The notes beneath the pieces are model-generated. The model worked only from the letters and a program-made list of their open reading frames with translations, was not told where the DNA came from and ran no database searches. DNA of 64,000 bases from positions 248,001-312,000 of the forward strand of contig JAUIGU010000001.1 of the NCBI GenBank assembly GCA_030432595.1. Reading direction: 5' to 3'. The stretch is from Phycisphaerae bacterium. Lineage in GTDB: Bacteria > Planctomycetota > Phycisphaerae > Phycisphaerales > Phycisphaeraceae. Within the stretch, counting starts at the first letter, position 1; every line of letters starts with the position of its first letter. Below, one piece after another: positions 1 to 64,000 of the stretch. The position numbers and the translations under genes were made by a program.

Positions 1-2
1 AC

Positions 3-617
3 GCCCGGTTCTGGGAACGCAAGGCCCGCCGCTACGACGCGAAGCTCCCCCCCAAGGGCCCGAACTTCGCCGCCCGCATCGAGCGGGCCCGGAAGGTGTT
101 CCCACCCGACGGCCGGGTCCTCGACGTCGGCTGCGCGACCGGCGAGATCACGCTCGACCTCGCGCCGCACTGCGGAAGAATCACCGGGTTGGACACCGCG
201 CCGACGATGATCGAAATCGCGAACCGCAAAGCCCAAGACCGCGGCGTCACCAACGCCAACTTCGAGGCGAAAGACCCGGCCGACCCGACCTTCGCACCGG
301 CTTCGTTCGACGCGATCACCTGCTACAGCGTGTTCCACCTCGTGGACGACTACGCAACGATGCTGCGGCGGTTCCACGAGCTGCTCAAGCCGGACGGGCA
401 CGTGCTCAACGAGACGCCATGCCTGGGCGACTGGGGGCCGCACTGGCGCGTCATCCTCGGCGTCGTCACGGGGGTCGGGTTGGTGCCGCGGGTCCGACGC
501 ATCCGGCGGGCAGACCTCGAAGCGCAGTTCGAGCGCGTCGGTTTCGAGGTGATCGACAGCGCGGTCTACAACCCCAAGAGCGGCCAGCACTGCGTGCTCG
601 CGCGAAAGCCCGCGTGA
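3..617 (+). CDS. Class I SAM-dependent methyltransferase (5' partial)
   Basis: The reading frame is open to the left edge of the window, so the start lies outside; the first visible residues ARFWERKARRYD look like the N-terminus of a small methyltransferase. SAM-binding motif I is VLDVGCATGEITLDL, followed by the acidic loop GLDTAP and a later FDAITCYSVFHLVDD segment, the order expected of a class I Rossmann methyltransferase of the UbiE/Methyltransf_11 kind. The substrate cannot be told. A GTG at 96 is an internal alternative start but would remove the helix before motif I. It runs toward the minus-strand hydrolase gene, which ends at 670, so the two are convergent. Confidence 0.85.
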   Translation, partial: ARFWERKARRYDAKLPPKGPNFAARIERARKVFPPDGRVLDVGCATGEITLDLAPHCGRITGLDTAPTMIEIANRKAQDRGVTNANFEAKDPADPTFAPASFDAITCYSVFHLVDDYATMLRRFHELLKPDGHVLNETPCLGDWGPHWRVILGVVTGVGLVPRVRRIRRADLEAQFERVGFEVIDSAVYNPKSGQHCVLARKPA

Positions 618-669
618 TGTTTTCTTCGCGAGTCGTTGCGACCGCTGAAGTGGAGCGAAACCGGGCGGA

Positions 670-1920
670 TCAACGGTCGGCGAGCGCGTCGTAGACGAGC
701 GGCCGGATCAGGTCGGCGGTGGCGTTGGAGTACGGCTGCCGCTGCTCGAGAGTGATGACGAACAGGTCGTCGGCCGGGCTGACCCAGGCGTGCGTTGAGG
801 CCGCGCCGCTCCATCCGAACTGCCCGACGGGCCGGTCCGGGACGCCGGGGTTGGGCTCGACGACGACGGAAAACCCGAACCCGAAGCCCACGCCGGGGTC
901 GGGCTGGCCGAACCCGATCGGGAATGCGGCGGGCGGGAGCTGGTCGTGGGTCATGAGCGCGACGGTCTCGGGCTTGAGGATGCGGTGGCCGAACAATTCG
1001 CCGCCGTTGCGGACCATCATGAGGAAGTGGGCGTAGTCGCGGGCGGTGCTGACCAGGCCGCCGCCGCCGCTGATGAGCGTCGGCGGTTCGATGAAACGGT
1101 CGCCGCCCTGCTGTCGCGCGAGCCCGTCTTCGCCGGGTTCGTACACGGCGGCGAAACGGTGAAGCTTTTCCGGCGGGCAGAAGAACCCGGTGTCCTTCAT
1201 GTCCAGCGGGTCGAAGAGGCGCTCCTGCAAAAAGACGTCGAACGGCTGGCCGGACGCACGCTGCACAACCAGCCCGAGCACATCCACCGACAACGAATAA
1301 AGCCAGGTGTCACCAGGATGGTCCGCCAGCGGCAGCTTCGCCAATCGTTCGGCCATCTCGTCCAGGTCGTGCGCGCCAAGCGGCTGAACTTCGTTATAGA
1401 GCGGGTCGATGGGGTGTCCCAGAAACCCGTAAGAAAACCCGGCCGTGTGTCGCATCAAATCCGCGACGGTCATCGGGCGTTTGGGATCCACGCGCTCATC
1501 ACCGACCGCGACCTTCACGCCGGCCAGCTCCGGCACAAACTTCGTCACCGGGTCGTCGGGGTGCAGCTTGCCCTCGTCAACCAGAATCATGGCCGCGGCG
1601 GTGGCCACCGGCTTGGTCATGGAGTAGATGCGGAAGATGGTGTCGGTCTGCATCGGCGCGGCGGGCTCGGTGTCGCGTTGACCGAACGCTTCGAGATGGA
1701 TCACCCGGCCTTGCCGCGCCACGAGCACGACGCCGCCGACGATGTCGCCGTCGGCGATCTGGCGTTTCATGGCGTCATCGACCGCGGCGAGTTTGGATGC
1801 TGACAAACCCACGGCTTGCGGCACCGCTGTTCCAAGTTCGGTGCTGTGACGGCAGCCGGTCCCGGCCAGCAATACGAGGGCGGACACAACGACGGCAAAG
1901 GAGGGGAAGCGGCTTTTCAT
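670..1920 (-). CDS. Beta-lactamase-family serine hydrolase (class C-like/esterase)
   Basis: About 416 residues with a basic start, a hydrophobic stretch and a Cys (LVLLAGTGC) that could be a lipobox, although the -3 position is not typical; export is likely. The catalytic S-x-x-K motif is SMTK near residue 100, a YSL motif near 208 supplies the second active-site Tyr, and GWSGAAST near the C-terminus resembles the third motif region. This is the Pfam Beta-lactamase (PF00144) layout shared by AmpC-like enzymes, D-aminopeptidases and EstB-type esterases; substrate unknown. The ATG at 1920 is preferred over an in-frame TTG at 1932 because it gives a clean signal sequence. Confidence 0.85.
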   Translation of the reverse strand: MKSRFPSFAVVVSALVLLAGTGCRHSTELGTAVPQAVGLSASKLAAVDDAMKRQIADGDIVGGVVLVARQGRVIHLEAFGQRDTEPAAPMQTDTIFRIYSMTKPVATAAAMILVDEGKLHPDDPVTKFVPELAGVKVAVGDERVDPKRPMTVADLMRHTAGFSYGFLGHPIDPLYNEVQPLGAHDLDEMAERLAKLPLADHPGDTWLYSLSVDVLGLVVQRASGQPFDVFLQERLFDPLDMKDTGFFCPPEKLHRFAAVYEPGEDGLARQQGGDRFIEPPTLISGGGGLVSTARDYAHFLMMVRNGGELFGHRILKPETVALMTHDQLPPAAFPIGFGQPDPGVGFGFGFSVVVEPNPGVPDRPVGQFGWSGAASTHAWVSPADDLFVITLEQRQPYSNATADLIRPLVYDALADR

Positions 1921-2000
1921 GGACGGGCTCAAGATGAAGACGTGGACGAGCGGGCATCGTACCGTCGATTCGAAGCTTGCCGCGTGATCGAATCAACGAA

Positions 2001-2027
2001 AAGCCCACGTTCAATGAACGTGGGCTT
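2001..2027 (-). terminator. Perfect 12-bp hairpin, probable terminator of the PEP-CTERM gene
   Basis: Arms AAGCCCACGTTC and GAACGTGGGCTT flank a 3-nt loop. Read on the minus strand the hairpin is followed by a T-rich TTCGTTGATT. It lies between the PEP-CTERM gene stop (2063) and the serine-hydrolase start (1920). A hairpin with the same arms occurs at 32468-32494 and a degenerate one at 3769-3789. Confidence 0.65.
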
Positions 2028-2062
2028 CGCAGAGCATCAACCAGTGTCGGTTGAGCCGGTGA

Positions 2063-2707
2063 TTAGCGGCGCCGACGGAGCAGCGCCAAAGCACCCAGGC
2101 TCAGTAGGCCGACGGTCGCGGGTTCGGGAATGCTGATCGTGTCGATGATGACCCAGCGCGGGTCCGCGTCGACGAAGGAGACGGTGAACTCCTCGAAGTC
2201 AGGGTTGGGCCGGATCTCGAAGTCGTCCCAGCGGTGGTAGACGTTGGTGCTGCCGGGGACTAACGTCGGCGGGGTCCCGCCGACCAACTGCACGGTGGCG
2301 TTGGGCACGGCACTGAACTGGCTGACGAAGGCGTCGCCGGTCGGGCCGCTGCCGGGCAGGGCGCCGAACCAGCTGTACTGGATGCGGAAGTACTTGATCG
2401 GTTCCTGGTCGATGTAGTTGGGCAGGGTGATGATGTAATCGAGCGTGCCGGTCGTCGGGTTGCTGATCGGAGCACTCACGGTGGGCTGGATCGGGTGAAG
2501 TTGGTAGGTCGGGTTGGCACCGAAAGTGATCTGCGACGGGCCGCCGGGCGTGGGACCTTGGAACAAATCAAACTTGGCCATCACGGAGTTGGGTTGGCCG
2601 CGGAAGGGTGCGGGGGCGAGGTCGTCGGCGAGCGAAGTTTGCGCAACCAGCGCGAATAATGCCAACAACGACAAGCCACGGGACGTCAAACGACGGACTC
2701 GGGTCAT
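2063..2707 (-). CDS. PEP-CTERM sorted exported protein of unknown function
   Basis: A 214-residue protein with an N-terminal signal peptide (MTRVRRL, then a hydrophobic run ending ...SLADD), a central part rich in Pro, Thr and beta-type residues, and a C-terminal sorting tail: IPEPATVGLL, a hydrophobic helix and RRRR. PEP-CTERM tails are known substrates of exosortase systems that place proteins at the cell surface. No enzymatic motif is visible. The ATG at 2707 is chosen because AAGGAG lies a few bases upstream and the signal peptide begins there; longer in-frame starts lack both. Confidence 0.8.
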   Translation of the reverse strand: MTRVRRLTSRGLSLLALFALVAQTSLADDLAPAPFRGQPNSVMAKFDLFQGPTPGGPSQITFGANPTYQLHPIQPTVSAPISNPTTGTLDYIITLPNYIDQEPIKYFRIQYSWFGALPGSGPTGDAFVSQFSAVPNATVQLVGGTPPTLVPGSTNVYHRWDDFEIRPNPDFEEFTVSFVDADPRWVIIDTISIPEPATVGLLSLGALALLRRRR

Positions 2708-2943
2708 CACATCTCTCCTTGCAATGGAAGCTGTAGGGTTGCTCGTTATCCAATCCGCGCGTCCCATTGAAACGCAGCGCGGACCGCAACCTCGCCCCAA
2801 ATACTAACGCGGATCGGCTTGTTCACCGATGCGGGTTTACCCACACTGGCTGAATGCAAAATCTAAGGGCCCGCACGACATTCCCCGATGCGACACCACA
2901 AAAACACGCCCCCCGGTTGAACGAGGAGCGTGGGCATGTGGAG

Positions 2944-3366
2944 TCAGGACTTGTGTTTCTTCTTTTTGTTCTTTTGTTTCTTCCTGGACTTTTTGTCCTT
3001 GCGGTTGGGGTTGAGCAAGGCGAACGCCTTGTTGCCGAAGGTTGAGGCGAGGCGGACGATGCGGTCGGTGCGCAGGTCCACGACGCCGTGCCGACCGCTG
3101 GGCCAGCGGACGAGGACGAACGGCAGACCGATCGTCACAACCTTGAGCGGCCAGCCGGCGTTGTCGGGCAGGTACGCCAACCGGGCCGCGCGCCGCGGCG
3201 GATCGAAGGCGTCGTCGCAGGAAAACGGCATGTACTGCATGTCGACTTCCACGACGGTGATGAAGTCGCCGATGCGCAGGTCTTCCGCGGCGACGGGGTG
3301 CGCCGCGTTCATCGGGGCCGGCGGCGGCGGGCGCTGCGGCGCGGGGGTGGGGTCTTGCTTGGGCAT
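2944..3366 (-). CDS. Conserved planctomycete-type hypothetical protein with Lys-rich tail
   Basis: About 140 residues. A Pro/Ala-rich N-terminal stretch (APQRPPPPAP) leads into a compact beta-rich core (DLRIGDFITVVEVDMQYMPF, then PLKVVTIGLPFVLVRWPSG) and a very basic C-terminus made almost only of Lys, Arg, Gln and Asn. From memory, the core resembles a small family seen in planctomycete genomes; no function is known. The basic tail could bind nucleic acid, but that is a guess. The ATG at 3366 gives the start MPKQDPTP; longer in-frame versions add unrelated sequence. No strong Shine-Dalgarno is seen. Confidence 0.6.
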   Translation of the reverse strand: MPKQDPTPAPQRPPPPAPMNAAHPVAAEDLRIGDFITVVEVDMQYMPFSCDDAFDPPRRAARLAYLPDNAGWPLKVVTIGLPFVLVRWPSGRHGVVDLRTDRIVRLASTFGNKAFALLNPNRKDKKSRKKQKNKKKKHKS

Positions 3367-3828
3367 GGGAGTGCTTTCGTTTCTGGGCGTGAGAAAACGT
3401 CCCGGCACGGAGGCGGTGCCGGGTTTCAGTCGAAGCGATCGCGCGGCGGGTGCGTTGAGCACACGCGCGGATCGCGACCGGGTGCCGCGTCCACCGCGCG
3501 TGCCATAACACGCGTGCGGACCGCGGACGGTGCGGGTCTGGCCGCTTGCCGGTTGTGGGGGCGTGCGGCGTCAGCCCCGCGCGGCGGGGAATAGGTCAGT
3601 TCGAGATGTAAATGACTCGACCAGCAACGCATGCACTCCGTGGCGGTTCAAAACGCCGGGGATAAGAGACGCCGCGACGGCGCGGCGGGGACGAAGGATA
3701 CGCGCCTAGGGTTTTGTGTCAAGGCTTTTTTGGAGGTTTTGGGTGAAGGGTGAAAGAACTCCATCGACCCACGCTCGGTGAATGTGGGCTTCGTTGGGTT
3801 TGAGTTGTTTCTTGGTACGGCGTTTCGT
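3367..3828. other. Gene-poor interval
   Basis: About 460 bases without a credible gene. It holds a short CCCCGC/GCGGGG hairpin near 3575-3590 and a degenerate copy of the GCCCAC...GTGGGC hairpin at 3769-3789. Open frames here lack ribosome sites and look like by-products of the GC bias. Confidence 0.5.
3769..3789 (-). terminator. Imperfect hairpin downstream of trpC
   Basis: Arms CCCACGCTC and GAATGTGGG with a 3-nt loop; one mismatch and one G-U pair. It lies 40 bases after the trpC stop and resembles the hairpins at 2001 and 32468. No clear T tract follows, so termination is only likely. Confidence 0.4.
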
Positions 3829-4659
<831 letters not shown>

Positions 4660-4928
4660 CGTTATACCCGGGAAAGTTGATCCCGGCGGCGTCGGCGGTG
4701 CACGAACGCGGTCACACACGGAGCGGCCGCCGAGGCGTCACGCCAAGTGAAGATAGCCCACCGAGCATCGGTCGGCCCGGGTCGGGCGGTCCAATCGTCG
4801 GGGCCAGGCAAACCCGGTCGAAACACCAGGGGTTGGCACAATCACGGCCTGCGGCTATGCTTGGGCGTTCCCGCAAGCCGGTCGCCTGCCTCGCTTCGAC
4901 TTCGGGATTCACGCACGAGGACGGGTCA

Positions 4929-5465
4929 TTGGCGAGGATCGGGCTGTTGTCGGACTCACACGGCCGGGCGGGGACCACCAGACGCGCGGTCGATCTGTTG
5001 CGCGGCGCGGGGGCCGAGGTGTTGTTGCATCTGGGCGACGTCGGGACGGTCGAGGTGGTGGACGCGCTGTGCGTCGATGCGCTGGACTCGGACGACCAGC
5101 TCGAAGCCCACCTGGTGTTCGGCAACACGGACTGGGACCGCGACGCGCTGGCGAAGTACGCCGCCGATTTGGACGTCGTCGTGGACGACCCGGTAGGCCG
5201 GCTTCCCCTGACCGCCCCAAGCGGCGCGGAAGACGGCGTGCTGCTGTTCTGCCACGGCCACGTGACCACGGACCTCGATCAGGCCTTGGCCGAGGCACCG
5301 CGTTACCTCTGCCACGGGCACACGCATCGGCAGCTCGACACGCACCGCGGACCCACGCGGGTGATCAACCCCGGAGCGCTGTTCCGGGCGTCGGCCTACA
5401 CGGTGGCGGTGCTGGACACGGCGACCGACCGGCTGACCTTCCACGAGGTGGCGGCGTCGGCGTAA
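4929..5465 (+). CDS. YfcE/MJ0936-type metallophosphoesterase
   Basis: About 178 residues. Metal-binding motifs of the calcineurin-like phosphoesterase fold are intact: LLSDSHG, LLHLGDVG, VFGNTDWD (the GN[HT]D position), FCHGH and CHGHTHRQ, followed by NPGAL. These place it with small phosphodiesterases of the YfcE/MJ0936 group, whose physiological substrates are mostly unknown. A TTG at 4929 with GAGG nine bases upstream starts the protein directly before RIGLLSDSHG as in relatives; an in-frame ATG at 4857 would add 24 unconserved residues and cannot be excluded. Confidence 0.8.
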   Translation: MARIGLLSDSHGRAGTTRRAVDLLRGAGAEVLLHLGDVGTVEVVDALCVDALDSDDQLEAHLVFGNTDWDRDALAKYAADLDVVVDDPVGRLPLTAPSGAEDGVLLFCHGHVTTDLDQALAEAPRYLCHGHTHRQLDTHRGPTRVINPGALFRASAYTVAVLDTATDRLTFHEVAASA

Positions 5466-5602
5466 GCCGTGCTTGCTTTCCCTTACCCAATGCGTCGTTG
5501 GCATCTCGCGAAACCGGGCTTGGCCGAGAGAATGCAGATACCATCCGACGGTCGGCTCCGCCGAAATCGATCCCCGAGCAATCCCCGCCCCCGCGAACCC
5601 GC

Positions 5603-6145
5603 ATGCCCCACGACGATCACCACGAGATCGAACTGCCCGCGGGTTTCCTGATCCGTGGGTACCAGGACGCCGACCAGACCGATGTCGCCGCGCTCTTTGA
5701 GACCGGTTTGCTCGCCGGGGCCTTGGCGCCCAACGACACCGGGGCCGACGTCGACAACATCCGTCTGGCGTACTTCGACCACGAGCGGCACCACTTCTGG
5801 GTCGCCGAGTTCCGCGGCACGGTCGTGGGGATGATCGGCGTCAACGCCGAGGACGAGGACACCGCCGGCATCCGCCGCCTGCGCGTCCACGCCGACCACC
5901 AGGCCGGCCCGCTGTCCGCCGCCCTCCTCCAGACCGCGCTGAACCACTGCGCCCGGCACGGCTACCTGAAGGTCCGCCTCGACACCCGGTTCGAGCGCTG
6001 CGATGCGCTCGAAGCGTTCGAGCGCGTCGGCTTCAAGCACACCCGCGACCGCAACGTCCCGGGCAAGGAAGTCCTCGAGTTCTACGCCGACCTGTACCGC
6101 CAGCCCGCACCGGGTCAGGCGGGGCAGCAGGAACAGAGGAACTGA
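5603..6145 (+). CDS. GNAT-family N-acetyltransferase
   Basis: A 180-residue protein starting MPHDDHHEIELPAGFLIRGY, with the GNAT acceptor strand pattern (HHFWVAEFRGTVVGMIGV), a central IRRLRVHADHQAGPLSAALL segment equivalent to motif A (weak Q/R-x-x-G-x-G/A) and the FERVGFKHTRDR motif B end. It should transfer an acyl group from acyl-CoA to an unknown amine. The ATG at 5603 is preferred since the upstream extension of the frame overlaps the preceding phosphoesterase gene. It is followed after only 4 bases by the convergent dehydratase gene. Confidence 0.8.
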   Translation: MPHDDHHEIELPAGFLIRGYQDADQTDVAALFETGLLAGALAPNDTGADVDNIRLAYFDHERHHFWVAEFRGTVVGMIGVNAEDEDTAGIRRLRVHADHQAGPLSAALLQTALNHCARHGYLKVRLDTRFERCDALEAFERVGFKHTRDRNVPGKEVLEFYADLYRQPAPGQAGQQEQRN

Positions 6146-6149
6146 AACC

Positions 6150-7307
<1,158 letters not shown>

Positions 7308-7380
7308 GGGTGACATCCAACCCCGGATCGTTGAACAACGCGAAGTGAACCACGGCCGGCGAATCAACACCGGCCCACAG

Positions 7381-7454
7381 TGGGCGATCTCGGGCTCGAA
7401 CCGAGGACCTTTCGGGTGTAAACCGAACGCTCTGGCCAACTGAGCTAATCGCCC
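7381..7454 (-). tRNA. tRNA-Val (anticodon UAC)
   Basis: The minus strand folds as a complete 74-nt cloverleaf: acceptor GGGCGAT/ATCGCCC with discriminator A, D arm GCTC...GAGC, anticodon stem TTCGG/CCGAA around loop TTTACAC (anticodon TAC, reading GTA), a 5-nt variable loop and T arm CTCGG-TTCGAGC-CCGAG. The CCA end is not encoded; the next bases are CTG. Confidence 0.95.
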
Positions 7455-7532
7455 GACCGCGGCATGATACGGCGCGACGGGCGGTCGCCGGGCGCAGGTT
7501 TCGTCGATGTGTTTCGGCTGGCCCGGATTTGT

Positions 7533-8567
7533 TCAGGCAGCCTTGGCCAGCGTGCGGGCGTGGGTCAGGGCCGAGAGCGTGCCGGCGACAATTGCCACGT
7601 CGCCGACCTCAAACGGCTCGGACGCGTCGGGGCGGATGCGGGTCGGCTCGCCGTTCCGCTTCAGCGCGACGAACACGAGCTCGGGCTGGTTCTTGCCGAA
7701 CGATGCGGGCGTTTCTCCGGCCAGCGGCGAGCCGGGATCAACGACGATCTCCGAGAGTTGGTAGTCGTCGTCGCCGGCACACATCTGCGTGAGGAAGTCG
7801 GCCAGGTGCGGGCGGACGAGCATCGTGGCGATCTGGTGCCCGCCGAACATCGCGGGGGCGACGACGCGGGTCGCGCCGGCGCGCTGAAACTTCGAGATCG
7901 CCCCGTGATCGTCGGCGCGGGCGATGATCGTGCAGTCGGGGTTGTGCGAACGTGCGGTCAGGGTGACGACCAGGTTCGCGTGGTCCGAAGGCGTGCACGC
8001 GACCAGGCCCCGGCAACGCTGGACGCCCGCGGCGAGAAGCGTCTCGTCTTCGCCGGCGTCTCCGGTGATGACGAAGTGCCCGTGCTCGCGTGCCCACTCG
8101 CAGCGCGCGTCGTTGCTGTCGATGACGACGACTGGTTGGCCCGCCTCCTGGAAGCGCTCGCAGACGGCCTGCCCGACCCGGCCGACGCCACAGATGATGA
8201 AGTGGTCCGACAAGTGGGCGATGTGCTTGAGCATGCGTTTCCTCCACGTCATTTGGCGGTTGACGGCGAGCTGGACGACCTGACCAAAGACAAACGTGCA
8301 GGTGGCGATCCCGGCCAACATGATCAACATCGCAAAGACTTCGCCGCGCGTATCGAGGCCGTAGTCCCCGTAACCAACGGTGGTGATCGAGATGAAGGTG
8401 AAGAACAGCGCGTCCCACGCGGACCACTCCGGCTCGAGCCACCAGAAACCCACGGTGCCGATCAAGACAATGATCGCCAGCACGGCCAGCGCGCGGTACA
8501 CCCGCCGACGCTGTTCCTGCTCGAGCGCGGCATCGCTGAAGGCGGAAGGGATCCGCTTCGCGTCCAT
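7533..8567 (-). CDS. Single-pore potassium channel with cytoplasmic RCK (TrkA-N/TrkA-C) domain
   Basis: 344 residues in the MthK/Kch architecture. A short N-terminus is followed by TM1 (ALAVLAIIVLIGTVGFWWL), a pore helix with the selectivity filter TTVGYGD, and TM2 (FAMLIMLAGIATCTFVFGQ). The RCK domain begins HFIICGVGRVGQAV (GxGxxG nucleotide loop) with the acidic strand end VVVIDSND, and a TrkA-C-like domain closes the protein (GNVAIVAG-like end). It should gate K+ flux in response to a nucleotide or ion ligand. ATG 8567 gives MDAKRIPS; 81 bases separate it from folA upstream on the same strand. Confidence 0.9.
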   Translation of the reverse strand: MDAKRIPSAFSDAALEQEQRRRVYRALAVLAIIVLIGTVGFWWLEPEWSAWDALFFTFISITTVGYGDYGLDTRGEVFAMLIMLAGIATCTFVFGQVVQLAVNRQMTWRKRMLKHIAHLSDHFIICGVGRVGQAVCERFQEAGQPVVVIDSNDARCEWAREHGHFVITGDAGEDETLLAAGVQRCRGLVACTPSDHANLVVTLTARSHNPDCTIIARADDHGAISKFQRAGATRVVAPAMFGGHQIATMLVRPHLADFLTQMCAGDDDYQLSEIVVDPGSPLAGETPASFGKNQPELVFVALKRNGEPTRIRPDASEPFEVGDVAIVAGTLSALTHARTLAKAA

Positions 8568-8648
8568 GCGGAACCTATCGACGGGACGGATACAGCGATG
8601 AAGCGGGCGGTATCGCTGCCCTCCCACGGTCCGCGTCGAAACGAAGAA

Positions 8649-9143
8649 TTATCGGACGCGGTCGTATCGGCGGACCGTGAACGCGTGGGCGTGGCGCTCG
8701 TCGGCGGGGTGCTCTTCCAACACGGTGTGCGTCCAGCCCGAGAAGTCGAAGTCCGGCAGAAACGTGTCACCGTCCACCTCGGCGTGGACCACCGTCTCGT
8801 ACACCCGCTGCGCCATGGGGAACGCCGCCGCAAACAGCCCCGCCCCGCCGATAACGAACAGCTCCCCCGCGCCGTCATCGAACTCGCAAAGCACGTCGTC
8901 GAGGCTGTGACGCACCAGGACACCCTCGGCCGGCTCGAAGTCGCGCCGCGAGGTCAGCACGATGTTCGTCCGGCCCGGCAACAGGTTGTTGTGGTCCTCG
9001 TACGTCCGCCGGCCCATGATGATCGGCCGGCCCATGGTCGTGCGTTTGAAGTGCTTGAACTCGTCGGGCAGCCGCCACGGCAGCTCGCCGTCGCGGCCGA
9101 TGCAGCGGTTCTCGGAACGGGCGTAGATGAGGGCCAGCGGCAT
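8649..9143 (-). CDS. folA: Dihydrofolate reductase
   Basis: 164 residues. Reduces dihydrofolate to tetrahydrofolate with NADPH. Conserved features: LALIYARSENRCIGRDGELPW (N-terminal strand and Met20 loop), LPDEFKHFKRTTMG with the substrate acid and contact Phe, PIIMGRRTYE, NIVLTSR, and the cofactor GG pair in LFVIGGAGLFAAAF. It lies 50 bases downstream of thyA on the same strand, the classical thyA-folA order that couples dTMP synthesis to regeneration of the folate consumed. Confidence 0.95.
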   Translation of the reverse strand: MPLALIYARSENRCIGRDGELPWRLPDEFKHFKRTTMGRPIIMGRRTYEDHNNLLPGRTNIVLTSRRDFEPAEGVLVRHSLDDVLCEFDDGAGELFVIGGAGLFAAAFPMAQRVYETVVHAEVDGDTFLPDFDFSGWTHTVLEEHPADERHAHAFTVRRYDRVR

Positions 9144-9193
9144 GACCGCAGCGTAGGGCAGACCGGTCGCTCACGCTCCCGGCTCCGACGGAC

Positions 9194-10021
9194 TCACACC
9201 GCCACCGCGGCCTTGATGTGCGGCAGCGGGTCGTAGTTCTCCAGCGTGAAGTCGTCGAACGTGAACGCAAACAGGTCCGTCACCGCCGGGTTGATCCGCA
9301 TGGTCGGCCCGGGGCGCGGCGTGCGGGTGAGCTGCTCGCGGGCCTGATCAAAGTGGTTGGTGTAGAGGTGCGCGTCGCCGAGCGTGTGTACGAAGTCGCC
9401 TGGACGCAAACCCGTCACCTGCGCGACCATCATCGTCAGCAACGCGTAGCTGGCGATGTTGAACGGCACACCCAGGAAGATGTCGGCCGAGCGCTGGTAG
9501 AGCTGGCAGGACAACTTGCCGTGTGTTTCTCCGTCTTCTGCCGGCGACACGTAGAACTGAAAAAACGCGTGGCAAGGCGGGAGCGCCATGTCTTCGAGCT
9601 CGCCGACGTTCCACGCGCTGACGATGAGGCGACGCGAGTCGGGGTTGGTCTTGATCTGATCGACGACGCGGGTGATCTGGTCGATGGTGCGGCCGTCGGC
9701 GCAGCCCCAGGACCTCCACTGCTTGCCGTACACCGGGCCGAGGTCGCCGTCGGCGTCGGCCCACTCGTCCCAGATGCGCACGCCGTGCTCGTTGAGGTAC
9801 GCGGTGTTGGTGTCGCCGCGCAGGAACCAGAGCAGTTCGTGGATGATCGAGCGCAGATGCAGCTTCTTGGTGGTCAGCAGCGGGAAGCCGCCGCCGGTTT
9901 CGGGGTCGAGGTTGAACCGGAGTTGGTGCCCGAACACGGAGCGCGTGCCGGTGCCGGTGCGGTCGGCCTTGTCGATGCCGTGGTCAAGCACGTGCTGAAG
10001 CAGATCGAGGTAGGCCCGCAT
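9194..10021 (-). CDS. thyA: Thymidylate synthase
   Basis: 275 residues, close to the 264 of E. coli ThyA. Methylates dUMP to dTMP using methylene-tetrahydrofolate. The phosphate loop [34 protein letters not shown], the catalytic Cys in [35 protein letters not shown] and HLYTNHFDQ are all present. The ATG at 10021 starts [15 protein letters not shown] as in the family; an upstream start adds 13 unlike residues. It leads the thyA-folA-channel gene run and is divergent from the isomerase-like gene at 10110. Confidence 0.97.
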
Positions 10022-10109
10022 GGCCGGGATTCTAGCGGCTGATTTCACCACCCATTTCACCGTGATTCCGCCGTATACTCCCGATCCTCGTTGTCACAGG
10101 AGTTTACCC

Positions 10110-10862
10110 ATGGCCGGCCCGCTCGAGTTTGGTGTTCAGTCGTACTGCTTCCGCCACTTTAAGGACAACGCGGACGTCGCCGCCAAGGTCCGCGAGATCG
10201 GCGTGGATTCGATCGAGGTTTGCGGCATCCACGGCGACTTCAGCGACCCGGCCGGCTTCGAAAAAGAAGTCAAGACCTACGCCGACGCGGGCGTGTCCAT
10301 CGTCTCGCTGGGCGTGCAGACGTTCACGAACCAGGAAGCCGAAGAACGCAAATGGTTCGAGTGCGCCAAGGCCGCTGGCGCGAAGCACCTCTCGGCCCAC
10401 TTCCAGGTCGCGACGTTCAACGAAGCGGTGCCGACTGTGGTGAAACTCTGCGACGAGTTCGACATGCGCATCGGCATCCACTGCCACGGCGGGTACATGT
10501 TCGGCGGGTCACAGGACGTGCTGGACCACCTGCTCCACCTCGGCGGGCCACGCATCGGGCTGTGCATCGACACCGCCTGGTGCATGCAGACCGGCCCTGG
10601 CCCGGGCAACCCCGTCGAGTGGGCCAAGAAGTACGGCGACCGGGTCTACGGCGTCCACTACAAAGACTTCCTCTTCGACAAAAATGCGCAGTGGAACGAC
10701 GTTGTGGTCGGCACCGGCAATCTCGACCTGCCCGCGTTTGTCAAAGAACTGCAGAACAGTGGCTTCGACGGATACGCCGTGATCGAATACGAAGCCGACG
10801 TCGAAAACCCCGTGCCCGCGCTGACCGAGTGCGTGAAGAAGATGCGGGCGCTGACGGCGTGA
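10110..10862 (+). CDS. Sugar phosphate isomerase/epimerase-like TIM barrel (AP_endonuc_2 family)
   Basis: 250 residues, no signal peptide. The sequence follows the xylose-isomerase-like barrel: FGVQSYCFRHF start, GVDSIEVCGIHGDF, SIVSLGVQTF, metal-ligand strands IGIHCHGGYM, GLCIDTAWCM and VYGVHYKDF, and the final YAVIEYEAD acid. These motifs fit inosose dehydratase, hydroxypyruvate isomerase or related enzymes, and the substrate cannot be assigned. The ATG at 10110 has an AGGAG seven bases upstream. It is divergent from thyA and convergent with murQ. Confidence 0.85.
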   Translation: MAGPLEFGVQSYCFRHFKDNADVAAKVREIGVDSIEVCGIHGDFSDPAGFEKEVKTYADAGVSIVSLGVQTFTNQEAEERKWFECAKAAGAKHLSAHFQVATFNEAVPTVVKLCDEFDMRIGIHCHGGYMFGGSQDVLDHLLHLGGPRIGLCIDTAWCMQTGPGPGNPVEWAKKYGDRVYGVHYKDFLFDKNAQWNDVVVGTGNLDLPAFVKELQNSGFDGYAVIEYEADVENPVPALTECVKKMRALTA

Positions 10863-10876
10863 CGTGACCGAAAAAA

Positions 10877-11869
10877 CTAACGCGGCGCCCCGAGGATCGG
10901 GCGCAGGCGCTGCTCGTGCGTATCCAGAAGGTGCTGCGCCCCGGAGCGGTCTACGCCCCGGGCCGCCATGACCAACGCGAGTTTCACCCGGCCATCGGCG
11001 TCGTCGAGCAGGTCCAGCGCGGCGTCGCGGTTCAGGTCGCTCTGCGAGACAATGATCCGCGCCGCGCGGTCGCGGAGTTTCGCGTTGCTGGCCTTGAGGT
11101 CGATCATGAGGTTGCCCCAGACCTTGCCCAGCCGGACCATCGCGACGGTCGAGATCATGTTGAGCGCGAGCTTCGTGGCCGTGCCGGACTTCATGCGCGT
11201 CGAACCGGTCACCACCTCGGGCCCAACGAGCAGCTCGATCGCGTTGTCGACGTGGATGTCGCGGGCCTGCGGCACGCCGTCGAGCGCGACGCAGCAGATC
11301 ATCGCCGTACCGGCCCCGCGCTTCTTTGCGTAGTCGATCGCGCCCCAGACGTACGGCGTGGTGCCGCCGGCCGCGATGCCCACGAGCGTGTCGTCCGCAT
11401 CCAGCCCGAGCGGTTCGAGTGCGGAAACAGCGCCTTCCGGGTCGTCCTCCTTGCCCTCAGAGCTGACGCGCAGCGCCGAGTCGCCGCCGGCAATGATGCC
11501 GACCACGCGGTCGGGGTCGGCGTGAAACGTCGGCGGGATCTCCGACGCGTCGAGCACGCCCAGCCGGCCCGACGTGCCGGCGCCGACGTAAATCAGGCGG
11601 CCGCCCTTCTGCATCCCCTTCACCACGCGCTCGACGAGCGCCGTCAGCGCCGGGACCGCCCGCCCCACCGCCGCGGGGACTTCCGCGTCCTGTGCGTTGA
11701 TCAGGCGCAGCGCTTCTTCGACCGTGCAGTCGTCCAGCGCCCGCGTCGCCTCATTGCGCTGCTCGGTCAGCAGGTGCCCGCGGTCGGTTGAGATTGCCGA
11801 TCGGGGATTGCCGAGTGCCGATCGATTCCGGCCACCGCTGCCGCGCTGCGCAGATGCTTCATTCGACAT
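10877..11869 (-). CDS. murQ: N-acetylmuramic acid 6-phosphate etherase
   Basis: 330 residues. Cleaves the lactyl ether of MurNAc-6-phosphate to give GlcNAc-6-phosphate in peptidoglycan recycling. Family signatures: LLTEQRNEAT near the N-terminus, the SIS-domain phosphate loop YVGAGTSGRLGVLDASE, GIIAGGDSALR, LVGIAAGGTTPYV, and GPEVVTGSTRMKSGTATKLA, typical of MurQ. About 30 N-terminal residues before ISTDRGHLLTE are poorly conserved, so the true start could be further in. It follows anmK by 27 bases on the same strand, forming an AnmK (kinase) to MurQ (etherase) pair. Confidence 0.95.
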   Translation of the reverse strand: MSNEASAQRGSGGRNRSALGNPRSAISTDRGHLLTEQRNEATRALDDCTVEEALRLINAQDAEVPAAVGRAVPALTALVERVVKGMQKGGRLIYVGAGTSGRLGVLDASEIPPTFHADPDRVVGIIAGGDSALRVSSEGKEDDPEGAVSALEPLGLDADDTLVGIAAGGTTPYVWGAIDYAKKRGAGTAMICCVALDGVPQARDIHVDNAIELLVGPEVVTGSTRMKSGTATKLALNMISTVAMVRLGKVWGNLMIDLKASNAKLRDRAARIIVSQSDLNRDAALDLLDDADGRVKLALVMAARGVDRSGAQHLLDTHEQRLRPILGAPR

Positions 11870-11896
11870 TTGGCAATCCTCAATCGACTTTCCCGA

Positions 11897-13024
11897 TCAC
11901 GGGTACACCCACATCCCCGCCCGGCCCGGCTTCTGCGCGCCCGTAATCTGCGTCAGCGACACCGCCACCCCGTCCTGCGACAACGCGCCCAGCACCGCGA
12001 ACCCCGCGGGCTCGCGCGCCTCGCACGGCACGCCCAGGTCGTCGGAAAGCACCACGCGGTCGAACGGCGCAAGGTCCGCGATCCGCTTGGCCAGCACAGG
12101 GTTCCGCGCGCCGCCGCCGGCGAGGATCATCTCATCCGCCTCGGGCGCAGCGACCGATGCGACCAGCGTCGCCACCGCCTCGACCGCACTGGCGACCATG
12201 TCTTCCTTGCTCATCTTCGGCTTAAGCTCGGCGACCAGCCGGTCCAGCCATTGTTCGGGGAAGTCTTCCCGCCCCAGCGAGTGGTGGCCTTCGCCGAACA
12301 GCGCCGGGTGATTGTCCAAACGGTTGATGATGTCGTCGTGCACCGTGCCCGACGCGGCGATCTTGCCGTCCTCGTCATACTGCTTGCCCGGGAACAGCCG
12401 GCGTACGACACCGTCGATCAGGATGTTGCTGGGGCCGATGTCGCCCCCGGTGATCTTCTCGACCGGGCGGTCCGGCGGCAGCGAGGTCACGTTCGCGATC
12501 CCGCCGAGGTTGACGATCAGCCGGTGCTTCTTGGGGTCGCGGAACATGACCCAGTCCGCGATCGGCGTGATCGGCGCGCCCTCGCCCCCGGCCACGAGGT
12601 CCGCCTGACGCAGGTTGAAACACACCGGCACGCGCAGCGCCCGCACGCACGGCATCGGGTCGTACAACTGCCAACTGATCCCGTCCTCGGGGGCGTGCCA
12701 GATCGTCTGCCCGTGCGCCACGCACAGGTCCACCGCCGCGCCTTGGGGCAGGAACCGCTCGACACACTCCACGCACGCGTCGGCGTACAACTGCCCCAGC
12801 GACCGCGAACACAGCGAGAACGTCACCCCCGGGTGCGCATCGCCCGCCGCGAACGACCGCAGCTCTTCTTCCAGGTCGCCCAGGCTCCGGCTGACCATCC
12901 CGACGTACCTGGCGGTCATGTCGAGCCCGACGCCGTCCACGCGGACCATCGCCACGTCCAGGCCGTCCAGCGAGGTCCCCGTCATGCACCCCAGGATGTA
13001 ACGCGTCACGTCGGAAGCAGGCAT
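11897..13024 (-). CDS. anmK: Anhydro-N-acetylmuramic acid kinase
   Basis: 375 residues. Hydrolyses and phosphorylates 1,6-anhydroMurNAc to MurNAc-6-phosphate, the substrate of the adjacent MurQ. The ATP-binding start YILGCMTGTSLDGLDVAMV, VAHGQTIWH, LIVNLGGIANVT, GGDIGPSNILID and ILAGGGARNPVL are characteristic of AnmK. The ATG at 13024 gives MPASDVTRYILGCMTG; an upstream start would add about 31 Arg-rich residues. The pair indicates that this organism makes and recycles peptidoglycan. Confidence 0.95.
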   Translation of the reverse strand: MPASDVTRYILGCMTGTSLDGLDVAMVRVDGVGLDMTARYVGMVSRSLGDLEEELRSFAAGDAHPGVTFSLCSRSLGQLYADACVECVERFLPQGAAVDLCVAHGQTIWHAPEDGISWQLYDPMPCVRALRVPVCFNLRQADLVAGGEGAPITPIADWVMFRDPKKHRLIVNLGGIANVTSLPPDRPVEKITGGDIGPSNILIDGVVRRLFPGKQYDEDGKIAASGTVHDDIINRLDNHPALFGEGHHSLGREDFPEQWLDRLVAELKPKMSKEDMVASAVEAVATLVASVAAPEADEMILAGGGARNPVLAKRIADLAPFDRVVLSDDLGVPCEAREPAGFAVLGALSQDGVAVSLTQITGAQKPGRAGMWVYP

Positions 13025-13131
13025 CGCCGCAGCATACCGCCCCGCCGCCCGGCGTACACCGCGATTTGCCTCGACGCGCCGCGTACGCCAAGCTCTGCGG
13101 CGAACCCGCTGCGCCACCCTTCATAGCCGCC

Positions 13132-13977
13132 ATGCCTCAACCCCTCCCGCCCGACGCCCCGAGAGAGTTCGACTTCGACGCCGACGACTACCGCGTCAAG
13201 CCCGGCAAGAAGGTCAGGCTCGACGAACGCCCCACGCGCTACCAGGGCCCGCTGGACAAGGAGCACGCCCACACGCTGCTGGCATACCAGCACCAGCGGA
13301 TGAAGGACCTGCAGGAGAAGCTCTACGCCGAGGGCAAGCAGGCGCTGCTGATCGTCTTCCAGGCCATGGACGCCGCCGGCAAGGACTCAACCGTCCGCCA
13401 CGTCTTCGCGCCGCTCGACGCCGCCGGCTGCCACGTCACCAGCTTCAAAGCCCCCAGCAAGGAAGAGCTCGCCCACGACTACCTCTGGCGCGTCCACCAG
13501 CACACGCCCCGGCGCGGCGACCTCGCCGTGTTCAACCGCTCACACTACGAAGAGGTTCTCATCGTCCGCGTCAAGGGCTGGGCGCCCGAGAAGACCTGGA
13601 AGCGCCGCTTCGACCACATGAACTGCTTCGAGCAGCTCCTGCACGACGAAGGCACGCGCGTCATCAAGTTTTACCTCCACATCTCCATGGACTACCAGAA
13701 GCAGCGCCTGCAACGCCGGCTGGACAACCCCGAGAAGCACTGGAAGTTCAACCCCGAAGACCTGCTCGAACGCGCCCACTGGGACGACTACATGCACGCG
13801 TTCGAGGACGTGTTCGAGAAGTGCTCGACCAAGGATGCGCCGTGGTACATCATCCCTGCCGAGCGCCGCTGGTACCGCAACCTGGCCGTCGCCCGCATCG
13901 TCGCCGACACGCTCGAGGACATGAACCCCAAGCTGCCCGCGCCGACGTTCGACCCAGCGACCATCACGATCGAGTAG
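13132..13977 (+). CDS. ppk2: Polyphosphate kinase 2 family protein
   Basis: 281 residues, a single-domain PPK2. These kinases use polyphosphate to phosphorylate nucleoside mono- or diphosphates. The Walker A-type loop is FQAMDAAGKDSTVRH and the Walker B region DLAVFNRSHYEEVL, with the lid segment YQKQRLQRRLDNPEKHWKF and the C-terminal WYIIPAERRWYRNLAV. The overall length and the YRVKPGKKVRLDERPT N-terminus suggest the class III-type group able to use both AMP and ADP, but class assignment needs alignment. Start ATG 13132. It is divergent from anmK. Confidence 0.92.
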   Translation: MPQPLPPDAPREFDFDADDYRVKPGKKVRLDERPTRYQGPLDKEHAHTLLAYQHQRMKDLQEKLYAEGKQALLIVFQAMDAAGKDSTVRHVFAPLDAAGCHVTSFKAPSKEELAHDYLWRVHQHTPRRGDLAVFNRSHYEEVLIVRVKGWAPEKTWKRRFDHMNCFEQLLHDEGTRVIKFYLHISMDYQKQRLQRRLDNPEKHWKFNPEDLLERAHWDDYMHAFEDVFEKCSTKDAPWYIIPAERRWYRNLAVARIVADTLEDMNPKLPAPTFDPATITIE

Positions 13978-13983
13978 GACAGA

Positions 13984-14052
13984 AACCACTGGTGAACGCG
14001 GATGAACCTGGATTAGAACGGCATCGGCGCTCATCGGTGTTCATCGGTGGTT
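13984..14052. repeat. Imperfect inverted repeat of the GGTGAACGCGGATGAAC type
   Basis: AACCACTGGTGAACGCGGAT near the left end and GTTCATCGGTGGTT at the right end pair imperfectly. The sequence resembles a motif seen repeatedly in planctomycete intergenic regions (from memory). It fills the gap between ppk2 and parE. Confidence 0.45.
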
Positions 14053-14084
14053 CCCGATAAGATGTCTCGGCACGGAAGCCACCC

Positions 14085-16001
14085 ATGACCGCCGCCCGCA
14101 GCTACACCGCCAAAGACATCACTGCCCTGGAGGGGCTCGACCCGGTCCGCAAACGCCCCGGCATGTACATCGGCGGCGTCGACGAACGCGGCCTGCACCA
14201 CCTCTGCTGGGAGATCCTCGACAACGCCGTCGACGAGGCCATGAACGGCCACGCCAGCGAGATCACCCTCACCCTCCACCCCGGCCGCGAACAGATCACC
14301 GTCTCCGACAACGGCCGCGGCATCCCCGTCGACAAGCACCCCAAAACCAAAAAACCCGCGCTGGAGATGGTCCTCACCGAGCTCCACGCCGGCGGTAAGT
14401 TCGAGGGCCAGAACTACAAGACCTCCGGCGGCCTGCACGGCGTCGGCGCGTCCGTCGTCAACGCGCTCTCCAAGTCCCTCACCGCCACGGTCAAACGCGA
14501 CGGCGGCGAGTACCGCATGGAGTTCAAACGCGGCAAACCCACCACGAAACTCCTGAAAAAGAAGGGCACGGCCCGCGGCACCGGGACCACCATCACCTTC
14601 GAGCCCGACGCGACCATCTTCCCCAAGATCGAGTTCGACGCCGACACCATCCGGCAACGCCTCGAAGTCACGTCCTTCCTTCACAAGGGCGTCAAGGTCG
14701 TGTTCGTCAACGACGACGCCAAGACCCGCGAGACGTTCCAGCATGAAAACGGCATCGCGGATTACCTCAACGCGGTGATCAAGCAGCGCAGCACCCGCCC
14801 GATCCACGACGCCGACTTCGCGCTCGAACGTGACAACGGCGTGCGGATGGAGATGTGCTTCCGCTGGACCGAGTCCACCGACGAGCACGTCCGCAGCTAC
14901 GTCAACGGCATCCCCACCGGATCGGGCGGGTCGCACGAATCAGGCTTCCGCGCCGGCTTAAACAAGGCCGTCCGCAACTTCATCGACACGCACAAGCTCA
15001 CGCCGCGCGGCGTGAAGATCACGCCGGACGACATCCGCGAGGGCGTGGTCGCGATCCTCTCCGTGTTTGTCCCCGACCCGCAGTTCCAGGGGCAGACCAA
15101 GGACCGCCTCAACAACCCCGAGGTCCAGCCGACGATCGATAACGCGCTGCGCCCCGCGCTCGAGCAGTGGCTCAACGAGAACCGCAGCGTCGCCGAGACC
15201 ATCGTCGCCCGCATCGTCGCCGCCGCCCGGGCCCGCGCCGCCTCCCGCGCCGCCGCCGACGCGATCACCCGCAAAACCGTCACCAGCAGCAACCGTCTCA
15301 CGCTACCCGGCAAGCTCAGCGACTGCACCGCCCCCGGAAGACATGACTCTGAGTTGTTCATCGTCGAAGGCGACTCGGCGGGCGGCAGCGCGAAGCAAGG
15401 CCGAGACCGCGTCACCCAGGCGATCCTGCCCCTGCGCGGCAAGGTGCTCAACACCGAGTCCACTGCACTCACGAAAGTCCTGAGCAACAAGGAGCTCTCG
15501 GACCTGGTCACCGCGTTGGGCTGCGGCATCGGCAAGCACTTCGACCCCGGTAAGCTGCGCTACCAGCGTGTCATCCTCCTCGCCGACGCCGACTCCGACG
15601 GGCACCACATCACGACGCTGTTGCTGACGTTCTTCTTTCGCCACCTCCGCCCGCTCATCGAGGACGGGCACGTCTTCATTGCCGTACCGCCGCTCTACCG
15701 CGTCGAGGTCGGCAAGGAGAAGTTCTACGCCGCGGACGAAGCCGACCGGCAGCGCATCCTTGCCGAGGTCAACGGCCGGGCGAAGCCGGAGATCACGCGC
15801 TTCAAGGGCCTGGGCGAGATGATGGCCAAGGACCTGTGGGACACCACGCTCAACCCCGCCACCCGCCGGCTGCTGCGCGTCGAGATCACCGACGCCCTCG
15901 CCGCCGACACCGTGATGAACGAGCTGATGGGCAAAGACCCGTCCGCCCGCTTCCGCTTCATCATGGACCGCGCGGAAGACGCAGAGGAGCTTGACGTGTG
16001 A
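14085..16001 (+). CDS. parE: Type IIA DNA topoisomerase subunit B (ParE/GyrB family)
   Basis: 638 residues, the length of ParE or of GyrB without its large TOPRIM insertion. The GHKL ATPase is complete: RKRPGMYIGG, EILDNAVDEAMNGHA, DNGRGIP, GGLHGVGASVVNALS. The transducer Lys is in the QTKDRLNNPEV segment. The TOPRIM domain shows LFIVEGDSAGGSAKQGRDR and ILLADADSDGHHITTLLL, and the end has RFKGLGEMMAKDLWDTT. It should form the ATPase half of topoisomerase IV or gyrase; the A subunit is not in the window. The DADSDGHH motif differs from the usual DADVDGAH, but the acidic triad is intact. Start ATG 14085. Confidence 0.9.
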   Translation: MTAARSYTAKDITALEGLDPVRKRPGMYIGGVDERGLHHLCWEILDNAVDEAMNGHASEITLTLHPGREQITVSDNGRGIPVDKHPKTKKPALEMVLTELHAGGKFEGQNYKTSGGLHGVGASVVNALSKSLTATVKRDGGEYRMEFKRGKPTTKLLKKKGTARGTGTTITFEPDATIFPKIEFDADTIRQRLEVTSFLHKGVKVVFVNDDAKTRETFQHENGIADYLNAVIKQRSTRPIHDADFALERDNGVRMEMCFRWTESTDEHVRSYVNGIPTGSGGSHESGFRAGLNKAVRNFIDTHKLTPRGVKITPDDIREGVVAILSVFVPDPQFQGQTKDRLNNPEVQPTIDNALRPALEQWLNENRSVAETIVARIVAAARARAASRAAADAITRKTVTSSNRLTLPGKLSDCTAPGRHDSELFIVEGDSAGGSAKQGRDRVTQAILPLRGKVLNTESTALTKVLSNKELSDLVTALGCGIGKHFDPGKLRYQRVILLADADSDGHHITTLLLTFFFRHLRPLIEDGHVFIAVPPLYRVEVGKEKFYAADEADRQRILAEVNGRAKPEITRFKGLGEMMAKDLWDTTLNPATRRLLRVEITDALAADTVMNELMGKDPSARFRFIMDRAEDAEELDV

Positions 16002-16020
16002 TTTCGTTTCCGCGGACGGC

Positions 16021-17247
16021 TTAGCCGCTCGCAACCGTGCCGACCGTGAAGATCGGCAGCAGCAGCGCGATGGCGACGAAGCCGATGATGATGCCCATCG
16101 CGGCGGTCATCAACGGCTCGATCATGTTGGTCGTGGTCTTGACCTGCTCGTCGAACTCGCTCTCGGTGAACGTCGCGATCTTGTCCATCGTCTTGCCCAA
16201 CCGGCCGCCCTTCTCGCCGGCGTAGATCATCTGCGCGACGGCCCGGGGGATCAGCGGGCTCTCGAACATGCCGTCCGACAACTGCCCACCGCGCTGGAGC
16301 CGTTCGTCCAGGTCGTCCCAGAGGTCCTGGTACCACGCGTTGACCGTGACCTCGCGGGCGGTCTGGATCATGTCGAGGATGGGCACGCCCGCCTCGATCA
16401 TCGTGCCCATCGTTCGCATCGACCGCGTGAGGTAGAGCTTCCGGAACAGCTCGCCGAGGATCGGGGCCTTGAGCTTGGCACCGTCGATCACGCGCCGCCC
16501 GCGCTCGGTCTTGCCGGCGTAGATGTACCCGCCCACCGCCGCGACCAACCCGGCGATCCAGTAGTACCAGTGGTGCGCCAGCGCGTCGGAGAGAAAGATC
16601 AGCAGCTTCGTCGGTGCCGGCAGCGCCGCGCCGCGCTGGGCGAAGATCTGCGTGAACTTAGGCAGCACCCAGACCAATAGCGCAACCGTGACCAGCGTGA
16701 TCATCACCAGCAACACCACGGGGTACGTCAGCGCGCCCTTGATCTTGCGGGTGGTTTGCTGTTCCTTGGTGAGGTAGCCGCTGATGCGTTCGAGCATCGT
16801 GCCCATCGTGCCCGAAAGCTCCGACGCGGCGACCAGCGACACCATGATCGGCGGGAACGTCTTGGGGTGGGCCCGCAGCGCCGAAGACAACTCGCCACCG
16901 CCCTGAACCCGCTCGGACACGTCCTGGAGCACCTCGGCAAACGCCGCGTTGGCGCACTGCTCGACCGCGCACTCGAGCGCTTCGGACAGCGGCACGCCCG
17001 TCTCGACCATCGCCGAGAGCTGGTGCGCAAACGTGATCACGTCGTCGCGCTTGATCCGGCCGTCGGCGCGGCGTTTGTGGCCGCCCTCGGCCTTGTGCGC
17101 CTCGCGCTCGGAGACCTCGTCCATGTTGACGACGAACTTGCCTTCGCCGCGCAACATCGCGCCGGCCTCGGCGACGGTCGCGGCGCGAACCATCCCGGCG
17201 ATCAACTCACCGCGGGCGTCTCGGGCTTTGTAACGAAAGGTGGCCAT
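16021..17247 (-). CDS. gspF: Type II secretion/type IV pilus inner-membrane platform protein (GspF/PilC)
   Basis: 408 residues. Begins FRYKARDARGELIAGMV, the standard GspF/PilC N-terminus, and contains two T2SSF repeats: the first around FAHQLSAMVETGVPLSEAL and the second around LTRSMRTMGTMIEAGVPILD. Three membrane helices are visible (VVLLVMITLVTVALLVWVL, a central WYYWIAGLVAAVGGYI, and a C-terminal MGIIIGFVAIALLLPIF). It anchors the motor ATPase and pushes pilin subunits. The gene starts 18 bases after the ATPase gene and ends the long minus-strand locus; parE converges on it with a 19-base gap. Confidence 0.95.
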   Translation of the reverse strand: MATFRYKARDARGELIAGMVRAATVAEAGAMLRGEGKFVVNMDEVSEREAHKAEGGHKRRADGRIKRDDVITFAHQLSAMVETGVPLSEALECAVEQCANAAFAEVLQDVSERVQGGGELSSALRAHPKTFPPIMVSLVAASELSGTMGTMLERISGYLTKEQQTTRKIKGALTYPVVLLVMITLVTVALLVWVLPKFTQIFAQRGAALPAPTKLLIFLSDALAHHWYYWIAGLVAAVGGYIYAGKTERGRRVIDGAKLKAPILGELFRKLYLTRSMRTMGTMIEAGVPILDMIQTAREVTVNAWYQDLWDDLDERLQRGGQLSDGMFESPLIPRAVAQMIYAGEKGGRLGKTMDKIATFTESEFDEQVKTTTNMIEPLMTAAMGIIIGFVAIALLLPIFTVGTVASG

Positions 17248-17265
17248 GGTCCTGCGTTCAGCACA

Positions 17266-19020
17266 TCACGCGGCGGTCGCGCGGAAGAGTTCTTCGAGGC
17301 TCGTCAGACCCGCGGCAACCTTCTCGATGCCGTCTTTGCGGAGCGACGTGAAGTTCCCGCTGGCCTCGGCGAGCCGACGGACCTCCTGCAGTGAGGCACC
17401 GCGCGAGATCGCGTCGAGCATCTCGTCGTCGGGCACGAGCAACTCGAAAATGCCGATGCGCCCGGCATACCCGGAGTTGCGGCACTTCGCGCAGCCGGCG
17501 CCCTGATAAACGGTCTCGACCTTCCGCCCCGCGCCGCCGAGTTGGTCGAGCATGCGCCGTGTCTGCGGAGTGAGTTCCGCGGGCTCCTTGCAGCTCGTGC
17601 ATATCTTGCGGACCAGCCGCTGAGCGAGCACGCCGCGGATCGCCGCGGCGACGAGGTATGGTTCGACGCCGATGTTGAACAGCCGTGTCACCGCCGAGGG
17701 CGAGTCGTTGGTGTGCAGCGTCGAGAACACAAGGTGCCCGGTGAGCGCCGCCTGGATGCCGATGCGGGCGGTCTCCTGGTCGCGCATCTCGCCGATCATG
17801 ATCACGTCCGGGTCCTGCCGCAGCAGCGAGCGTAGCGCCCCGGCGAACGTGAAGCCGGCCTTGTCGTTGACCTGGAACTGGTTGATGCCGACGATGTTGT
17901 TCTCGACGGGGTCCTCGACGGTGCAGATATTGATGGCGTCGTTGCTGATCTCGTTGAGCGTGGCGTAGAGCGTGGTCGATTTGCCCGAGCCCGTGGGCCC
18001 GGTCACCAGGAACACGCCGTTGGGTTGGTTGACCACCTGCCGGAACGTTTCGAGCATCTCGAAGGAGAAGCCGATCTTCTCGAGCCGGGCGAGCGCGCTG
18101 CGGGTATCGACGATGCGCATCACGACCTTCTCGCCGAACTTGCCGGGGCAGGTGCTGACGCGCAGGTCGATCTGGGCGTTCTGGATCTTGATGGTGATGC
18201 CGCCGTCCTGGGGCACGCGGCGTTCGGAGATGTCCATGCCCGCCATGATCTTGATACGCGACACGATGGCGGCGTGCATGGCGTACGGCGGGGCGACCTT
18301 CTCGTACAGCCGGCCGTCCACGCGGTAGCGCACGCGGAGCCGGCCCTCGTCGGGCTCGACGTGGATGTCCGACGCCCCGTCCTTGACCGCGCCGTAGATC
18401 ACAAAGTTGACGAGTTTGATGACCGGCGAGGCGTCGGCGGCGTTCTCGGCGTCGCCGATGTCGACGATCTCCTTCTCGACCACCGAAACGTCGCCCGCGG
18501 CACCCTCGTCCATCACGTCGTCGATGACAAAGACGTTGCCGTCCGGCAGGAACGCCGCCAGCGTGTCGCTGAGGTGTTGCGGTGTGGTCGCAACGATCTG
18601 CACGACCTTGTTCGTGAGCCGCTCGATCTCTTCGATCACGAAGACGTTCGACGGCTCGGTCACCGCGACCGTCAGCTTGTTGTCGATGCAGAACAGCGGG
18701 AGGACCTTGTTCTTCTCCGCGAACTCGCGCGGGACCATCTCGACGGCCTTGGGGTCGGCCAGCCGCGGGTTGAGCTGCGCGAAAGGCACCCCGTACGCGT
18801 CGGCCAGCGAGGCCATCACCTGGTCCTGGGTGACGAAGCCCAGCTCGATGAGGATCTCGCCCAGCAGCTTCTTCGCGCCGGTCTGCTTCTTCTGATAGTC
18901 GAGCGCCTGGGCAACCTGCTGCTCGGTGATCAAACCGCGCTCGACGAGCACGTCGCCCACGCGCAGCGGCGTGCCTGGGCGAACGGTCGTGGTCGTTTTG
19001 GAGTCGGGGCCGCTGAACAA
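17266..19020 (-). CDS. gspE: Assembly ATPase GspE/PilB
   Basis: 584 residues. An N-terminal MshEN-type domain (LRVGDVLVERGLITEQQVAQ, residues about 20-160) precedes the ATPase: Walker A GPTGSGKST, Asp box CTVEDPVE, Walker B VIMIGEMRDQET, His box LVFSTLHTND. A zinc-binding CTSC...CAKC module lies near the C-terminus, typical of PilB/GspE extension ATPases and not of retraction ATPases. Start is TTG at 19020, preceded by GAGG six bases upstream that overlaps the stop codon of the STAS gene, so translation is probably coupled to it. Confidence 0.95.
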   Translation of the reverse strand: MFSGPDSKTTTTVRPGTPLRVGDVLVERGLITEQQVAQALDYQKKQTGAKKLLGEILIELGFVTQDQVMASLADAYGVPFAQLNPRLADPKAVEMVPREFAEKNKVLPLFCIDNKLTVAVTEPSNVFVIEEIERLTNKVVQIVATTPQHLSDTLAAFLPDGNVFVIDDVMDEGAAGDVSVVEKEIVDIGDAENAADASPVIKLVNFVIYGAVKDGASDIHVEPDEGRLRVRYRVDGRLYEKVAPPYAMHAAIVSRIKIMAGMDISERRVPQDGGITIKIQNAQIDLRVSTCPGKFGEKVVMRIVDTRSALARLEKIGFSFEMLETFRQVVNQPNGVFLVTGPTGSGKSTTLYATLNEISNDAINICTVEDPVENNIVGINQFQVNDKAGFTFAGALRSLLRQDPDVIMIGEMRDQETARIGIQAALTGHLVFSTLHTNDSPSAVTRLFNIGVEPYLVAAAIRGVLAQRLVRKICTSCKEPAELTPQTRRMLDQLGGAGRKVETVYQGAGCAKCRNSGYAGRIGIFELLVPDDEMLDAISRGASLQEVRRLAEASGNFTSLRKDGIEKVAAGLTSLEELFRATAA

Positions 19021-19024
19021 AGGG

Positions 19025-19363
19025 TTACCTCAGGCTCTGGATGGCGGTATCGACGTCCTCGTGGCAATCGAAGCGCGACGCGAGCCGGGTCAGTCGCAGG
19101 ACCTCGGCCACGGACTCCCGCAGCGCGGCCAGCCGCACCTGCCCGAGCTTCTCGGCGCAGGCGTCCTGCAGCCAAAGCAGGGACTCGAGCGCCTGGGAGT
19201 CGATCCCCTCGACGTCGGTCATGTCCAGCACGACGTCGCGGATGCGTTCGTCCAGCCGGCCCTGCGCTTCCGTTCGGAACGCGTCCGCCGACTCTTCGCC
19301 GGCGAAGTCGCCCTTGAGCGTGAAGACGCTGAGCTGGTCGTAGTTTTCGTGAGTGAGTTTCAC
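19025..19363 (-). CDS. STAS-domain protein (anti-sigma factor antagonist-like)
   Basis: 112 residues. The fold signature is VVLDMTDVEGIDSQALESLL, with Ser at the position that is phosphorylated in SpoIIAA-type proteins, preceded by LSVFTLKGDFAGEESADAF. It may be the binding partner of a kinase, anti-sigma factor or phosphatase; here it sits between the HD-GYP gene and the motor ATPase gene, so a role in controlling secretion is likely. GTG 19363 is chosen (KLTHENYDQL, GGAGGG ten bases upstream); a longer version from 19408 is possible but adds a charged, unlikely N-terminus. Confidence 0.8.
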   Translation of the reverse strand: MKLTHENYDQLSVFTLKGDFAGEESADAFRTEAQGRLDERIRDVVLDMTDVEGIDSQALESLLWLQDACAEKLGQVRLAALRESVAEVLRLTRLASRFDCHEDVDTAIQSLR

Positions 19364-19458
19364 GGCTTGACGTCCCTCCGAGCGGCGCACACCCGCCCCC
19401 TTCCGCATCGACGCGGCCGCGGGGGTGCTTGAGCGGTCGGCGTTATCGGCCGGCGCAG

Positions 19459-21096
19459 TCAGGCGGGCTGCTTGGCGCGGCGGTGCTTGCGGATGAGTGC
19501 ATCGAAGGGCCGGAAGTCGAGTTCGACAAACAGCTTCGCGAGCTCCGGATCGAATTGCGTCCCGGCGCAGCGCGTGATCTCTTCCAACACCTTCTCCCGG
19601 CCCAGCGCGGCGCGGTAGGTGCGGTCGGACGACATCGCGTCGAAGGCGTCGGCCAGCCCGATCAGCCGTCCGAACAAGGGGATCTCTTCGCCGGCCAGCC
19701 CGGACGGGTAGCCGCGGCCGTCGTAGCGCTCGTGGTGGTAGAGCACGCCGGGCACGAGGTCGGCCATCTGGCGGATGCCCTCGATGATGTTCGCGCCGAT
19801 CTGTGGGTGCAGCTTGATCATGCCGAACTCTTCGTCGGTGAGTCGGCCGGGCTTGCAGAGCACCGCTTCGGGCACACCGATTTTCCCGACGTCGTGAACC
19901 AGTCCCGAGAGGTGGACGCGTGCGCAGGTCGCCTCGTCGAGGCCGGCCGCTTCGGCGAGCATCCGGGCCATCAGCGCGACGCGCTCGGAGTGACCGTGGG
20001 TGTAGCTGTCCTTGGCGTCGATCGCGGAGGTCAGGGCGCGGAGCGTGCCCATGAACATGCCGCGGGCGTCTTCGTACAGCACGTGGTTTTCGAGGTAGAT
20101 CGTCAGCGAGCCGGTGATCGACTCGCAGAGCTTCGCATCGACCGACGAGATCAGTTCGCCGTCGAGGCGGTCGCCGCCGAACATCACGCCCAGCACACGG
20201 TCTTCGACGCGCATCGGCACGATCAGCAGGTTCGTCGCCAGGCCCTCGACCTCGGGCAGATTCAATTCCCGGCTGTTGTCCACGATCCGGGAGTCCGCGT
20301 TCGCGTCGGATCGTTCGAGGAGTTTGCGGCCGACCGCCTTCACCGTGTCGGGGTCGATCGCCCCGGTCGAAGCCACAAAGGTCTCGCCGCTGACTTCGGC
20401 GAGGCGTTCGTCGGACACGAGCGTGATCGCCAGCCAGTTGAAGCCGATGACCTGATGAAGTTCTTCGCAGGCGTCACGGAGGATGTCCTGCCCCGAGTCG
20501 ATGACGCGGAGGCTCGTGGCGAGCCGGTAGAGCAGCGAGAGCTCTTCGTAGGTGTCGGCGAGTTCGAGCGACAGGCCCTGGAGTTCGCCGTTGCGGCGTC
20601 GCAGGTCCCCGCCGTCCGCGGCCATCCACGCGATGAGCTGGGCCGTCCGCCGGGCCTCGCCTTCCGACACCAGGTCGGCCTTGGACAGTTCCGTGGCCGC
20701 GGCCTGCGTATCGAGCGCCGCCTGGCCGCAGGCGGCCTGGAACAGCTCCGACGTCAACAGCTCGGGCCCGAACAACACGGCCGCGCGGTGGACCGTCGCC
20801 TCGGGGGGCGACACGCGCTGGGCACGGGTCGGGTCAGGCAACGGCAGGAGGTACACGCCGTCAAACAAATCCACGACGCCCGTGGGGCATTCCGTGATGT
20901 CGGGCCAGCGGCGGCGGACGGCGTCCGCGAAGACGCGGCACGTCACCACGGCGTCGGCGACCCGCGACACCGGCTCGACCGGGCGCACCCCCTGCGCCAT
21001 GCCGACCTCGATTACCGGGAAGCCCAGCGCGCCGACGCGGCGCGGCAGCTCTCCGATAACGGAAGGGCTCTCGGGATGTTCGGCCAAATGGGTCAT
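19459..21096 (-). CDS. GAF-HD-GYP cyclic-di-GMP phosphodiesterase-like protein
   Basis: 545 residues. Residues 1-150 are an unassigned sensory-type region, about 160-190 a helical linker, about 195-340 a GAF-like domain (VIGFNWLAITLV...RVLGVMFGGDR), and about 350-530 the HD-GYP domain: GHSERVALMARM, HDVGKIG (401-407), HPQIGANII, HHERYDGRGYP (454-464), LADAFDAM and DRTYRAAL. Every recognised HD-GYP metal and signature residue is present, so it should hydrolyse cyclic-di-GMP. Its ATG overlaps the stop of the receiver gene (ATGA), so the pair behaves like an RpfG-type protein split in two. Confidence 0.9.
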   Translation of the reverse strand: MTHLAEHPESPSVIGELPRRVGALGFPVIEVGMAQGVRPVEPVSRVADAVVTCRVFADAVRRRWPDITECPTGVVDLFDGVYLLPLPDPTRAQRVSPPEATVHRAAVLFGPELLTSELFQAACGQAALDTQAAATELSKADLVSEGEARRTAQLIAWMAADGGDLRRRNGELQGLSLELADTYEELSLLYRLATSLRVIDSGQDILRDACEELHQVIGFNWLAITLVSDERLAEVSGETFVASTGAIDPDTVKAVGRKLLERSDANADSRIVDNSRELNLPEVEGLATNLLIVPMRVEDRVLGVMFGGDRLDGELISSVDAKLCESITGSLTIYLENHVLYEDARGMFMGTLRALTSAIDAKDSYTHGHSERVALMARMLAEAAGLDEATCARVHLSGLVHDVGKIGVPEAVLCKPGRLTDEEFGMIKLHPQIGANIIEGIRQMADLVPGVLYHHERYDGRGYPSGLAGEEIPLFGRLIGLADAFDAMSSDRTYRAALGREKVLEEITRCAGTQFDPELAKLFVELDFRPFDALIRKHRRAKQPA

Positions 21097-21530
21097 GATT
21101 CGGTGTTCTCTCCACGCCCCAGGTCGCTTTCCGATTCGGCCGGCTCGGGGGAACGCTCCGGAAGGAGCGCCTGCACCCGCGCTAGAAGATCGCGGGGGCT
21201 GAACGGCTTGCTGACGACTTCCGCGATGCGGGTCCGACGCACTTCGATGGGGTCCAGCCGGAACCCGCGCGCGGTGAGCATGATGACGGGCAGGTCCTGC
21301 CACTCGTCGCGGCGTCGCAACTCCGACACCAGCTCGACGCCGGTCATCCGCGGCATCTGGTAATCGGTGATCAGCAGGTCCGGCGGCTGCGCGAGCGCCG
21401 CCTCCAGGCCGGCTTGGCCGTCGGACGCCGTCGCGACGTCATAGCCCGCGTTGCGCAGCTTGAGCGACACGACGTGGACGATGTGCGACTCGTCGTCGCA
21501 GACAAGGATTCTTGGCTTCTCCGGCGTCAA
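21093..21530 (-). CDS. Stand-alone response regulator receiver (CheY-like)
   Basis: 145 residues, a single REC domain with acidic pair D12/D13, phospho-acceptor D56 (LLITDYQMPRM), Thr86 (IMLTARG) and Lys108 (VVSKPFSP). A Pro/Glu/Ser-rich tail of about 25 residues follows instead of an output domain. Both ends overlap neighbours by ATGA: the kinase stop upstream and the HD-GYP start downstream. It very likely receives phosphate from that kinase and acts on the HD-GYP protein or the pilus machinery. Confidence 0.92.
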   Translation of the reverse strand: MTPEKPRILVCDDESHIVHVVSLKLRNAGYDVATASDGQAGLEAALAQPPDLLITDYQMPRMTGVELVSELRRRDEWQDLPVIMLTARGFRLDPIEVRRTRIAEVVSKPFSPRDLLARVQALLPERSPEPAESESDLGRGENTES

Positions 21531-22996
21531 GCGGACGACCCTCCGACCAGCGGCAACCCCCTGTTAGTTTCGGCCATCGGCAACTCGCAGGTAAACGTGC
21601 TACCCACACCAATTTCACTTTTCACCACAACGCGCCCGCCGTGGACGGTCTCGACCACCTGCTTGACCAGGTTCAGGCCCAGCCCGGTCCCTCCGGCCAA
21701 GCGGTTATTGGACGGTGCCCGGTAAAACTTCTGAAACAGCCGCGGCAATTCATCCGCCGGGATGCCCGGGCCGGTATCGCGGAACGCGAACGAGACCACG
21801 TTTTCGTGCGGGTCGGCCTCGAGCGTGACGTGGACCTCTCCGCCGCGCGGCGTGTACTTCAGCGCGTTGCTGAGCAGGTTGATCGCCGCCTGGTGCACCA
21901 TCTCCCGGTCGATGAAGACGTGCGCATCCGCGTCGCCGAGCTCGTCGTGAACGGTCACGCCGTGCGATTCCGCCTGCGGGCGCAGCACCCCGATGCAACT
22001 ACGCAACAGCGCAACGAGATCGACACGCTGGAGGTTGACACTGGTCACGCCCGCGTCGATCTTGCTGATCGAGAGGATGTTGTCGATCATGCGTTCGAGC
22101 CGGTCCGTCTCCGACTGCACGATGTCGTAGAACTGGCCGCGGGTGGGTTCGTCGTGGGCCTCGCCGTCGATCAGCATCTCGACGTAGGCCTTGATCGAGC
22201 TCAGCGGTGTACGCAGCTCGTGCGACACCTGCGAGACGAACTCCGACTTCATCGCCGCGACCTCTTTGTCGTGGGTCACGTCACGGAGCACGGTGACGAC
22301 GCCCGCGCCCGGGGCGTGGCGTTCGTGGCCCACCACGGCGGACGTGACCCGGAAGACGCGTTCATCCCGGGCGCGGTGCTCAACGCTGCGACGGTCGGCC
22401 GCGGTGGCGTCGCGTGCGTCCTTGATCAGTTTCACGAGGCGGGCGTCGTCCAACACCTCATCGATCGGGCGGCGCAGCGAAGGCCCCAGGTCGAACCGCA
22501 GCGCCTGCGCGGCCGCGCCGTTGGCCAACACAATCTCGTTGAAGGCGTCGGTGACGATGACCCCGTCGGAGATCGCGTTAAGGATCGCCTCGAGGTTGCG
22601 GCGTTGGGTCTCGTTGACGCGGGCCTCGAGTTCGAGCTCGCGGCAGCGGGCCACCGACGCGTCGTGTTCGCCCCGCAGCCGGGCCGTGGTTTCAGTCACG
22701 ACGCCGGCAAAACGCTGGACCGCCCCGGACAGGTTGCCCGGCGGAACGGCGTCGGAAGAGTTCACAGTCGTTTCGACGTAGTCCGACAGCCTCTTCAGAT
22801 CGGTCTGGACACGCAGCGCCGCGTGGAACGCGGCCGACGCCGCCAATGATCCGATGGTCGCCGACCCCCCGGCCAGGATCACCCACGCCGCCGCCGGCAC
22901 CGGGCCCAGCCAGACCGCGACCCCCGCCGCCAGGATCAGCGACGCGGCGGCGCTGCCGATCCCCAGCACGCAAGCGGATTTCACGGGCGATGTCAC
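21527..22996 (-). CDS. Membrane sensor histidine kinase with PAS domain
   Basis: 489 residues. Two adjacent N-terminal membrane helices (about 8-30 and 35-57) with almost no periplasmic loop, a coiled linker, a PAS domain (ILNAISDGVIVTDAFNEIV, about 135-240), a HisKA H-box (FVSQVSHELRTPLSSIKAY) and a HATPase_c domain with NLLSNALKYT, FRDTGPGIP and GGTGLGLNLVKQVV. Lack of a sizeable outside domain suggests it senses a cytoplasmic or membrane signal through PAS. The stop overlaps the receiver gene start (ATGA), giving a kinase-receiver-HD-GYP cassette within the pilus locus. Confidence 0.93.
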   Translation of the reverse strand: MTSPVKSACVLGIGSAAASLILAAGVAVWLGPVPAAAWVILAGGSATIGSLAASAAFHAALRVQTDLKRLSDYVETTVNSSDAVPPGNLSGAVQRFAGVVTETTARLRGEHDASVARCRELELEARVNETQRRNLEAILNAISDGVIVTDAFNEIVLANGAAAQALRFDLGPSLRRPIDEVLDDARLVKLIKDARDATAADRRSVEHRARDERVFRVTSAVVGHERHAPGAGVVTVLRDVTHDKEVAAMKSEFVSQVSHELRTPLSSIKAYVEMLIDGEAHDEPTRGQFYDIVQSETDRLERMIDNILSISKIDAGVTSVNLQRVDLVALLRSCIGVLRPQAESHGVTVHDELGDADAHVFIDREMVHQAAINLLSNALKYTPRGGEVHVTLEADPHENVVSFAFRDTGPGIPADELPRLFQKFYRAPSNNRLAGGTGLGLNLVKQVVETVHGGRVVVKSEIGVGSTFTCELPMAETNRGLPLVGGSSA

Positions 22997-23061
22997 GTTC
23001 GGCCTCGGTGGGTCACGCCACGCGCCCGCGGCACACAGTCAGCAGACGGTTCCGGACGGTT

Positions 23062-24324
23062 TCACGAACCCGGCTCGGTGGGGACCGACGCCTGGGCGTC
23101 CACCGCCGATTGCGCCGACGCCAGCAGCTTCTGCGCCCGCGCGTCCTGCGGGTCGCGCTTCAGGGCCGACCGGTACGCCAGCGAGGCGGCCTCGATCTTG
23201 CCGGCCTTCTGCAGCGCCAGGCCGCGCATCAAGAGCGGGGTGTTGTCGTTGGGTGCCAAGCGCGCCGCGTGGTCGAACAGCCGCAGCGCGTCTTCGAGAC
23301 GGTCGCGCTTCTGCCAGACCATGCCAGCCATGAGGTAGCCCTCGTGCCGGTTGGGCGCGAGCTCCATGACCTTGTTGGCGGCGATCAGCGAGCCGCCCAT
23401 GTCGTCCATCCGCCACGAGAGTTCGCCGAGCTTGATCCAGTCCGTGGCGACGTCGAACTCGATGTTGGTGATGTCGATGTAGGTCTGCCGGGCGTCGGCG
23501 ACGCGGCCGGACTTGAGCTGCGCCGCCGCCAGCCGACGCATCAGGTCGGTGCGGTGGGCGTAGGCGTCGTCGGCGAGCAGGTCTTCGAGAACGCGGACGG
23601 CCTGCTCCGGCTGGTCCGCCTCGATGAGCGTGCGGGCCAGCTCCTCACGGATGATCGTCTCGTCGGGCGCCAGCAGCGCGGCGTCGCGGTAGTAGTCGGC
23701 GGCCTTCTTGGGGTTGCCCTTGAGGCCGTAGATGTGGCCCAGCGCCACACGGATCGCCGCGTTGCTGTCGAAGTAGGTCAGCCGGGACTCGAGTTCCTTG
23801 ATCGCCTCGTCAAAGCGTTCGAGGGTGACGAGCGTCTCGGCGACGGCGAGCAAACGCGACGCGTTGTCCGGCTCAAGCCGGTGCGCCGCCTGGTAGCGTT
23901 CCAGCGCTTCTTCGTGCTTCTGCCAACGCTGGAGCACGACGCCCTGAAAGTAATACGGCTCGGCGCTGGGGGCCGGCTCGAGGTCTTCGAGCACGATCGC
24001 GCGGGCGAAGAGCTTGAAGGCATACTCCAGCTCGCCCTTCTCCAGCGCGATGCGGCCCGCGAGGGTGTAGAGCGCCGGGTTGTCCGCGTCGACCGACGCG
24101 GCGTCGGTGACCGTCTTCTCGGCCTGCTTGAGCTGGCCGGCGTTGAACTGGTTCGTCGCCGTCTCGAGCATCACGTGCGAGCGCAGCGAGTGCCAGCGGT
24201 CGTTCGCGTCGGCGACCCACTCGTCGTGCTGCTTGGTGCTGTTGCACCCGGGCATCATCAGCGCCGCGGCGACAACAGGCAGGCAGGTCCAACGCAAGGT
24301 CCGGTGCAGGCGGTGCATGGTCAT
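23062..24324 (-). CDS. TPR-repeat lipoprotein (PilF/PilW-like context)
   Basis: 420 residues. The signal peptide ends at a lipobox-like MMPGC, suggesting lipid anchoring. The rest is tandem tetratricopeptide repeats (for example ALERYQAAHRLEPDNASRLL, KAADYYRDAALLAPDETIIR, DALRLFDHAARLAPNDNTPL, AASLAYRSALKRDPQDARA). TPR lipoproteins such as PilF/PilW help secretins assemble; its place directly after the secretin gene suggests the same job, but sequence identity to PilF cannot be claimed. It lies 73 bases downstream of the secretin stop. Confidence 0.85.
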   Translation of the reverse strand: MTMHRLHRTLRWTCLPVVAAALMMPGCNSTKQHDEWVADANDRWHSLRSHVMLETATNQFNAGQLKQAEKTVTDAASVDADNPALYTLAGRIALEKGELEYAFKLFARAIVLEDLEPAPSAEPYYFQGVVLQRWQKHEEALERYQAAHRLEPDNASRLLAVAETLVTLERFDEAIKELESRLTYFDSNAAIRVALGHIYGLKGNPKKAADYYRDAALLAPDETIIREELARTLIEADQPEQAVRVLEDLLADDAYAHRTDLMRRLAAAQLKSGRVADARQTYIDITNIEFDVATDWIKLGELSWRMDDMGGSLIAANKVMELAPNRHEGYLMAGMVWQKRDRLEDALRLFDHAARLAPNDNTPLLMRGLALQKAGKIEAASLAYRSALKRDPQDARAQKLLASAQSAVDAQASVPTEPGS

Positions 24325-24345
24325 GATGGGGGCCCTATCGGAAAG

Positions 24346-24373
24346 CCGGGACCGGCGGTTGAGCCGGCCCCGG
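24346..24373. terminator. Strong GC hairpin between secretin and TPR genes
   Basis: Arms CCGGGACCGGC and GCCGGCCCCGG pair over 11 bp with one G-U, loop of 6. No T tract follows, so it may attenuate or stabilise the transcript rather than end it. Confidence 0.4.
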
Positions 24374-24397
24374 CGGGGTGTTGCACTGGTTATCCGG

Positions 24398-26974
24398 TCA
24401 GTTCGCGTCGTCGGTGTTCACTTCCGACATCAACTGCTCGTAGTAGTTGAACACGGGGTCCTCGGTCTCGGCCTCGGCGGAGGCGTCTTCGCCCTCGGCG
24501 GGCTCGGCCGTGAACTCGGGGGCCGACTCGCCCTGGGCGGTCTGCTCGGCCTCAAACCAGGTGTCTTCCGAGAACTCCGCGTTGGCCGGGGCGTCGGCCG
24601 AAGCCTGGGCCTGGTTGGCGGGCGTCTGGTTCGCCTGCACCTCGGGGAACGCGTAGCTCCACTCGTCGTCCACCTCGACCACGTCCTGGGTCTGCACCTC
24701 GGCGGTCTCGGTCGACGAATCCCAATCAAACTCGAGCGTGGCTTCCTCGGGCGCGTCCTGCGCGGGGGCCGTGAACTCCTTGGGTTCCGCGACCTCGGCC
24801 GTGGCCGTGTCGCCGTTGTAGAGCTCGGCGTCAAACGACTCGTCGGTCGTCGAATCAAAGTTCCACGTCTCAGGCGTTTCGGTCGGCTTGGCCGCCTGGG
24901 CCTGATCGGCCTGGGGTTGGACGGCCTGGTTGTCGAACGCTTCGCTGGCTTCGGCGGTCCAGGACGCATCGGTTTCGGTGGTGAAGTCGCTCTCGTACGT
25001 CGCCGCCGGCTCGGACGTCTCGGCCTCGAAGGCTTCAGCCTTGGCGACCTCGGTCACCTCGGGCGTCGGCTCGGGCTTGGTGGCCACGGGCTCGGCCGGA
25101 GTGGTGGCCTTGGTGGTGTCGCTGAAGGTCGGCGTCTCCTCGGCCTCGTCCTGGAACGAGGTCGGCGGGGGAACGTCGTTCCAACGCCGCTGCGTGTTGG
25201 CGGTCTCGTCCGGCGTGGTCGGGGCGAACGCCTCGACGTCCTCCTCGATCAGCGCGTCCATGATGCCCTTGAGCTGCGAGCGGTCGTGGAAGGCGATCTG
25301 CTCGCCGGTGATCTTCTGCTTGAGCGCCAGGGCGTCGGCCGACGTCGGGGCGATGTGCAGCGCGAGGTTGGTGTGCCACAGCGCCTTCTTGTCGTCGCCG
25401 TTCTCGAGGGCTTCCCGCGCGGTGATCAGGTTCGAGCTGACCAGCTTCTCGTTGGACCAGGGCAGCAGGCCCTGCTTGGCGCCCAGCCGCTTGTTGCGGA
25501 TGGCTTCCTCGGCGGCCTCGCCGCCGCGGGTCAGGTGGGTCGGCTCCATGATCGAGGTCTTGATCAGGAAGATGACCTCGCTGCGTTCCACCGAGTCGTC
25601 CTCGCCCTTGAAGGCGGCGCCCAGCAGCGGGATGTCGCCCAGGCCGGGAACCTGGTTGCGGCTGTTGGAGACGTCTTCCTTGAACAGGCCGCCGATGACG
25701 ACGGTCTGGCCGTCCTCGACGATGACGTTGGTGATGAGTTCCTGCGTGGTTTCGTCGGGGATGACGAAGCCGGCCTGCTCACGGACCGAGCCGTCCGAGA
25801 TGGCGGGACGCAGCTCGAGGCGGACCGTGCCCTCGTTGGAGATGAACGGCCGCACGGTGAGCTGGGTACCGACGTCGAGGAACTCGACGGTCTGCGTGTT
25901 GCTGGTGTCGGTGACGGTCGTGCTGAGGTAACCGAGGCGCTGACCGACGAGCAGGTCGGCCTTCTGGCGGTTGAGCACGAGGATGTTGGGCTTGGCCACG
26001 ACGGTGGTGTCGGTGACGGTGTCCAGGGCGCGGACGAAGACGGCCGCATCGGAGCCGACGTACCCGACCTTGACGCCGCCGGGCGCCGCGGTGTTGCCCA
26101 CGCCGGACTGCACGGCGCCGCCGGAGTCGCCGGCCGGGCCGTTGCCGCCGATGAGGTTGTTCACCACGTTCAGCGGGTTGGCGAAGTCGAACGCGTTGAG
26201 GTTCGTGAACACCGAGAAGTCCACGCCGAACTCGTTGTCCTCGGTCAGCGAGGCCTGGAGGATGGTGGCCTCGATGAGGACCTGCTTGGGACGCACGTCC
26301 AACTCGGCGACCAGCGCCTCGATGGCCGAGACGTTCTCTTCGTAGTCGCGGACAATGATGGCGTCGGGCAGCGCGAAGCTGTTGGCGCCGGCGTCGGACT
26401 CGCTGGGCAGCATGCCGCCCTCGACCGCGGAGCTGAAGGTGATACTGCCGGAGTCGGAGACCATGGCCTCGGCGATGGTCTTGGCGTCCTCGCCGTTGAG
26501 GTAGTTCAGCCGGATCACCTTGGTGGTGAGCGTGCGGCGGGCGTCTTCGCGCTCCTTGAGCTCGTCGGCGGTGTAGACGTAGATGAAGTTGCCCTTCTCT
26601 TCGTACCCGAACCCGTTGGGCTCAAGGATCGAGGTCAGGGCCTCGTGGAACGTCACGCCGTACAGGTCCGCGGACACGGTGCCCGAGACGTTGCGGCTCG
26701 TGACAATGTTCTTCTGGCTCTGGATGGACAGGAGCTGGAGGACCTTGGCGATCTCCAGGTCCTTGACGGCCAGGTCGACCTTGCCGAACGAGTCCATGTT
26801 GACATTGGCGTCTTCGATGTCGCCCTCGGCGACTTCAAAGAGACCGACGGGCTCGGCTTCCGAGCTGAACTCGTCGTAGCCGGTGGTGCTCTGACCGAAA
26901 GCCGGCGACGCGAGCAGCATCCCCGTCAAGCCCAGAACCGTGCCCAAGTAGTGACGTTTCGAAATAGTGGCCAT
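24398..26974 (-). CDS. pilQ: Secretin (PilQ/GspD family) with long acidic C-terminal extension
   Basis: 858 residues. Signal peptide to about 27 (ASPAFGQ), a secretin N-domain (VDLAVKDLEIAKVLQLLSIQ, about 65-140), an N1-like domain (RLNYLNGEDAKTIAEAM, about 155-228), then the secretin barrel (about 230-475) with VLIEATILQAS, NILVLNRQKADLLVG and the VPGLGDIPLLGAAFK signature. After it come a TPR-like helical part (about 510-560) and roughly 260 residues of Glu/Asp/Ala/Thr/Pro-rich, presumably disordered sequence. ATG 26974 has AGGAG eight bases upstream. It should form the outer-membrane pore of the machine coded around it. Confidence 0.92.
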   Translation of the reverse strand: MATISKRHYLGTVLGLTGMLLASPAFGQSTTGYDEFSSEAEPVGLFEVAEGDIEDANVNMDSFGKVDLAVKDLEIAKVLQLLSIQSQKNIVTSRNVSGTVSADLYGVTFHEALTSILEPNGFGYEEKGNFIYVYTADELKEREDARRTLTTKVIRLNYLNGEDAKTIAEAMVSDSGSITFSSAVEGGMLPSESDAGANSFALPDAIIVRDYEENVSAIEALVAELDVRPKQVLIEATILQASLTEDNEFGVDFSVFTNLNAFDFANPLNVVNNLIGGNGPAGDSGGAVQSGVGNTAAPGGVKVGYVGSDAAVFVRALDTVTDTTVVAKPNILVLNRQKADLLVGQRLGYLSTTVTDTSNTQTVEFLDVGTQLTVRPFISNEGTVRLELRPAISDGSVREQAGFVIPDETTQELITNVIVEDGQTVVIGGLFKEDVSNSRNQVPGLGDIPLLGAAFKGEDDSVERSEVIFLIKTSIMEPTHLTRGGEAAEEAIRNKRLGAKQGLLPWSNEKLVSSNLITAREALENGDDKKALWHTNLALHIAPTSADALALKQKITGEQIAFHDRSQLKGIMDALIEEDVEAFAPTTPDETANTQRRWNDVPPPTSFQDEAEETPTFSDTTKATTPAEPVATKPEPTPEVTEVAKAEAFEAETSEPAATYESDFTTETDASWTAEASEAFDNQAVQPQADQAQAAKPTETPETWNFDSTTDESFDAELYNGDTATAEVAEPKEFTAPAQDAPEEATLEFDWDSSTETAEVQTQDVVEVDDEWSYAFPEVQANQTPANQAQASADAPANAEFSEDTWFEAEQTAQGESAPEFTAEPAEGEDASAEAETEDPVFNYYEQLMSEVNTDDAN

Positions 26975-27054
26975 CCGAATGCTCCTAATCTGGCCGGCGT
27001 AGGTAAAGGTGCCGGACTGTTTCGCCTCGCGGTTCAAAAAAGAACGCCTCTCCG

Positions 27055-27588
27055 TTACAAGCCCAGGCGGACCCGGACACCTTCTTGCTCGAGGACGACC
27101 GAGCGGGGCTCGATCTTCTGGACCGTGAATCCTTCGACGGTGTCGCCCTGACGCAGCACCTTGCCGTTGATGATCACGATCGGTTCCTCGCCTTCGATGA
27201 CGCTGTTCACGGTCATCTCGCGGGCCGCCGACAAGACGGCCTGACGCAACGCTTCTTCGGTCGCGTAGATGCCCCGCTTTGCCCCGTCCGGATTTTCTTC
27301 ACCCAACCCGGTCCGTCTGTAACGACTGGGGTCCATCACGAACAGGTCGCGCGCCAGCGGCGGCGGGGGCGATAACTCCAGCACGCCCAGGTTCCGGCGC
27401 GGCGCGAGCGCGGTGTCCGCGTCGGCAACCGTCGCGCCTTGGCCCCAGGCCGACGCCGTGCGCGGCACCTCCTTGAGCAGGAGCCGGCCCCACAGCAACA
27501 GCCCCACCGCGAACATCACCGCGATGGTGCACGCCTTGGCGGGGCTGCTCCGCAGCTCCGCGATGTAGTCGCGGACGATCTGCTTCAC
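27055..27588 (-). CDS. PilP/GspC-like inner-membrane protein
   Basis: 177 residues with one membrane helix near the N-terminus (CTIAVMFAVGLLLWGRLLL), a Pro-rich linker and a C-terminal beta domain (IVIINGKVLRQGDTVEGFTV...VVLEQEGVRVRLGL) of the kind that binds secretin N-domains in PilP and GspC. The GTG start at 27588 overlaps the stop of the PilO-like gene (GTGA), and the secretin follows; that order is pilM-N-O-P-Q. The assignment rests mainly on topology and position because the sequence is divergent. Confidence 0.75.
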   Translation of the reverse strand: MKQIVRDYIAELRSSPAKACTIAVMFAVGLLLWGRLLLKEVPRTASAWGQGATVADADTALAPRRNLGVLELSPPPPLARDLFVMDPSRYRRTGLGEENPDGAKRGIYATEEALRQAVLSAAREMTVNSVIEGEEPIVIINGKVLRQGDTVEGFTVQKIEPRSVVLEQEGVRVRLGL

Positions 27589-28130
27589 CGCATCACCTCC
27601 GGGTCCGTCGTGTAGTACGCCGCGAGCTCCAGCTGTGCCGCCACCGCCGTGTCGTTCGGGCCTTCCACGCCCAGCACCGTGCGCTTCAGCGACGTCAGCC
27701 GACGCTGCTTCTCCAGCGACTCGATCACCCCCGCCGCTTCGAGGAACGACGCGCGGAAGTTGATCGACACCGGGACCACCGCGTAGTCCGCGTAACGCTC
27801 GAAGTTGCCGGCCGAGAGGTTCTGATCCACCACGTTGCGGTCCCGCACCGACTCGGTCAGGCCCCGCAGCAGCGACGGCAGCTCCGGCGCGTCGGGCACG
27901 ATGTGCTCGTCGCGCGCCAGCAACGCCTCGAGGTCTTCGACCTCCTGCGTCAGCCGCAGCAACTCCGCCTCGTTGGTGCTGACCTGAGACACGCGCTCCG
28001 CGGCGCCCTTGATGCGGGCCTGGTTCCGCTGCGCCTGCTGCCGCGCCGGCCACCACACGAGCGTGACGAAGAGCACACCCATGCCGACCATGACGCCCGC
28101 CGTGATCCACACGTCCTTAGGGATGCGCAT
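27585..28130 (-). CDS. PilO-like pilus assembly protein
   Basis: 181 residues. A single N-terminal membrane helix (AGVMVGMGVLFVTLVWWP), a coiled-coil stretch (about 30-75, NEAELLRLTQEVEDLEALLA) and a ferredoxin-like periplasmic domain (YAVVPVSINFRASFLEAAGVI) match PilO topology. PilN and PilO are known to form a heterodimer that links the inner-membrane ring to PilP and the secretin. The start overlaps the end of the PilN-like gene by 14 bases and its stop overlaps the next GTG. Confidence 0.8.
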   Translation of the reverse strand: MRIPKDVWITAGVMVGMGVLFVTLVWWPARQQAQRNQARIKGAAERVSQVSTNEAELLRLTQEVEDLEALLARDEHIVPDAPELPSLLRGLTESVRDRNVVDQNLSAGNFERYADYAVVPVSINFRASFLEAAGVIESLEKQRRLTSLKRTVLGVEGPNDTAVAAQLELAAYYTTDPEVMR

Positions 28131-28833
28131 CGTTCACCTCCGCCACCGCTTCGGGTGCGTCGTCGGGGTACGGGGCCGTCTCGTCCATCCAGACGACCTC
28201 CCGCGTCAGATCGACGTAACCCGTCAACCGGAACTCGCGTGCCAACACGCCCTGCACGGCAAGCTGACGCGAGCTGTTGAGCTTGACGCCCTGAATCAAC
28301 GGGTGCGCACTGAGCGCCGCAATGAACTCGGCCACCGCCAGGTCGTCGGGCGCCAGGCCCGCTAGGTCGATCTGCACCCGGTCGACTTCGTCGGTCTGGG
28401 ATTTGGCCTTGAAAGAAGGCTTCGCCGCGGCCTTCTCGCCTGGAGCGACGTAAGGCTTCGGGGCCGGCCGGTCGTTGACCAGCGACAGCGACGTCAACGC
28501 CGTCGATTCGGGCATCAACGCGCCGATGGTCCGGATCAACTCGTGGTGACGGATCGGCACGCGGATCTCCCGCTGGAGCGTGCGCTGCTCGATCAGCCGC
28601 TTCTTCGATTCTTTCAGCGTCTCGACCTGCTGCTCGATGCTCAGCACATGGGCGAGGTGGTCTTCGGTGCGCAACGCCTGGCCGCGAAGCTGCATCGCGT
28701 CGCTCAAGCCGTACGCCCAGTACGCGCCCAAGCACAGCGCGAAGATGCCGACAAGCGACGCCTCGCGCACGCGCCGGGTGCGCGTGCCCAGCCGGATCCG
28801 ATACGAGTTGGGCAGGAAGTTGATCTGGTTCAC
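28117..28833 (-). CDS. PilN-like fimbrial assembly protein
   Basis: 238 residues starting at GTG 28833 (first residues MNQINFLPNSYRIR). The INFLP motif at the very N-terminus is the segment of PilN/GspL-type proteins that binds PilM in the cytoplasm. One membrane helix follows (ASLVGIFALCLGAYWAYGL), then a coiled coil and a periplasmic domain. The GTG overlaps the stop of pilM (GTGA), pointing to coupled production of the PilM-PilN complex. Confidence 0.88.
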   Translation of the reverse strand: MNQINFLPNSYRIRLGTRTRRVREASLVGIFALCLGAYWAYGLSDAMQLRGQALRTEDHLAHVLSIEQQVETLKESKKRLIEQRTLQREIRVPIRHHELIRTIGALMPESTALTSLSLVNDRPAPKPYVAPGEKAAAKPSFKAKSQTDEVDRVQIDLAGLAPDDLAVAEFIAALSAHPLIQGVKLNSSRQLAVQGVLAREFRLTGYVDLTREVVWMDETAPYPDDAPEAVAEVNDAHP

Positions 28834-29903
28834 GCGGCGTCCCTCCCCGCGCGGCGGCGCTCGCCCCACGTCTCTTCGGGCCGCAACGCCAGCCCCGCCG
28901 CCACCGCCCACGACGGTCCGCCGCCATCGGCTCCGCGCGTCGGGTCACCGACCTTCACCCCCAGCCCCGACTGCTCCGCGAGCATGTCGGCCAGCCATGG
29001 CTGATCGGCCTCGACCCCCACCAGCGTCAGCGTCTCGGGCCGCGCCCCGCGGAACGTCACCCCGAAATAACGCAGGCACAGCTCGATCTCCCGGCTCAGT
29101 TCCGTCACCGGGCCCCGCAACGCCTCGGCCAACGCGCGACGCGCGCTGTCGGTGGCATTCCCGTTGCCATTAGGCGTGAACTCGCCGCGGAGCTGACGCG
29201 TCTCCTCGACCGGCATCGAAACCTGACGGGCCACCGCCTGGTCGAACGCCGCGCCCGCCACGTCGATCGTTTTGAAGAACACGACGTGCCGGTCACGCAG
29301 GATGACCACCCGGGAACAATCCTCGCCGACATCGACCACGACCGAAACACCAGCAAGCTCGTCTTCGGTAAACAGACGCGCCAAAGCCGAGACCGAGACC
29401 TCCACCGCCACCGGTGCCAGGCCCGCTTCGCACAACGCTTGCACGTGCGTCTCGACCGCCGCGTTCCGCGCGGCGAGCGCAATCACTTCTTCCCGGACCT
29501 CGTCGCCCTGCCGCACCTGGCCGGCGTGGAGATACTGCACCGAGAGCTCGTCGGGCCCGGCCTTGAGGCGGTCGCGGACCTCCCAGTCCACCGCGTCGCG
29601 CAGCTCGTCGGCGGGCATCGTCGGCAGCCGAAGGTTCTTCGCCTCGAACGCCGCCGGCGGCAACGCGCTGACGCAACGCTTGCCGGTGAACGGCCCGCGC
29701 GAGAGCGCCGACTTCACCGCCGACGCCAGGCCGTGACGGTACGCCTCGTCGTCCAGTGACGCCCCGGCCGGCAGCGGCTGCGCGACGCACGCCACCACCC
29801 GCCCGTCAGCGCCGGGCCGGTCGAACTGCACGAGTTTGACGCTGTGTCGGCCGACGTCCACCCCGATCATCGGGGCCGTCTGGCCGAGCTTCCATCCGAT
29901 CAC
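28830..29903 (-). CDS. pilM: PilM, actin-like pilus assembly ATPase
   Basis: 357 residues. The actin-fold phosphate loops are visible: MIGVDVGRHSVKLVQF near the N-terminus and VSVVVDVGEDCSRVVILRD in the middle, with the SHS2-like insert (LRDAVDWEVRDRL). PilM is a cytoplasmic protein that holds the N-terminus of PilN. A second ATG (MIGVDVGRH) 11 codons in is also plausible as the start. It is the first of five tightly spaced genes ending with the secretin. Confidence 0.92.
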   Translation of the reverse strand: MIGWKLGQTAPMIGVDVGRHSVKLVQFDRPGADGRVVACVAQPLPAGASLDDEAYRHGLASAVKSALSRGPFTGKRCVSALPPAAFEAKNLRLPTMPADELRDAVDWEVRDRLKAGPDELSVQYLHAGQVRQGDEVREEVIALAARNAAVETHVQALCEAGLAPVAVEVSVSALARLFTEDELAGVSVVVDVGEDCSRVVILRDRHVVFFKTIDVAGAAFDQAVARQVSMPVEETRQLRGEFTPNGNGNATDSARRALAEALRGPVTELSREIELCLRYFGVTFRGARPETLTLVGVEADQPWLADMLAEQSGLGVKVGDPTRGADGGGPSWAVAAGLALRPEETWGERRRAGRDAA

Positions 29904-29972
29904 GCCTGTTGCCTCCCGACGCGTCTGGCTCCCGGACCACGCGTCCTTGGTTTCACTTCCCTGTCGGTTTCA

Positions 29973-30491
29973 TCAATCGACGGTCACCCGGCCGGTGAAC
30001 GGCGCCACCCGGACCGTCAACGTCTGGTTCTGCATCCGCAGCAGGACCTGGATCTCCGACGCCTGCTGCGGCGCGCCCAGGTCGTCGAACTCGATCTCGG
30101 TCACGTCCACGCCGCCCATCTGCACCGAGACGATCTCGATGCCGTTGAAGCGGTCGTCGGCGGTGAAGTCCACGACGTAGTTGTTGGTGTCGCCGTTGAC
30201 CCAGCCCATCGTGAGAGTCTCGTCCGTCCCGCCCACGTCGCGGGTCAGGCGGTAGCTCTCGTTGGCGGCGTCGAAGATCACCTTGCGGGACTCCTGCGCC
30301 GCGATGGCTTCGTTCTGAGCAAACAGGATGTCAGCCACCACGAGGCGCGCCGCGCCCTGCAACCCCAGCGTGCCCGCCGAGAGCAACTGCGGCACGACCA
30401 TCGCCCCGATGATGCCCACGATCGTCACCACCACCAACACCTCGATCAGGGTGAAGGCCAGGCGACGCGATGGGCGGGGACAACGATTCAT
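29973..30491 (-). CDS. GspH/FimT-type minor pseudopilin
   Basis: 172 residues. The prepilin signal is short and basic (MNRCPRPSRRLA) followed by FTLIEVLVVVTIVGIIGAMVV, the hydrophobic spine of type IV pilins with Glu5. The residue before the cleavage site is Ala, where Gly is nearly always found. The C-terminal globular part (residues about 50-172) has the GspH-like arrangement of strands. It is likely a minor tip subunit of the pseudopilus. It is followed after 69 bases by pilM. Confidence 0.85.
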   Translation of the reverse strand: MNRCPRPSRRLAFTLIEVLVVVTIVGIIGAMVVPQLLSAGTLGLQGAARLVVADILFAQNEAIAAQESRKVIFDAANESYRLTRDVGGTDETLTMGWVNGDTNNYVVDFTADDRFNGIEIVSVQMGGVDVTEIEFDDLGAPQQASEIQVLLRMQNQTLTVRVAPFTGRVTVD

Positions 30492-30546
30492 GGCACGGCT
30501 CCGAGGGTCAAACGACCAACGCTCGAATTAAAACAACGCCCCGGCT

Positions 30547-30816
30547 TCAGTCGCCGTTGGGCATCGTCTTGACATTCACGTTCACGCCGTTCTGCAACTG
30601 CTTGTTCATCGCTTCCACGGTCTTGTTAAGCGTCTTGAGCTGATCAACCGTTTCGGCCTGGCGCTGCGCGGCGCCGCCGACGCCCTGGGCGTGAGCCTCG
30701 TTGGCGGTGGACAGCGCGGTGCCGGCCGGGGTCCCGGCGATGAGCACCCAGGTGTTCAGCGCGAGCAGGACGGCGAGCACGGTGAGGATCCCGTTGAGGT
30801 ATCGAAGGCTTTGCAT
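30547..30816 (-). CDS. Small membrane-anchored protein, unknown function
   Basis: 89 residues: an N-terminal membrane helix (LNGILTVLAVLLALNTWVLI) and a short Gln/Lys/Asn-rich helical tail (TVDQLKTLNKTVEAMNKQLQ) that could form a coiled coil. AGGAG precedes ATG 30816. It sits between the pilin and the minor pseudopilin genes on the same strand, so it may be an accessory part of the machine. No family is recognised. Confidence 0.7.
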   Translation of the reverse strand: MQSLRYLNGILTVLAVLLALNTWVLIAGTPAGTALSTANEAHAQGVGGAAQRQAETVDQLKTLNKTVEAMNKQLQNGVNVNVKTMPNGD

Positions 30817-30938
30817 GGGTTCACTCCTGTAAGCGGACGGGCGCGGCTGCGCCCCTTCTCGCATCGGCGGTTCGCGGGGCCGACTTGGGTCGGTCCGGGC
30901 CGGGGCGGCGTTTTTCCTTTGCCGCGGGCCCCATAAAC

Positions 30939-30966
30939 AACGCCGAGGCGGTGAAGCCTCGGCGTT
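30939..30966 (-). terminator. Terminator after the major pilin gene
   Basis: Perfect 11-bp stem AACGCCGAGGC/GCCTCGGCGTT with a 6-nt loop, 34 bases after the pilin stop; on the minus strand it is followed by GTTTATGG. Partial read-through into the downstream genes would set pilin well above the assembly proteins. Confidence 0.65.
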
Positions 30967-31000
30967 GGGTTGGTTGCTAGCTAGAGCTAAGCCGTGGGGG

Positions 31001-31540
31001 TTACGGGCCCTCGATGTAGTCGCTGTTGCTACCGGCAGTCTGTTCAGCGGAGGTAGCGAAGCCGAGAGCGACGGCGTCGGCCCACTTGGCCGTGGGGATC
31101 ACGGCCCGGACAGCACCGGAGGCCGCGGTGTATTCCCAAGAGGCCGTGTTATCCGTGGCCACGTCAGAACTGGCGGTGAACGGGTTGACCGGGGCCTTCT
31201 GGAGGTACGGCCCCAGATCGGCGTCGGGGTTACCGGCCGTTTCGGAGCCGTCGAGTTCGTGGAACTCGTTGGTCACGCCGGTCATCACGCTCCAACCGTG
31301 AGGCGAACCGCCAGCCGTCAACTGAGCCAGCGTCGGGTACTCGCCCTGGTGCTGGATCTGATACAGCTCGAGCTGGCTGCGGATGGTCTGCAGCTGGCTC
31401 TTGAGCGACGACGCACGGGCCGACTCGGAGGCCTGTGTGAACTGCGGGATGACGATCGCGGCGAGGATACCGAGGATGACCACGACGATCAGGATTTCGA
31501 CGAGGGTGAAGCCCTTGTTCTTCAAAGTACGTGCCGACAT
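31001..31540 (-). CDS. Major type IV pilin / GspG-like pseudopilin
   Basis: 179 residues. The prepilin leader MSARTLKNKG is cut before FTLVEILIVVVILGILAAIVI, followed by PQFTQASESARASSLKSQLQ, very typical of GspG-like pilins. The C-terminal domain is variable, with GPYLQKAPVNPFTASS matching the conserved GspG-type PYL..P.NP motif. AAGGAG lies nine bases before ATG 31540. It should be the main fibre subunit moved by the ATPase, platform and secretin encoded downstream. Confidence 0.92.
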   Translation of the reverse strand: MSARTLKNKGFTLVEILIVVVILGILAAIVIPQFTQASESARASSLKSQLQTIRSQLELYQIQHQGEYPTLAQLTAGGSPHGWSVMTGVTNEFHELDGSETAGNPDADLGPYLQKAPVNPFTASSDVATDNTASWEYTAASGAVRAVIPTAKWADAVALGFATSAEQTAGSNSDYIEGP

Positions 31541-31941
31541 TCGAAACAACTCCTTCCAAGACGTTGAACGCTTCCGCGCCGGGCCGACGCCGACCCAAGT
31601 CACGCGTGGCGGCCGGCAACACGCTCGGTCCGCCCTGGCCTGGTGTGCTCTGCCGACGCCCAAGTGGGCACCAGCGGATCCGGTCCTCCCCCACAGGAGT
31701 GCCGGCACAACACACCCAGTCCAGTCCCAGCATCGTCTCGGCTCAGACGGGACTTAACCGCCCGGCCAAAAAGACGCCGAAATCACTTGTCGTTCAAAAA
31801 CGCCCCAAGCGACCGCCCCAGCAACGGATTCATTTCCGCCGCAGGCCACCGCGTTACGTCATACAAGCGTTCAATCCGCCCACGCCGCCCGCGCCACCGT
31901 CAAGGCTTTACACCCGCCCCGCCCAATCGCTACGACACGAC
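31541..31941. other. Pilin upstream region
   Basis: About 400 bases between the pilin start and the Nudix gene end. It must carry the pilin promoter, but no clear -35/-10 or sigma-54 element could be picked out. No credible gene. Confidence 0.4.
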
Positions 31942-32397
31942 CTATAACCCCACCGCCGCGCCGCCGCCGTCGTCGAGGAAACGCTCGACCTCGGCCAGCA
32001 GCGCCCGGCCTTCTGCGAATGTCATGCGCTCCGCCGTCGCCGACGCGTCGCCCCAGGCGAAGTCCGCGATCTCCTTTTCCTGCACCGACACCGTCACCGC
32101 CAGCTCCACACGGCCGACGTAATAGACCACGTCTTTGGTGACGACTTTGCCCGAGCGCTTGCGGAAGACGTACCGCTCCTCGAACGCCGGCCGCTCGATC
32201 AGGTCCACACGTTTGATGCCGGTCTCCTCGGCCAGTTCGCGCCGGGCCGCGTCGAGCGGGGTCTCGCCGGCGTCGGGGTGCCCCTTGGGGAAGGCCCAGT
32301 GCCCGGCGTGATGCTGCACCAAGAGGTAGCGCCGGGTCGAACCGTCCCAGAGGACGGGGATCACCCCGCACGAGAAGTCGGTCTCCATCCTCATCAT
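31942..32397 (-). CDS. Nudix hydrolase, Ap4A hydrolase-like
   Basis: About 151 residues. Starts [15 protein letters not shown] and contains a full Nudix box: GHPDAGET, then [12 protein letters not shown] (G-x5-E-x7-REU-x-EE-x-GU). [16 protein letters not shown] resembles bis(5'-nucleosyl)-tetraphosphatase (asymmetrical) proteins, which remove dinucleoside polyphosphates. Start may be any of ATG 32397, 32394 or 32388. Confidence 0.88.
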
Positions 32398-32467
32398 GCT
32401 AACAATGCTTGCGCGAGGCGTTGGGTCGGACGGCTGTAGCCCGACCCTTCGTTTGGACACGCGCCCC

Positions 32468-32494
32468 AAGCCCACGTTCACCGAACGTGGGCTT
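32468..32494 (+). terminator. Hairpin identical in its arms to the one at 2001
   Basis: Arms AAGCCCACGTTC and GAACGTGGGCTT with a 3-nt loop, followed on the plus strand by CTTCTCTTCTC. No plus-strand gene ends here, so it may be a mobile or relic copy. Confidence 0.5.
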
Positions 32495-32562
32495 CTTCTC
32501 TTCTCTCGACGCCACGATGGAGCGATAACGCCCCTGCTTCACTTGTCAAAGAGCCGGCAGCC

Positions 32563-32644
32563 ATATAAAGCGGCGGCCGGTGGCCGCCGTCGAGCGCTCG
32601 CAAACACGCGCCCCGAACGGCCGACACCGTCGGCCGCTTTATAT
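32563..32644. repeat. 82-bp element with 12-bp perfect terminal inverted repeats
   Basis: Ends ATATAAAGCGGC and GCCGCTTTATAT are exact inverted copies; the inside contains GGCCGGTGGCC and other short palindromes. It could be a very small inverted-repeat element. No target duplication was recognised. Confidence 0.5.
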
Positions 32645-33143
32645 CACCACCTTCACCAGGGCCGGACCTCATCATCCCACGCGGCGGCGGCTCCCACTTC
32701 ACGCAGCACCACGTGTCCGATCCAAGCGCTACAGGTTGGACGCCTGCCTCACTTGAACCGGAAGCCCCGGCGAGCCGTGTGTTCGGATCGGACTCCCTTG
32801 GCGTGTGTCCCGTCGGCGCTCGTGACCGGCCCGTCGGCCGATGAGAGGAACGCTGCGTTTTCCCGAGACACGGCCTCACCGACCTGGAACCCCACAACGA
32901 CCTGCGGGCACCCCCGGAAGTGTTTGACTCCCGGGTTACTTCGGGCCGCGGGCACACATTATTGCGCAGGAAGAGAAACCACGGAGGCACAGAGGGCGCG
33001 GAGAGCACGGAGACGCAATGATTTATGTTTTCAGCCGCAGTCCAACGCAGTGCGCGCCGAACGTCAGAAACCTGCGCGCCGACGCGCAGCCCGTGGGGCT
33101 GCGGCTGGCAGTCATTGTGTCGATTTGCGTGTCGGTGCAGTGG

Positions 33144-34820
33144 TCAGACGCGACGCCGTCGCAGCAGCGTAAGCGATGTCAGCATGAATGCCGCGGTCGC
33201 GGGTTCGGGGACGAAGAAGACGTTGGCCTGCAGGCCGGTGATGCCGGTGTTGAGTTCGATGAGGTTGGCGAGGGTGATCGCGTCCAGGTCGATGATCGAC
33301 GTGACGATCGGGTTGTCCAGATCGGGGTCGGCGGTGAAGAAGAAGCGGTCGCCGTCGCGGAGACGGCTGAACTGGCTGACGAGGATGGCCTCGGCCAATG
33401 CGCCGACGCTGCTGCCGGGCTGGTGGTCCTCGGCGATCATGGCGACCCAGGCATCGACTTCATCGACGCTGTCGTAGACCGAGGCGAGCGCGGCCTGGAC
33501 GGCCGGGTCGGCGGTGAGGGCGGCGAAGTCCTGGAGCGGGGCGAGGTTGTAGGCGATGCGGTGGCGGTTGTTGCTGGACAGCAGGCCGTGGTCCCGGCCG
33601 CGCTGGATGTCGGCGGCACCCAGGTCGGTGCCGCCCGCGCCGGGCGGGCCGAACGGGATGGTGCGAAGATCATCGACGAGGTAGACGTCGTTTTCCTGGG
33701 CGGTCTGCTCGGTGAGGCCGCGCAGGAGGCGCTCGACGTTGCCAGGGTCGTCGGTGAGGAACGCGGGGTTCTCGGAGGCGGCGGCGAGCGAGAGCGTGTC
33801 GGTGTTGCCGGTGTCGTCGACGAGCAGCAGCTCGTTGGACTGCATGCTGTGCCCGAAGCGGAAGGCGGCGGTGGAGAAGGCGGAGGTGATGGACGCGTCG
33901 ATGCCGGTGTAGTTGAAGTCTTCGGCGGCGGGCGCGGCGTCGCCCAGGATCGCGGGCAGGTACTGGTTGTAGGTAATGGCCTGCATCTCGGCGCCGACGA
34001 TCTTGCGGGCCCACTGGTAGGTGTCCTCGTCGGACATGCCCGGGTTGTTGGTCTGGATTAGGTCGGCGAGGCGGTTGTGCTCGCGGACGAACAACGCGTG
34101 GATCGCGGTGAGCCCGACGTTTTCGTTGGCGCGGGTGTCGCCGGCGAGGTAGTCACCGGCGCCGTCGGTACCGGGCAGGAGCCCGCCGGCCGAGGTGGCG
34201 AGCCGGCCGCCGCTGAAGGTGCGGAGCGCGTCGGCGGTGGCGGTGTCGGAGCCGTAGACGTTGGAGGCGTCGATGAAGGAGGTGACCGAGTTGATCTGGA
34301 CGCGCGGCACGGGCCGGGCGACACCAGTTGAGTTGTCGATGATCCCGGTGGCGGGGTCGAAGACGGAGCGGTCGAAGGCGATGGGGCCGGGCCCGAGCGG
34401 GTCGCCGGGCGTGTTGACGGGGATGGAGAAGTCGCCGGTGCTGCCGTCGGAGAGGACGTTGGCGGCCGGGTCGGTCTCGATGAGGGTGAGGTCGTGGGTG
34501 AGGAACTGCCCCCAGTGGACGGAGAAGTCGGAGAGGCCGCGGTCGTTGAGGATGCTGCCGGTCTGGGCGAGGACGGCGTTGCTGACGTCGCGGGGGTTGG
34601 GCTTGCCGGCGAAGTCGATCGCGTCGCCGAGGATGTCGGGGTAGTCGGCGTTGTAGCCGAAGCGGATAATGCGCGTGTCGGCCGCGCCCCACGCGGGTTG
34701 AAAGGTGTTGTTCCCGGTGCCGTCGATGGTGCGGAACTCGGCCGCGGCGCCCAGCGCCAGGGCCAAACCACCCAGACCCGCCGACGCGAGCACGCAACGT
34801 CGTGTGTCGATTCGCCGCAT
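33144..34820 (-). CDS. Animal-type haem peroxidase with PEP-CTERM tail
   Basis: 558 residues: signal peptide, then the peroxidase-cyclooxygenase fold. WGQFLTHDLTL carries the probable distal His, followed by VPRVQINSVTSFIDASNVYG, TAIHALFVREHNRLAD and FRFGHSMQSNELL with the probable proximal His, and IQRGRDHGLLSSNNRHR. It ends with VPEPATAAFML and RRRR, a PEP-CTERM sorting signal. It should oxidise substrates with H2O2 at the cell surface. ATG 34820 has GGAGGG upstream that lies in the end of the oxidase gene, whose stop is only 6 bases before. Confidence 0.92.
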   Translation of the reverse strand: MRRIDTRRCVLASAGLGGLALALGAAAEFRTIDGTGNNTFQPAWGAADTRIIRFGYNADYPDILGDAIDFAGKPNPRDVSNAVLAQTGSILNDRGLSDFSVHWGQFLTHDLTLIETDPAANVLSDGSTGDFSIPVNTPGDPLGPGPIAFDRSVFDPATGIIDNSTGVARPVPRVQINSVTSFIDASNVYGSDTATADALRTFSGGRLATSAGGLLPGTDGAGDYLAGDTRANENVGLTAIHALFVREHNRLADLIQTNNPGMSDEDTYQWARKIVGAEMQAITYNQYLPAILGDAAPAAEDFNYTGIDASITSAFSTAAFRFGHSMQSNELLLVDDTGNTDTLSLAAASENPAFLTDDPGNVERLLRGLTEQTAQENDVYLVDDLRTIPFGPPGAGGTDLGAADIQRGRDHGLLSSNNRHRIAYNLAPLQDFAALTADPAVQAALASVYDSVDEVDAWVAMIAEDHQPGSSVGALAEAILVSQFSRLRDGDRFFFTADPDLDNPIVTSIIDLDAITLANLIELNTGITGLQANVFFVPEPATAAFMLTSLTLLRRRRV

Positions 34821-34826
34821 TTTGTA

Positions 34827-36605
34827 TCAATCCCTCCGAGTAGAACGTCCGGCAAAGATACCCGACAGAGCGAGAAATGCCAGACCCGGTTCGGGCACCA
34901 CCGCGCCCGCGAAGTCCGGGGCCTGGGTCGCGCCCCAGTTTGACAACACACGGTCGAGTTCGGTCTGCTCGACGAGGCCTTGCGGCGGGTCGCTGATCCA
35001 ACCGGCGGGGACGCCTTCGGTGTCGGTGTCGCGGCCCCAGTTCTGGAGGACAAAGTCCAGGTCGCCCTGCTCGACCTGGCCGTTGCCGTTGTAGTCGCCG
35101 ATGATTTCGGCGAGCGTGGGCGCGGTCGCGAGCAGCCATTCTGCGACGGACGGCACGCCGGCGCTGTTGACCAGGAACAGCATGTAGTTCCCGAGCGGGG
35201 CGTGGTTGGGGTCGTCGGGCAGTTCGATGTTCAAGCCGATGTCGGTGGCGGTGAAGTCGAGGTGGTTGGCGCGCTGGGTCCAGTTCTGGGCGTGGGTGGT
35301 GGAGCCGGGCACGATCATCAGGGCCTTGGTGATGTCGGCGGCGTCGGGGGTTTCGACGAAGATGGTGGAGCCCAGGGGCGCGGTGTCGGGGGCGTCGGTG
35401 ACGGTGGGGCGCGGGCCGTTGAACAGGTAGGCGGGCGAGTAGATCTCGGCGTTGAGGTTCTGGGTGAAGCCGCCGTGGTCGTGGTCGCCGCCGGTGATGA
35501 GGACGCGGCCGTCGGGCAGGAGCGTGGCGGTGGAGTGGTAGCCGCGGTAGACGTCGGAGGCGTCGGCGACCTGGGTGACGGTGTTGGTTTCGGGGTCCCA
35601 GATCTCGGGGGTGGGGATGCGGCCGTTGTATTCGTTCCATCCCGCGTGCGAGGACCCGCCGGTGATGAGGACGGTGCCGTCGGCGAGAATCGTGGCGTCG
35701 TTCTGGCGTCGGGGCTGGTTCATGACCTCGGCGAGTTGCCACTGCGGGCTGGCGTCGTTGAGGTCGATGGTGTGGATGCCGGCCGTGGGGTTGTGGCCGC
35801 CGCCGAAGTAGGCGATCTTGCCGGTGTCGTACATCACGCCCGGGCCGTAGTTGTGAAGGTCGGCCAGGGGTGCTTGGTCGACGAACTCCCAGGCACCTTC
35901 GCCGGCGGTGTCGAGGAAGAAGGAGTTGCCGTCGAAATCGTTCACGACGAAGACGCGGCCGTCGGGCGCGAGAAACGTACGCGGGTATTCGGGGAGGTTG
36001 GTCTTGATCGCGTTGTTGAGGTCGCGGAAAGTGTTGGTCTGCGGCTCATACACCTGGGGCAGCGGGTTGGTGACGCTGAGTTGGGTCATGTCGCCCGAAA
36101 GCGCGAGCACCTCGCCCGTGCCCAGCGTGGTGACGCTGGGGTACCACCGGCCAGCGAAGCTGTCGGGCACGCCGTTGGTGGCGTTCATGTCGGGGACGTC
36201 GTTGGCCCAGGTGTTGGTCCAGGGGTCGTAGATGTTGGCTTCTTCCTCGCCGACATAGTTGTTGATGTGCCCGCCGATGACCATGAGCCGGCCGTCGGGC
36301 AGCCAGGCGTGCCCGGCGCAGAAGATGTTGACGTTGGGGTTGGCGGCGTCGGTGAACTGCTGCGTGGCGGGGTCCCACAGCGCGATGCTGTCGGTCCAGG
36401 TCTGCCAGACCATCACCTTACCGGTGGGCAAGAGCGTGGCGTGGATGGCCTCGATGGGCCAGTTGATCACGCCGGTCCAGTCGCCGACCTGGGAGGCGGG
36501 CTGGGCGGAAGCGCCGCCGCCGATGGATAGACCGGCGGCCGCGACGCCGGGGATCAGTCGCCGAAGCCATGGACGGGATGCGCAATGAGAAGTTGAACGA
36601 GTCAA
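34827..36605 (-). CDS. Galactose oxidase/glyoxal oxidase-like kelch protein with dockerin-like repeats and C-terminal sorting tail
   Basis: 592 residues from TTG 36605 (AGGAG seven bases upstream). After a signal peptide come kelch-type blades (LLPTGKVMVWQTW, WLPDGRLMVIGGH, TILADGTVLITGGSS, LLPDGRVLITGGDHDHGG) and a C-terminal DUF1929 domain (HAQNWTQRANHLDF). Two dockerin-like copies follow (GDYNGNGQVEQGDLDFVLQN and a second QTELDRVLSNWG), then VVPEPGLAFLAL with an Arg-rich end. Such copper radical oxidases turn alcohols or aldehydes into oxidised products plus H2O2; the Cys-Tyr cofactor residues need alignment to confirm. Confidence 0.88.
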   Translation of the reverse strand: MTRSTSHCASRPWLRRLIPGVAAAGLSIGGGASAQPASQVGDWTGVINWPIEAIHATLLPTGKVMVWQTWTDSIALWDPATQQFTDAANPNVNIFCAGHAWLPDGRLMVIGGHINNYVGEEEANIYDPWTNTWANDVPDMNATNGVPDSFAGRWYPSVTTLGTGEVLALSGDMTQLSVTNPLPQVYEPQTNTFRDLNNAIKTNLPEYPRTFLAPDGRVFVVNDFDGNSFFLDTAGEGAWEFVDQAPLADLHNYGPGVMYDTGKIAYFGGGHNPTAGIHTIDLNDASPQWQLAEVMNQPRRQNDATILADGTVLITGGSSHAGWNEYNGRIPTPEIWDPETNTVTQVADASDVYRGYHSTATLLPDGRVLITGGDHDHGGFTQNLNAEIYSPAYLFNGPRPTVTDAPDTAPLGSTIFVETPDAADITKALMIVPGSTTHAQNWTQRANHLDFTATDIGLNIELPDDPNHAPLGNYMLFLVNSAGVPSVAEWLLATAPTLAEIIGDYNGNGQVEQGDLDFVLQNWGRDTDTEGVPAGWISDPPQGLVEQTELDRVLSNWGATQAPDFAGAVVPEPGLAFLALSGIFAGRSTRRD

Positions 36606-36718
36606 GGGGCTGCTCCTGAACGGGGCCGATCGACCGGGGAACCCTTCGAGCGAAAACGAGCAAGAAGAAAAACGAAACACCCGACATGCCGCCCACCCAC
36701 ACCCCAAGACAAGCAAGC

Positions 36719-37423
36719 CTAGCCGCGCTCCGCGCCGCGACGCCGACGCCGACACCGACGCCGCGCCAGCAGGACCGGGCCCGCGGCCAGCCAGCACGCC
36801 GACGCCGGCTCGGGCACCGCGAAGATGTTGCCGCGGATGTCCACGCCCGGCGGCGCGTTCATCGCGCGGTCCATGCTGTGTACCGCGATGTACAGCTCGC
36901 CGGCACGCAGCTCGTCGAGCCAGTTGTCGATCACCTTCGTGGTCAGCGGGAACGCCTGCGGCAGCAGCTCGCCGGTGTCCGGGTCGCGCGACGCGTCGGA
37001 TAAGTCGAACACGCCGGTCAGTGTCTCGGCGTCAAAATCAACGACGAGGTCGGCGTCGTCTTCCGAGGGGTTGCCGAAGATGTTGAGGATGTGCGGCCCG
37101 ATGACGCCGGGCACGTGCAGGTGCATGTGGACCCCGACGACGTCGTTGGGGTCGGTGCGTTGGCCCGGGTCGGGGTCCAGGTCCAGCCCGGTGAGCGAAA
37201 GCGTGTAAGCGAGTTGCGGACCGGCCAGCGTGTCGGTGAGCACGAAGTCGGCCCGGCCGAACGCGGTGCTGAACGATTCGTTGTTCACGACCTGGGCGCG
37301 GTTGAGGTCTGCGGCGAAGTATTCCTGCGCGGCGGCCGAGTGCGCGACACCCAATAGCAGACCGGCCACGACCCATGAAACGCGGCACGCGCCCCCGCGC
37401 CTCGAACGTTGCGATCCGGTCAT
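36719..37423 (-). CDS. CHRD-domain exported protein with PEP-CTERM tail
   Basis: 234 residues. A signal peptide (VVAGLLLGVAHSAAAQ) is followed by a CHRD-like domain: YFAADLNRAQVVN, GRADFVLTDTLAGPQLAYTL, VGVHMHLHVPGVIGP and ELYIAVHSMD, the classical strand order including a His-x-His pair. The C-terminus VPEPASACWL with hydrophobic helix and Arg cluster is a PEP-CTERM signal. Function of CHRD proteins in bacteria is unknown. It is 113 bases upstream of the oxidase gene and probably heads that operon. Confidence 0.85.
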   Translation of the reverse strand: MTGSQRSRRGGACRVSWVVAGLLLGVAHSAAAQEYFAADLNRAQVVNNESFSTAFGRADFVLTDTLAGPQLAYTLSLTGLDLDPDPGQRTDPNDVVGVHMHLHVPGVIGPHILNIFGNPSEDDADLVVDFDAETLTGVFDLSDASRDPDTGELLPQAFPLTTKVIDNWLDELRAGELYIAVHSMDRAMNAPPGVDIRGNIFAVPEPASACWLAAGPVLLARRRCRRRRRGAERG

Positions 37424-37754
37424 GTCGCCGTCACTCGTTTCTCCCGACCCGATATGCACGTCACGGATGCTCGGCCGATCCGGCCCGGCCACTGAAAAGC
37501 CAAACATAAACCACGGAATCCAAGGCACCAATGAAGACGCGTCGTGAACGACAGACAAAAAGAATCGTTTTCAAAATCAGTATTGACCGAGGCACCAAGT
37601 ATAGACGGTGATGCCCTGAACAACAAGAAAAATCGATTTATTAGCCGTTTTCAAAGTTTGCGTGGGAAAACACAAGGGCAAAATCGATTAAATAGTGAAA
37701 ACGTATTCAAAAACATCGTCCGGCCGGCTCCCACCCCCCGCCTACCATCCACGC
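37424..37754. other. AT-rich divergent promoter region
   Basis: About 330 bases, clearly richer in A/T than the surroundings, between the divergent CHRD and YkvA genes. Contains repeated CGTTTTCAAA (near 37568 and 37650) and AAATCGATT (near 37631 and 37682), which might be protein-binding sites. No gene is supported. Confidence 0.45.
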
Positions 37755-38105
37755 ATGAGCCCCAAGCCTTCGCGCGCCGCCAAGGCCGGCGTCGTCAGTT
37801 CGGTCTGGCGACGCTTCTTTTCCAAGCAGACGCCCACGTGGGTCAAGATCGTGTTCGGCCTCGGGGCGCTCGCGTACATCGCCAACCCGTGGGACCTCAT
37901 CCCCGAGTTCATCCTCGGCCTGGGGTTCCTTGATGACCTGGTCATCGCCCCCCTGCTCATCTGGGTCGCCACCAAGCTGTTCTCCCGCCGGGACGCCGAC
38001 CCCGACCCCGGGCCGCATCGCAAGACCGTCAAAAACGAAGCGCTCCGCCGCGACGAGCACGGCCCGGTGCGCGAACGCAGCGACCACATGCGCCGCTCGG
38101 TGTGA
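37755..38105 (+). CDS. YkvA-family membrane protein (DUF1232)
   Basis: 116 residues. The DUF1232 signature IANPWDLIPEFILGLGFLDDL occupies the middle, with two hydrophobic segments (IVFGLGALAYI and LVIAPLLIWVATKLF). The ends are charged; the C-terminal 35 residues are hydrophilic. Function unknown. The gene converges on the SMP-30-like gene with a large inverted repeat between them. Confidence 0.85.
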   Translation: MSPKPSRAAKAGVVSSVWRRFFSKQTPTWVKIVFGLGALAYIANPWDLIPEFILGLGFLDDLVIAPLLIWVATKLFSRRDADPDPGPHRKTVKNEALRRDEHGPVRERSDHMRRSV

Positions 38106-38132
38106 ACCCCCTTTGCAGGAGCGGAGGTCCGG

Positions 38133-38213
38133 GGGTGCCACGATCGCTTGCGACCGTGCTTCTTCAATCGGTTCCCTTGGTACTCGACACGGTCGCAAGC
38201 GACCGTGGCACCC
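38133..38213. repeat. REP-like inverted repeat (family A, copy 1)
   Basis: Left arm GGGTGCCACGATCGCTTGCG... and right arm ending GCGACCGTGGCACCC are near-perfect inverted copies of about 26 nt, and each arm is itself a palindrome (GGTCGC-TT-GCGACC). Same sequence at 40377-40469. Lies between convergent genes and may serve as a two-way terminator. Confidence 0.75.
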
Positions 38214-38224
38214 TCCCTTTTTCA

Positions 38225-39172
38225 TTACTCCACCACCACACGCTTGAGCGCGTGGTCGGCGGTGACGTAAAGCGTGATGCCGTCGGCACCGAAGGTGCAG
38301 TTGGTCGTCTGCGCCCCGGTGGGAATGAAGCCAAGGCGTTCTTCACCGTCGGGCGAAAGGATGAGGATGCCCTGGTCGTAGATCGCGACGAACAGCCGGC
38401 CGTGCGCATCGACGGTCATGCCGTCCGGCCCGCCCAGGTCGGCGAGGTCGTGGAAGAGCTGGCCGTCGCCGTCGCGCTGCCCGTCCTCGTCGAGCGGGTA
38501 CGCGAAGAGTTTCCGCGCCGCGTTGTCGGCGACGTAGAGCGTGCGGTCGTCGGGCGAGAGGCCGATGCCGTTGGGGCGTTGGAGGTCGTCGATGATGCGC
38601 GTGTGTGGGTGTTGTGCGGGGATCGACCGGGTCGCGATCCGGAGGTCAACGAGATAAACACCTTCGACACCGTCGGCGCTGTTCCGGTTTCCATAATCCG
38701 GGTCGGTGAAGTACGCCACGTGGCCGGCCTTGCTGATCGCAACGTCATTGGGTCCGTTGAATGCGCCGCGAACGACGGCAGCCACAGACAATGGCGGCAG
38801 CCCATCGTCGGGGCCCGATGGTTTGCGCAGGCTGATGCGTTGGTCGCGATCCTCGCAGACAAAAAGATTGCCGTCGGGCGTGAACATCAACCCGTTCGAG
38901 CCGCCGCTGTTGTCCGTGATCAGCGCTGTTTCACCGGTCGCAGGATCGAAGCGGTGGATTGAACGCCGCGGGATATCGGAGAAGTAGATCGACCCGTCGG
39001 GCGCGAGGGCGGGGCCTTCGGTGAAGGCGTAGCCGTCGGTGAGGGTTTCGATCTCAAACGTGTCGGGGGTCGGTGGGGCTTCGTCGGCCCGGACGGACGC
39101 CGGGAAGACCGCGGCGGCGAGCAGCAACAGCGCGATGGGGAGTCGGCACGAATGGACGGGGCGGGATGGCAT
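38225..39172 (-). CDS. Exported SMP-30/gluconolactonase-family protein
   Basis: 315 residues: a signal peptide (LPIALLLLAAAVFPASVRA), then a six-bladed propeller with FTEGPALAPDGSIYFSDI carrying the metal Glu, GGSNGLMFTPDGNLFVCEDR, FNGPNDVAISKAGHVAYFTD, LQRPNGIGLSPDDRTLYVAD with the catalytic Asn/Asp, and GGPDGMTVDAHGRLFVA. The family hydrolyses sugar lactones using a divalent metal. It is divergent from the oxidoreductase gene at 39344, which could process related sugars. Confidence 0.9.
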   Translation of the reverse strand: MPSRPVHSCRLPIALLLLAAAVFPASVRADEAPPTPDTFEIETLTDGYAFTEGPALAPDGSIYFSDIPRRSIHRFDPATGETALITDNSGGSNGLMFTPDGNLFVCEDRDQRISLRKPSGPDDGLPPLSVAAVVRGAFNGPNDVAISKAGHVAYFTDPDYGNRNSADGVEGVYLVDLRIATRSIPAQHPHTRIIDDLQRPNGIGLSPDDRTLYVADNAARKLFAYPLDEDGQRDGDGQLFHDLADLGGPDGMTVDAHGRLFVAIYDQGILILSPDGEERLGFIPTGAQTTNCTFGADGITLYVTADHALKRVVVE

Positions 39173-39203
39173 GGGATCATCTTAGTGCGTCAACTGACGC
39201 ATG

Positions 39204-39273
39204 TAGCTGCGACGCCACGCGTCGCAGACCGACGTCATTTCATGGGAGCCTGCGACGCGTGGCGTCGCAGCTA
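39204..39273. repeat. REP-like inverted repeat (family B)
   Basis: Arms TAGCTGCGACGCCACGCGTC... (24 nt, 39204-39227) and its exact inverse at 39250-39273, separated by 22 nt. Each arm holds an inner palindrome GCGACGC-CAC-GCGTCGC. Same design as family A but different sequence. It lies between divergent genes. Confidence 0.75.
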
Positions 39274-39343
39274 AGCAGGTGCGAGAATCGTTCGATCGAT
39301 ACGCGGACGTGAGCGGTGGTGGGTCGCTCGCTACATTCACACC

Positions 39344-40366
39344 ATGAACGAAGCGCTGCGGTTCGGGATTCTGGGGTGCGGGAACATCGCCGGTCAGTTT
39401 GCGCGCGACGCGCCGACGGCGCGGCGCAGCGTCGTCACGGCGGCGGGGTCGCGGTCGCGCGAGACGGCGGAGACGTTCGCGCAAGAACACGGCATTGCAC
39501 GGGCCCACGGTTCGTACGGGGCGTTGTTGAAAGACCCGGAAGTCGACGCGGTGTACCTCACGTTGCCCAACACGCTGCACCGAGAGTGGGCGATCAAGGC
39601 GTTGGAGGCGGGCAAGCACGTCTTGTGCGAGAAGCCGTTGGCGATGAGCGCCGCGGACGCGGAGGCGATGTTCGACGCGGCAGATAAGCACGGCCGGGTA
39701 CTGATCGAAGCGTACATGTACCGGACGCACCCACTGACAAAGGCTGTGGTCGATGCGGTGCGCGGCGGGGCGATCGGCGAGCTGCGTTACGTCCGCGCGA
39801 GCTTCTCGTACCGCACGCGACACGTCGACGGCAACATCCGGTTCGACGCGTCGCTAGGCGGCGGGGCGCTCATGGACGTGGGCGGGTACTGCCTGAGTTA
39901 CGCGCGGCTGCTGGCGGGGTGTGAGCCGGACGGGTTTGAAGTGTTCGGGCACGTCGATGAGCACGGCGTCGATGATTACACCGCGGGTTCATTGCGGTTC
40001 GACGGCGGGCGGGTGCTGGCGACATTCACATGCGGGATGGCGGCGCAGGCGGACAACGGGCTGCACCTCGGCGGGACAGAGGGATATCTGGACGTGCCCG
40101 TGCCTTGGAAGCCGCCGCGTAACGCGTCGGTCTATACCGTACGGACGCAGACGCCGCCGAAGATGGATCGGGACGCGGCGAACGAAGGCGCGGTGAAGAC
40201 CGGGACGTTCACGGTCGATGCGCCGGCGGCGCTCTACGCCATGGAAGCCGATGCGTTTTCGGAGGTCGTGGCGGGGAAACGTGAGCCGTTCGTGACGCGC
40301 GCGGACAGCGCGGGCAATGTCGCGTTGCAGGCGGCAATGCGAAAGCGGTTGGGGTTGGGTTATTGA
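39344..40366 (+). CDS. Gfo/Idh/MocA-family oxidoreductase
   Basis: 340 residues, cytoplasmic. The NAD(P)-binding Rossmann motif is FGILGCGNIAGQFARD; the conserved HVLCEKPLAM with the catalytic Lys and the EAYMYRTHP segment follow at the usual distances (about 95 and 125), and the C-terminal beta-sheet domain includes GGGALMDVGGYCLSYAR. It oxidises or reduces a sugar or inositol-type substrate that cannot be named. Start ATG 39344. Confidence 0.9.
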   Translation: MNEALRFGILGCGNIAGQFARDAPTARRSVVTAAGSRSRETAETFAQEHGIARAHGSYGALLKDPEVDAVYLTLPNTLHREWAIKALEAGKHVLCEKPLAMSAADAEAMFDAADKHGRVLIEAYMYRTHPLTKAVVDAVRGGAIGELRYVRASFSYRTRHVDGNIRFDASLGGGALMDVGGYCLSYARLLAGCEPDGFEVFGHVDEHGVDDYTAGSLRFDGGRVLATFTCGMAAQADNGLHLGGTEGYLDVPVPWKPPRNASVYTVRTQTPPKMDRDAANEGAVKTGTFTVDAPAALYAMEADAFSEVVAGKREPFVTRADSAGNVALQAAMRKRLGLGY

Positions 40367-40376
40367 GGTTAAGGGT

Positions 40377-40469
40377 GGGTGCCACGGTCGCTTGCGACCG
40401 TGCTTGTGATGGCTCGCTCAACGCGTCGCACCCAAGTACGCGTCACGGTCGCAAGCGACCGTGGCACCC
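40377..40469. repeat. REP-like inverted repeat (family A, copy 2)
   Basis: Left arm GGGTGCCACGGTCGCTTGCG... and right arm ...GCAAGCGACCGTGGCACCC pair over about 26 bp, matching the copy at 38133 but with a different spacer. Located between convergent genes. Confidence 0.75.
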
Positions 40470-40494
40470 CCGAGATCATCATCGTCTGCGTGTG

Positions 40495-41268
40495 TTAACC
40501 GCCCGGTTTGGCGCGGATGCCGACGACGCCCTTGCCGCGCAGCATCGGAGAGAGTCGGCGTCGGCTGACTCGTTGCGCCTTCCAAGGGGTGACCTCGGTG
40601 AGGGGGAGTTCTTCGAGCTCTTCGAGTTCTTCGGAATCCTGGCCGGCGTCGGGCGTGCCGCGGTCGAGGCGGGTGGCGACGGCGTGCTCGGTGGCGCCGC
40701 GGCGGCGGAGGCGGAAGAGCTTGCGGAGCAGGAGGAAGACGCCGACGACGACGGCGACGACGACGATGGGGCCGATGACGACGGCAAGGACGGAGAGCAG
40801 CGTGGAGCCGACGTTTTCGCCGGTGGAGACGACGGGGTTGCCGAAGCCGGCGGTGACAATGGTGGAGGCGCCGCGGGTGAGGACGCTGGCGGTCTGGACG
40901 GTGAGCGCGGTGCCGCCGCCGCCGACCAGGCCGACGCCCCACTTGACGGGTTCGGGCGCGCCGTCGAGCATGCCGGTCATCATGAGCGTGCCGGCGATGG
41001 TGGCGGCGGGGGTGGCGATGGTGTCGAGCAGGTTGTCGACCCAGGGAACGTAGTAGCCGGCGATCTCGACGGCGGTGGCGGCGATGAGGACGACCAGCGC
41101 GACGTCGGAACTGAGCCAGTCGAAGCCCATGAAGTCGGCCCCCGGCGGGGCGTAGCCGGCACGGTGGGCGACGGCGACGACCAGCAGCGGCACGAAGACC
41201 CGGAAGCCGCACGCGGCGGCAAGCCCGATCCCGACGGCGGCGGCGATGGCGATCTCGGCGGCGTTCAT
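40495..41268 (-). CDS. DUF4126 integral membrane protein
   Basis: 257 residues. Four to five hydrophobic segments (IAIAAAVGIGLAAACGFRVF, ALVVLIAATAVEIAGYYVP, a Gly-rich central part, LLSVLAVVIGPIVVVAVVVG) followed by a charged cytoplasmic tail rich in Glu and Arg. The start GFRVFVPLLVVAVAHRAGY and AGYYVPWVDNLLDTIATP are the DUF4126 landmarks. Function unknown. Divergent from the PP2C gene. Confidence 0.85.
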   Translation of the reverse strand: MNAAEIAIAAAVGIGLAAACGFRVFVPLLVVAVAHRAGYAPPGADFMGFDWLSSDVALVVLIAATAVEIAGYYVPWVDNLLDTIATPAATIAGTLMMTGMLDGAPEPVKWGVGLVGGGGTALTVQTASVLTRGASTIVTAGFGNPVVSTGENVGSTLLSVLAVVIGPIVVVAVVVGVFLLLRKLFRLRRRGATEHAVATRLDRGTPDAGQDSEELEELEELPLTEVTPWKAQRVSRRRLSPMLRGKGVVGIRAKPGG

Positions 41269-41356
41269 GCCCGGATTCTACGCGAGACGGCCGGGATTCA
41301 CGAGCGGTTCATCGGGACAGACGAATGGGCCGGGGCCATCTATATTGCCCCGTTCG

Positions 41357-42706
41357 ATGGGCGCCCAACTCCCCGACCTTCGATACGGCGTGCTGTCCGA
41401 CCCCGGTCGGCGTCGGCTGGCCAACGAGGACGCGTTCGCGGTGGACCCGCGGACGGGGCTGTTCGTGGTGTGCGACGGGATCGGCGGGCAGCCGTCGGGC
41501 GAGGCGGCGAGCCACATCGTCGCCAACGCGTTCGGGCACCTGCTCAAGCGCGGCGTGCGGCGGTACAACCGGCTGGACGACCTGACGCTCAAGCGGCTGA
41601 TGGCCGACGCGGTGATCGACCTGAACCGCGAGCTGCACGAGCACGCCAGCGCCGTGCCGGCCTTGGAAGGCATGGGGTGCACGATCATTGCGGCGCTGCT
41701 CGACGCGCGCAGCGCGTTCCTGGTCAGCGCCGGCGACTCGCGGATGTACCTGCGGCGGGGCGACGAGCTGCGGCCGCTCACGGTGGACCACGTCCGCACC
41801 CGGCAGAAGTTCACCGAGACCGACACGGGCGACCTCGAAGACGCCGGCGAGAAACGCCTGCTCATGAAGTACATCGGGACCCGGCGGATGATCCAGCCCG
41901 ACGCGGGCGTGCTGCCGCTGGAGGTCGGCGACCGCATCCTGCTGTGTACGGACGGCGTGACCGACCCCATCGACGAGGCGACGCTGCGGAGCATCGTGTT
42001 CGGGCAGGACGACCCGCAGCAGTGTTGCCAGGAGCTGATCGACGCCGCGAACCGGGCGGGCGGGCCAGACAACATCACCGCGGCCGTGGTGGACTTTTTC
42101 GGCCCGCGCGAGGTGACCGACGCGGACCGCATCCCGCCGCCGCGCACGCCTCCGGAACTGCCGCACAACGTGGCGCAGCAGACCCTCGCGGCGCTCGAAC
42201 TGCTCGAGGAGGACCTGCGCTGGCTGCTGGAAGGTTCGCGCGAGTCGGCGTCCGACAACCGGCTGACCGCGCTGGCGGCGGCGAAGCGGCGGCTGGGGCC
42301 CGAGGCGTACCGGCGGTTCCTCACCAAGCACCCCAACCAGGCGCCGGTGCACATCTTCCACCAGGCGTGCGCCGCACCGGACTCGCCTTGGCGCACGCAG
42401 TATCAGCACCACCTCGACCAGCTCGCGGCACCGCTGGAGCGGTTGTTCGGCGGGGGGATCCGGTTGTCGTCACTGCTGACCGGCGACGACACGGCCGGGA
42501 TCTACCGCACGCTCTGGGACGACTGGCGCAATGTCGAACAGCGGTACTTCAAGACCTGCGAACGACAAGCCAAAAGGGTTGACGAGTTGACGCTCGACGT
42601 GCTGATCACGCACATGCTGAATTCGGTGCGCACACTTGCGGGGTTGCTGGAGTTCCTGCCGCGCTTCATGCGCGACCCGGATGGGACGGGCACCAAGCCG
42701 GGATGA
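41357..42706 (+). CDS. PP2C-type Ser/Thr protein phosphatase with extra C-terminal domain
   Basis: 449 residues. Residues about 8-255 form the PPM phosphatase: LANEDAFAV, FVVCDGIGG, GMGCTIIAAL, VSAGDSRMYL, LLCTDGVTD and GGPDNITAAVVDFF give the metal-binding Asp set. About 190 further residues (LELLEEDLRWLLEGS to the end) are helical with no recognised motif; they may bind a regulator. Bacterial PP2Cs counteract Hanks-type kinases, common in planctomycetes, or control anti-sigma systems. Start ATG 41357. Confidence 0.9.
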   Translation: MGAQLPDLRYGVLSDPGRRRLANEDAFAVDPRTGLFVVCDGIGGQPSGEAASHIVANAFGHLLKRGVRRYNRLDDLTLKRLMADAVIDLNRELHEHASAVPALEGMGCTIIAALLDARSAFLVSAGDSRMYLRRGDELRPLTVDHVRTRQKFTETDTGDLEDAGEKRLLMKYIGTRRMIQPDAGVLPLEVGDRILLCTDGVTDPIDEATLRSIVFGQDDPQQCCQELIDAANRAGGPDNITAAVVDFFGPREVTDADRIPPPRTPPELPHNVAQQTLAALELLEEDLRWLLEGSRESASDNRLTALAAAKRRLGPEAYRRFLTKHPNQAPVHIFHQACAAPDSPWRTQYQHHLDQLAAPLERLFGGGIRLSSLLTGDDTAGIYRTLWDDWRNVEQRYFKTCERQAKRVDELTLDVLITHMLNSVRTLAGLLEFLPRFMRDPDGTGTKPG

Positions 42707-42724
42707 GGGAAGAAAAAAGTGCCG

Positions 42725-43600
42725 TCACGCCGCGCGGCGGGCCTGGTTGGGTTGGGTCTGCAGGCTGCGCGTCCACAGCGGGGATGCCTGCAGGGCGCAC
42801 AACCCCGCACGGCCGCGGCGGATGCGGTGGAAGCTCAGTGTGGTGCCTCGGATCAGTACGGCCCGCGGTCGGGTCGGGAACACGAAGCTGCCGGTGTTGA
42901 TGACGAAACGCCCGGCGCGTTGCCAGACCCCGGGGTGGTGGGAGTGGCCGAAGATGATTGCCTCGGCGTGCGGGCAGTAGGACTCGGCGAAGGCGGAGGC
43001 GAGGTCGGCCTGGTTCCGCCAGAACCACGCCATGACGGCGAGGCGGTCGGGCCGACGGAGCACGCGCGTCCAGCCGTGCGCTTTAGCGCCGTGCCCGCCC
43101 TGGAGGAACTGCTGGTGCGCGACGTGCTGGACGACCTGGAGCCGGCGGCGCAGGTCGGTGGGCGTGCCGGCGTTCTGTTCCCGGTCGCGCCGCAGGGCTT
43201 CTTCGGTCGCGCGTTCCATCTCGCCGGCGCGGGCGGACCAGGGCGCGACGGCGGGGTGCAGCGCATCGCCGTGCATGACCAGCACCCGGCCGTCGAGCAG
43301 TTCGGCGTGGCGGCGGTCGGTGAGGTACGCGTCGTGGTTGCCCGAGAGCAGGTCCAGCTCGACGCCGTCGCGCTCACACAGCTCGGCCAGGCGCGCAACC
43401 TGCCGGGACGCCTCGGCGCGGGCCGAGACCAGTTGCAGTTCTGCAAGATCGCCGGCGACGACGAGCTTGTCCACGCCCTGCCACAACGGGCGCAGGTGTT
43501 CGGCGGCGAGCCGGCGACCCGGGCGCACCGACGGGTGGGCCAGGTGCGTGTCCGAGATCACGAGCGTGGCGGGCGGTGTTGGGCGGGCGGGATCGGGCAT
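42725..43600 (-). CDS. Calcineurin-like metallophosphoesterase (LpxH-like)
   Basis: 291 residues. Metal motifs are TLVISDTHLAH, VVAGDLAEL, LLSGNHDAYL, VLVMHGDALH and AIIFGHSHHPG. The arrangement resembles UDP-2,3-diacylglucosamine hydrolases and related phosphoesterases, but LpxH-specific residues cannot be confirmed. The C-terminal 45 residues are basic and poorly conserved. It is convergent with the PP2C gene, 18 bases apart. Confidence 0.85.
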   Translation of the reverse strand: MPDPARPTPPATLVISDTHLAHPSVRPGRRLAAEHLRPLWQGVDKLVVAGDLAELQLVSARAEASRQVARLAELCERDGVELDLLSGNHDAYLTDRRHAELLDGRVLVMHGDALHPAVAPWSARAGEMERATEEALRRDREQNAGTPTDLRRRLQVVQHVAHQQFLQGGHGAKAHGWTRVLRRPDRLAVMAWFWRNQADLASAFAESYCPHAEAIIFGHSHHPGVWQRAGRFVINTGSFVFPTRPRAVLIRGTTLSFHRIRRGRAGLCALQASPLWTRSLQTQPNQARRAA

Positions 43601-43824
43601 GCGGCAGTCCGGGGCACGTCGGCGGACAATCTAACGCCCGCCCCGCCGGTTGAGTTCGCTCAACGACGACATCGGCCCGGGTCTGAACCGTCTTCAAGAA
43701 TCCCGGGAACACTCGCCGCCGCGCCGCGGTTATGCGACCCTCGGCCGTTGCCCCACCGGAACCGCCCGCACAACCGTTACACTCCGCTCTCCTCGCCCTC
43801 CGCTCCGCCCGCCGGGATCGATCC

Positions 43825-44379
43825 ATGCCCCATACGGCCACGCACGCCGCCAAGAACGCGCTGTCGCCCCCGCACGAACCCGCCCTGACCGCCCCGTTAC
43901 GCGGCTTGCTCGAACAGATCGACGCGTTTGTCGCCGCGCTGCCCGACGGGCTCTACGACGCGGCCCCGCCGGCACACCTGGCCGGCTCGATCGGCGGGCA
44001 CGTCCGCCATTGCCTCGACCACGTCGCCGCGCTGACCGCTTGCCCCGACCAACCGACGCTCGACTACGACCACCGGGAGCGCGGCACGGCCATCGAACGC
44101 GACCCCGCCGCCGCACGCGACGCCGTCCGCCGGCTTTCCCAACAGCTCGAACCGCTCGACGCGATGGACGCCGAAACCCCTCTGCACGCCACGCTCGCGC
44201 TCACGCCCCAGCACCCGACGCGGGACTACGCCACCACCCTCGGCCGGGAGGTCGCCTTCGTGCTCAGCCACACCGTCCACCACCAGGCCTTGCTCGCCGC
44301 CGCCGCCAAAGCCGCCGGCCTGACGGTGCCCGACGGCTTCGGCGTCGCGCCCGCCACCCTCGCGCACCGCGCGTCCTGA
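43825..44379 (+). CDS. DinB-like protein
   Basis: 184 residues forming a four-helix metal-binding bundle by pattern: IGGHVRHCLDHVAAL supplies the first His ligand(s) and VLSHTVHHQALLAAA the pair of His near the C-terminus. DinB-family proteins are thiol-dependent transferases or unknowns. ATG 43825 is preferred; a further start at 43732 adds unlike sequence. The NRDE gene follows 27 bases later on the same strand. Confidence 0.78.
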   Translation: MPHTATHAAKNALSPPHEPALTAPLRGLLEQIDAFVAALPDGLYDAAPPAHLAGSIGGHVRHCLDHVAALTACPDQPTLDYDHRERGTAIERDPAAARDAVRRLSQQLEPLDAMDAETPLHATLALTPQHPTRDYATTLGREVAFVLSHTVHHQALLAAAAKAAGLTVPDGFGVAPATLAHRAS

Positions 44380-44406
44380 CCCGTCCTTCCCGCGCGGAAC
44401 CGCTTC

Positions 44407-45183
44407 ATGTGCACCGTCACCCTGATCCCCCGGCCCGACGGCTACCGGCTCGCGGTCAACCGCGACGAGCTGCGCACCCGTCCGACCGCCGAGCCGCCGC
44501 ACACATTTGCCCACGACGGCCGCCGAGTCCTCTACCCGCGCGACCCGCAGGGCGGCGGGACCTGGATCGCTGTCAACGACGCCGGCCTGACGCTCACGCT
44601 GCTCAACCTCAACGAGACGAACACCACGGAGCGTGTCGCGGGTAATCACGACACCACGACTAACAAGCTCTCGCGTGGTTTGGTCGTCCCACAACTCGCC
44701 GAGGCCGCGAGCGTGGACGAAGCCTTGCAGATGGCGGACCGTCTGGACCCGACGCGTTACGCGCCGTTCCGCGTGTTGGCCATCGACGACGACCACACCG
44801 GCACGGTCCGAAGCGACGGGCGGACGCTCGAAACCCGACGCCGGGCCCGCCCCGAGCAACCCATGATGCTCACGAGCTCCGGCCTGGGCGACGCCGTCGT
44901 CGAAGGGCCGCGCCGCGCCGAGTTTGACGGCTGGTTCGGCGGGGATCCCGCCCAGTGGCCGCGCGAGCAGGACCGGTTTCACCGCCAACGCTTCGACGAC
45001 CGGCCAGAAGTCTCCGTCCTCATGTCGCGCGGCGACGCTCGCACCGTGTGCTGGTCGGCAATCACGGTCAACGCCGGCCGCGTCGAACTTGCCCACCGCG
45101 ACCTTGATGAACACGGCGCGGCGAGCGAACCACGGCACCGACTCTGTCTGGCCCGCGCCGCCGCGGTGCCCACGTCCGCATGA
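44407..45183 (+). CDS. NRDE/TANGO2-family protein
   Basis: 258 residues starting MCTVTLIPRPDGYRLAVNRDE. The N-terminal Cys after Met and the NRDE motif define the family, related in fold to N-terminal nucleophile hydrolases; TANGO2 in eukaryotes is linked to haem and lipid handling. GGGTWIAVNDAGLTLTLLN is the other conserved piece. The stop overlaps the start of the next gene (ATGA), so it is probably translated together with the large fusion protein. Confidence 0.88.
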   Translation: MCTVTLIPRPDGYRLAVNRDELRTRPTAEPPHTFAHDGRRVLYPRDPQGGGTWIAVNDAGLTLTLLNLNETNTTERVAGNHDTTTNKLSRGLVVPQLAEAASVDEALQMADRLDPTRYAPFRVLAIDDDHTGTVRSDGRTLETRRRARPEQPMMLTSSGLGDAVVEGPRRAEFDGWFGGDPAQWPREQDRFHRQRFDDRPEVSVLMSRGDARTVCWSAITVNAGRVELAHRDLDEHGAASEPRHRLCLARAAAVPTSA

Positions 45184-47822
45184 GCGACGCGAAAAACACG
45201 CCAAACCACCGCGGACGGGTCGGCTCGCGCCGCCGGCGCTGGCTGCTCATCGCGTACGCGGTGCTGTTGGCGGCCTCCACCCTCTACCGGGTGCTCGACC
45301 AACCCGAAGTACCGGAGAGCATCAGCGCTTACGACACGGTCACACCAACGTTCAATCGTCAAGGCCCGCTCGCCGACGAAGGCGTCAACCTTGCCTACCT
45401 CGATCTGGGCCCGCGCGACGCGCCCGTTGTCCTGCTGCTCCACGGCAGCCCCGGCGACAAAGAAAACTTCACGCACCTGCTCCCCCACCTCACCGACCGA
45501 TACCGCGTGATCGCGCCCGACCTGCCCGGCTTCGGACGCTCCGACCGATGGATTCCGTCTTACAGCACCACCGTGCACGCCCGTTACGTCCTGGCGCTCA
45601 TAGACGAGCTGGACATCGAGAACGCCCACGTCTTCGGCTTCTCCATGGGCAGCGGCGTCGCGCTGGACATGGTCGACCTCGCGCCGCAGCGCATCCGATC
45701 CCTGACCTTTTACGGCGGCGTCGGCATCCAGGAAGGCGAAGGCACAGGCGATTACGGCTTCGAACACTTCAAATACACTGTCGGCTACGGACTGCTCGTC
45801 TGGCCGCCGGAATTGCTCCCCCACTTCGGGAAACTCGGCAGCCCCGGTGCCCGCCACGCCTTCTTCCGCAACTTCAACGACACCGATCAGCGGCCTTTCC
45901 GCGGCATCCTCGAATCGCTCAACGACACCGGCACACCGCTGCTGGTCCTGCACGGCCGTGACGACTTCCTCGTCCCCGCGTGGACCGCCGAGCAGCACCA
46001 CGCAATTGTCGAGCACTCCGAATTGGTGATGTTCGACGGCGGCCACCTCATGCTGTTCGAACCGAACACGGCCCAGCCGCTCGCCGACGCGTTCGGCTCG
46101 TTCGTGGAGAGATACGAAGACCCGGACGCCGCAGCAATACGGCGCACGGTCTACATGCCCGGGGCCGAGGTGCCCAAGCCGACCGTGCTGCCGTTGAAGC
46201 TGAACCTCGGCCGCGAAGTCAACCCGTGGCTGCAATGCGCGACGATCATCGGTGCCACCTACATCCTCGAAGACCCGACAACGATCACGGTCGGGCTGAT
46301 GGTGCGTGACGGTCAGCTCGACTTGGTGTTGGCCGTCATGGCGCTGTTCGTCGGGCTTTTTACCGGTGATCTGGGCCTTTACCTGCTCGGCTGGTTCGGC
46401 GGGCGTCGCGCGTTGCGCTGGGGGCCGATCGCGAAGCGCGTGCCCAGCACGAAGCTCGACGCGATGGGCCGGTGGTTCGACTCACATGGGTGGACGGCGG
46501 TGCTGGCGTCGCGGTTCATCCCCGGCACACGGCTGCCGCTGTACGTCGCGGCCGGCGCGACGGGGCGCAAGCCCGGGCGCTTCGCGCTGTGGACCGCCGG
46601 CGCGGTGGCCATCTGGACCGTGGTGATGGTCGCGCTGGTGGTGCTGCTGGGCGAGGCGGCGGCCGGGCCGTTCAAGCTGCTGTTCGGCGAGTCGTGGTGG
46701 GCGGTGGTCGCGGCGGTGCTCGTGCTGCTGCTGCTCGCGCGGCTGGCGATGTACGGGATGACGTGGACCGGCCGGCGGAAGCTGTGGGTCAAGGTCAGCC
46801 GACTGTGGCGGCGCGAGTTCTGGCCGGCGTGGGTGTTCTACCTGCCGCTCGTGCCGTACCTCGCGTGGTTGTCTTTGAAGCACCGCTCATTGACGGTGTG
46901 GACCCTGGCCAACCCCGGGCTTCCGCACGGCGGCGTGGTCGGCGAGTCGAAGCACGCGATCCTCGAAGCGCTTGGGCAACACAAACACGCCGACGTGCTG
47001 ATCGGCGGGCTTGTGCACAGCGCCGACGAAACGCTTTGCTGGATGGACGAGAACAGCGAAACCTTCCCCGTCATCCTCAAGCCCGACGCGGCGCAGCGCG
47101 GGGCCGGCGTCCGCGTGGCCCGCGGACCCGACGATGTCGCAAGGTATTTCGAGCGCACCGCCGGCCCGGTGCTGGTGCAGTGTTTTCACCCCGGGCCGTT
47201 CGAGGCGGGTGTGTTCTACCTGCGGTATCCGCATGAAGACGCTGGCCGCATCTTCGCCGTGACCGACAAACACTTCCCGGTGATCACGGGAAACGGGCGC
47301 GACACGCTGGAGCGGCTGGTCTGGTCGCACCCGCGGTTCCGGATGCAGGCCGACGTGTTCCTGCGCCGGCTGGGCGAGAGCGCCGACCGCGTGCCCGCCG
47401 ACGGTGAAGCGGTGCCGCTGGGCATGGCTGGCAACCACTGCCAAGGCACGAAGTTCACGGACGGCGCTCACCTGATTACGCCCGAGCTCACCGCCGCGGT
47501 CGATGCCGTTGCGAAGCGGTTTGACGGGTTTTTCTTTGGCCGTTTCGATCTGCGTTACGCGGACGTCGCAAGCTTCACGGCCGGTCGTGACCTGCACGTC
47601 GTCGAGCTCAACGGCGTCACGAGCGAGGCGACGAACATCTACGACCCGCACCGTTCGGCGCGGTGGGCGTACGGGGTGCTCTTCGCGCAGTGGCGGCACG
47701 CGTTCGCGATCGGCGCGGCCAACCGGGGCCGCCTGCAGCAGGAGCCGCCATCGTTGTTCACGCTGCTCCGTGAAGTACGGCGGTACTACCGAAGCATCCG
47801 CATCGACCCGCGATCAGACTGA
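45180..47822 (+). CDS. Three-part fusion: alpha/beta-hydrolase, DedA/VTT membrane domain, ATP-grasp domain
   Basis: 880 residues. One membrane helix at 21-35 is followed by an alpha/beta-hydrolase (about 55-310): oxyanion HGSPG, nucleophile GFSMGSG (Ser155), acid in HGRDDFLV, His in GGHLMLF. Residues about 350-530 carry four to five membrane helices with the VTT/DedA motif SRFIPGTRLPLYVAAG. Residues about 580-880 read as an ATP-grasp ligase (FPVILKPDAAQRGAGVRV, then FGRFDLRY and VVELNGVTSEATNIYDP). All three active sites look intact. The reaction is unknown; a membrane-lipid-linked ligation or hydrolysis is an inference. Starts ATG 45180, overlapping the NRDE stop. Confidence 0.85.
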   Translation: MSDAKNTPNHRGRVGSRRRRWLLIAYAVLLAASTLYRVLDQPEVPESISAYDTVTPTFNRQGPLADEGVNLAYLDLGPRDAPVVLLLHGSPGDKENFTHLLPHLTDRYRVIAPDLPGFGRSDRWIPSYSTTVHARYVLALIDELDIENAHVFGFSMGSGVALDMVDLAPQRIRSLTFYGGVGIQEGEGTGDYGFEHFKYTVGYGLLVWPPELLPHFGKLGSPGARHAFFRNFNDTDQRPFRGILESLNDTGTPLLVLHGRDDFLVPAWTAEQHHAIVEHSELVMFDGGHLMLFEPNTAQPLADAFGSFVERYEDPDAAAIRRTVYMPGAEVPKPTVLPLKLNLGREVNPWLQCATIIGATYILEDPTTITVGLMVRDGQLDLVLAVMALFVGLFTGDLGLYLLGWFGGRRALRWGPIAKRVPSTKLDAMGRWFDSHGWTAVLASRFIPGTRLPLYVAAGATGRKPGRFALWTAGAVAIWTVVMVALVVLLGEAAAGPFKLLFGESWWAVVAAVLVLLLLARLAMYGMTWTGRRKLWVKVSRLWRREFWPAWVFYLPLVPYLAWLSLKHRSLTVWTLANPGLPHGGVVGESKHAILEALGQHKHADVLIGGLVHSADETLCWMDENSETFPVILKPDAAQRGAGVRVARGPDDVARYFERTAGPVLVQCFHPGPFEAGVFYLRYPHEDAGRIFAVTDKHFPVITGNGRDTLERLVWSHPRFRMQADVFLRRLGESADRVPADGEAVPLGMAGNHCQGTKFTDGAHLITPELTAAVDAVAKRFDGFFFGRFDLRYADVASFTAGRDLHVVELNGVTSEATNIYDPHRSARWAYGVLFAQWRHAFAIGAANRGRLQQEPPSLFTLLREVRRYYRSIRIDPRSD

Positions 47823-47835
47823 ATCACACCCAACG

Positions 47836-47891
47836 CGTTTAGCGGGAGACGCGCAGCGTCCCGCGGGCGGCTGCGCCGCACCCGCTAAACG
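47836..47891. repeat. Cruciform-type inverted repeat between convergent genes
   Basis: Outer arms CGTTTAGCGGG and CCCGCTAAACG enclose two smaller hairpins (GACGC...GCGTC and GCGGCTGCGCCGC). It spans the end of the acyltransferase gene and may act as a two-way terminator. Confidence 0.65.
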
Positions 47892-49702
47892 GACGCCTCG
47901 GACTTGCCGTGCAACCGCATGAATCCTGCCCGACCGTCTCGGGTCATGTACCGCGTCAACACCGGGGCCGGGACGTCGGTGAGGTCGATGAGCACCAGCG
48001 CATCCAGCACGTCGCCGAAATCCGGGTCGAGGTTGAATCCCAGCAGCTTGGCGTTGAGCTTGAGGTACTGCCGCAGCAGCACGGGCATCGCCTTCCCGTC
48101 ACTCTCGAACTCGCTGACGAGCTGGTTGACCTCGCTCAGGTCGGCAACGACGGTGGACAACGCGCGGTGGTTCACGTCGCGCGGCAGGGAGCGCTTGTTG
48201 GGGTTCTTGGGCCTGGGCAGGTCGTTGCGGCGCAGGCGGTGGTGCAGTTCGAGGAAGCGAGTGAGCAGGACCTTGGTCATCGAGCCGTACCGTGCGCTGA
48301 TAGACACGGGCCCAAGCAGGTAGCGGTACCGCGGGTGGGCGACGACGTAGTGACCGATGCCTTTCCAGAGGAGTTGCAGTGGCTGGAACGAGCGTTGCTC
48401 TTCGGGATGGACGAAAGAGCGCCCGAGCTCAAGCGTCGGGCCGAGGCGCTCGAAGAGCTTGCGTTTGTATCTGAACAGCGTCCCTGTGTAGAGCCCGTCG
48501 ATGCCGAAGCGCGGGATCAGTTCATCGGTTGCGCCGACGCGATAAGCCCCGGCGATGCGCGCCTTCTCCCGGTTCCACAGGATCAGGTGCAGGTATTGGT
48601 CGTCGAAACGGTCGAGGTCGAGCGCCTTGCCCGAGCCCTCGCCGACGGCGCGGAAGCACTGCTCGCGCAGCCGTCCGAGCTCGTGCAGGGTCGCGTCGAG
48701 CTGGTTGCGGCGAGCGATCACCACGTCGTACTCGCCGCTGGACAGCAGCCGCTGCGACGCGGGCAACGCAAGCAATTCGGCGGCGACGTCGCCGGGGTCG
48801 GCGGGCGCGGCGATCGGCGCGGCGCTATCCAGGTCGAGCCCGGCGGGTCTGCCGTCGTGTTTCGTGGTCTCGGGGCGCAGCAGGTAGGTTCGCACGCGCA
48901 GGTAGTCGTTGAGCCGGCGCGGGTCGTGGAACCGGGCGATGCGCCGCGGGGTGATCGGCCCGCCGACGTACGCCGTGATCGCCCCGCCGCGCTGCCTCAG
49001 CATCTCGGTGGGCAGCATGACGGTTCGAAGCCGCGGATGCACCAAGCCGGCGAGTTGGAACAGCGCCGAGTTGCGGCCGTCGAAGAACACACACATCGCC
49101 GTGGCCCCGGTGCGCTGCAGCACCCGCGCCGCGAACGGCTGCCACGCCGGGTCGGTCACGCAGCGCTTCCGCAGCGCGAGGTGCGACACCTCACCGGCGG
49201 GGAACACGCCCAGGCACCCGCCGTCGGACACGAAGCGCATCGCATCGCGGATCGACCGCGCGTTCATCTTCTGCGCCTTGGGCCCGCCGAACACGTCCAC
49301 GGGGAAGATGGCCTCGGCGAGTTCGGGGATGATCGCGAGCATCTCGTTGGCCAGCAGTTTCACATCCGGCCGGACGCGGCGCAGCATCGACAGCAGCGCC
49401 AGGCCCTCGACCCCACCGAACGGGTGGTTGGCGACCACGACCACGGGGCCGGTTCGAGGCACGCGCGCCAAATGATCGGCGGGCACGGACACGGAGACGT
49501 TGAGTGCCTCGAGCGCGTGGTCGGCAAAACCTCGCGATTCAACATCACGCTCTATGCGTCGGTGGACCTGGCGGTAGATGCGGTTGAGCGTCCCGAAGCG
49601 CAGCAGCCGCGCGACGGCAGGCTGGGCGGCGCGCCGGACCGGCCGGCGCGTCGGGGTCAATTGAAACGGGCCGGGCGAGCCGCCGGGGGGCGGGACGGAC
49701 AT
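47885..49702 (-). CDS. OlsF-like two-domain acyltransferase (PlsC-like plus OlsB-like GNAT)
   Basis: 605 residues. The N-terminal half (about 60-260) is PlsC-like: VVVVANHPFGGVEGLALL has the H-x5-acid motif with Glu where Asp is usual, and GCLGVFPAGEVS the second block. The C-terminal half (about 310-560) resembles OlsB/hemolysin-type acyltransferases: DQYLHLILWNREKARIAGAY, LGRSFVHPEEQR and LWKGIGHYV. OlsF proteins are known to make ornithine lipids with both activities in one chain, and this has the same order. ATG 49702 is preferred over TTG 49753. Confidence 0.82.
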   Translation of the reverse strand: MSVPPPGGSPGPFQLTPTRRPVRRAAQPAVARLLRFGTLNRIYRQVHRRIERDVESRGFADHALEALNVSVSVPADHLARVPRTGPVVVVANHPFGGVEGLALLSMLRRVRPDVKLLANEMLAIIPELAEAIFPVDVFGGPKAQKMNARSIRDAMRFVSDGGCLGVFPAGEVSHLALRKRCVTDPAWQPFAARVLQRTGATAMCVFFDGRNSALFQLAGLVHPRLRTVMLPTEMLRQRGGAITAYVGGPITPRRIARFHDPRRLNDYLRVRTYLLRPETTKHDGRPAGLDLDSAAPIAAPADPGDVAAELLALPASQRLLSSGEYDVVIARRNQLDATLHELGRLREQCFRAVGEGSGKALDLDRFDDQYLHLILWNREKARIAGAYRVGATDELIPRFGIDGLYTGTLFRYKRKLFERLGPTLELGRSFVHPEEQRSFQPLQLLWKGIGHYVVAHPRYRYLLGPVSISARYGSMTKVLLTRFLELHHRLRRNDLPRPKNPNKRSLPRDVNHRALSTVVADLSEVNQLVSEFESDGKAMPVLLRQYLKLNAKLLGFNLDPDFGDVLDALVLIDLTDVPAPVLTRYMTRDGRAGFMRLHGKSEASV

Positions 49703-49831
49703 GCGTGCGGGTCCCAGGGTGTGATCGTGAGGCGGAGGGAGGGGCGATGACAACGCGGTTGGACGCCCACGCCGCCGGGAGCGGTATCTTGCTTCCCCGA
49801 CTGACTATACGTTCGCCGCCGATGCCCGTTC

Positions 49832-50593
49832 ATGCAAACGCCCGCCATGATGCTTGCACAAAACTCACCGAATGTGGGCCCAGCCTTCGTCGTCGGTGGT
49901 CCGATGCACCTCGGCGTGGTGGTCGGGTTCGTGGCGCTATGCATCGCGGTGTGCGCGATCGGGCGGCACGAACACAGCCGCGAACACGGGGAAAGACGGT
50001 TCGGCCGTGCCCTCGCCTGGGTCTGCCTGGCCGGGTGGGTCGTGCAGCAGGGGTATTTCATCACGGTCGTGCATAACCCGCAGGACTCGCTGCCGCTGCA
50101 TGTCTGCGACCTCGCGGCGCTGATCGGGCCGTTGGCGCTGCTGATCGAACGCCCGGCGTGGTCGTGGTGGCTGCGGGCGCTGCTGTTTTTCTGGGGCGTG
50201 GGCCTGACCACGCAGGGGCTCGTCACCCCCACGCTCGAACACGGACCGAACCACCCGCGGTTCTACCTGTTCTGGCTCAACCACGGCTCGGTGGTGCTGC
50301 TGGCGGTGTACGACTTCGTGGTGCGCGGATACCGGCCGCGCTACGCCGAGGTGTGGTTCGCCATCGGCGTGACGTACGCGCTGGCGGCGCTGATGATCCC
50401 GGTGAACCTCGCGCTGAACGCGAACTACGTCTTCAGCGGGCCGAGCACGCCCGAGGCGCCCACGGTGCTGGATGCGCTGGGGGCGTGGCCGGTGCGCCTG
50501 GTGTGGATGGCGTTGATCGTGGCGGCGGTTTACCACGCGCTGTGGGCAGCGATGAGAATACTGCCGAAAGCATCGGTCAATCCTGAAGAATAA
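49832..50593 (+). CDS. YwaF/TIGR02206-family integral membrane protein
   Basis: 253 residues with about seven hydrophobic helices. The sequence DSLPLHVCDLAALIGPLALL and the repeated short loops with His (NHPRFYLFWLNHGSV) are typical of TIGR02206 proteins. Function unknown. Several Met codons near the start (49832, 49847, 49850) are possible. The last 17 bases overlap the 3' end of the opposite ABC gene. Confidence 0.82.
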   Translation: MQTPAMMLAQNSPNVGPAFVVGGPMHLGVVVGFVALCIAVCAIGRHEHSREHGERRFGRALAWVCLAGWVVQQGYFITVVHNPQDSLPLHVCDLAALIGPLALLIERPAWSWWLRALLFFWGVGLTTQGLVTPTLEHGPNHPRFYLFWLNHGSVVLLAVYDFVVRGYRPRYAEVWFAIGVTYALAALMIPVNLALNANYVFSGPSTPEAPTVLDALGAWPVRLVWMALIVAAVYHALWAAMRILPKASVNPEE

Positions 50594-51695
50594 CGACATC
50601 ATCCGTCGCGACGTGGGCGTGCAGCGTGGTGTCGTCGCGATCGAGCAACGCGGGGTTCAGTTCGTAGGCCCGCAGCGCGACGGCGGCGTCGCTTTCCGTG
50701 CTGGCGTCGCCGGCCACGGCGAGTTGGTACTGCGCGATCTCGCCAAGATAGATCGTGTGCTTGCGGTCGGCGCGGAAGGTGTTGTGCGTGGGAAGCGACG
50801 ACGCGGTGCCGTTGGTCGCAAGGTGGATCGTCTCAGGGCGGATCGACAACGTAACGTTGCCCGTGTCCGGCAGGTCATCGGGGAACACGGTCGAGTGCAG
50901 CGGTCCGGCGGCGGTTTCGAGCACCACCGCGGCGCGGCCATCGGTCAGAGTGTCCCGCCCTTTGACCTCGGCGGGCAGGAAGTTGGTCTCACCCAGAAAG
51001 TCGGCGACAAACCGGTTCGCGGGGCGTTCGTACAGCATGCGCGGCGGCCCGACCTGCATCACGTTCCCGGCCGACAGCACCGCGACGCCGTCGGCCATGC
51101 TCAGCGCCTCCTTCTGGTCGTGCGTGACGTAGACACCGGTGATGCCCGAGCCCTTGCAGATGTCGCGGATGCTCTGCCGCATCTCTAAGCGCAACTTGGC
51201 GTCAAGGTTCGACAGCGGCTCGTCGAGCAGCAACACGCGCGGCCGAACGACCAGCGCCCGCGCCAAGGCAACGCGCTGCTGCTGCCCACCGGAGAGCTGG
51301 TTGGTCTTGCGGTCCGCCTGGGCGGTGAGTTGGACGGACGCGAGCGCCTCTTCCACGCGCTGCTTGAGTTCGGCGGCCGGCACCTTACGCACTTCGAGCC
51401 CGAAGGCGACGTTTTGCCGGACGGTCATGTGCGGCCACAGCGCGTAGCCCTGGAAGACCATGCCGGTGTCGCGCTTGTTGGGCGGCAGGTGCGTGACGTT
51501 GTCGTCGCCGAAGCGGATCTCGCCCGACGTCGGGTCGGTGAACCCCGCGATCATGCGCAGCAGCGTCGTCTTTCCGCAGCCGGACGGCCCGAGCAGGAAG
51601 AACAAATCGCCGGCCGGGATGTCCAGGTCGATATCGTCCACCGCGACGGTGGGGCCGAACGTCTTACGCAGGCGGCGGATGGTGATGGGCGTCAT
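50577..51695 (-). CDS. ABC transporter ATP-binding protein (PotA/FbpC/UgpC type)
   Basis: 372 residues. Walker A LLGPSGCGKTT, Q-loop MVFQGYALWPH, signature QLSGGQQQRVALARAL, Walker B VLLLDEPLSNLDAKLR and H-loop VYVTHDQKEAL are complete. The C-terminal 130 residues hold a TOBE-type domain (LSIRPETIHLA), typical of importers for iron(III), polyamines, sulfate or sugar phosphates. No permease or binding protein gene is next to it, so the partner and substrate are unknown. Start ATG 51695. Confidence 0.93.
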   Translation of the reverse strand: MTPITIRRLRKTFGPTVAVDDIDLDIPAGDLFFLLGPSGCGKTTLLRMIAGFTDPTSGEIRFGDDNVTHLPPNKRDTGMVFQGYALWPHMTVRQNVAFGLEVRKVPAAELKQRVEEALASVQLTAQADRKTNQLSGGQQQRVALARALVVRPRVLLLDEPLSNLDAKLRLEMRQSIRDICKGSGITGVYVTHDQKEALSMADGVAVLSAGNVMQVGPPRMLYERPANRFVADFLGETNFLPAEVKGRDTLTDGRAAVVLETAAGPLHSTVFPDDLPDTGNVTLSIRPETIHLATNGTASSLPTHNTFRADRKHTIYLGEIAQYQLAVAGDASTESDAAVALRAYELNPALLDRDDTTLHAHVATDDVVILQD

Positions 51696-51794
51696 CGCGT
51701 CACAGGGTAAGTGAGAAACGCGGAAGCGTACAGGCGAGGGCGACGCGTCGAGAAAACAGATCGCAGGCCGTGCGGTTTCACGAAGCGACGCGGT

Positions 51795-52550
51795 TCATCG
51801 CGTCGCCCCATCGTTCACCGGCCCGATGAACGCCGCCATGTGGCCGCACCCCTTGCCCTGCCGCCGGTAGCTGTGAAAAAGCTCGGCATCGCGGAACGTA
51901 CAGTGCGGCGCAACATCGATGCGCTCGACCGGCATGCCGAGGGATTCGAGTTGTTGCCGAGCGATGGCACGGAGGTCAATGCGGAGCCGGCCGTCGTCGC
52001 CACGGCAGAGGTGATCGCCGTGGCCTGCCCGGTTCATGAGGTCGTGGAACTCGCCGCCGACTTCATAATGCTCGACCGAGATGCACGGTCCTATGGCACC
52101 GAGAACATGGCCCGGCTCAACACCTATCCGCCGACACACCGCACCAACCGCGTGATCAAGCACGCCCTGCGCGTCTCCGTCACGAAGCAACAACCCGCGC
52201 CACCCGGCGTGGACCGCTGCGACACACCGGACGTCGTGCGTCGCTAGCAGCACCGGAACGCAGTCCGCCGTCCGCACCGCGACCAACTCACCGGGGTCGT
52301 CGGTGACGTGAGCGTCGGCCTCGTCGGCCCGGGCGTCGGGCGCAGTCACATGGCACCCGTGTACCTGCCGCGTCATCACGACCGCACGGCCGTGCAAGTT
52401 CATCACTTCAAGCACGGGCGACAGGTGCGCGGCGGTGCCGATGTGCAGCCCGCCCGCGGCCGTGGTAAACGCATGCGGCACACCGACGTCCTGCAGCAGC
52501 GTGCTGTGAAGTGTGATCTGGCCGTTGGGGTGTCGGTGTTCCCTGAACAC
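51795..52550 (-). CDS. YfiH/PgeF-family multicopper-type polyphenol oxidase / purine nucleoside phosphorylase
   Basis: 251 residues. Conserved metal and catalytic residues: RQVHGCHV (His), VAVRTADCVPVLL (Cys), VAAVHAGWRGLLL (His) and GAIGPCISVEHYEVG. Relatives include the LACC1-type purine nucleoside phosphorylases and YfiH, which corrects cell-wall precursor errors; the copper-oxidase label is historical. Start ATG 52550, divergent from the pterin enzyme gene with only 22 bases between, so the promoters overlap. Confidence 0.88.
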   Translation of the reverse strand: MFREHRHPNGQITLHSTLLQDVGVPHAFTTAAGGLHIGTAAHLSPVLEVMNLHGRAVVMTRQVHGCHVTAPDARADEADAHVTDDPGELVAVRTADCVPVLLATHDVRCVAAVHAGWRGLLLRDGDAQGVLDHAVGAVCRRIGVEPGHVLGAIGPCISVEHYEVGGEFHDLMNRAGHGDHLCRGDDGRLRIDLRAIARQQLESLGMPVERIDVAPHCTFRDAELFHSYRRQGKGCGHMAAFIGPVNDGATR

Positions 52551-52572
52551 GCCCGCAGTCTACGATGTCGCC

Positions 52573-52971
52573 ATGTTTGAGATCACGGTCAGAACAACCT
52601 TCAGCGCCGCCCATGCGCTGCGCCTCCCCGACGGCACGTTCGAGCCGGTCCACGGCCACGACTGGCACACCCAAGTCACCGTCGCCAGCGACCAGCTCGA
52701 CGACATGTCCTGCGTCATGGACTTCCACGTCCTCCACGCCGCGCTCGAAGAGGCCGTGAAGCCGTGGCGCAACAACGACCTCAACCGCTGCGACCCGTTC
52801 CGCGGTCCGTCGCCCGCCACGCCGAAGGTGAACCCCTCGGCCGAGAAGGTCGCGTGGTGCATCGCGGAGCAGGTCACGCCCACGCTGCCCGAGGGAGTGC
52901 GGCTCCGGCGCGTCTCGGTGGAGGAATCCCCCGGTTGCGTTGCGGTTTATCTTCCTGGCGAGAGCGGTTAA
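52573..52971 (+). CDS. 6-pyruvoyl-tetrahydropterin synthase family, PTPS-III type
   Basis: 132 residues of the QueD/PTPS fold. FSAAHALRL gives the first zinc His and VHGHDWHTQV the other two, and the C-terminal SVEESPGCVAVYL holds the substrate Glu. The catalytic Cys that normally lies four residues before HGH is absent: the sequence is FEPVHGH, an E-x2-HGH motif. That is the published mark of PTPS-III enzymes, which replace dihydroneopterin aldolase (FolB) in folate synthesis. A queuosine role (QueD) is therefore less likely. Confidence 0.85.
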   Translation: MFEITVRTTFSAAHALRLPDGTFEPVHGHDWHTQVTVASDQLDDMSCVMDFHVLHAALEEAVKPWRNNDLNRCDPFRGPSPATPKVNPSAEKVAWCIAEQVTPTLPEGVRLRRVSVEESPGCVAVYLPGESG

Positions 52972-53008
52972 AGTTCCGCTCACCTCATCCGTGATCAGGG
53001 CCCGCGTG

Positions 53009-54241
53009 ATGAACAATGACTTTTTCAGCTTCTTCATAGGTTCGGCCGTTGTCACGACGTTGCTGACGCTCACGCTGTCGGGGTGTGGCGATGCGCCGCC
53101 GCCGTCCGCGCCACCCCCGCCGACGGTCGTCGTGGCCGAGCCGGTCGTGAGGGACGCCACCGCCTACTACCGGTACACGGGCACGATGGCCGCGGTGGAA
53201 GAAGTCGAGGTTCGGGCGCGGGTGCCCGGGGAGTTGCGGAACCAGCATTTCACCGCGAGCACGGAGGTGGAGGCCGGTGACGCCTTGTTCACGATCGAGC
53301 CCGAGCCGTACCAAGCGGCGGTCGATGCGGCGCAGGCGGATGTGGACCGCGCCGCAGCGGCGCTGGAACTTGCCGAGATTGAAAAGCAGAAGATCGACGA
53401 CGCGTTTGCCAAGCAGGCCGCGACGGAGCGCGAGCGCCTGGAGTACGCCGCACAGGTCAAGCAGCGGCAGGCCGAACTCGCCGCCGCCCGTGCAATCCTC
53501 AAAGACGCCGAGATCCAGTTGGGGTACACGCAGGTCGCGTCCCCGATCGCCGGCCGGGTGAACCGGCAGATGATCGACCCCGGCAACCTGGTCGGGCAGG
53601 GCGAGCCGACGCTGCTCACCACGGTCGTGAAGATGGACCCGATCTACGCGTATTTCGATGTGTCCGAGCGGATCGTGTTGGAGTACCTCGGCCGGGGCAA
53701 GAACGGCGGCGTAGGCTCCGAACCCGTACGCCCGCCGCTGGAGATCTCCCGCGCGAATGACCCCCCGGGAACCTACCCCTTTACCGGCGTCGTGGATTAC
53801 GTGGATAACGTCGTGGACAGCGAGACCGGCACCATCCGCGTGCGCGGCGTGTTCGAAAACCCGGACGGCCTGCTGTTCCCCGGACTCTTCGTCCGCGTGC
53901 GGGCTCCCTACGAGACCCTCCCCGACGCCGTGCTGATCCGCGAGAGCGCCGTCGCCCGGGACCTGGCAGGCCGCTATGTCCTGACCGTGGACGACGACCA
54001 CACCGTCGCCAAGCGGAATGTGACCCTCGGCGAATCCGACGAGAACGGCCTCGTGGTGGTCACCGCCGGCCTGGAAGCCGGCCAGCGCTACATCGTCGAA
54101 GGACTCCAGAAGGCCCGGCCCGGCGGCAAGGTCACGATCCTTCCCGCCCAGCCCGAAAACGCCAGCGAAGCACCGGCCCCGGCACGGACGGAAGCCGAAC
54201 CTATCACCGACAACGAACCCGCCCCCAGCCCGGAGGGTTGA
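53009..54241 (+). CDS. RND efflux periplasmic adaptor (membrane fusion protein)
   Basis: 410 residues. A lipoprotein signal ends LTLTLSGC, then the usual hairpin-lipoyl-beta-barrel plan: YRYTGTMAAVEEVEVRARVPGEL (lipoyl half), a long coiled hairpin (about 100-170), LGYTQVASPIAGRVNRQMID (second lipoyl half) and the barrel (SETGTIRVRGVFENPDGLLFPGLFVRV). It joins the inner-membrane pump to an outer-membrane channel. The C-terminus is Pro/Ala/Glu-rich. Start ATG 53009, with GTG 53006 adjacent. The RND gene follows 4 bases later. Confidence 0.93.
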   Translation: MNNDFFSFFIGSAVVTTLLTLTLSGCGDAPPPSAPPPPTVVVAEPVVRDATAYYRYTGTMAAVEEVEVRARVPGELRNQHFTASTEVEAGDALFTIEPEPYQAAVDAAQADVDRAAAALELAEIEKQKIDDAFAKQAATERERLEYAAQVKQRQAELAAARAILKDAEIQLGYTQVASPIAGRVNRQMIDPGNLVGQGEPTLLTTVVKMDPIYAYFDVSERIVLEYLGRGKNGGVGSEPVRPPLEISRANDPPGTYPFTGVVDYVDNVVDSETGTIRVRGVFENPDGLLFPGLFVRVRAPYETLPDAVLIRESAVARDLAGRYVLTVDDDHTVAKRNVTLGESDENGLVVVTAGLEAGQRYIVEGLQKARPGGKVTILPAQPENASEAPAPARTEAEPITDNEPAPSPEG

Positions 54242-54245
54242 CCGC

Positions 54246-57200
54246 ATGCTGTCGAGATTCTTCATCGACCGCCCGGTCTTCGCGACGGTCATCGCGCTGC
54301 TCATGATGTTGTCCGGCGCGGTCTCGGTCTTTTTGCTGCCCATCGAGCAGTACCCCGAGATCGCCCCACCGGTGGTGCAGGTGACCGCCGTCTACCCCGG
54401 CGCGGATGCGCAGACGGTCGTGGACACCGTCACAGCCCCGCTCGAGCAGCAGCTCAACGGCGTCGAGGGCATGATCTACATCAAATCCACCTCGACGTCG
54501 CAGGGCACCTGCACCATCGACGTCACCTTCGAGTTGGGCACCGACCCGGACATGGCCGCGGTCTACACGCAGAACCGCGTCGCCATCGCCGAGCCGCGCC
54601 TGCCCGCCGAGGTCACCCGGCAGGGAGTCCAGACCCGCAAACGCTCGACCAGCCTGCTCATGGTCGTCTCGGTCATGGCCAAAACCGATGCGCAGGGCCG
54701 GCCCGTCAATGCGGCCCTCGACGACCTGTACCTGTCCAACCTGGTCGAGAAAGACGTCAAAGACGAGATCGCCCGGGTGCCCGGCGTCGGCGAGGTCTTC
54801 ATCTTCGGCAACAAGCCGTTCTCGATGCGCATCTGGCTCGACCCCGAAAAGCTCGCCGCGCGCGACCTGACCACCGTCGATCTGCTCAACGCGCTGCGTG
54901 AACAGAACGTCCAGGTCTCCGGCGGGCAGATCGGCCAGGAACCGGCGGTCAACGAGACCGGCTTCCAGCTCACCGTCACCACGCAGGGCCGGCTCAGCGA
55001 AGTCGCGCAGTTCGAGAACATCATCGTCAAGGTCGGGGAAGACCAACGCGTCGTCCGCGTGAAGGACGTCGCCCGCGTCGAGCGTTCGGCCCAGGACTTC
55101 TCGTGGGACGCCGAGGTCAACGGTCGGCCCGCCGCGACCATGGGCATCTACCAGCTCCCCGGGTCCAACGCGGTCGAGGTCGCCGCCGGCGTCCGTGCCG
55201 CCATGGAAGAGCTGAGCGCGAGCTTCCCTTCGGACATCGAGTACCAGGTCACGTTCGATTTCACCCGGTTCGTCACCGCCTCGATCGAAGAGGTGGTCAC
55301 GACCTTGTTCATCGCGGCGGCGCTCGTGTTCCTCGTGACCTTCCTGTTCCTGCAGGACTGGCGGGCCACGCTGATTCCGACGGTGACCATCCCGGTCTCG
55401 CTGCTGGCGACGTTCGGCGTGCTGTATTTGTTCGACTTCTCGCTGAACATGCTGACGCTGTTCGGCATCATCCTGGCCATCGGCATCGTGGTGGACGACG
55501 CGATCGTGGTCGTCGAGAACACCGCCCGCAACATCGACGAAAAAGGGCTGGCTTCCAAGGAGGCGGCGCGGCGGGCCATGGACGAGGTCAGCGGCGCACT
55601 CATCGCGACCACGCTGGTCGTGCTGGCCGTCTTCATCCCCGCGGCGCTCATGGGCGGGATGACCGGCGTGCTCTACCGGCAGTTCGCCGTCACCATCGCG
55701 GTCGCAACCTGCTTCTCCACCGTTAACGCGCTCACGCTCAGCCCGGCGCTGTGCGGCATCCTGCTCCGCCGCAGCACCGAGACGCGGTTCCCGCCCTTCC
55801 GCTGGTTCAACGCCGTACTCGACCGCACCCGCGACGGCTACCTCTGGATGGTGGGCCGCGCGCTGCGGGTCGGGCTCGTCGTCGTGATCGTGTTTGCCGG
55901 CATCGTCGCGGGGACCGGCCTGCTGTACCGCTCCACGCCGACGGGGTTCATCCCCCCGGACGACCAGGGCTACTTCTTCCTCAACATCCAGCTCCCCGAC
56001 GCCGCCAAGCTCGCACGCACACGCGACGTGCTCAACCAGATCGAACAGATCGTGCTCGACACACCGGGCGTCACCGACATGGTGACGGTCAACGGCTTCT
56101 CGATCCTCAGCGGGACGCAGGCCCCCAACCAGGGGTTGGGCGTGGTCATCCTCGACGACTGGGCGGAGCGCCCGCACGTCAATGCGATCATCGGGCAGTT
56201 GGCACCGAGGCTCGCCGCGATCCCCGAGGCGATCGCGTTCCCGTTCACCCCGCCGCCGATCATGGGGCTGGGGGCCAGCGGTGGTTTCGAGTACCAACTC
56301 CAGGACCGTGGCGCGGCCGGCGTCGAGGCGCTGCAGGACGTCGCCGATCAACTCGTCGCGGCGGCGCAACAAGACCCCGAACTGGTCGGGACGTTCACGA
56401 GCTTCCGCGCCCGCGTGCCGCAGCTCTTTGTCGATGTGGACCGCGAGAAGGCGCAGAAGCTCGGCGTGCCGCTGGGCGTGATCTTCGACACGATGTCCAC
56501 GAACCTCGGCGGGGCGTACGTCAACGATTTCAACGACTTCGGCCGGGTGTACCGCGTCTACGCCCAGGCCGAGGCCCGCTTCCGTGCCGAGCCCGAAGAC
56601 ATCACGCTGCTCAAGGTCCGCAACACGCGGGGCGACACGCTGCCGCTCGATTCGGTGGCCACGGTGCGCGACGACCTCGGCCCCGCCGCGATCACGCGCT
56701 ACGAGCTCTTCGCGTCGGCGTCGATCAACGGGCAGGCCGCCCCGGGCCTGTCGTCCGGAGAAGGGATCGCCGCCATGGAACGGCTCTCGGGCCAGGTGCT
56801 CCCGCCGGGCTTCGGCTACAAGTGGACCGGGCAGACCTACCAGGAGCTCCAGGCCGGCAATCAGGCCGCGGTCTCGTTCGCCATGGGTTTCCTCGTGGTG
56901 TTCCTTGTCCTCGCCGCGCAGTACGAGAGCTGGACCACCCCGATCGCGATCCTGCTGACCGTGCCGCTGGGCGTGTGCGGCGCACTGCTCGGCGTCAACG
57001 CGATGGGCCTGGACAACAACATTTACACGCAGGTCGGCTTCGTGCTGCTGATCTCGCTGGTCGCCAAGAACGCGATCCTCATCGTCGAGTTCGCGCGTGA
57101 CCTGCGCCTACGGCAAGGGCTGCCCGTGCTGGACGCCACGATCGAAGCCGCGAAGCTGCGCTTCCGTCCGATCATCATGACCGCGTTCTCGTTCGTGCTG

Positions 57201-57395
57201 GGGACGCTGCCGCTGCTGGTCGCGACCGGGGCGGGCGCCGCCAGCCGACGCTCGCTGGGCACGGCCGTATTCTTCGGCATGCTGCTCGCGACGATCGTCG
57301 GCCTGCTCCTGACCCCGAGCTTCTTCTCGATGATCCAGCGTTTTGGCGAGAAGTTCGGCGGTCGCAAACCCGCCCAGGAAACCACGGCCGCCTGA
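54246..57395 (+). CDS. RND-family multidrug efflux pump inner-membrane subunit (HAE1/AcrB type)
   Basis: 1049 residues, the usual length. Starts FFIDRPVFATVIALLMMLSG, typical of AcrB homologues. The proton-relay Asp pair is in IGIVVDDAIVVVENTARN (TM4) and the matching Lys in LVAKNAILIVEFARDL (TM10). Two large periplasmic loops and the GFIPPDDQGYFFLNIQLPDA block complete the picture. It exports drugs, bile acids or similar hydrophobic compounds; specificity unknown. The outer-membrane channel gene is not next to it. Confidence 0.95.
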   Translation: MLSRFFIDRPVFATVIALLMMLSGAVSVFLLPIEQYPEIAPPVVQVTAVYPGADAQTVVDTVTAPLEQQLNGVEGMIYIKSTSTSQGTCTIDVTFELGTDPDMAAVYTQNRVAIAEPRLPAEVTRQGVQTRKRSTSLLMVVSVMAKTDAQGRPVNAALDDLYLSNLVEKDVKDEIARVPGVGEVFIFGNKPFSMRIWLDPEKLAARDLTTVDLLNALREQNVQVSGGQIGQEPAVNETGFQLTVTTQGRLSEVAQFENIIVKVGEDQRVVRVKDVARVERSAQDFSWDAEVNGRPAATMGIYQLPGSNAVEVAAGVRAAMEELSASFPSDIEYQVTFDFTRFVTASIEEVVTTLFIAAALVFLVTFLFLQDWRATLIPTVTIPVSLLATFGVLYLFDFSLNMLTLFGIILAIGIVVDDAIVVVENTARNIDEKGLASKEAARRAMDEVSGALIATTLVVLAVFIPAALMGGMTGVLYRQFAVTIAVATCFSTVNALTLSPALCGILLRRSTETRFPPFRWFNAVLDRTRDGYLWMVGRALRVGLVVVIVFAGIVAGTGLLYRSTPTGFIPPDDQGYFFLNIQLPDAAKLARTRDVLNQIEQIVLDTPGVTDMVTVNGFSILSGTQAPNQGLGVVILDDWAERPHVNAIIGQLAPRLAAIPEAIAFPFTPPPIMGLGASGGFEYQLQDRGAAGVEALQDVADQLVAAAQQDPELVGTFTSFRARVPQLFVDVDREKAQKLGVPLGVIFDTMSTNLGGAYVNDFNDFGRVYRVYAQAEARFRAEPEDITLLKVRNTRGDTLPLDSVATVRDDLGPAAITRYELFASASINGQAAPGLSSGEGIAAMERLSGQVLPPGFGYKWTGQTYQELQAGNQAAVSFAMGFLVVFLVLAAQYESWTTPIAILLTVPLGVCGALLGVNAMGLDNNIYTQVGFVLLISLVAKNAILIVEFARDLRLRQGLPVLDATIEAAKLRFRPIIMTAFSFVLGTLPLLVATGAGAASRRSLGTAVFFGMLLATIVGLLLTPSFFSMIQRFGEKFGGRKPAQETTAA

Positions 57396-57508
57396 ACCTT
57401 CTGGCGGATGCCCGCGTTGCCCATGCGCCCGCCCCACTCACGCGCGGCCCACGCCGACCGACTCACAACCTCTTGCAACCCCCGTCACACCGGCCACCAC
57501 CAAGGGCG

Positions 57509-57991
57509 CTAACGTCTTGATGCAACCAGCAAGACCACCCGGTCTTCGTCGCGCAGGACCAGCCGCCCCGCCGCGTCGCGCTCGGCGAACGCGCTGCGTC
57601 GTAACGCATCGAGAAAACGACGCTCCTGCCGCATCTCGTCGGCCGAGCCACCCATCATCGTGGACATGCCGTGTTTGATCGTCACCCGGTCTCCCGACAT
57701 CGACCACGTCCCGCCCAAATGATTGACGGCTTTCCCATTCCATTGCCCGTCTTGCGCAAAACTCAACCAGGGAATGCGCCTGACCTTCAGCGCCCCTTCG
57801 CCCTCGATCTCTTCCACGTCCCACACCCCCAACAACTCGTCCGCGGACATCGCCCGCGTGACCAGCGAACCATCCGCTGACGCTGGCGCCGGCGATTCCG
57901 TTGAACGTTCTTCGCCACACCCCAGGCCAAGCATCGACACGACCGCGACGCCCGCGGCCGACAACCACACATAACTCGGTCTCGACTTCAT
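57509..57991 (-). CDS. Lipoprotein with META/HslJ-like domain
   Basis: About 160 residues. A basic start and hydrophobic run end at a Cys (SMLGLGCGEER), a plausible lipobox. The rest (LLGVWDVEEIEGEG..., WLSFAQDGQWNGKAVNHLGG, MSTMMG) resembles the META/HslJ motif set of WxL-x-G starts, F-x-x-DG and a later MxxT/M-like strand. The Cys-attached location and function are inferred. Alternative starts at 58000 and 58045 exist. Confidence 0.65.
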   Translation of the reverse strand: MKSRPSYVWLSAAGVAVVSMLGLGCGEERSTESPAPASADGSLVTRAMSADELLGVWDVEEIEGEGALKVRRIPWLSFAQDGQWNGKAVNHLGGTWSMSGDRVTIKHGMSTMMGGSADEMRQERRFLDALRRSAFAERDAAGRLVLRDEDRVVLLVASRR

Positions 57992-58089
57992 GCATCGCAT
58001 AACCAGCGATACGCCACCCCACCACGCAGGGTTCGTGCGCGCCATTCAGCAACCGAATGTAAATGCAATGAGTCCGCCCGATCAAACCT

Positions 58090-59040
58090 TTACGCCGCCG
58101 CCCGCCCGTCCCCCACCGGCAGACACACCCGTACCGCGCTGTCCACCGTAACCGCATCGCACGAACTTTCCGCCCCCGCCACCGCCGACAACCGCGGCAG
58201 CCGCGCCGCCTCGCGCGCCAAACGCTCCGCCTCGACGCGCCGCGGCTCCGCCTGCCCGTCGCCCACCGACAACCCCATCAAATGGTGCGACCCGCCCTCC
58301 ACCCAGCCCGCCGCCGCCCGGCTCATCGGCCCGACGCCCCCGGAAGAGTCCGCCCAACGCCCCCAGTACACCACCCGCATCGGCCGCTCCGCCAACGGCG
58401 GCGTCAGCACCACCGGGCTCTTCACATACGACCGCAAGTAGTGACACCCGTACCCCGACCCGCCCGGACGCTCGGGCACCCGATCATCCGGGGGGACCAG
58501 CTCCACAAATAACTCCAACCGCACCGCGCCGCGCGGCCGACCCGCGCCCGAACGCCCGTAAAACCGCAGCTCGTGCTCCGGCACGTGCGCCGCCCGGTGC
58601 AACGCCCGCACGAAGCTCAAACTCGGCGACTCCGTCAACGCCCCACCCGCCCCCGCCGCGTCACGCTCCGCGCCTCTCGCCCCTTCGCCCGCCTTCTTCC
58701 GGGGGGCGATCCCCAGCAACGCCTTGTCCGCCGCCGTGATCCGGTCGTTGCTCCGCACCGCGCCCGCCACCCGGCGGATCAACTTCTCCGCCTCCTTCCG
58801 CGCTTCGTCCTTGCGCAGCGTCAACACCCTCGACGCCGACCGCACGCCACGCCGCAAGTGCCCGCCCCGCGCCTCGCGCAACGCCCCCCGGAAGTGTTCG
58901 ACCGCTTCACTAACCGCCGCGGCATCGTCGACCGCAACGCCATACTTCCGGGGGTCGCGCGACAGCGCCGCCGCAAACCGCTGCGCCATCTCGGAAAAGT
59001 CCAGGTCGCCGTTGGGGATGAATTTCTTGGTGCTGCTCAC
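58090..59040 (-). CDS. Hypothetical protein with N-terminal FIPNGDLDF motif
   Basis: 316 residues, Ala/Arg-rich, no signal peptide. The N-terminal KFIPNGDLDFSEMAQRFAAAL stretch recalls a family of bacterial proteins beginning FIP.GD..F; the middle holds KADKALLGI-like helices and the C-terminal half a beta-rich domain (VRLELFVELVPPDD, MRVVYWGRWADSSGGVGPMS). No function is known. GC content is very high. It closes the ordinary part of the chromosome before the accessory stretch. Confidence 0.7.
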   Translation of the reverse strand: MSSTKKFIPNGDLDFSEMAQRFAAALSRDPRKYGVAVDDAAAVSEAVEHFRGALREARGGHLRRGVRSASRVLTLRKDEARKEAEKLIRRVAGAVRSNDRITAADKALLGIAPRKKAGEGARGAERDAAGAGGALTESPSLSFVRALHRAAHVPEHELRFYGRSGAGRPRGAVRLELFVELVPPDDRVPERPGGSGYGCHYLRSYVKSPVVLTPPLAERPMRVVYWGRWADSSGGVGPMSRAAAGWVEGGSHHLMGLSVGDGQAEPRRVEAERLAREAARLPRLSAVAGAESSCDAVTVDSAVRVCLPVGDGRAAA

Positions 59041-60120
59041 GGTGGGGCTCCCGGGGAAGAAGGAGTGAAAAGTCGAAAGTGGCCAGTGACAAGTGGTCAG
59101 TGTTGGTGTCAGTGGTCAGTGGGCAGTACTCGTGACGGCTGACGTGCTGCCTCCCCTCCCTTCGGGAGGGGCCGGGGGAGGGTGCCGACCTCCAACTTGT
59201 CACTACTCATTACTCATTACTTCCCCGCTTATCGACCCAACCCGCCTCCGCACCCCGTCATCCGCGTTGCACCTTCCGGGGTCGTCCGAGAACGCGATCC
59301 AGCCGCCGCGCCTGCACTTCCGGTGGCCCGGCTCACGCGCCCAGCCACCCCGCTCACCTTGCCGAGAAGACGGCTCACCACGCAAAAACACCGGCCGAGC
59401 CGGCCCGGAATCCCGGGCGGATGAATAAGCCGCGCGGCCCCAACTCCAGGCCACGCGGCCGAGACTTCGAGCCGCGCCGCTCAAACTTCCGGGGGCCGGA
59501 CTCCAACCCCCGGCCGCCGCGCCCGCTGGGGGAAACGAACCTTTCCCGGCCCATACGCCGCCGTGCGAAAGCGCCAATGACCCGACGAGCCTCCGCCCCA
59601 CCGCGCTGCACCGCGGAAACGCCACGTACAAACCCGGAACCATCTCACGGACGCAAGCAAGCACCGCGCCGACGCCCGCCAACCGTCTGTTCCGAGCTCC
59701 CACCACCGCGCAGCCTCCCGGAAACACCCCGCGGAGTGTCGGAAAAGGTCGGTCGAACCCTTCCTTCACCCCGCGGAAGCCAAGATACAGATCGCTCTAC
59801 TGTCGCCACACCGCACGGAGGCGTGCCCACTACACGCGGCGCGAAAACCGCAGGCGTCGGAGGTGTTCCCCCCCGCGCCCGCCACCCAACCCCGCGCCCT
59901 CCCCCAAAAACGGCGTCCCCACCCCTTCCAGGGGAGCATTCAACGACTGCGGGAAAGAATTGAATCGTTCCGGGCAACAATCCAAACGCTCCGGGCGAGC
60001 CAACAACCCCTCCGGGAAACAATCCAAAACCTCCGGGAAACACCGCACCCCTTCCGGGAGAGACCCCAAACCTCCGGGAAAGGTCAAAAACTTGCAAGGC
60101 CTTCCCTAAGAAACGCAGAG
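59041..60120. other. GC-rich, repeat-rich region without a supported gene
   Basis: About 1.1 kb. It starts with short AGTGGTCAGTG-type repeats (59070-59130), a strong CCCCTCCCTTCGGGAGGGG hairpin near 59154, then about 800 bases with repeated CCGCGC, TTCCGGG and CCCCGG blocks (59430-59530 shows about 24-base spacing) and ends in a 21-nt tandem array. Open frames here, such as 59203-59769 on the minus strand, look like products of base bias. Confidence 0.5.
59946..60085. repeat. Seven-unit 21-nt tandem repeat
   Basis: The core CCGGG recurs at 59970, 59991, 60012, 60033 and 60054 with exact 21-nt spacing, a GCGGG copy lies at 59949, and a last copy at 60074 breaks the spacing to 20. Typical unit: CCTCCGGGAAACAATCCAAA. 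On the plus strand an open frame through it would code a heptad pattern (LRETIQN-like). Confidence 0.8.
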
Positions 60121-61020
60121 ATGCGTGAAGTCGGCCCAGCACGCAAGACCCGCGATATGCTTATGACTTCAATCATGCCGATGACGCAGGACATCCAGTA
60201 CCACGGCGAATCCGGGGCATCCGCGACATGCATACGGGCGGTTGCTCGTTTGCTTCAATCCAATGCCGGCATTGAACGTGCACGGCTCTTGTCGCACGTA
60301 ACACGAAGGAACCAAGGCGAGCACGCCTTCTTATTTGACACGCGGGAAGGCTTGATCTTCATCCAGCCCGGTTTTACGTCCGGCTACGCCGGAGAAGGTC
60401 CACGAACTCTTGCCGAGACGCTTGATCTTCTTGATGCGCACCACGTTGTCACTCGTGAGTACGACGTGCCGCAGCGCATCATCGATCGCATCCGCTACTG
60501 CAAGCTGACGGAAGCCGATCTCAAAACGATTGATGAAGCCCGCCGTGCGCGTCAGTCTCGAATCTACGAATACCGCCCGCCCTTCATGCGGAATGAGAAA
60601 CGAACCGCCCGCCTTCACGAAGAGCATGTCGGCTACCACCTCCCGCTGGGCATCGTGGTCCCGGAACTGACCGAACTAGCCATCGACTTCTGGCAAGACC
60701 CCGACGCTCGCCTGATGTCCGGCTATCGCAAGCTGGAAGAGGCCACCCGTGAGAAAGCGAACGTGCATGGCCACGGCAGCAAACTATTTGCCGACGTTTT
60801 CTTGTCCACCCCGGCGAAGCTTGAATGGGACGTCCCGGATGCTGCGGAACAAAAAGGGCGCGGCCAACTCTTCACCGCCGCCTATATGGCCCATCGCAAC
60901 CCCCGCGCCCACCGCACGCCTTCCACTCATGAAGCGGAGTTGGTGAGCGAGTTCATGGTCCTCAATCACCTGTTCCGCCTGCTGAGCGAGGCGGAAATTC
61001 CTGCTTCCGCGATATCTTGA
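60121..61020 (+). CDS. Ymh/TIGR02391-like HEPN-superfamily protein
   Basis: 299 residues from ATG 60121. An N-terminal region of about 150 residues has no clear match. The C-terminal part (about 170-299) reads as the Ymh (TIGR02391) domain: VVPELTELAIDFWQDPDARLM, LMSGYRKLEEATREKA, then GQLFTAAYMAHRNPRAHRT. RNPRAH (259-264) is the HEPN R-x4-H catalytic motif, known for metal-independent RNA cleavage in other HEPN toxins. The frame extends upstream to 59863 through the tandem repeats, but that part is unlikely to be translated. GC is lower than in neighbours. Confidence 0.78.
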   Translation: MREVGPARKTRDMLMTSIMPMTQDIQYHGESGASATCIRAVARLLQSNAGIERARLLSHVTRRNQGEHAFLFDTREGLIFIQPGFTSGYAGEGPRTLAETLDLLDAHHVVTREYDVPQRIIDRIRYCKLTEADLKTIDEARRARQSRIYEYRPPFMRNEKRTARLHEEHVGYHLPLGIVVPELTELAIDFWQDPDARLMSGYRKLEEATREKANVHGHGSKLFADVFLSTPAKLEWDVPDAAEQKGRGQLFTAAYMAHRNPRAHRTPSTHEAELVSEFMVLNHLFRLLSEAEIPASAIS

Positions 61021-61184
61021 ATATGCGAAAGACATGTTGCGGCAATGCCGAAGTGCGAGGATTGCGTGATGAGTACAATTGATCCCGTGCGGACGAATAT
61101 TGCCGTACTTTTCAAAATGGCAGAAATCGCACCACGGACCGATAGCAAGTCAGATTCGAGAATACATCAGAGTAGGATGCACAG

Positions 61185-62228
61185 ATGGTTAAACAGATTT
61201 GCTTATTTAATCACAAAGGCGGAGTAAGTAAAACAACGACAGCCTTCAATTTGGGGGCAAAACTGGCTGAAAAGGGCAAGCGGGTTATGCTCGCTGACTT
61301 CGATCCGCAATGTAACCTCACCGGGATGGTTGTAGGTGCTAAATCCGAAGAGGATCTCGAAGCCGTGTATGATGGAGATGGCGTTCGAGACTTACGAGAC
61401 GCGCTGTTACCTGCATTTGAGTCTAAGCCAAGCCCCCTAGAACCAATAAACTGTGTCCAAGTCGACAGTGTCGACAATCTTTATCTTGCACCTGGCCACA
61501 TCGGCATTTCAGAGTATGAAGTAACTCTCGGAATCGCTCAAGAATTGTCAGGCTCGCTCATCACTTTAAAGAATCTTCCGGGCGCGGTAAGACACGCACT
61601 GCAGATTACTGCAGAAAAGATTGAAGCGGACCTTATTCTTATTGACATGAGTCCAAGCCTCGGACCCTTAAACCAAAATCTTTTGATGACAAGTGAGTTC
61701 TTTGTCGTGCCGATGAGTCCCGACTTTTTCTCACTTATGGCGATTGATAGTCTGGGACGCGTCCTTCCGCGTTGGGAAAAATGGCGAGAGCAGGCGGCAA
61801 ATAACCCGATCCTAGGACAAGCTGATTATGCGTTTCCAGATGTCCGTCCAAAGTTTGTGGGTACCGTTATCCAAAAATTTCGCCCCAGATCAGCCGGCGC
61901 ACCCGCAAGAGCCTTCCAAGATTGGATCGACAAAATCAATAAACGAGTATCAACCAATTTGGCGCCAATGCTTAACCAAATCCAATTAATGCTAGAGCCG
62001 GGCATATATAAGCAGGCCGGAATCGATCAGAATTTTAATCTCGTTCAAATGGGAGATTTCAATAGCTTAATTGCTAAATCGCAGGACTGCCAAACTCCGA
62101 TTTTTGCGCTTTCAGATGAACAATTGGCTTTGGGAGGCGAACTTTTGAAGAATACAAAAGCCTCCATGAAGCATTTTAATCAGTGTTTCGAGTCTCTTGC
62201 CGATCGCGTAATTCAAATCACTGACTAA
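61185..62228 (+). CDS. ParA/MinD-like deviant Walker ATPase
   Basis: 347 residues. Deviant Walker A motif NHKGGVSKTTTAFNLG (residues 9-24, with the signature first Lys), Walker A' LADFDPQCNLTGM, and the Walker B-type strand LILIDMSPSLGPLNQNLLM. The second half (VRPKFVGTVIQKFRPRSAG..., KRVSTNLAPML) is divergent from chromosome-partition ParA, and no ParB or parS is seen. A GTAGGA lies eight bases before ATG 61185. GC content is markedly low, and the HEPN-like gene begins 2 nt after the stop, so they form an operon. Confidence 0.88.
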   Translation: MVKQICLFNHKGGVSKTTTAFNLGAKLAEKGKRVMLADFDPQCNLTGMVVGAKSEEDLEAVYDGDGVRDLRDALLPAFESKPSPLEPINCVQVDSVDNLYLAPGHIGISEYEVTLGIAQELSGSLITLKNLPGAVRHALQITAEKIEADLILIDMSPSLGPLNQNLLMTSEFFVVPMSPDFFSLMAIDSLGRVLPRWEKWREQAANNPILGQADYAFPDVRPKFVGTVIQKFRPRSAGAPARAFQDWIDKINKRVSTNLAPMLNQIQLMLEPGIYKQAGIDQNFNLVQMGDFNSLIAKSQDCQTPIFALSDEQLALGGELLKNTKASMKHFNQCFESLADRVIQITD

Positions 62229-62230
62229 CT

Positions 62231-62836
62231 ATGCCGTCGTTAGCAAAGCAAATCTTCGATCAAGCACTCGTCGACGTTCAGGCGATCGAAGGCCTGCATG
62301 TCGCCGTTTCATCGATGACTACAACTGCGCTTGACCCAAGCGACATGCTTCGCGCCGGAATAGTTCTTGTCGCCAGCGCCATTGACACTTACGCTCACAG
62401 GATCGCCCTCATTGGCATTGTCGCACAATTCCAAGGACATTTGCCTAAAAAGAACGTCAGAATCCCTATAAATATTGTCGGCTCCGCCACCTCCACTATT
62501 TCTACATCTCAGTTTGAAAACGAAATACGCAGTCAATTGAGTTACCAAACATTTCAGCAGCCTGACAAGTATGCAGAGGCACTTAGACATGCCGGAGTAG
62601 AGGATTTGTGGCAAAAACTGGGACTCTCGATGGGCGTTGCCGCGAGCGACGCGAAGCGTCAGCTCGCACTAGTCATTGATAGACGAAATAAAATTGCTCA
62701 TGAATCCGATTTGGATCGCAGCACACCACCTCAAAAATGGCCCATTTCACTTCAAGACCTCCAATCTGCGCGACATAATGTTGATCGAATTGTTATGGAA
62801 ACTGACCTTTTATTGCCAGCTTCTATAGCCTTTTAG
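62231..62836 (+). CDS. HEPN-domain protein, MAE_28990/RiboL-PSP-HEPN-like
   Basis: 201 residues, mostly helical. The N-terminal part (DPSDMLRAGIVLVASAIDTYAHRIALIGIV) and the C-terminal LALVIDRRNKIAHESDLDRS fit HEPN nuclease families such as MAE_28990/MAE_18760; R152-x4-H157 is the catalytic motif. No signal peptide or membrane segment. It follows the ParA-like gene by 2 bases. Likely an RNase effector or toxin whose activity is controlled by the ATPase, an inference from known HEPN systems. GC content is low like that of the ATPase gene. Confidence 0.75.
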   Translation: MPSLAKQIFDQALVDVQAIEGLHVAVSSMTTTALDPSDMLRAGIVLVASAIDTYAHRIALIGIVAQFQGHLPKKNVRIPINIVGSATSTISTSQFENEIRSQLSYQTFQQPDKYAEALRHAGVEDLWQKLGLSMGVAASDAKRQLALVIDRRNKIAHESDLDRSTPPQKWPISLQDLQSARHNVDRIVMETDLLLPASIAF

Positions 62837-63333
62837 TTATGAGCAAGTAGGGTGGGTCGAGCGAAGCGGACCCACCACGACAATCGAACGGGCATCGCCG
62901 GGTCCGCTGCCGCTTGACCCGCCCTGCGGCTTTGTTCCAAGGATTTCGAAGATTTCCGGGGGTGCCGGGCCACAACCCCACGCGCTCGCCGCGTGGGGGT
63001 TCGGGGTCGGCGGCGGAGCCGCGTGCGGGGGCCGGCGGTTCCGGGGCTTTCGGGGGGCGGGACCGACACGCACCCCGGCGAGCATCCTCCCCCGTCCCCT
63101 TCCACCCCCGGCCCCCGGAACGGGACGGGCGTTTCGACTTCCGGGGTGGGGGGCTTCCGGTGTCCGGGGGTGCAGGGGTGCAACCCCTGCCGCTCGCCGC
63201 GGAGGCTTGGGGGGTTGATAAGAGAGCGCGGGGCCGACTTTCGTGTTTTTGGCGGAGTTGAGTCACAAGGGCGGTGCGTCAGTCCAGGCAGATTTTCCGA
63301 GACAAGAATCCGCTCGTACTCTATAAATAAGCC
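62837..63333. other. Palindrome-rich spacer
   Basis: About 500 bases without a supported gene. It contains a REP-like pair at 62851-62922, a CCCCACGCG/CGCGTGGGG hairpin near 62972-62996, many CCGGGG blocks and a perfect palindrome GCAGGGGTGCAACCCCTGC at 63172-63190. The last 40 bases before the sigma factor gene are AT-rich and may hold its promoter. Confidence 0.5.
62851..62922. repeat. REP-like inverted repeat pair (family C)
   Basis: First arm GGTGGGTCGAGCGAAGCGGA... forms its own hairpin (GGTGGGTC/GACCCACC), and the second arm GGGTCCGCTGCCGCTTGACC is an imperfect inverted copy. It starts 15 bases after the HEPN gene stop. Confidence 0.7.
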
Positions 63334-64000
63334 ATGCGGGGGTGCCCCTCTACGCGCTGGTCGATCATCTCGAAGCTTGCGCGGCCGGACGAGGAAGCGC
63401 GGGAGCGGTCCATCGCCGAGTTTTTGGAGGCGTACCGCCGGCCGCTTGAGGCGTATCTGAATTGGCGGTTCGCGAGCCTGTCGCTGCAGGACCGCGAGGA
63501 CCTGTTGCAGGGCTTCATCGCGGACCGCATGCTTGCCCACAACCTCTACGAAACCGCGATGCGGGGGACCAAGGACTTCCGGCCCTACCTGCAACGCACG
63601 CTGGTCAACTACGTCATCGACGACCTCCGCCGGCGCAGCCGGGACCGCGCGAAGTTCGAGCAGCTCGCCAGCGAGGCCTCGGTCCCCGACGCGTCGCCGG
63701 ATCCTTACGACATCGAGTGGGCACGGGTGGTGATCGTCGAGGCCATCGCCCGGCTGCGGCAGGACTGCATCGACGGCGACCGACTGCTGGTGTGGGACGT
63801 GTTTGATCTGCGGGTGCACCGCCACCTCTTCCACGACCAGCCCGCGGTGGGGTACCCGGCGTTGGCCGAGAAGTTCGGGCGGACCGAATCGGAGCTTCGC
63901 AACCTGCTGGTGACGGGCAAGCGCATGCTGCGTCGGCATCTAATGGACATCGTCAAGGGTTACGTGGTGGGGGACTCCTCGGCCGAGGAGGAACTGAAGG
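63334..64000 (+). CDS. ECF-type sigma-70 family factor (3' partial)
   Basis: The frame is open to the right edge; 222 residues are visible. STRWSIISKLARPDEEARER, then YRRPLEAYLNWRF and SLQDREDLLQGFIADRM (region 2.2-2.3 core contact), TKDFRPYLQRTLVNYVIDDLRR and a region-4-like helix-turn-helix (YPALAEKFGRTESELRNLLVTG). The TRWS and DLLQGF pattern is known from the large planctomycete ECF-like groups that are often linked to Ser/Thr kinases. The end, and any fused domain, lies beyond the window. ATG 63334 is the first good start. Confidence 0.85.
   Translation, partial: MRGCPSTRWSIISKLARPDEEARERSIAEFLEAYRRPLEAYLNWRFASLSLQDREDLLQGFIADRMLAHNLYETAMRGTKDFRPYLQRTLVNYVIDDLRRRSRDRAKFEQLASEASVPDASPDPYDIEWARVVIVEAIARLRQDCIDGDRLLVWDVFDLRVHRHLFHDQPAVGYPALAEKFGRTESELRNLLVTGKRMLRRHLMDIVKGYVVGDSSAEEELK

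What the first reader, a model, noticed from the sequence alone, without database searches (positions are those of the whole stretch)
45180..47822. Hydrolase-DedA/VTT-ATP-grasp fusion protein
Three domains from unrelated families sit in one 880-residue chain with their active-site motifs intact. DedA/VTT proteins include lipid scramblases and flippases; joining one to a hydrolase and an ATP-grasp ligase suggests a complete route that handles a membrane-bound compound. The ATGA overlap with an NRDE/TANGO2 gene, a family linked to lipid or haem handling, supports this idea.
Basis: partly seen in the sequence, partly recalled or inferred. Interest (0 to 1): 0.7.

Follow-up and report, generated by a model that had tools for sequence, protein, structure and literature searches.

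The report
Aminolipid-linked hydrolase–flippase–ligase fusion protein
A single bacterial protein joins a hydrolase predicted to face outward, a membrane domain of the lipid-flippase kind and an ATP-driven amide-ligase-like domain predicted to face inward; it is real and conserved in many phyla, often beside genes that make amino-acid lipids, and its product is unknown.

Summary
ORF 45180-47822 (+, 880 aa) carries an alpha/beta-hydrolase, a VTT/DedA domain and an ATP-grasp domain in one frame, with an ATGA overlap to a TANGO2/NRDE gene. It is not an artefact: of 79 classifiable named loci, 45 have the complete three-domain frame, across at least nine phyla by record title, with conserved catalytic residues. 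Pfam barely sees the ATP-grasp domain, but profile, AlphaFold model and fold comparison place it nearest cyanophycin synthetase (Z 17.9).

The locus is a recurring cluster: OlsB-type N-acyltransferase, OlsA/PlsC acyltransferase, DinB-fold protein, TANGO2, fusion. The window has all of these, OlsB and OlsA being fused as an OlsF-like gene. Charge distribution suggests hydrolase outside, ligase inside.

Best reading: aminolipid tailoring and export, in which the ligase forms an amide, VTT flips the lipid and the hydrolase trims it outside. No product is known. Against this, some relatives lack the acyltransferases or VTT, and Bacteroidota short forms sit with DinB/TANGO2 instead. Genomes with true GlsB lack the ligase, so it is not the missing Bacteroides serine ligase. 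Parts are known; the combination was not found in the literature searched.

The parts
45180..47822 (+). 880-aa three-domain fusion: membrane-anchored alpha/beta-hydrolase, VTT/DedA domain, ATP-grasp ligase
45219..45296 (+). N-terminal membrane helix (residues 14-39) with RRRR at its start: predicted signal anchor, N-inside
   Evidence: AlphaFold helix 14-39; hydropathy peak 21-39; 27 of 29 relatives with a clear helix are more positive before than after it, 1 the reverse
45330..46115 (+). alpha/beta-hydrolase domain (residues 51-312), Ser155/Asp262/His289, predicted periplasmic
46224..46760 (+). VTT/DedA domain (residues 349-527) with E364-D365 and R445-F-x-P-G-x-R451
   Evidence: Pfam VTT_dom 1.6e-13, NCBIfam UptA 1.5e-13 but below cut-off, conservation
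46815..47807 (+). ATP-grasp ligase domain (residues 546-876), invariant K634, E675, K697, R788, D790, E809, N811; predicted cytoplasmic
44407..45183 (+). TANGO2/NRDE protein, starts Met-Cys (Cys2 Ntn-nucleophile type); ATGA overlap with the fusion
   Evidence: Pfam TANGO2 8.3e-13; Cys2 in 50 of 55 cluster TANGO2 rows, other 5 gaps
43732..44379 (+). DinB-fold protein (true start probably inside this frame, e.g. ATG at 43825), H93/H180/H184 in frame numbering
   Evidence: Pfam DinB_2 1.6e-4, just below cut-off; the three His in 57-58 of 59 rows, rest gaps
47885..49753 (-). OlsF-like aminolipid synthase: PlsC-type O-acyltransferase fused to OlsB/GlsB-type GNAT N-acyltransferase, tail-to-tail with the fusion
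   Evidence: NCBIfam OlsF 7.5e-120 (401 bits, cut-off 620), GlsB 2.1e-35, GlsA 1.5e-23, all below cut-off; Pfam Acetyltransf_5 and Acyltransf_2 over cut-off

Best explanation
The fusion is a membrane machine that tailors and exports an amino-acid-containing lipid. Step 1 (separate genes): an OlsB-type GNAT N-acylates an amino acid with a 3-hydroxy fatty acid and an OlsA/PlsC-type enzyme O-acylates it. Step 2 (inside the cell): the ATP-grasp domain activates a carboxylate as acyl-phosphate and joins it to an amine, either the aminolipid's free carboxylate with a second amino compound or the reverse, giving an amide-extended aminolipid (lipodipeptide-like). Step 3: the VTT/DedA domain, which keeps both arginines of the anionic-lipid flippase type, moves the lipid to the outer leaflet. 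Step 4: the membrane-tethered serine hydrolase, outside, removes an acyl or other ester group. TANGO2 (Cys Ntn-hydrolase type) and the DinB-fold protein act as amidase and tailoring enzyme, or in turnover, on the same compound. Shown: domains, conserved catalytic residues, gene association. Inferred: topology (positive-inside rule and model), substrate class, order of steps, every reaction.
For: Acyltransferase link: of 53 named loci with at least 3.5 kb upstream, 39 have an OlsB-type GNAT, 36 a PlsC, 38 DinB, 30 TANGO2 within 6 kb; 17 have all four and 4 have none. In 294 Planctomycetota the ligase is in 31 and PF13444 GNAT in 43, both in 23 (odds ratio 34.9, p 4e-16); 18 of those 23 lie within 10 kb. 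NCBIfam's best matches for the GNAT and PlsC of L102 are OlsB (3.7e-40) and OlsA (2.2e-45), below the equivalog cut-offs. Ligase type: nearest by profile and fold are CphA, GshAB, LysX/ArgX and RimK. VTT: R445 91, R451 92, G449 92 of 92 rows; two arginines six apart match the spacing of YghB Arg130/Arg136, thought to bind the phosphate in UndP flippases (PMC10127716, passages). Topology. The top Foldseek hit of the whole model by E-value is a membrane phospholipase A, 6i8w (1.2e-12), though others are nearly tied. Human TANGO2 is reported to bind acyl-CoA (PMC11867700, abstract only). Natural splits: L096 (DinB, VTT 206 aa, TANGO2, ligase 382 aa) and L124 show the fused parts as neighbours.
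Against: All 6 family-f2 Planctomycetota genomes with the ligase lack a PF13444 GNAT at E 1e-8; in 4 of them (one clade, 100% support) no VTT is found between hydrolase and ligase. In Bacteroidota, 21 of 39 hits are short stand-alone ligases; of 8 read, 7 sit with DinB and TANGO2 and none with an adjacent GNAT (one, L154, has a PF01553 acyltransferase about 2.3 kb away), and 5 have a small membrane protein next door, which Pfam calls LysE over cut-off in 1 of 5, below cut-off in 2 and not in 2. LysE proteins export soluble amino acids (recalled), which favours a water-soluble product. The second acid of the YghB pattern is missing (0 of 92 rows at that spacing). Carbamoyl-phosphate synthetase (Z 14.3), synapsin (13.1) and biotin carboxylase (12.3) are also in the ligase fold list. 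Other esterases have better TM-scores than 6i8w, and by sequence the hydrolase is closest to ring-cleavage hydrolases and dehalogenases. No substrate pocket was analysed.
Confidence: 0.45

Rival explanations
1. Soluble product: the ligase, DinB-fold protein and TANGO2 make or recycle a small peptide- or thiol-like metabolite by a 'ligate, modify, release' logic, as in ergothioneine synthesis (EgtA ligase, EgtB with a DinB domain, EgtC Ntn amidohydrolase; recalled), and the VTT domain or another small membrane protein exports it.
For: DinB-TANGO2-ligase trio in 7 of 8 short-ligase Bacteroidota loci read, none with an adjacent GNAT; YHS proteins recognised in six of these loci and DoxX-like in the two tested, a peroxiredoxin-like gene in L149, and a partly LysE-like neighbour in 5 of 8; ligase closest to cyanophycin synthetase and GshAB; ligase without GNAT in family f2.
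Against: Strong association with OlsB/OlsA-type genes elsewhere, including loci with acyltransferases and the fusion but no DinB or TANGO2 found nearby (L043, L049, L158, L161).
Confidence: 0.25
2. Undecaprenyl-phosphate machine: the VTT domain is a UndP flippase, the ligase modifies a UndP-linked or cell-wall peptide precursor, the hydrolase acts on it outside.
For: VTT keeps both arginines of the UndP-flippase subfamily by spacing and matches UptA at 1.5e-13; the ligase resembles D-Ala-D-Ala ligases at Z about 13.
Against: Acyltransferases are the frequent neighbours; cell-wall genes were not systematically searched. UptA match is far below the curated cut-off (51 of 250 bits); the second acid is missing. 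One clade keeps the enzyme domains without VTT.
Confidence: 0.12
3. Turnover rather than synthesis: hydrolase and TANGO2 degrade aminolipids or phospholipids, and the ligase re-uses the released amino compound.
For: Two hydrolase-type proteins in one operon; a membrane phospholipase A is the top Foldseek hit of the whole model by E-value; human TANGO2 resembles acid ceramidase and NAAA (PMC13044924, passages).
Against: Synthetic-type acyltransferases are frequent neighbours; other hydrolases are nearly tied.
Confidence: 0.12
4. The frame is an assembly or sequencing artefact joining separate genes.
For: GC skew changes sign inside the frame near 46000.
Confidence: 0.01

Closest known systems
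Cyanophycin synthetase ATP-grasp domain (CphA1), with GshAB, LysX/ArgX and RimK
   Same: ATP-grasp fold, ExN pair and lysine, amide-bond-forming type; Z 17.9 over 269 residues, rmsd 4.0
   Different: 14-19% identity to the cyanophycin synthetase rows; fused to VTT and hydrolase instead of a Mur-ligase-like domain; own N-terminal motif (NPxxxxGGxxGESK in the window)
OlsB/OlsA, OlsF and GlsB/GlsA aminolipid synthases
   Same: The recurrent neighbours are of this kind
   Different: In the passages read, known pathways end with the diacylated amino acid or an unassigned ligation; none describes a ligase-flippase-hydrolase partner. Scores are below the equivalog cut-offs, so the amino acid is undetermined
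DedA/VTT COG0586 (UndP flippases such as UptA)
   Same: VTT domain, two arginines six apart, acids E364-D365 at the first re-entrant region
   Different: Fusions named in the passages of PMC10127716 that I read are rhodanese, PAP2 and pyridine-nucleotide oxidoreductase, not ATP-grasp or alpha/beta-hydrolase; second acid of the YghB pattern absent
Membrane phospholipase A 6i8w (PlaF, name recalled)
   Same: Alpha/beta-hydrolase described as membrane phospholipase; top Foldseek hit by E-value, 24% identity
   Different: Free-standing protein; many other esterases score nearly as well or have higher TM-scores
Serine-glycine lipodipeptides (lipid 654, doreamides) of Bacteroides
   Same: Amide-extended aminolipid of the sort proposed here; the Ser-ligating gene is reported unidentified (PMC12746155, passages)
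   Different: None of the 6 genomes with GlsB over cut-off has this ligase

Membership tests
ATP-grasp superfamily (carboxylate-amine ligases) | Fold and ATP/metal residues (lysine, ExN pair) | tested here: met
ATP-grasp superfamily (carboxylate-amine ligases) | Amide-bond-forming activity | not testable with these tools
   needs enzyme assay
Alpha/beta-hydrolase (serine hydrolase) | Fold and Ser-Asp-His triad | tested here: met
   nucleophile is Ser, so not a haloalkane dehalogenase (Asp nucleophile, recalled)
DedA/VTT family | VTT domain | tested here: met
   Pfam VTT_dom over cut-off
DedA COG0586 flippase subfamily | Two basic residues at second re-entrant tip (YghB Arg130, Arg136 spacing) | tested here: met
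   R445 91 of 92, R451 92 of 92, matched by spacing to the text of PMC10127716
DedA COG0586 flippase subfamily | Two acids at first re-entrant tip (YghB Glu39 and Asp51 spacing) | tested here: not met
   E364 and adjacent D365 in 87 of 92 rows each, but no acid twelve residues after E364 in any of 92 rows; judged by spacing, no alignment to YghB was run. So I do not file it in this subfamily
UptA undecaprenyl-phosphate transporter | NCBIfam NF052604 curated cut-off | tested here: not met
   51.3 bits against 250
Aminolipid (OlsBA/OlsF/GlsAB) biosynthetic cluster | N-acyltransferase and O-acyltransferase in the locus | tested here: met
   window 47885-49753; GNAT 39 and PlsC 36 of 53 loci
Aminolipid (OlsBA/OlsF/GlsAB) biosynthetic cluster | Equivalog-level identity as OlsF, OlsB or GlsB | tested here: not met
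   all proteins scanned are below the curated cut-offs
Serine ligase of Bacteroides glycine lipids | Present in genomes with true GlsB | tested here: not met
   0 of 6
TANGO2/NRDE, cysteine Ntn type | Met-Cys start and NRDE motif | tested here: met
   window MCTVT...NRDE; Cys2 50 of 55, Asn 47, Arg-Asp-Glu 50 of 55 with 5 gaps

The most novel reading that the evidence does not exclude
A widespread, undescribed bacterial pathway makes and exports amide-extended aminolipids (lipodipeptides or similar). Its central enzyme carries ligase inside, flippase across and hydrolase outside the membrane in one chain. TANGO2, whose human form causes disease and whose reaction is unsettled, is a cysteine amidase or acyltransferase of this pathway.
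Probability: 0.3. Interest if true: 0.82.

Novelty: new variant of a known kind. Interest (0 to 1): 0.63.

Why it matters
If right, it names candidate genes for aminolipid tailoring and export in Planctomycetota, Acidobacteriota and other little-studied phyla. It gives TANGO2 a recurrent bacterial context with amide chemistry around it, so its unsettled reaction becomes testable. It also shows a DedA-type domain fused to enzymes predicted to lie on both faces of the membrane, which would make finding the substrate of such a domain unusually direct.

Tried and rejected
A single-protein scan of genome contigs with the window's ligase found no relatives; alignment A1 could not be turned into patterns; the seven-row alignment A3 worked. 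Of 332 relatives reported there only the best 80 were returned, so counts lean to close relatives of the query set. L135 was dropped from the architecture count because its ligase frame is broken. From the 32 Planctomycetota genomes I dropped G132 (partial match, E 6e-14) before the co-occurrence test. Neighbour profiles (GNAT, PlsC, DinB, TANGO2) were built in rounds from these same loci, so they are not independent of them; the PF13444 and PF05742 tests are.

The first count of hydrolase residues, on an alignment made by adding sequences, left 72-73 of 108 rows as gaps there; I replaced it with a domain-only alignment. The quick tree was used; the careful search did not finish.

Tested and rejected: that this is the missing serine ligase of Bacteroides lipids. 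Considered and rejected: haloalkane dehalogenase for the hydrolase (Ser, not Asp, nucleophile); haem handling by TANGO2. TANGO2 co-occurrence in Planctomycetota is weaker than that of the GNAT (17 of 31 ligase genomes against 58 of 263 others, p 2.7e-4).

Fold tables: absence of other families is not evidence. PDB sequence searches with the window's TANGO2 and VTT parts found nothing at the thresholds used. Literature: ten searches of the held library; the ones aimed at the fusion or cluster are 8, 20, 48, 63, 64 and 77. The papers listed in 8 and 20 were checked by passages and name DedA and ATP-grasp apart; the ATP-grasp mention in PMC11631085 is a reference. Papers listed and most were seen as listings only. 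Subscription papers and preprints are not held, and one paper on amidoligases was not available, so 'undescribed' is only as good as that.
Full report
WHAT IS THERE. The frame 45180-47822 (+) encodes 880 residues. Its ATG lies in an ATGA overlap with the stop of a TANGO2/NRDE gene, 44407-45183. A DinB-fold gene, 43732-44379, precedes TANGO2 by 27 bases. On the other strand, tail-to-tail, lies 47885-49753, a protein with a PlsC-type acyltransferase half and an OlsB/GlsB-type GNAT half; its best NCBIfam match is the ornithine lipid synthase OlsF at 7.5e-120, yet 401 bits against a cut-off of 620. So the locus holds DinB, TANGO2 and the fusion in a row, with an aminolipid-synthase-like gene next door.

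THE THREE DOMAINS. Pfam recognises the hydrolase and the VTT domain over their cut-offs; the ATP-grasp domain is missed in the single sequence. I gathered relatives from 294 Planctomycetota genomes, aligned 28 sequences, the window included, and searched with the profile: cyanophycin synthetase 3.3e-10, then CphA2-like proteins and GshAB. AlphaFold2 gives the domain pLDDT 92. Fold comparison puts it nearest CphA1 (Z 17.9, rmsd 4.0, 269 aligned), then bifunctional GshAB (15.2), LysX/ArgX (about 15) and RimK (13.9); carbamoyl-phosphate synthetase (14.3), D-Ala-D-Ala ligase (13.2), synapsin (13.1) and biotin carboxylase (12.3) are also listed. The closest group forms amide or peptide bonds (family knowledge). 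The full-length model (pLDDT 88.6, pTM 0.71) shows a helix at 14-39, the hydrolase, a helical VTT block at 349-527 and the ligase from about 546. The pTM is moderate, so the relative placement of domains is not established.

CATALYTIC RESIDUES. In the ligase, among 101 distinct rows, K634, E675 and K697 are in all 101, and R788, D790, E809 and N811 in 100 with one gap. Hydrolase: Ser155 61, Asp262 64, His289 63 of 65 rows. VTT: R451 and G449 92, R445 91, E364 and D365 87 of 92 rows; these rows were chosen by matching the VTT profile, so the four proteins without it are not among them. TANGO2: Cys2 50 of 55, the rest gaps. DinB: H93 58, H180 57, H184 57 of 59, the rest gaps.

TOPOLOGY. Of 47 named fusions with a hydrolase, 29 have a clear hydrophobic stretch before it by a simple hydropathy scan; in 27 of these the segment before is more positive than the one after, and in 1 the reverse holds. 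By the positive-inside rule the hydrolase is outside. The ligase needs ATP, and the segment before it (526-546) carries seven lysines or arginines and one acid, so it should be inside. The DedA core has three membrane-spanning and two re-entrant helices (PMC10127716, passages), an odd number of crossings, which fits. This is inference, not measurement.

CONSERVATION AND SPREAD. A degenerate scan of one genome per species found 332 relatives among 403 candidate stretches; the best 80 were returned. Record titles and the tree labels name Planctomycetota, Acidobacteriota, KSB1, Calditrichota, Verrucomicrobiota, Gemmatimonadota, Krumholzibacteriota, Thermodesulfobacteriota, Spirochaetota and the Bacteroidota/Rhodothermota/Balneolota group. 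Of 79 classifiable loci, 45 are complete hydrolase-VTT-ligase frames, 19 VTT-ligase, 8 ligase alone, and 7 are cut by contig ends. On a quick tree of 100 ligase domains the three-domain form is spread over the whole tree and needs at least 22 changes, of which well-supported branches force 8; hydrolase-ligase without VTT is one clade. In some Acidobacteriota VTT and ligase are separate neighbouring genes (L096, L124).

THE CLUSTER. The common order is OlsB-type GNAT, PlsC/OlsA, DinB, TANGO2, fusion. Among the 53 named loci with at least 3.5 kb before the ligase gene, GNAT is within 6 kb in 39, DinB in 38, PlsC in 36, TANGO2 in 30; 17 have all four and 4 none. Besides the window's own, four-base overlaps couple the ligase gene to an upstream DinB (4 loci), TANGO2 (4) or PlsC (2) and to downstream genes in 3; start codons were not curated. 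In 294 Planctomycetota the ligase occurs in 31 (32 at the threshold, one partial hit dropped) and the GNAT family in 43, together in 23 (odds ratio 34.9, p 4.4e-16), 18 of them within 10 kb. The p value treats genomes as independent, which they are not. TANGO2 co-occurs in 17 of 31 against 58 of 263 (p 2.7e-4), 11 of 17 within 10 kb.

WHAT SPEAKS AGAINST A LIPID. The 8 ligase genomes without GNAT are all 6 of family f2 plus 2 with completeness of 84-86%. Four f2 genomes have no detectable VTT. In 198 Bacteroidota genomes the ligase occurs in 39: 18 in frames of 812-917 residues and 21 in frames of 342-397. I read 14 of these 39 neighbourhoods. Of 6 long ones, 5 show GNAT and all 6 PlsC. Of 8 short ones, 7 have DinB and TANGO2 and none an adjacent GNAT; L154 has a PF01553 acyltransferase about 2.3 kb from DinB. 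YHS proteins were recognised in six of them and DoxX-like proteins in the two tested. In 5 of 8 a small membrane protein adjoins the ligase; Pfam calls it LysE over cut-off in L150, below cut-off in L149 and L151, and not in L148 or L153. So a water-soluble product is a serious rival. Of the 21 short-ligase genomes, 12 hold a gene matching the GlsB profile at 1e-20, against 40 of the other 177.

MECHANISM. I favour an aminolipid route: acyltransferases make the N,O-diacyl amino acid; the ligase extends it by an amide inside; VTT flips the anionic lipid, its two conserved arginines having the spacing of those thought to bind the phosphate in UndP flippases (PMC10127716), though the second acid of that pattern is missing; the outside hydrolase trims it. 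Human TANGO2 resembles cysteine Ntn hydrolases such as acid ceramidase and NAAA (PMC13044924, passages) and is reported to bind acyl-CoA (PMC11867700, abstract), fitting cleavage or exchange of an acyl amide. What DinB does is open. The attractive idea that this is the unknown serine ligase of Bacteroides lipids ('remains to be identified', PMC12746155) fails: none of 6 genomes with GlsB over cut-off has it.

NOVELTY. Every part belongs to a known superfamily. The fusion and the cluster were not found in the searches aimed at them (hits of 8 and 20 checked). DedA fusions named in the passages read are with rhodanese, PAP2 and pyridine-nucleotide oxidoreductases. I rate it a new variant of a known kind.

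Noticed in passing
window 44500-47500: GC skew changes sign inside the fusion frame: -0.12 to -0.17 in windows over TANGO2 and the hydrolase part (44500-45999), +0.07 to +0.09 over VTT and ligase (46000-47499). Cause unknown, perhaps different history or codon choice of the two halves.
   Followed up: no
window 49832-50593 (+): TMEM164-related integral membrane acyltransferase (TIGR02206, 100.5 bits over cut-off 75; Pfam TMEM164 2.5e-36), head-to-head with the OlsF-like gene; a further lipid-type gene in the neighbourhood.
   Followed up: no
L148-L154 (Bacteroidota): Another cluster type: DinB, TANGO2 and short ATP-grasp in all seven, with YHS (seleno)protein genes in six, DoxX-like genes in several and a small, partly LysE-like membrane protein in five. 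It may define the core function better than the fusion does.
   Followed up: partly
L052-L055: One clade keeps hydrolase and ligase in one frame but has a shorter hydrophobic stretch without the R-PG-R motif in place of VTT.
   Followed up: partly
L086 12564-15365 (-); similar frames at L039 14197 (same genome) and L038 13594: A true cyanophycin synthetase (TIGR02068, 1150 bits over cut-off 850, scanned in L086) lies about 3.5 kb beyond the fusion in Pla86; the L038 frame matches the ligase profile too but was not scanned.
   Followed up: partly
window 42725-43600 (-): Calcineurin-like phosphoesterase beside the cluster; recurrence was not tested.
   Followed up: no
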